Below, piece by piece: positions 1-18,293 of a stretch of 18,293 nucleotides of DNA (position 1 is its first letter; the number at the start of each line of letters is the position of its first letter). Below the pieces are notes generated by a model. That model was not told the DNA's origin and searched no databases. It saw only the letters and a program-made list of their open reading frames with translations. Source of the DNA: an uncultured Acetatifactor sp. (GTDB lineage: Bacteria > Bacillota > Clostridia > Lachnospirales > Lachnospiraceae); the NCBI GenBank assembly GCA_947626405.1, contig CANQSE010000009.1, positions 1-18,293 on the forward strand, given 5' to 3'. Position numbers and translations under genes: made by a program.

Positions 1-423
1 CTTTGCAAGACGGGAAGGACTTATGTATATGAGCTGAACGGCTTCGGCAGAAAAATGCCGAAGGTGTTTCTGATTTTTACGGTATCGGCGCTTGCGCTGA
101 TGGGTGTGCCGGGACTCTGCGGCTTTGTGAGCAAGTGGTATCTTGCCGGCGCCGCCATAGAGAGCGCAACGCCTCTCGGATATCTGGGAGTGGCCGCGTT
201 ATTGATATCAGCGCTGCTCACCGCCATCTACATGCTTACAATTGTGGTGAGAGCATTTTTTCCTGGCAGGGATTTTGACTGGGAGACTGTAAAGGATGTA
301 GAGGACCCAAACTGGATGATGATCGTGCCGTTACTTATTTTTACGGTTGTGATCTTTGTATTTGGTCTGCACTCGGGTCCGGTTATCAGCGTTCTTGAGA
401 GTATTTCCAAAACACTGCAGTAA
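1..423 (+). CDS. Proton-conducting membrane subunit (complex I / Mrp antiporter type), C-terminal part
   Basis: The gene enters from the left edge in frame 1 and has no stop before 421-423, so only about the last 140 residues are present. They contain a segment typical of NuoL/NuoM/MrpD-type antiporter-like subunits: a helix with a MGVPGLCGFVSKW motif, where the small-Gly-Pro followed by an F-x-SK pattern marks one of the last conserved helices. Two further hydrophobic helices follow, at about residues 58-84 and 102-120 of the visible part. Family knowledge: these subunits move protons or sodium across the cytoplasmic membrane as part of a complex I-like, hydrogenase or Mrp complex. The next gene is a second member of the same family 40 bases downstream, so both probably belong to one multi-subunit operon. 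The exact subunit cannot be named from this fragment. Confidence 0.85.
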   Translation, partial: LCKTGRTYVYELNGFGRKMPKVFLIFTVSALALMGVPGLCGFVSKWYLAGAAIESATPLGYLGVAALLISALLTAIYMLTIVVRAFFPGRDFDWETVKDVEDPNWMMIVPLLIFTVVIFVFGLHSGPVISVLESISKTLQ

Positions 424-432
424 ATTGAAGGG

Positions 433-446
433 GCCGCTATAGCGGC
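433..446. other. Perfect 14-bp palindrome between the two antiporter-subunit genes
   Basis: GCCGCTATAGCGGC is self-complementary and would fold in RNA as a 5-bp GC stem with a TATA loop. It lies 10 bases after the stop of the first gene and just upstream of the start of the second. No T-run follows, so it is not a terminator. An intercistronic mRNA hairpin is possible, but its role is unknown. Confidence 0.4.
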
Positions 447-463
447 GGAATGTGAGGCATTAT

Positions 464-2569
464 ATGAGGCTTGAATGGATCCTGGGATTTCTGGTATTTT
501 TCCCGTTTGCGGCGGCGCCTGTAAGCTATTGCGCCGGAGCATGGTGCCTTAAAAGAAACGGAAAGGATCAGGAGAAGCAGGAGACGCTGCGGGATGTGAT
601 TGCAGTCCTGTCGGCTGTCTGTGAATTTCTGCTCATGCTGTATCTTGCACTTAAGGCTGCGGGCGCGGTGTCGGCCGGAGAGAGCATCAGGCTCGTGCTT
701 CCCGATATATGCGGCTGGGAGCTTAGCTTCGTGCTGGATGGCTTTCGTCTTTTGTACGGCCTGACAGCCTCATTTATGTGGATGATGGCTTCAATGCTTT
801 CCGTAGAATACATGATGCACCATAGAAACCGCAGCAGGTATTATCTTTTTTTACTTGTGACGCTTGGGGCGACAATGGGAGTTTTCTTCTCATCAAACCT
901 TTATACAACGTTTGTTTTCTTTGAGATTATGTCGTTTACGTCGTATGTGTGGGTTGCTCAGGAGGAGACAGGCGCCGCCTTAAGGGCAGCGGGGACTTAC
1001 CTTGCTGTGGCTGTGATCGGCGGACTGGCGATGCTGATGGGTATACTTCTCTTAAACAGGATGCTTGGCGTTTTGGAGATTTCCGAGCTCTCACGTGCGG
1101 CCGCGGCATATGAAAACAAGGGACTTCTGTATGCGGCGGGAGGCTGTATGCTGGTGGGATTCGGGGCTAAGGCCGGCGCGTTCCCGCTTCATATCTGGCT
1201 GCCAAAGGCTCACCCTGTGGCTCCGGCTCCTGCTTCGGCGCTCTTGTCCGGCATCCTGACAAAGACAGGTATTTACGGGACGCTGATCTTAAGCTGCAGC
1301 CTGTTTCTTCATGACAGATACTGGAGCGTGCCCGTGCTTGGAATCGGCGTGGCGACCATGCTGGGCGGCGCGGTGCTTGGTGTGTTTTCAATAGATCTAA
1401 AGAGAGTCCTGGCCTGTTCTTCGATGTCGCAGATCGGATTTATACTGGTCGGCATCGGGATGCAGGGGATGCTGGGGGAAGAAAACGCGCTGGCGGTACA
1501 CGGCACGTTTCTTCATATGGTGAATCACTCTTTGATCAAGCTTGTGCTTTTCCTTGCGGCGGGCGTGATATATATGAACGCCCATTCACTGGATCTGAAC
1601 GAGATAAGAGGGTTCGGCCGAAAGAAGCCGCTGCTGGCGTGCATATTTCTGACGGGCGCACTTGCAATATCGGGCGTGCCGTTTTTTGGCGGATATGTGA
1701 GCAAGACCCTGCTCCACGAGAGCATACTGGAGTACGGAAGCACGCCGTGGATGAAGCTTACGGAGTGGCTTTTCCTGTTGTCGGGAGGACTCACGGCGGC
1801 ATATATGACTAAGCTCTTTGCCGCGATCTTTGTAGAAAAAAACGAAGACAAAGCGCGTCAGGAGAAATACGATCGGAAAGTTCCCTACATGAACATTATC
1901 ACAAAGACCGCGCTTGCCGGAAGCGCCCTGGTGCTGTTTGTATGGGGAGTCCTGCCTTCCCTGACTATGGATCCGGCGGCTGTCCTTGCACAGAGATTTA
2001 TGGGACTGGAAGACGAGGGTGCGGCCGTGTCATATTTTTCTTTGGAGAATTTAAAAGGTGCGGCCATATCGCTTGGAATCGGCGCCATAGTCTATATCTT
2101 TTTTGTCAGGAAATGCCTTATGAAGCGGCGTGAGGGCGCCTCTGCAAAAGCTTACGTGAACGCATGGCCGCGGTGGCTTGATCTGGAAGAACTTATTTAT
2201 CGTCCGGTGCTTATAAAGATTTTCCCTGCGATTTTCGGAGTGCTGTGCAGAATACTGGACGGCTTTGTCGATACGGCGGTTGTGCTCCTGCGCAAAACTC
2301 TGTACAGGGACAGTCCGCTGCCGTACGAGCGTCCGGAGGGAAATGCGCTCACTGTGCTTATTGGCCGGCTGCTTAACGGTATTCAGGCAGTCGGAAATAT
2401 AACGTGGCGCAGACAAAGGCAGTCGCACAGGGATTATAAGCATCTGACAGCCATGAAAATGGAGGAATTTAAGGAAAGCGGCCTTGTGATACAGCGAAGC
2501 CTTTCATTCGGTCTTTTGCTGTTTTGCGTGGGACTTTCCCTGACCCTGGTGTATTTGATATTATGGTGA
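464..2569 (+). CDS. Proton-conducting membrane transporter, NuoL/HyfB/MrpA type
   Basis: This is a large polytopic protein (701 residues from the ATG at 464) of the complex I antiporter-like family. The expected charged residues of the half-channels are visible: a Glu in FFEIMSF (about residue 154), Lys in GAKAGAFPLHIWLPKAHP (about 236) with the helix-7 His, Lys in SGILTKTGIYG (about 267), and Lys in VNHSLIKLVLF (about 359). After the usual 14 or so helices there is a charged, amphipathic stretch from about residue 545 and a last hydrophobic helix at the very C-terminus (about 680-700). That layout recalls the lateral helix and anchoring helix of NuoL. Start choice: an in-frame GTG at 452 lacks a ribosome site, whereas the ATG at 464 has GAGG six bases upstream. 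It probably works with the preceding subunit in one ion-pumping complex. Which complex (Mrp, hydrogenase or complex I-like) cannot be decided here. Confidence 0.9.
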   Translation: MRLEWILGFLVFFPFAAAPVSYCAGAWCLKRNGKDQEKQETLRDVIAVLSAVCEFLLMLYLALKAAGAVSAGESIRLVLPDICGWELSFVLDGFRLLYGLTASFMWMMASMLSVEYMMHHRNRSRYYLFLLVTLGATMGVFFSSNLYTTFVFFEIMSFTSYVWVAQEETGAALRAAGTYLAVAVIGGLAMLMGILLLNRMLGVLEISELSRAAAAYENKGLLYAAGGCMLVGFGAKAGAFPLHIWLPKAHPVAPAPASALLSGILTKTGIYGTLILSCSLFLHDRYWSVPVLGIGVATMLGGAVLGVFSIDLKRVLACSSMSQIGFILVGIGMQGMLGEENALAVHGTFLHMVNHSLIKLVLFLAAGVIYMNAHSLDLNEIRGFGRKKPLLACIFLTGALAISGVPFFGGYVSKTLLHESILEYGSTPWMKLTEWLFLLSGGLTAAYMTKLFAAIFVEKNEDKARQEKYDRKVPYMNIITKTALAGSALVLFVWGVLPSLTMDPAAVLAQRFMGLEDEGAAVSYFSLENLKGAAISLGIGAIVYIFFVRKCLMKRREGASAKAYVNAWPRWLDLEELIYRPVLIKIFPAIFGVLCRILDGFVDTAVVLLRKTLYRDSPLPYERPEGNALTVLIGRLLNGIQAVGNITWRRQRQSHRDYKHLTAMKMEEFKESGLVIQRSLSFGLLLFCVGLSLTLVYLILW

Positions 2570-2621
2570 CTGACCGCTCAGATTTGCGACGTAACAGTTT
2601 GGCCTTTCCCTTGCAAGTCAC

Positions 2622-2758
2622 GCCCGGTACTGCCGATGTTCTCCTGACAGACCGTGCGTGCACGTCGGCACTTGGCGAGGTACTTTCGAGCCTGGTGTCC
2701 GTTACGTGCTAAGCCGAGCGGAAGCGCGTCTGACAGGAGAATATCGGCAGTACCGGGC
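2622..2758. repeat. Long inverted-repeat element, copy 1
   Basis: The arms at 2622-2652 and 2728-2758 are reverse complements at 29 of 31 positions and enclose a 75-base middle. Part of the element (2664-2732) occurs again, inverted, at 7755-7823 with 65 of 69 bases identical, including a 46-base block with a single mismatch (2664-2709 versus 7778-7823). The left arm (about 2622-2653) also matches 7833-7864 in inverted orientation. It lies between genes and carries no convincing ORF. It behaves like a dispersed non-coding element such as a MITE or REP-like repeat, or a structured RNA. No transposase is present, and the family is not recognised. Confidence 0.75.
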
Positions 2759-2790
2759 TGAATAAGGCGGAGGGGCCGAACCGTTATTTT

Positions 2791-2836
2791 ACGGTGCGTC
2801 CTGATCCACTTTTACGACGCATCTTGATCCACTTTG
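2791..2836. repeat. Two tandem 23-bp repeats upstream of the kinase promoter
   Basis: Copies lie at 2791-2813 and 2814-2836, match at 18 of 23 positions and share the exact core TGATCCACTTT. The second copy ends four bases before the -35 box of the kinase promoter. Two readings are possible: sites for a transcription factor spaced about two helical turns apart, or the leftover end of an insertion sequence, since IS21-type elements carry short repeated motifs at their ends. No transposase remains nearby. Confidence 0.6.
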
Positions 2837-2839
2837 CTG

Positions 2840-2868
2840 TTGAAAACTTCAGCGGGTATTGTTAAAAT
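2840..2868 (+). promoter_or_regulatory. Sigma-A-like promoter of the hybrid kinase gene
   Basis: TTGAAA at 2840-2845 and TAAAAT at 2863-2868 are separated by exactly 17 bases, with one mismatch to consensus in each box. The predicted start is near 2875, leaving a short leader before the ribosome site GGAGGT at 2894-2899. Confidence 0.65.
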
Positions 2869-2903
2869 AATAAGTGGAATATTGTTCCTTACCGGAGGTA
2901 AAC

Positions 2904-5423
2904 ATGGAAATAGTAAGACTGCAGATATCATGTATGATTCTGGTGGCGCTCATAGCGCTTCTGTATTATTCCGCTCAGAGGAAGCATGGATATTACCATA
3001 CGCTTTTTTCAACGCTGTTGTGCTGCACGGAGATATATCTGGGGATAAATCTTGGCTCAGTCTATGTCATCGAGCGGTACGCCGACGCGTCTCCCCTTAT
3101 CATAAAGCTTGTATTTGGGTCTTATTACGCCATGCTGGTGATTCTGACATATGTGGCGTTTCTCTATGTGGTGAAGGTTATAAAGGAAAATTATCAGGAA
3201 TCCAGGATCAAGGGATACAGGTGGAGTATTCCGGTCGTTGTCGCCCTGGTCTTTCTTGTGTTTTCTCCCTTTGAGATCAGAACCTTTAAGAGAGGAAGCT
3301 ATGCCTTCAGCATATCGGTTTATGTGTCCTGCATCGTGGTCATATTTTATATTCTGACGGTGTTTGGTCTTTTTATAAGGTACTGGAAATCCATAAATCA
3401 GAAAAAACGTCAGATTATAATGGGTGTTGCGGTTGTGACATCAGGAGCCGTTTTTTTGCAGACAGTGTTCCACACCGCAAGCATAACCGCGTTTGCCGTG
3501 ACACTTCTTGTTGTGGGTCTGTATCTGAGTGAGGAGAGTCCGGACGTAAAGCTTATTCAGGAGCTGCAGAAGGAGAAGGCGCGGGCGGACGCCGCGAACA
3601 ATGCGAAGTCGCAGTTCCTTGCAAATATGTCCCATGAGATGCGCACGCCTATCAACGCCATCATGGGAATGAACGAGATGATCCTGAGGGAGACGCAGGA
3701 GGAGGAGACAAAGGAACACGCCATAGACATAAAAAATGCCGCTCAGATCCTGCACAGCCTTATAAACGACACGCTGGATCTGTCCAAGATAGAATCCGGA
3801 AAGATGGAGATTGTTCCGGTTGAGTATCATTTAAGCAGCCTTATCAACGACCTTGTAAACATGGCCTCGGTCCGTGCGAACGCAAAGAATCTGGAGCTTA
3901 AGGTCAATGTGGATCCGGATCTTCCCTCGGTTTATTACGGAGACGACGTCAGGATCCGCCAGGTTGTGACAAATATCCTCACAAACGCCGTTAAATACAC
4001 AAAAGAGGGTTCGGTGACGCTGACGGTGAAAAAGAAGATGGTTGTTGACGGGCTGGCCGTGATACATTTTTCCGTAAAGGACACAGGCGTGGGGATCAGA
4101 CCGGAGGATATGTCAAAGCTGTACGGAGCCTTTGAGCGGATTGATGAGAGGGAGCACCGCCAGGAGGAGGGAACAGGTCTTGGCATGAGCATCACCATGA
4201 AGCTTCTTGAATTGATGGGAAGTAAAATAGAGGTGGAGAGCGAATACGGAAAAGGCTCCGAATTTTATTTTGATTTGGAGCAGAGGATCATAAATCCAAG
4301 TCCTATGGGAGATTTTCACGAGAGCATAAAACAAATGGCAAAGGATTACGACTACCGTGTTTCCTTTACGGCGCCGGACGCCGAGGTGCTTGTCGTGGAT
4401 GATAACGAAATCAACAGAAAGGTCTTTATCGGTCTTTTAAAGCAGACAAAGATCAAGGTCGTTGAAGCCGCAAGCGGCAGAGAATGTCTGGATCTCGTAA
4501 AAGAGAAGCATTTTGATCTGATCTTTCTGGACCATATGATGCCGGAGATGGACGGAATAGAAACTCTGCAGCACATGAAGGAGCTTTCTGCAAATGAAAA
4601 CAAGTGCAGCGAAACTCCCGTGATTATTCTCACCGCCAATGCAATAACGGGCGCAAAAGAAGAATATATGCAGAAGGGCTTTGACGAATATCTCGCAAAG
4701 CCTATTGTGCCGGAGAAGCTGGAGGATCTGATCTACCGGATGCTGCCAGGGGAGCTTTTGAAGGAAACTCAGGGTAAGGTGCCGGAAGACGCGCAGAAGA
4801 ACGTGAAAGAGGAAGAAAAGCTTCCCGAGCTTCCTCAGATTGAGGGCGTGGACTGGAGTTACGCGAGACTGCACCTGCCGGACGACGCTCTGATCCGCTC
4901 CACGGCCGAAGATTTCAGGCGCCGGCTTGAGACGGAAAGGGAGCTGGTGGAAGGGCTGGAGAGAGAGTCAGCTTCCGACGAAGGTCTGAAGAATTACCGC
5001 ATAGAGGTCCACGCGCTTAAGAGCTCGGCGGCCATGATAGGAATAATGCAGCTTTCCGCGCTTTCCGCGCTGTGCGAGCGTGCGGCTATAGACGGTGACA
5101 GACAAAGGATCGGGCTGCTTACGCCGATTCTCTCGGAGCAGATCACGCTGTACATGAACAGGCTTGAACCTTTTGCGCGTAAAGCGGCTGATAAAAAGAC
5201 ACTGGATCTCACGGAGACGGCGGCATTGTTGGACATGGTTAAGACAGCCATGCAGCAGCTTGATTTTGACGCCGCTGACGGCGCAATGGCGTCATTGAGG
5301 GAATACGGCTTTGAGGGAGAAGCCGCGCAGCTTATCGAAGCGCTGGACGCTCAGGTGTCGGCTCTTGACGCCGAAGGGGCTGTGGAAACCGCCGACATGC
5401 TCGCCGGGCTTTTGAAGGGATAA
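2904..5423 (+). CDS. Hybrid sensor histidine kinase with receiver and HPt domains
   Basis: This is an 839-residue membrane sensor kinase. The order is: six or seven hydrophobic helices (about 1-210), a coiled linker, a HisKA domain with [18 protein letters not shown] (His about 244), and an HATPase domain. The ATPase has an N box in [24 protein letters not shown] (about 393-398) and GTGLGMSI. A receiver follows (VVDDNEIN; phospho-Asp about 543 in [11 protein letters not shown]; Lys in LAKP), and then a C-terminal HPt domain with [12 protein letters not shown] (His about 703). All catalytic and phospho-acceptor residues are present, so a complete His-Asp-His relay in one chain is expected. No periplasmic sensor domain of note is seen, so the signal is probably sensed in or at the membrane. 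Start: an in-frame ATG exists at 2874, but GGAGGT five bases(ish) upstream of 2904 decides for the latter. The next gene, 42 bases on, is a receiver protein and the likely relay end point. Ligand unknown. Confidence 0.93.
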
Positions 5424-5465
5424 TTTGATTAATATATGCGCTGAGACGCACACGGGGGTGTAAAT

Positions 5466-6227
5466 TTGAAAAAAATACTATTTATCGGAAAATTTAATTC
5501 CCTTACGGAGGACACAAATTTCTTCCTTGGACAGTATTTTACGGTGCAGCTTTGCTCGGAAAGCCCGGACGCCGTTAAGGGGATGTTAAAAATGTGCGGG
5601 CCGGACCTGGTGCTTATAAGCCTGGTGGGATTAAACTCCGATTTTTCCCCTGTGTTCAGGGAGATCGAGGTAAATTATAAGAGAATGCCCGTTATTACAT
5701 TCGGCACAGAGAATGAGAAGGCGGAATTTAAGGATTTCTACGCAAACAGCCAGTTTCAGTTTATGAAACGCCCCATCAGCAATCCCGAGCTTTTGTACGG
5801 AATATGCAGACGCCTGAATCTGGATCCTGACGAGCTGGAGCAGCAGAAGAAAGAGCGCGCGGGAAGGGTAAAAAAACATGTCCTTCTTGTGGACGACGAC
5901 CCGACGCTGCTTCGCAGCCTGAAGTCCCTGCTCCAGGAGGAATATAAGGTTTCCATAGCGGTCTCGGGCGCGCAGGCAATGATGATTCTGGGAAAGGGTA
6001 TGCCGGATATAATATTCCTGGACTATGAGATGCCTGTGTGCGACGGAAGACAGACTCTTAAGATGATTCGTGAGATGGAGGAAACCAGGGATGTACCTGT
6101 AGTATTCCTGACGGGCGTGGCTGACAGGCAGCATGTACAGGCGATCCTCGACCTGAAGCCTGCGGCGTACCTTTTGAAACCGCCTGTAGCGGCTACAATT
6201 ATCAAAATGATAGAAGACTTGACTTGA
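5466..6227 (+). CDS. Double-receiver response regulator without output domain
   Basis: The protein has 253 residues and two receiver-like halves. The C-terminal half (about 136-253) is a canonical receiver: acidic cluster in LLVDDDPTL, phospho-Asp about 186 in FLDYEMPVCDG, Thr about 216 in FLTG and Lys about 238 in LLKPP. The N-terminal half (about 1-120) has the fold pattern and a final FMKRP motif, but lacks the acidic pocket and the phospho-Asp (LISLVGLNSD), so it looks like a degenerate receiver. No DNA-binding, GGDEF or enzymatic domain follows, so any effect would come from protein contacts or passing on phosphate. The start is a TTG at 5466 with GGGGGTG about seven bases upstream. It follows the hybrid kinase by 42 bases and is probably co-transcribed, making it the likely acceptor for the kinase HPt domain (inference). 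Confidence 0.88.
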   Translation: MKKILFIGKFNSLTEDTNFFLGQYFTVQLCSESPDAVKGMLKMCGPDLVLISLVGLNSDFSPVFREIEVNYKRMPVITFGTENEKAEFKDFYANSQFQFMKRPISNPELLYGICRRLNLDPDELEQQKKERAGRVKKHVLLVDDDPTLLRSLKSLLQEEYKVSIAVSGAQAMMILGKGMPDIIFLDYEMPVCDGRQTLKMIREMEETRDVPVVFLTGVADRQHVQAILDLKPAAYLLKPPVAATIIKMIEDLT

Positions 6228-6283
6228 CGAAGACTTGACTTAATAACGTGACGGAAATAATGTGATGGAAATAACGTGACGGA
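6213..6283. repeat. Short tandem repeats at the end of the response-regulator gene
   Basis: GAAGACTTGACTT occurs at 6213-6225 and 6229-6241; the first copy overlaps the last codons of the gene. Three 14-base units follow (6242-6255, 6256-6269, 6270-6283) of the form AATAACGTGACGGA. Units 1 and 3 are identical, and unit 2 has two C-to-T changes. They sit directly before the terminator. Confidence 0.7.
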
Positions 6284-6287
6284 AATA

Positions 6288-6315
6288 AAAAAGGGCTGCG
6301 GAAGCAGCCCTTTTT
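6288..6315. terminator. Bidirectional rho-independent terminator
   Basis: A GGGCTGC/GCAGCCC stem (6293-6299 and 6304-6310) with loop GGAA is flanked by an A-run on the left and a T-run on the right. It can therefore end the kinase/regulator transcript from the left and the transporter gene from the right. Confidence 0.9.
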
Positions 6316-6339
6316 GTGTACTGTTATATGTGAAAAAAT

Positions 6340-7655
6340 TTACTCCGCGTTTTCCGTTTTTTCAGCCTTCTTTTTGCTCTTTGCGTTTACAAGGAAGAAG
6401 CTGCACAGAGCGGCAATGATATAGAGGACGATGGTGGCGTACAGCACGGCCTGATAACCGGTGGGGTTCACTGTATTTCCGTCGATTGGTTCCTCTTTAC
6501 CGAAATGCTTTACTATAAATGCGGACATCTGGTTTCCGGTCAGTCCGGCGATTGCCCAGGCGGAAAGAGTAATACCGTGGATGGCGCTGATATTCTTCAT
6601 GCCGTAATGGTCGGAGAGCAGTGTGGGCACGTTGGAGAAGCCGCCGCCGTATCCTGCGTTTACAACAAACAGCAGAATAAGCACAAGCACCATGAGGATG
6701 GTGGAGTCCTTACCGTTTACTATACCCTGTGTGGCGATGACAAGTCCGGTTGCCACGATGGAAAGGATCAGCATAATCTTGTAAATTGTGTTTCTGTCCT
6801 TAAATGTGTCTGCCCAGGCGGAAAATCCAAGACGGCCGCCCGCGTTGAAAATTGCGGTAACGGATGTGAGAACACCGACCATGCCTGCCAGACCGATGCA
6901 CTTGATAATCATCTTTTCCTGTGAAATCAGAGCCAGGCTGCAGGTAATATTTAAGTAGAACATAATCCAGATGCCGATGAAGGTGACGGGCTTTTGTCTG
7001 ATTACGTCGATAGCCCTCGAGCCCTTTTCCGTGGAGGTGGCCTCATGCCATCCGGCGGGTTTTGCCAGAAGGAGATGTCCCACGAACATCATCACAAAGT
7101 AAACGGCAGCAAGAATATAGAACATTTTGTAGATGCCGCCTTCTCCAAGGGATTTCAGCATGGCTTCCATGATGGGGCTCGCGATTGCCTTTGCGGCGCC
7201 GAAGCCTGCGACGGCCAGTCCGGTTGCCAGACCCTTTCGATCCTCAAACCAGAGCATCAGGGTCTTTACAGGGGAGAGGTATCCGGTGCCAAGGCCGATT
7301 CCCATGATAAATCCATAGCACAGATAGATGCCGATCAGGGACACAAGATTATGGGTATGTTCGCCGCCGTACCAGATAAAGAATCCGGTGCCGGCCATGC
7401 CCGCCGCGAAGCATATGGCGGAAATCAGCGAGGATTTATGTATATCCTTTTCAACGATATTTCCAAGAAAAGCCGCCGACATTCCGAGGAAGAAAATGGC
7501 GAAGCTGAACGCCCACTCGGTAGCGCCCTTGGTAAATCCGATATAATCGGGATATCCTGACTGAAAATCGACCAGCAGTACACCGTGCCGATGCTGCAGT
7601 GAAGTAAAAGCGCCGGAATCGCGGCACGGATCCATTTGTTTTGAATGTTTTTCAT
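6340..7655 (-). CDS. OFA-family MFS transporter, apparently frameshifted near the N-terminus
   Basis: The protein is a 12-helix major facilitator of the oxalate/formate antiporter (OFA) type. It has family features such as an N-terminal helix ending in GTVYCWSIFSQDI, the WAFSFAIFFLGMSAAFLG helix and a long run of Gly-rich helices (GIGLGTGYLSPV). The coding region is split: codons from the ATG at 7655 (MKNIQNKWIRAA) run to about 7550 in one frame, and the rest, from DYIGFTKG to the stop at 6340, lies in another. Adding one base in the GGG run at 7549-7551 (CCC on the coding strand) would join them into about 438 residues, a normal family length. The open frame starting at 7635 is thus not the real N-terminus. 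The frameshift is either a sequence error or a recent inactivating mutation. AAGGA lies about 12 bases upstream of 7655. The substrate is unknown; the family carries small carboxylates. It is divergent from the leucine-pathway fusion gene. Confidence 0.85.
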
Positions 7656-7694
7656 ATTTTACACTTATCCTTTCTTAAACTTTGAAACGACTTA

Positions 7695-7723
7695 ATTTTA
7701 CTCCTTATCAGAAAGGATTTCAA
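7695..7723 (-). promoter_or_regulatory. Sigma-A-like promoter of the OFA transporter gene
   Basis: Read on the minus strand, TTGAAA (7723-7718) is followed after exactly 17 bases by TAAAAT (7700-7695), one mismatch to consensus in each box. The predicted start is near 7688, about 33 bases before the ATG at 7655. Confidence 0.6.
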
Positions 7724-7754
7724 GGGTTATTCGCCATTTTATCAGCGAAGGCAA

Positions 7755-7864
7755 CAGACGCGCTTTCGCTCGGTTTCGCACGTAACGGACACCAGGCTCG
7801 AAAGTACCTCGCCAGGTGCCGACCGCTCAAACGGTCTGCCGGGAGAACATCGACATTACCGGAC
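7755..7864. repeat. Dispersed repeat element, copy 2 (inverted relative to copy 1)
   Basis: Bases 7755-7823 match the reverse complement of 2664-2732 at 65 of 69 positions. Bases 7833-7864 match the reverse complement of about 2622-2653 at 27 of 32 positions. The outer left arm of this copy is degraded, so the long hairpin seen in copy 1 is not intact here. The most conserved part is the middle (7778-7823), not the arms, which suggests the middle is what is functional or was most recently copied. Confidence 0.7.
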
Positions 7865-8044
7865 TGAATACAGCGTGACTGAATACAGCAGAGCGGCAAT
7901 AATTTTGAGAGATTTTTCAGGACTAATAAGGTCATATGAAAAACAAAAATTTAATCAATAATACAAAAGACAAATTCCTAAATTTACAGGACAACCGAAA
8001 ATAAGCAGAATAAATAAAGTCAATTAATAAATTAAAAATAATCA

Positions 8045-8073
8045 TTGTGTTTAGTTAAAAGCTGTGATACCAT
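8045..8073 (+). promoter_or_regulatory. Weak candidate promoter of the leuA-AraC fusion gene
   Basis: TTGTGT at 8045-8050 and TACCAT at 8068-8073 are spaced by 17 bases. Both boxes deviate from consensus, as is common for promoters that need an activator. The predicted start is near 8080, about 40 bases before the ATG. Confidence 0.3.
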
Positions 8074-8120
8074 AGAACAATCAGACAGTAAAAAGCATTT
8101 TGAGAGGGAGATTGAAGACT

Positions 8121-10154
8121 ATGGAAAAAGCAGCGAAAGACTTAAAGTCAAGGGCGGATGCGATTCGCAGAAAATATGTGAAATCTTACCATATGCCGCC
8201 AAAGGTTACTTATGACTGGGTGAAGAAGGACAGCATTGAGAAGGCTCCGATCTGGTGCAGCGTGGACCTCAGGGACGGCAATCAGGCGCTGATCGATCCG
8301 ATGAGCCTGGAGGAAAAGCTTGAATTTTTTCAGATTCTTGTTGATATCGGTTTTAAGGAAATTGAAGTGGGCTTTCCCGCTTCCTCGGATACGGAATACA
8401 ATTTTATACGCGCTTTGATAGAGCGAAATATGATTCCTGACGATGTGACGATTCAGGTGCTGACACAGGCCAGGGAGCATATCATACGCAGGACATTCGA
8501 GGCGGTGGAGGGAGCGCCGCATGCGGTGATCCATCTCTATAATTCCACATCTGTCGAGCAGAGGGAGCAGGTGTTTAAAAAAGACAGGGCAGCCATCAAA
8601 AAGCTTGCTGTGGACGGAGCTGACCTGCTCAGGAGACTTGCGGAGCGCACGGAAGGAAATTTTACCTTTGAGTACAGCCCCGAGAGCTTTTCGCAGACGG
8701 AGGTTGATTACGCGCTGGAGGTCTGCAACGCGGTTCTTGACGTGTGGAGACCCACTCCGGATCACAAGGCAATCATCAACCTTCCCACCACGGTTCAGGT
8801 TGCTATGCCGCATGTGTTTGCGTGCCAGGTGGAATATATGAATAAAAACCTTAAATATCGGGACAGCGTCGTCTTGAGCGTTCACCCCCACAACGACAGG
8901 GGCTGCGGCGTCAGCGATGCGGAATTTGGCGTGCTTGCCGGTGCGGACAGGGTGGAGGGCACTTTGTTTGGCAACGGGGAGCGAACCGGAAACGTTGACA
9001 TCGTGACTCTCGCGCTGAACATGATGTGCCACGGAGTGGACAGCGGACTGGATTTCTCAAACATTATGAAGATAAGGGAGGCTTACGAGAGGTTTACGGG
9101 TCTTAAGGTCCACGAGCGCACGCCCTATGCGGGGGATCTTGTGTTTACCGCATTTTCGGGATCCCACCAGGATGCAATCAGTAAGGGAATGACATGGCTT
9201 AAAGAGGGAAAGAGCGGAGATCGCTGGGATGTTCCGTATCTTCCCATCGATCCGGCGGATGTCGGCAGAGAGTACGAATCCGATGTAATAAGGATCAACA
9301 GCGTTTCGGGAAAAGGCGGAGTTGCGTTTGTGCTCAAGCAGCAGTTCGGTTTTTCGCTGCCCGCGGCGATGAAAGAGGAGGTGGGCTATCTGGTGAAGGG
9401 CGTGTCCGACAGGCGCCACCAGGAGCTGCTCCCCGCAGAGATATATTCGATATTTGAAGAAAATTATATAAAGCCCCGCAGCGTATTTCGCGTGCCGGAG
9501 TGTCATTTTAAGCAGGAGCGCGGGATCCAGGCGGAGGTTACCATAGAGCAGAACGGGGAACGGAGAGTGATCCGCAGTCAGGGAAACGGTCGTCTGGATG
9601 CGGTCAGCAACTGTCTCAAGATATATTTCGGTATAAGCTATGAGCTCTCGGTTTATGAGGAGCACGCCATATCAAAGGGATCGAGCTCCAGAGCGGCGGC
9701 CTACGTGGGAATTGTCCAGGACGGGAGGTCTTACTGGGGCGTAGGCGTCGATGAGGATATCATAAAGGCCTCAATTGCGGCGCTTGCGTCGGCTGTAAAC
9801 AAGCTGACGGCGGAACAGCATATTACAAACGGCAGGGAAGAAAGAATCGTAGAAATCATAAGCTTTATACAAAACGACTATAAGAATGTTACATTGGAAA
9901 GCCTGTCGGAAGCGTTCCACCTCTCCAGACCTTATCTCTCCAAATATATTCGGGAAAAGGCGGGGATGACCTTCCAGGAGGTGGTGAAAAAGGAGCGGAT
10001 GAAGAAAGCCCGCTCGCTTCTTCGCCAGACGGAACAGACGGTGGAGGCCATTGCCGCGGAGGTAGGATATGAAAACGCGGAGCACTTCAACAGGCTGTTT
10101 AAGAAAACCTACGGGATGACTCCCGTTCAGTACAGGAAGCAGGGACAGAACTAA
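8121..10154 (+). CDS. 2-isopropylmalate synthase (type II) fused to an AraC-type DNA-binding domain
   Basis: The protein has 677 residues from the ATG at 8121. Residues about 30-320 form an HMGL-like TIM barrel with metal-binding VDLRDGNQALIDP (about 49) and the HPHNDRG His pair (about 255-257). GNGERTGNVD and GDLVFTAFSGSHQDA follow. This wording is typical of the actinobacterial/yeast-like (type II) LeuA, which condenses acetyl-CoA with 2-ketoisovalerate in the first step of leucine synthesis. Residues about 450-562 are the LeuA regulatory (allosteric) domain, ending in WGVGVDEDIIKASIAAL. After a short linker, residues about 573-673 form a full AraC/XylS domain with two helix-turn-helix units (TLESLSEAFHLSRPYLSKYI and TVEAIAAEVGYENAEHF) and the closing RLFKKTYGMTPVQYRK. 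The frame is unbroken across the junction. Active-site residues are intact, so both activities are plausible. An in-frame TTG at 8100 is a longer start; GGGAG lies about ten bases upstream of 8121. The DNA targets are unknown. Confidence 0.93.
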   Translation: MEKAAKDLKSRADAIRRKYVKSYHMPPKVTYDWVKKDSIEKAPIWCSVDLRDGNQALIDPMSLEEKLEFFQILVDIGFKEIEVGFPASSDTEYNFIRALIERNMIPDDVTIQVLTQAREHIIRRTFEAVEGAPHAVIHLYNSTSVEQREQVFKKDRAAIKKLAVDGADLLRRLAERTEGNFTFEYSPESFSQTEVDYALEVCNAVLDVWRPTPDHKAIINLPTTVQVAMPHVFACQVEYMNKNLKYRDSVVLSVHPHNDRGCGVSDAEFGVLAGADRVEGTLFGNGERTGNVDIVTLALNMMCHGVDSGLDFSNIMKIREAYERFTGLKVHERTPYAGDLVFTAFSGSHQDAISKGMTWLKEGKSGDRWDVPYLPIDPADVGREYESDVIRINSVSGKGGVAFVLKQQFGFSLPAAMKEEVGYLVKGVSDRRHQELLPAEIYSIFEENYIKPRSVFRVPECHFKQERGIQAEVTIEQNGERRVIRSQGNGRLDAVSNCLKIYFGISYELSVYEEHAISKGSSSRAAAYVGIVQDGRSYWGVGVDEDIIKASIAALASAVNKLTAEQHITNGREERIVEIISFIQNDYKNVTLESLSEAFHLSRPYLSKYIREKAGMTFQEVVKKERMKKARSLLRQTEQTVEAIAAEVGYENAEHFNRLFKKTYGMTPVQYRKQGQN

Positions 10155-11221
10155 AACGGTTCCACCACTGTATGCTCTACTTTATTATAGCGAAGCTCCA
10201 GAAATTCAGCGCGGTTTTTAGTGTACATTTTTTTCAGCTCGTCTGTATACCCGACGACTACCCAGGGAAAAGCGGCATCTATTTTCCTCAGTATCTCAAG
10301 AAGTATGGCTTCGTTTGGCATCATGATTGAGACAGGATTTTTATGACCGTCCACATAGACCATCAGGTTATAGGTTGTACCGGTCTTTATGCCGTTGGTC
10401 CTGTGGGTGGTCGTAGTCTGGTAAACCCACTGGATTTTTGAGTTTATGATGGCCTGGGGTTTTGAGCCCTGCATGTAAAAGGTAAATATTCTGCCAAGGC
10501 GGAAATCCCCGTTTTTGGTGAACACAGCGGCGGAGTTGAAATCGGATTCAGCGTAGGATTCCGACATTCCGGCTTCGGAAATGGTGTTTTTAAGATCCTT
10601 AAGAGTTTTGCCGTTGGAAGCGTTTACGATTCTCAAAATACCGAAAACGATAAGCCCTATGCCTATGACAAAAAAAGCCGAAAATGCTATTTCATCCAGA
10701 AGCTTGTTGCTTGTTACGTCAATGTAATACGGAATCGTAATGGCGTCGATTTCATCGTCGGTAAAATAGTCTTCAAAAAAATCATGGAAGTATTTATATT
10801 CTTCACTGCCCATTTTTCTGACTGTTCCGGAGAGACTGACGGATTCGGAAAGATCTCCGTCAATGGTGCTGTCAAGGATTTTGTCCATTTCATCCTCATA
10901 GGAAGTGGGAAACTTGATGCCCATAAAATATTCTTCGTCTCCGGTGGGTATGACGCAGCTATAGCTTGTGGTTTTGCGTGTGTTTGTCTTTGTGTTGCGC
11001 TCGTACCGTTCCAGATAGTAACCGTAGTTTTGCGTAACTTCCAGGTCCACCTTCTGCCCCTTAAGATCCTCGGCGCTGATTTTGGAAAAATCCGCATAGC
11101 CTGTCACAGTGTAATAGGCGCCCTTCCACGAGACGGCGATCAGCACAATGCCTATGACGAAAAGCAGAATAGACAGCGCCAGAGAAGATTTTACAGCTTT
11201 TTTTCTGAGTGATTCAAACAT
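10151..11221 (-). CDS. Two-helix membrane protein of unknown function
   Basis: This 356-residue protein has one helix at about 14-31, an extracytoplasmic region of about 145 residues rich in charged and aromatic residues, a second helix at about 176-197 and a cytoplasmic C-terminal half of about 155 residues. It has no signal for cleavage and no recognised catalytic motif. It may match one of the Lachnospiraceae-restricted DUF families (possibly DUF6709), but I cannot confirm this. AGGAGGG five bases before the ATG fixes the start. Its TAG overlaps the TAA of the leuA-AraC gene by convergent reading (10151-10154), so the two transcripts must run into each other, and no terminator separates them. 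Confidence 0.8.
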   Translation of the reverse strand: MFESLRKKAVKSSLALSILLFVIGIVLIAVSWKGAYYTVTGYADFSKISAEDLKGQKVDLEVTQNYGYYLERYERNTKTNTRKTTSYSCVIPTGDEEYFMGIKFPTSYEDEMDKILDSTIDGDLSESVSLSGTVRKMGSEEYKYFHDFFEDYFTDDEIDAITIPYYIDVTSNKLLDEIAFSAFFVIGIGLIVFGILRIVNASNGKTLKDLKNTISEAGMSESYAESDFNSAAVFTKNGDFRLGRIFTFYMQGSKPQAIINSKIQWVYQTTTTHRTNGIKTGTTYNLMVYVDGHKNPVSIMMPNEAILLEILRKIDAAFPWVVVGYTDELKKMYTKNRAEFLELRYNKVEHTVVEPF

Positions 11222-11287
11222 GTTTTCCCTCCTGATGAGATAAATTTACAGAAGCGTTTTGCTTCCTTTACAAATATAAATTACTAC

Positions 11288-11317
11288 ATAATAAGCGGTT
11301 TTACAATATTTTTACAA
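11288..11317 (-). promoter_or_regulatory. Candidate promoter of the two-helix membrane protein gene
   Basis: On the minus strand, TTGTAA (11317-11312) is followed after 18 bases by TATTAT (11293-11288), about 65 bases upstream of the ATG. The motif TTTACAATAT occurs twice, 11 bases apart, around the -35 box. Confidence 0.4.
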
Positions 11318-11351
11318 TATAATTCAGGTGAAAATAAACCTAAATCCTGAA

Positions 11352-11378
11352 AAAAATGTGAAATAGCTTCACATTTTT
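11352..11378. promoter_or_regulatory. Perfect 11-bp palindrome overlapping a -35 box (candidate operator)
   Basis: AAAAATGTGAA (11352-11362) and TTCACATTTTT (11368-11378) are exact reverse complements around a five-base centre. The right arm contains the -35 box of the downstream promoter, so a protein bound here would compete with RNA polymerase. As RNA it could also fold like a weak terminator, but the nearest upstream gene points away from it. Confidence 0.5.
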
Positions 11379-11396
11379 AACAAAATGCTGTAAAAT
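11368..11396 (+). promoter_or_regulatory. Sigma-A-like promoter of the foldase gene
   Basis: TTCACA (11368-11373) and TAAAAT (11391-11396) are separated by 17 bases, with one mismatch to consensus in each. The predicted start is near 11403, about 50 bases before the ATG at 11455. Confidence 0.6.
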
Positions 11397-11454
11397 AGGC
11401 AGAGTGATCTGAATACGGATCCGGTAAGAAATTTTTGAGAAGGAGACATAAGTC

Positions 11455-13152
11455 ATGTCCGACAAAAAAACAAAGGATCAGAATAATAAATCCGAAACAA
11501 ACGAAAAGAACGAAAAGGTAGTCACAAGATATGACCTGAAAATGCAGAGAAGGAGAGAGCAAAAGAAAAAGGAGGAGCGGGAGAAAAAGATCGCCAGGGC
11601 GGCGGGCATACTGATTGTTATAGCCGCGGTCTGTTTTGTGCTTTCCTTTCCGATCCGCTCATGGCTTACCGTCCATGGCACATATGTGATCCTGGATGGA
11701 GAGAAGGTCTCGCGGGTGGAGTACGACTACAATTATTATACGCTGTTAAATAATTATATGTCGGCCAACAGCTATATGTTAAGCTATATGGGACTGGATC
11801 TGAGCGGAGATCTCTCAAAGCAGATGTATTCCGACACGCTCACCTGGAAGGATTACTTTGATCAGCAGACCGTGGAAAATATGCTTACCGCGATAGCCAT
11901 ACGCAGGGAAATGGAAGCGGAGGGCTTTGACTACGACGGTACGGAGGAATACGAATATTATCAAAATGTTCTGGAGCAGTCGGCAAAGGAGGAGGGCATC
12001 AGCACTGCGGAGTATATAAGGAATCTGTACGGTCCGTATGCCACCGGCAAAAGAGTGGAGGGCTACGTTAAGGACAGCCAGAAAATCAGCGCGTATCTGG
12101 AGCATGTAGCCGACGTCAAGGCACCTTCTGACGATGATATACAGAAGTATTACGAGGAAAACAGTAACGATTATGACCACCTGGATTACCATCTGCTCAC
12201 GGTTTATGCGGAGCTTCCCACCGAGCCCACTGAACTGGCGGATCCGGTGGAGGAATCCGATCAGGAGACATCGGGGGAAAGTGAAACCTATCAGCCTTCC
12301 CAGGCTGAGATCGACGCCGCCATGGAAAAGGCAAATGCCAAGGCAGAGGAGTTAAAAAGCGAAATCATGGTACAGGGGGAGGCGTACGTAAATACGTCCC
12401 GTGCAAATACAAATTACTATGTGGTTGACTGGCTCTTTGACCCTGAGAGAAAGAAGGGCGACGTAACCGTTATAGAAAATACCTATGGAAACTGTTATTA
12501 TGTGGTGTCATTTGAGGATCGCTACATTGATCCGGACAACACGGTGAATATCAGGCTGATTATGGCGGACAGCGGAAAAGGCCAGGCCATTCTGGACGAG
12601 TGGAAATCGGGAGATGCCACGGAGGAAAGCTTTGCCCTGATTGCGGACAAGTATAACGATCCCGTAAATTTTTCCGTAAAAGGCGGACTTATTGAGGACC
12701 TCGAGATTGGTGAGCTGGATGCGAAGATTTCCGGCTGGCTTGGAGCAGAGGAGCGCGTGTGCGGAGATGCGGCTGTCATATCGCCGGATGGATCTTCTGT
12801 CGATTATGTGTTTTATTTTGTAGGCGCGGGCGATCCTGTCTGGAAGACTTCGATCAGGGAAACGCTGCGCACCCAGGCAAAAGAGGATTTCATTGACGGA
12901 CTGACGGAAGGGATGACAGTGGAGGACCCCCATCACAATCTGAATTACCTTAGCGTGCAGGCGCAGCAGGAAGCTCAGAGCCCGCAGCCGTCCGGAACGA
13001 ACGAGATGGATGAATCCCAGAGCCCGCAGCCGTCCGGAACGAACGAGACGGATGAAGCTCAGAGCCCGCAGCCGTCCGGAGCGGACGAGACGGATGAATC
13101 CCAGAGCCCGCAGCCATCCGGAACGGATGAAGCGGATGAATCCCAGCAGTGA
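11455..13152 (+). CDS. Membrane-anchored PrsA/SurA-like foldase (peptidyl-prolyl isomerase family)
   Basis: The protein has 565 residues. A very basic, charged cytoplasmic N-terminus (1-46) precedes a single helix (about 47-66), which leaves the rest outside the membrane. Residues about 75-220 resemble the SurA/PrsA N-terminal chaperone region, rich in Tyr and acidic helices. Residues about 225-350 and 360-480 resemble parvulin-type repeats; the second is clearer, with VNIRLIMA, a WKSGDATEESFALIADKYND stretch and a GGLIEDL turn. The catalytic parvulin His/Cys pattern is not obvious, so it may act as a chaperone rather than an isomerase. The last 60 residues are four copies of a 14-residue Ser-Pro-Gln-Pro-Ser-Gly unit ending in acidic residues. 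AAGGAG lies nine bases before the ATG. The gene stands alone between its own promoter and terminator. The family assignment is by overall pattern. Confidence 0.7.
   Translation: MSDKKTKDQNNKSETNEKNEKVVTRYDLKMQRRREQKKKEEREKKIARAAGILIVIAAVCFVLSFPIRSWLTVHGTYVILDGEKVSRVEYDYNYYTLLNNYMSANSYMLSYMGLDLSGDLSKQMYSDTLTWKDYFDQQTVENMLTAIAIRREMEAEGFDYDGTEEYEYYQNVLEQSAKEEGISTAEYIRNLYGPYATGKRVEGYVKDSQKISAYLEHVADVKAPSDDDIQKYYEENSNDYDHLDYHLLTVYAELPTEPTELADPVEESDQETSGESETYQPSQAEIDAAMEKANAKAEELKSEIMVQGEAYVNTSRANTNYYVVDWLFDPERKKGDVTVIENTYGNCYYVVSFEDRYIDPDNTVNIRLIMADSGKGQAILDEWKSGDATEESFALIADKYNDPVNFSVKGGLIEDLEIGELDAKISGWLGAEERVCGDAAVISPDGSSVDYVFYFVGAGDPVWKTSIRETLRTQAKEDFIDGLTEGMTVEDPHHNLNYLSVQAQQEAQSPQPSGTNEMDESQSPQPSGTNETDEAQSPQPSGADETDESQSPQPSGTDEADESQQ
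12976..13143 (+). repeat. Four tandem 42-bp coding repeats in the foldase C-terminus
   Basis: Units lie at 12976-13017, 13018-13059, 13060-13101 and 13102-13143, each encoding QSPQPSG plus seven mostly acidic residues (for example TNETDEA). Nucleotide identity between units is high. The length is a multiple of three, so copy-number change would keep the frame. Confidence 0.9.
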
Positions 13153-13170
13153 CCTTTCAGAAGACAATTC

Positions 13171-13199
13171 AGGCGGTGGGAGCTTCTCACCGCCTTTTT
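13171..13199 (+). terminator. Rho-independent terminator of the foldase gene
   Basis: The AGGCGGTG/CACCGCCT stem (13171-13178 and 13188-13195) is followed by five Ts at 13195-13199, 19 bases after the stop codon. Confidence 0.85.
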
Positions 13200-13252
13200 G
13201 AGAACGGAAAAGGTAAAATGCCTTTGAAAAATGACACTCGAGTCGGAAAGAG

Positions 13253-14605
13253 GTGAGAAGCATCAGAATACAGGTGCCGGAGAAAGCGAGACGAATCATA
13301 GACGGACTTTTTGAGGAAGGGTATGAAGCGTACGTGGTGGGAGGATGTGTTCGGGATTCCATTCTGGGACGCACGCCTCAGGATTGGGACATTACCACCT
13401 CTGCAAGACCGGAACAGGTAAAGGCGTTGTTTCCCCGCACTGTGGACACCGGTATTCAGCACGGGACCGTGACCGTCCTGCTCGGCGGGGAGGGTTATGA
13501 AGTCACAACCTACCGAATCGACGGAAAGTACGAAGACGGCAGACATCCCGTGGATGTGACGTTTACCCCGAGTCTGGAGGAGGATTTAAAAAGGCGGGAT
13601 TTCACCGTAAACGCCATGGCCTACAATGACAGAAAGGGCCTTGTGGATATTTTCGGAGGTCTTGGCGATATCAGGGATAAAGTTATCCGCTGTGTGGGCG
13701 ACCCCTCTGAGCGGTTTGGGGAGGATGCCCTGAGGATCCTTCGAGCTCTCAGGTTTTCCGCGCAGCTTGGCTACGATATTGAAAAAAATACCATGGAAGC
13801 AATAAGACGCCTGGCTCCGGAACTGAAAAAGATCAGCGCGGAGCGGATTCAGGCGGAGCTTGTCAAGCTCCTGCTCTCCCCTCATCCCGAGCGTTTGCAG
13901 GAGGTATATGACGCTGGTGTCACAAAAGTTTTTCTGCCTGAGTTTGACGCCATGATGGAGACTCCGCAGAGACATCCTCATCACTGTTACAGCGTGGGTG
14001 TTCACACGCTTCACGTTCTGTCCCGCGTAAGGTCTCACAGGGTTTTGCGTCTGGCGGCGCTTTTCCACGATGTTGGGAAGCCGCTTACGATGACATGTGA
14101 TGACGACGGGACTACGCATTTTCACGGTCATGCCGTAAAGGGAGCGGAGCTTACGCAGGACATTCTGCGGAGGCTGAAATTTGACAACGATACGATTGGC
14201 AGAGTGTGCAGGCTCATTTTTTACCATGATTACGGAAACAATGTGCGGCCTGATATCCGCATGGTAAGGCGGGCGGTAAACAGGATCGGCGAGGATGCCT
14301 TCCCGTGCCTCTTTGACCTGAAACGGGCTGATATTATGGCACAGAGCGATTATATGAGACAGGAAAAGCTGGAGAGTCTGGCTCTCTGGGAGGAGCTGTA
14401 CCGCAGGATTTCGGACGAGGGACAGTGTGTTTCCCTGAAAACGCTGGCGGTCACGGGAGCGGATCTCATAGGGATCGGAATGGAGCAGGGTAAAGAGCTG
14501 GGAGTGATGCTTAAGAAGCTTCTGGAGCTTGTTTTGGATGATCCTGAGCTCAATCATAAGGACATACTGCTTGCGAAAGCGCAGGATATGCTTTTTAAAG
14601 GGTAA
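13253..14605 (+). CDS. cca: CCA tRNA nucleotidyltransferase with HD domain
   Basis: This 450-residue class II nucleotidyltransferase adds or repairs the 3' CCA end of tRNAs. The N-terminal head has the GG motif and metal-binding acidic pair in VVGGCVRDSILGRTPQDWDI (Asp 44 and 46) and the RRDFTVNAMAY motif (about 114). EDALRILRALRF (about 157) follows as the nucleotide-selecting neck. An HD phosphohydrolase domain follows, with HHCYSVGVHTL, LAALFHDVGKP (HD at 272-273) and FHGHAVKG. The HD form is common in Clostridia. The start is a GTG at 13253 with GGAAAG just upstream. A poly(A)-polymerase role is the main alternative, because the two activities share this family. The next two genes follow on the same strand with gaps of 83 and 24 bases. 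Confidence 0.92.
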   Translation: MRSIRIQVPEKARRIIDGLFEEGYEAYVVGGCVRDSILGRTPQDWDITTSARPEQVKALFPRTVDTGIQHGTVTVLLGGEGYEVTTYRIDGKYEDGRHPVDVTFTPSLEEDLKRRDFTVNAMAYNDRKGLVDIFGGLGDIRDKVIRCVGDPSERFGEDALRILRALRFSAQLGYDIEKNTMEAIRRLAPELKKISAERIQAELVKLLLSPHPERLQEVYDAGVTKVFLPEFDAMMETPQRHPHHCYSVGVHTLHVLSRVRSHRVLRLAALFHDVGKPLTMTCDDDGTTHFHGHAVKGAELTQDILRRLKFDNDTIGRVCRLIFYHDYGNNVRPDIRMVRRAVNRIGEDAFPCLFDLKRADIMAQSDYMRQEKLESLALWEELYRRISDEGQCVSLKTLAVTGADLIGIGMEQGKELGVMLKKLLELVLDDPELNHKDILLAKAQDMLFKG

Positions 14606-14688
14606 CATACTTTCATAAGACCTCTCATAAGATAGGTTAGGAACCGCACTGTCAACGCGGTGACGAAAACGATCAGGAGGGGCCGGAA

Positions 14689-15678
14689 GTGAATGACAAA
14701 GCGGTAGATTTACTGGAGCAGTATGAAATTGAAGTGCTGCGCACAAGAAAAGGCAGAGGCGCCATCTTGTGCGACACGGATCAGGGATGCCTGATTCTTA
14801 AGGAATATGTAGGAAATATAGACAAAATAAGGATTCAAAATCTTTTGCTGCAACAGATAGACCAAAAAGGACCTGTCAGGGCGGAACGCATCCTGCCCGC
14901 AAGGGACGGATCGCTTGCTGTCCGCGACGCGGACGGCGCATATTATGTGCTGAAGACCTGGACGGAAGGGCGGGAGTGCAACATTTACGACAGGGCGGAA
15001 TGCAGCCTTGCCGTGAGTCTGCTTGCCAGGCTCCATAAGTGCATGGAGCTGCCCAAAGACACCCCCGGACTGCCTGTGCCGTTTTCTCCGTGCAAGGAAT
15101 ATGAGAAGCATAACAGGGAGCTTAAGAAGGTAAAAAAATATCTGAAGCAGAAGGGGCAAAAGACCTGGTTTGAGATCAGCCTTTTAAACACTTTTGATTT
15201 ATTTCTGGAGCAGGCCGAAGAAACGGCCGAGGAATGGACGCGTTACAGCGTCAGGCTTCCAAAGTCTGCAGACGACGTGGTGACATTCTGCCACGGAGAT
15301 TACCAGTACCATAACATTCTTAAAAACGGCGAGGACTGGCTTCTGGTAAACTTTGAAAAATGCCTGATAGATGATCCTGTAAGGGATCTCTGCCTTTTGA
15401 TGAGAAAGCTCCTGGAAAAGGGAAACTGGTCTGTTCCGCTTGGCGCTGAGCTTCTGGAGACCTACGAGAGGGAAAAGCCCCTGTCCGCAATGAGCAGGAT
15501 CGATTTGTATTACAGGATGGCGTACCCCGAAAAATTCTGGAAGATTGTGAATTTCTACTACAATTCCGGGAAAGCGTGGATACCGGGCAGAAATTTGGAG
15601 AAACTGGAAAAGCTTATAGCGCAGGAAAAAGATAAGCAGCATTTTTTGGATGAGGTATTCCGCAGAGTGGCGGGTTGA
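14689..15678 (+). CDS. CotS-like spore coat protein (aminoglycoside-phosphotransferase fold)
   Basis: The protein has 329 residues and the protein-kinase-like fold of the CotS/YutH/YtaA group, whose Bacillus members sit in the spore coat. A Lys in LKEYVG (about 38) or LKTW (about 89) could be the nucleotide-binding Lys. The catalytic loop is TFCHGDYQYHNIL (HGD at 202-204). The metal-binding DFD/DFE position reads NFE (Asn 221), and DDPVRDL follows. Loss of that Asp would weaken or abolish phosphotransfer, although I believe Asn is common in Lachnospiraceae members. The start is a GTG at 14689 with GAGGGG upstream. It lies between cca and a lipoprotein gene and may be co-transcribed with them. 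The substrate is unknown. Confidence 0.82.
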   Translation: MNDKAVDLLEQYEIEVLRTRKGRGAILCDTDQGCLILKEYVGNIDKIRIQNLLLQQIDQKGPVRAERILPARDGSLAVRDADGAYYVLKTWTEGRECNIYDRAECSLAVSLLARLHKCMELPKDTPGLPVPFSPCKEYEKHNRELKKVKKYLKQKGQKTWFEISLLNTFDLFLEQAEETAEEWTRYSVRLPKSADDVVTFCHGDYQYHNILKNGEDWLLVNFEKCLIDDPVRDLCLLMRKLLEKGNWSVPLGAELLETYEREKPLSAMSRIDLYYRMAYPEKFWKIVNFYYNSGKAWIPGRNLEKLEKLIAQEKDKQHFLDEVFRRVAG

Positions 15679-15702
15679 CCCCGTCTCAGTCAGGAGAAAA
15701 AC

Positions 15703-17109
15703 GTGATACACAATAACAGAGAAAAAACAGGAAAAAGGGCGGCGTGGATTTCAGCATTTATTGCCGCGGCAATGCTTACGGCGTGTTCCATGCCGTCTTC
15801 CGGCGACGGGAGCGCGGATCCGTCTCCGTCTCCAACGCGGTACGACACGGGATTTGAGGTCACGGGTCCTGACAGCTTTGACTCGGCGGACACTGCCGTG
15901 CTTGCAGACTGGAACACGGAGGAAAACACTCTCACCTTTTTAAATCCCGACCTGGGAAAGAGGTACACTCTCTCAGTGGACGGCACTACAAGACTTTACG
16001 ACAAATACGGAGACGCCATTGCTCTTGGCCAGCTTCAGAAAGGCGATATCGTGGATGTTACCTTTTTAAAGTCAAAGAAGCACCTGACGACTCTGCAGCT
16101 TTGTCCGAGGGCATGGGTTTATGATAACGCGGAGCGCTATGAATTTGATACGCTCCGCAGCGAGGTCACCGTTGGCTCTGAGGTTTTTAAGCTTACGTCA
16201 AACACGCTGTTTTTTTCGGAGGGCAGAAATATCGAGAGCATGGATTTAAATCCCGCCGATGTCCTGACCTTCTGCGGTATAGACAGCCAGGTCCTTGCGA
16301 TACGTGTCGATAAGGGACACGGTTATCTGCGCCTTGAAAACGACGAAAAATTTCTGGGCGGCTGGATCGAGATTGGACAGGCTGTAATACAGAGGATAAC
16401 GGAGGATATGCTTGTGCCGGTCCCGGAGGGCAGCTATCAGGTCACGGTGAGCAATAAGGGAGGCGGAGGAACAAAGAGCGTGTTGATCCGGCGAAATGAG
16501 GAAACCGTGCTCGACATCGGGGATCTGGAAATACCGGAGCCTCTTTACGGAATGGTTCTCTTTGCATTAAATCCCTCAAACGCAGAGCTTTATATTGACG
16601 GAGACCTAACCGATCCTTCCGGCCCGGTCTCGCTTGAATACGGCCTGCACCAGCTCATTGCCAGAGCCCAGGGGTACAAGACCGTAACGCAATATATCAG
16701 GGTGGCTCAGGAATCAGTGGGTATAAACGTCGAACTGGATGCGATGGAGACGCCGTCTTCCGATAAAAGCGATGATAAGTCGGATGATAAGACGGATGAT
16801 GAGACGACGTCTTCCGGTGAGGCAAGGGAAGGTTATTATAAGGTATATATTGACGCGCCTGAGGGAGTGGAGGTTTACCTGGATGGAAACTATATCGGCA
16901 TTTCTCCCTGCAGCTTCGCAAAGACAGAGGGCACTCACATTATAACTCTCAGAAAGACGGGATATACCACGCGCAGCTACACAATAGAGGTGAACAGCGA
17001 GGAGAAGGATATTTCATATTCCTTTGATGATCTGGCGGCCGCGTCTTCACCGCTGGACAGCAGTGTTTCCGACATGTGGAATAGTTTGCTGGATTCCGCG
17101 AGCAATTAA
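15703..17109 (+). CDS. PEGA-domain lipoprotein
   Basis: The protein has 468 residues. A short basic N-terminus, a hydrophobic core and the lipobox LTAC (Cys 28) mark it as a lipid-anchored surface protein, followed by a Ser/Pro-rich tether (about 29-46). The middle (about 60-225) contains a small beta-rich region (DIVDVTFLKSKKHLTTL) of unknown class. Two PEGA-type repeats follow at about 283-346 (AELYIDGDLTD, GLHQLIARAQGY) and 378-442 (VEVYLDGNYIG, GTHIITLRKTGY). An acidic Lys/Asp linker of short DKSD repeats (about 353-366) separates them. A weaker PEGA-like segment may lie at about 236-272. PEGA repeats are typical of surface and envelope proteins. AGGAG is six bases before the GTG start. 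Function unknown; the neighbours suggest no specific partner. Confidence 0.85.
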   Translation: MIHNNREKTGKRAAWISAFIAAAMLTACSMPSSGDGSADPSPSPTRYDTGFEVTGPDSFDSADTAVLADWNTEENTLTFLNPDLGKRYTLSVDGTTRLYDKYGDAIALGQLQKGDIVDVTFLKSKKHLTTLQLCPRAWVYDNAERYEFDTLRSEVTVGSEVFKLTSNTLFFSEGRNIESMDLNPADVLTFCGIDSQVLAIRVDKGHGYLRLENDEKFLGGWIEIGQAVIQRITEDMLVPVPEGSYQVTVSNKGGGGTKSVLIRRNEETVLDIGDLEIPEPLYGMVLFALNPSNAELYIDGDLTDPSGPVSLEYGLHQLIARAQGYKTVTQYIRVAQESVGINVELDAMETPSSDKSDDKSDDKTDDETTSSGEAREGYYKVYIDAPEGVEVYLDGNYIGISPCSFAKTEGTHIITLRKTGYTTRSYTIEVNSEEKDISYSFDDLAAASSPLDSSVSDMWNSLLDSASN

Positions 17110-17187
17110 GTTCAGGGTTTTTTTTCAATAAAAACTGCAATTTTTAACTAAATTTCATAAAAAGACTGCAAATCTAAGGAAAAAGCC

Positions 17188-17216
17188 TTGACAAAGAGGT
17201 AAAAAACGGATATATA
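17188..17216 (+). promoter_or_regulatory. Strong sigma-A promoter of hup
   Basis: A perfect TTGACA (17188-17193) and TATATA (17211-17216) are separated by 17 bases. This fits the high expression expected for HU. Confidence 0.8.
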
Positions 17217-17222
17217 TTATAT

Positions 17223-17243
17223 AGACGTCTTACAAAAACGTCT
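17223..17243 (+). other. Short hairpin at the start of the hup transcript
   Basis: AGACGT (17223-17228) pairs with ACGTCT (17238-17243) around a nine-base loop, beginning at the predicted transcription start. A 5'-end hairpin like this can protect mRNA from decay; its role here is inferred only from position. Confidence 0.4.
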
Positions 17244-17290
17244 GCACCACAGAAATACTTAATGGAAACTCATTAGAGGAGGAGTTCAAT

Positions 17291-17563
17291 ATGAACAAGA
17301 CAGAGTTAGTTGCAGCACTGGCTGATCAGGCCGGTGTATCCAAGAAGGACGCCGAGAAGGTTTTAAAGGCTTTCACCGATGTGGTTGAGAGCGAGCTGAA
17401 GAAGGGCGGAAAGGTTCAGTTGGTTGGCTTTGGTACTTTTGAGGTATCTGAGAGAGCTGCAAGAGAAGGCAGAAATCCCGCTACCCTTAAGCCGATTAAG
17501 ATTCCCGCATCCAAGGCTCCCAAGTTTAAGGCAGGCAAGGCGCTTAAGGATGCCCTCAATTAA
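17291..17563 (+). CDS. hup: HU-family nucleoid DNA-binding protein
   Basis: The protein is 90 residues, the usual HU length. It begins MNKTELVAALADQAGVSKK and carries the DNA-arm signature with GFGTFEVSERAAREGRNP and ending KAPKFKAGKALKDAL. It is a small basic dimer that bends and compacts DNA. GAGGAGG lies about nine bases before the ATG. It has its own strong promoter and terminator and precedes rqcP and yabP, the arrangement usual in Firmicutes. Codon use is biased toward frequent codons, as expected for an abundant protein. Confidence 0.97.
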   Translation: MNKTELVAALADQAGVSKKDAEKVLKAFTDVVESELKKGGKVQLVGFGTFEVSERAAREGRNPATLKPIKIPASKAPKFKAGKALKDALN

Positions 17564-17582
17564 TAAAATCTGTTGATTAAAG

Positions 17583-17611
17583 CGGAGAACCTTCCCGGGT
17601 TCTCCGTTTTT
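17583..17611 (+). terminator. Rho-independent terminator of hup
   Basis: The nine-base stem CGGAGAACC/GGTTCTCCG (17583-17591 and 17598-17606) has a six-base loop and is followed by a T-run. It separates hup from rqcP. Confidence 0.9.
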
Positions 17612-17661
17612 CTAATATAGAACCGCAAGTAAGAGTAAAACGCTCCGGAACGAGGATTATC

Positions 17662-17901
17662 ATGAGATTAGACAAATACCTGAAAGTATCAAGACTTATC
17701 AAGCGCAGAACTGTGGCAAACGAGGCATGCGACGGCGGCAGGGTAATGATAAACGGCAGACCAGCCAAGGCCTCCTCCAACGTGAAGGAAGGGGATGTGA
17801 TAACCGTCTCCTTTGGAAACAGGGAGGTAAAGGTTGAAGTGCTGAGTGTAAAGGAACCCGTGAGAAAAGAGGAGACGGCCGAGCTTTTCAAATATATTTA
17901 G
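17662..17901 (+). CDS. rqcP: S4-domain RNA-binding protein of ribosome quality control
   Basis: The protein has 79 residues and an S4 fold: MRLDKYLKVSRLIKRRTVANEACDGG-type start (Arg2, Asp4, Lys5), then GRVMINGRPAKASSNVKEGDVI. It is the YabO/Hsp15 family, known in Bacillus as RqcP, which binds the 50S subunit with peptidyl-tRNA and helps RqcH add C-terminal Ala tails to stalled chains. GAGG lies seven bases before the ATG. Its position between hup and yabP is conserved in Firmicutes. Confidence 0.93.
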   Translation: MRLDKYLKVSRLIKRRTVANEACDGGRVMINGRPAKASSNVKEGDVITVSFGNREVKVEVLSVKEPVRKEETAELFKYI

Positions 17902-17996
17902 ACTCTTTTTTAAGCTGTTCTGATATCACCGCAGCCCACATATACTTTATAGTGGAAAGCCGGGCGTGATCCGGCCTTCCGGACAAGGAGGGGCCA

Positions 17997-18284
17997 ATGG
18001 AAGATATCAACAGCAGCGCACGGATGCACAAGGTTACTATGACAAACCGCAAAAGCTGTGCGGTAAACGGAGTAAACGACGTTCTGTCCTTTGACGAGCA
18101 CGAAATCCTTTTGGAGACTTCTCAGGGCATGCTTATGATTAAGGGGGAAGATCTTCACGTAAGCAGGCTCACGCTGGATAAAGGGGAAGTGGACGTGGAC
18201 GGAAAGATCGACAGCTTCACCTATTCAGACGTATCCGCCGGCGGCAAAAAGAATGAATCGCTTTTAAGCAGGCTGTTTCGGTAA
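17997..18284 (+). CDS. yabP: Sporulation protein YabP
   Basis: The protein has 95 residues and matches the YabP family: a small beta-rich protein with NRKSCAVNGVNDVLSFDEHE and GMLMIKGEDLHVSRLTLDKGEVDVDGKIDSFTY. YabP is needed for spore coat or cortex development and is made in the mother cell in Bacillus. AAGGAGGGG lies just upstream of the ATG at 17997. A candidate sigma-E -10 element (CATATACT, 17939-17946) lies in the leader, but the -35 spacing is poor. The next gene, usually yabQ, may start at the ATG at 18290, at the window edge. Confidence 0.95.
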   Translation: MEDINSSARMHKVTMTNRKSCAVNGVNDVLSFDEHEILLETSQGMLMIKGEDLHVSRLTLDKGEVDVDGKIDSFTYSDVSAGGKKNESLLSRLFR

Positions 18285-18293
18285 CGGATATGG

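Follow-up and report, generated by a model that had tools for sequence, protein, structure and literature searches.

Fusion of 2-isopropylmalate synthase with an AraC-type DNA-binding domain in Lachnospiraceae, and a conserved DNA element at its own promoter

In an uncultured Acetatifactor sp. and in many other Lachnospiraceae, 2-isopropylmalate synthase (LeuA) is encoded in a single frame with an AraC/XylS-type DNA-binding domain, and a conserved 40-bp element stands at the promoter of the fused gene. This conserved site suggests that the enzyme may regulate its own production and, in some species, that of other enzymes of the pathway. We estimate at about 80% the probability that the fused protein is a trigger enzyme acting at the promoter of its gene, where it is probably an activator of the AraC type, and also at other branched-chain genes in some lineages. 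The window means here the whole stretch of DNA analysed, 18,293 nt of contig CANQSE010000009.1.

Results

The fused gene is a single open frame on the forward strand (8121..10154), which encodes 677 amino acids comprising a complete type II LeuA and then a complete two-HTH AraC/XylS domain, and Pfam and NCBIfam bear out the in-frame fusion given in the preliminary description. The ATG at 8121, with a Shine-Dalgarno sequence (GAGGGAG region, 8103..8110), is preferred as the start over the TTG at 8100, the stop codon ends at 10154, and neither a stop nor a frame break is found in the fused frame at the junction near 9830. On this strand follow one another the HMGL-like catalytic barrel (residues 43-320, 8247..9080; Pfam E 4.5e-69), IPMS_D2 (residues 339-406, 9135..9338) containing the invariant H349, the LeuA_dimer regulatory domain (residues 436-562, 9426..9806; E 9.3e-28; predicted as beta-beta-beta-alpha twice), a short linker between the Pfam domains (residues 563-578, 9807..9854) and the AraC/XylS domain (residues 574-676, 9840..10148), which has seven predicted helices and matches HTH_18 (residues 595-674, E 2.4e-24) and HTH_AraC (E 5.2e-17). 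All the Pfam matches exceed their cut-offs. The NCBIfam subfamily model PRK03739 for 2-isopropylmalate synthase is matched with 798 bits against a cut-off of 455, and the equivalog model leuA_yeast is just missed (658 vs 697). No other LeuA_dimer match was found in the window's own draft genome (84.85% complete).

The residues that we take to be catalytic in Mycobacterium tuberculosis LeuA (R80, D81, E218, H285, H287, N321 and H379) have their equivalents, by alignment to 1sr9, in R51, D52, E188, H255, H257, N291 and H349, which are invariant in 47 fused sequences. Among the positions assumed to form the leucine pocket (numbered relative to 1sr9), L492, Y512 and A525 are invariant in these sequences and A516 is A or S. 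The intact domains and residues predict a working 2-isopropylmalate synthase, and the intact LeuA_dimer domain makes leucine control plausible. In the AraC part, two predicted helices, presumably the recognition helices by their role in the AraC/XylS family, lie at residues 603-614 (9927..9962) and 653-664 (10077..10112) and hold the invariant residues P604, Y605, S607, K608, Y609 and I610, and E654, H655, F656, R658 and F660, respectively. Moreover, the AraC part is under purifying selection, with a median dN/dS of 0.065 (127 usable pairs), beside 0.043 for the catalytic part (237 pairs) and 0.097 for LeuA_dimer (148 pairs), when 300 pairs were taken and those outside the dS limits dropped. 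AlphaFold modelled the barrel parts, the regulatory domain and the seven-helix AraC domain fairly confidently; residues 332-399 fell below pLDDT 50, and with a pTM of 0.51 the arrangement of the domains was left uninterpreted. The 50 Foldseek matches listed comprised relatives of LeuA and further barrel enzymes, none of them an AraC entry.

The neighbouring genes of the window are of varied kinds. An OFA/lactate-type MFS transporter gene lies on the reverse strand at 6340-7635 and is frame-broken, by assembly or genuinely, since its N-terminal part continues in another frame near 7560. A hybrid histidine kinase with receiver and Hpt-like domains and then a response regulator occupy 2874-6227; in the latter Pfam recognised one receiver domain and no output domain. 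On the other side, a gene for a DUF6709 protein (10151-11221, reverse strand) is convergent with the fused gene and overlaps it by 4 bases.

The fusion is widespread in the family. A full-length fused match was found in at least 50 of 200 sampled family genomes, and others have an unfused LeuA that ends near residue 563. At class level, 14 of 393 genomes (the window's own included) gave a full-length match, three of them outside the family, and at phylum level 4 of 398 did so, one (G837) from another class; in the family of genome G384, one of eight genomes was fused. The best 120 of about 8000 homologues of the window protein share its Pfam set, as do the best 120 of about 8000 homologues of a distant fused relative. 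Named records with the fusion include strain GAM79, Eisenbergiella tayi and E. porci, and clusters named Clostridium beijerinckii, Dorea, Bariatricus and Hespellia are among the matches listed for the distant fused member. Databases contain the LeuA-AraC architecture already, and where the protein is named it is simply 2-isopropylmalate synthase. An artefact of assembly or frame might be suspected from the draft state of the genome and the frame break in the adjacent transporter gene, but its probability is negligible: assembly error is ruled out by the recurrence of the open fusion in these family genomes, single-contig ones included, and in GAM79, whose record is titled a complete genome, and the same fusion stands in the cluster named C. 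beijerinckii. Separate leuA and araC frames, which the preliminary description had named as evidence against a fusion, do occur in two genomes (loci L188 and L216), both of which group with the fused genes.

When the LeuA part was set on a tree of 95 rows, the fused label could be explained by 8 changes, compared with 31 in shuffles, and the starred branches force 4. We take the fused genes to form a single main clade with subsequent losses and with two splits, in a tree of which many forks are open. Four unfused leuA genes inside the fused clade have neither AraC domain nor upstream element and are probably losses. Among the matches listed, the fused LeuA is accompanied in at least four genomes (G016, G007, G123 and G183) by another type II LeuA that is unfused and 52-53% identical.

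A repeated pattern was first visible on reading the upstream regions of fused genes. The unsupervised motif search, fed with as much as 500 nt of upstream DNA from each of 98 non-redundant fused genes, yielded a 40-bp element with an occupancy of 0.93 and a log-likelihood of 1532, against about 130 for shuffles. In the window this element, the putative operator of the AraC domain, lies at 8010..8049 on the forward strand (PWM 33.4 bits) and touches the -35 box from upstream; the next-best scores in the same stretch are 0.1 bits on the forward strand and 5.6 on the reverse strand. It is the only match at E <= 1 to an 84-site sequence model in its own genome (84.85% complete). In the 84 sites, preselected for a score of at least 26, the alignment positions T11, C12, A13 and A14, in the left half of the element, are invariant. 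With the matrix trained on loci L002-L111, the element reaches at least 15 bits in 105 of 110 fused loci, a set in which a few places are present in duplicate, and three of the five misses have less than 130 nt of upstream DNA. When 80 loci with 1.94 million positions were scanned, 89 of 90 matches of at least 11 bits fell within 900 nt of the start of the fused gene.

The left half of the element (8011..8023, core like TAAAATAAATCAA) is repeated directly but imperfectly at 22 bp in the right half (8033..8046, TTAAAAATAATCAT), which overlaps the -35. The direct 13-column self-match of the PWM at offset 22 is 7.09, between the 95% (6.03) and 99% (7.32) levels of shuffles, and the inverted 13-column self-match of 2.14 is below the 95% level of 4.50, so that a purely inverted operator was rejected. 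The repeat structure is imperfect, and smaller half-sites show both arrangements: 30 of 95 sites have a TCA repeated directly at +22 (at most 10 in shuffles), and 40 of 95 have it inverted at +10. The -35 hexamer TTGTGT (8045..8050) is spaced by 17 nt from the -10 hexamer TACCAT (8068..8073), which has a TG at 8065-8066 and stands at a fixed offset from the element. In 81 of 95 sites a -10-like hexamer occurs at one of two adjacent fixed distances from the element, as a raw count without shuffle control. A scan for plain consensus promoters did not list the proposed promoter and gave no excess over shuffles. An extra ATCA half-site lies at 8080-8083, downstream of the -10 and near the expected transcription start, and 18 of 95 sites have a TCA at that distance (offset +61, counted from the element's first TCA).

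The element accompanies the AraC domain. At 11 bits or more it was found before 18 of 20 held-out fused genes and, among 40 loci whose leuA is unfused or split and whose upstream DNA was readable, in 2 (L188 and L216). When the loci were divided by the AraC domain, the element was present in 52 of 55 AraC-bearing loci, 30 of which belonged to the training set of the matrix, and in none of 39 loci without AraC; L188 and L216 were counted as AraC-bearing, and L225 was left out of the operator counts as it lacked upstream DNA. In L188 and L216 the AraC domain, 57% and 46% identical to that of the window, lies directly after leuA in another frame, an arrangement for which domain separation, reinitiation or frameshifting may account. 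One of the pair keeps a strong element (28.4 bits) and the other a weak one (13.0), and therefore the element follows the AraC domain. All four fused genes outside the family whose DNA was read carry the element, including those of other families and of another class. Three of the 55 AraC-bearing loci lack it within 700 nt: in L017 the sequence model has a match behind a T-box, at 836 nt upstream, whereas L205 and L206 show no element at 11 bits. In another locus (L052), just the right half is clear (-4.7 bits). The rows are related, and there were two independent contrasts on the starred branches and six when all branches are counted, a number too small for a sign test to reach significance, so that the result is given as a strong association without a formal test.

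With regard to RNA leaders, a T-box is an RNA that senses uncharged tRNA, and a T-box string was found upstream in 29 of the 40 unfused or split leuA loci. Most fused loci that were read have the DNA element without a T-box string, and the window has no Rfam T-box match at gathering score. Among L002-L111, 18 loci have both a T-box string and a fused gene; the element precedes the T-box in 17 of them within the scanned range. All 18 show a leucine triplet after GAA (CTC in 12, CTG in 6), under a pattern that allowed leucine or phenylalanine triplets only. Rfam confirmed T-boxes in 10 of 12 loci and in 5 of 8 sources of a second set, two of those five being the same locus fetched twice; L086 and L212 have the string and do not reach the gathering score. 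Because the element stands before the T-box in nearly all these loci, both transcription start and leader look leucine-controlled there.

To survey sites elsewhere, the 84-site model was applied, with the same filters, to 50 genomes with the fusion and 50 without it. In most fused genomes the best match is at the fused gene. At E <= 0.05, the fused set had 25 sites away from leuA, 22 of which were examined (those left out were in G107, at a contig end, G115 and G037); five of the 22 precede leu/ilv genes and two are inside ORFs, and six of the 22 come from the single genome G132. The five stand before leuC in two genomes, a leuD-leuC pair, ilvN-ilvC and ilvB, where leuC was named by an equivalog model over its cut-off and the leuD-leuC pair by subfamily models. 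In the unfused genomes, 14 of 15 sites were examined, and none precedes leu/ilv genes and 10 are inside ORFs; the genes behind the four intergenic control sites were named, and one of the 14 lies in G063, which has an out-of-frame AraC domain. Other secondary sites of the fused genomes precede a 2-oxoacid:ferredoxin oxidoreductase subunit gene and unrelated genes. In L172 and L176, strong secondary sites stand before BASS-type and SNF-type sodium-dependent transporter genes, possibly for keto acids or amino acids.

In directed scans of fused genomes, 1 of the 28 readable leuC loci and 2 of the 28 ilvC loci had a site upstream, as against 0 of 28 readable leuC loci in unfused genomes; two loci in each leuC set were unreadable. 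On these counts a general leucine regulon was rejected. Most of the fused genomes that were examined lack the site before leuC and ilvC, so that action in trans is sparse; sites in trans are rare and lineage-specific, and the fused gene itself appears to be the main target. In the window's own genome (84.85% complete) there is no second site at E <= 1, and searches at E <= 1e-80 gave neither leuC nor ilvC. The proposal of the preliminary description, a trigger enzyme for leucine or branched-chain genes, is partly supported, by the conserved element at its own promoter and before some leu/ilv genes; a wide branched-chain regulon is not general.

Discussion

In the proposed mechanism, the leucine-sensing, dimer-forming regulatory domain of LeuA, joined by a short linker to the AraC/XylS domain, would occupy the place of the ligand-binding domain of AraC. 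We infer that the fused protein binds the 40-bp element, which lies just upstream of its own gene's weak -35 and touches it, and that it probably recruits RNA polymerase there in the fashion of AraC-type activators. Expression of leuA would thereby depend on whether its own product is leucine-bound or leucine-free, and in some lineages the same action may take place before leuC, leuD-leuC, ilvN-ilvC or ilvB. Leucine as the signal is suggested by the intact regulatory domain; its binding could turn activation off, which is logical for feedback, or on. A fuller version of this reading, to which we give about an even chance, is that LeuA is its own leucine-responsive AraC-type activator in which the feedback site of catalysis also sets DNA binding, that in some lineages a T-box RNA is stacked behind this promoter as a second leucine sensor, and that gene and operator spread together as a self-regulating unit.

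Activation is favoured because the element lies upstream of a weak -35, and repression is the main rival. The fused protein may be an autorepressor that uses the same element and blocks the promoter, as PutA, a repressing trigger enzyme (PMC8249747), does on its own genes. The overlap of the element with the -35 box would suit such blocking; however, most of the element is upstream of the core promoter, the -35 is poor and the -10 keeps a fixed distance, and we hold autorepression to be unlikely. A site mostly upstream of a poor -35 is the activator geometry of AraC and XylS.

A less probable explanation is that the element belongs to another regulator of leuA, while the AraC domain acts elsewhere or serves as an assembly module only. 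Binding by the fused protein is a prediction, and the motif is AT-rich and placed where a general activator could sit. However, the element goes with AraC, whether fused or adjacent out of frame, and not with leuA, it accompanies the fused gene into other families and another class, and a global regulator would have many sites, whereas nearly all the matches in the 80 scanned loci are at the fused gene. It is very improbable that the AraC domain is no more than a degenerate passenger that does not bind DNA: the plain enzyme name given by the sources would fit a passenger, but the invariant residues of the recognition helices, the low dN/dS and the co-occurring DNA element argue against it.

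If the trigger-enzyme reading is true, a core amino-acid pathway contains an enzyme-transcription-factor hybrid that is widespread in Lachnospiraceae and, by database name, present in Clostridium beijerinckii. One allosteric site could then be followed into two outputs, catalysis and transcription, the hybrid would be a natural design for a leucine-sensing activator, and in the T-box lineages one gene would read both free leucine and charged tRNA. The distribution of leaders and elements also suggests a swap between two controls of leuA, the RNA T-box and the DNA operator. The predicted operator makes the idea directly testable.

Several known systems resemble parts of this arrangement. Leucine T-box leaders place leuA under leucine status, as is proposed for the fused protein, and differ in being an RNA sensor where the fused system has a DNA element and an AraC domain. 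The best solved relative is the type II LeuA of M. tuberculosis (1sr9; leucine-bound 3fig; E 3.6e-154, 46% identity to the window protein), which has the barrel and the regulatory domain, but its chain of 644 residues ends after the latter without a DNA-binding domain. AraC and XylS share the two-HTH C-terminal domain and an element next to the -35 box, their activator sites covering about two helical turns beside it. Their N-terminal sensor is of the cupin type, for a sugar or an aromatic, whereas that of the fused LeuA is a complete, apparently active biosynthetic enzyme. In Ada-type proteins an AraC HTH is joined to a methyltransferase, and such a protein also has an AraC-type region and an enzyme in one chain and activates transcription including its own; the difference is that Ada serves DNA repair, is activated by irreversible self-methylation and contains an unrelated enzyme.

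The trigger enzymes PutA, BirA and NadR are alike in that an enzyme has its own DNA-binding domain and a transcription factor role; the enzymes and the DNA-binding folds are others. Five trigger enzymes are given for E. coli, and PutA, a metabolic enzyme with a DNA-binding domain, is described as a repressor that binds the putA-putP spacer (PMC8249747). The fused LeuA differs from these in having an AraC domain at the C-terminus, after a domain for allosteric amino-acid sensing, and probably in acting as an activator. The preliminary description was aware of no LeuA-AraC fusion, and within the open-licence literature we found no description of the fusion or of its operator. Enzymes with DNA-binding domains are already known as trigger enzymes, of which the LeuA-AraC fusion with its 40-bp element would be a variant.
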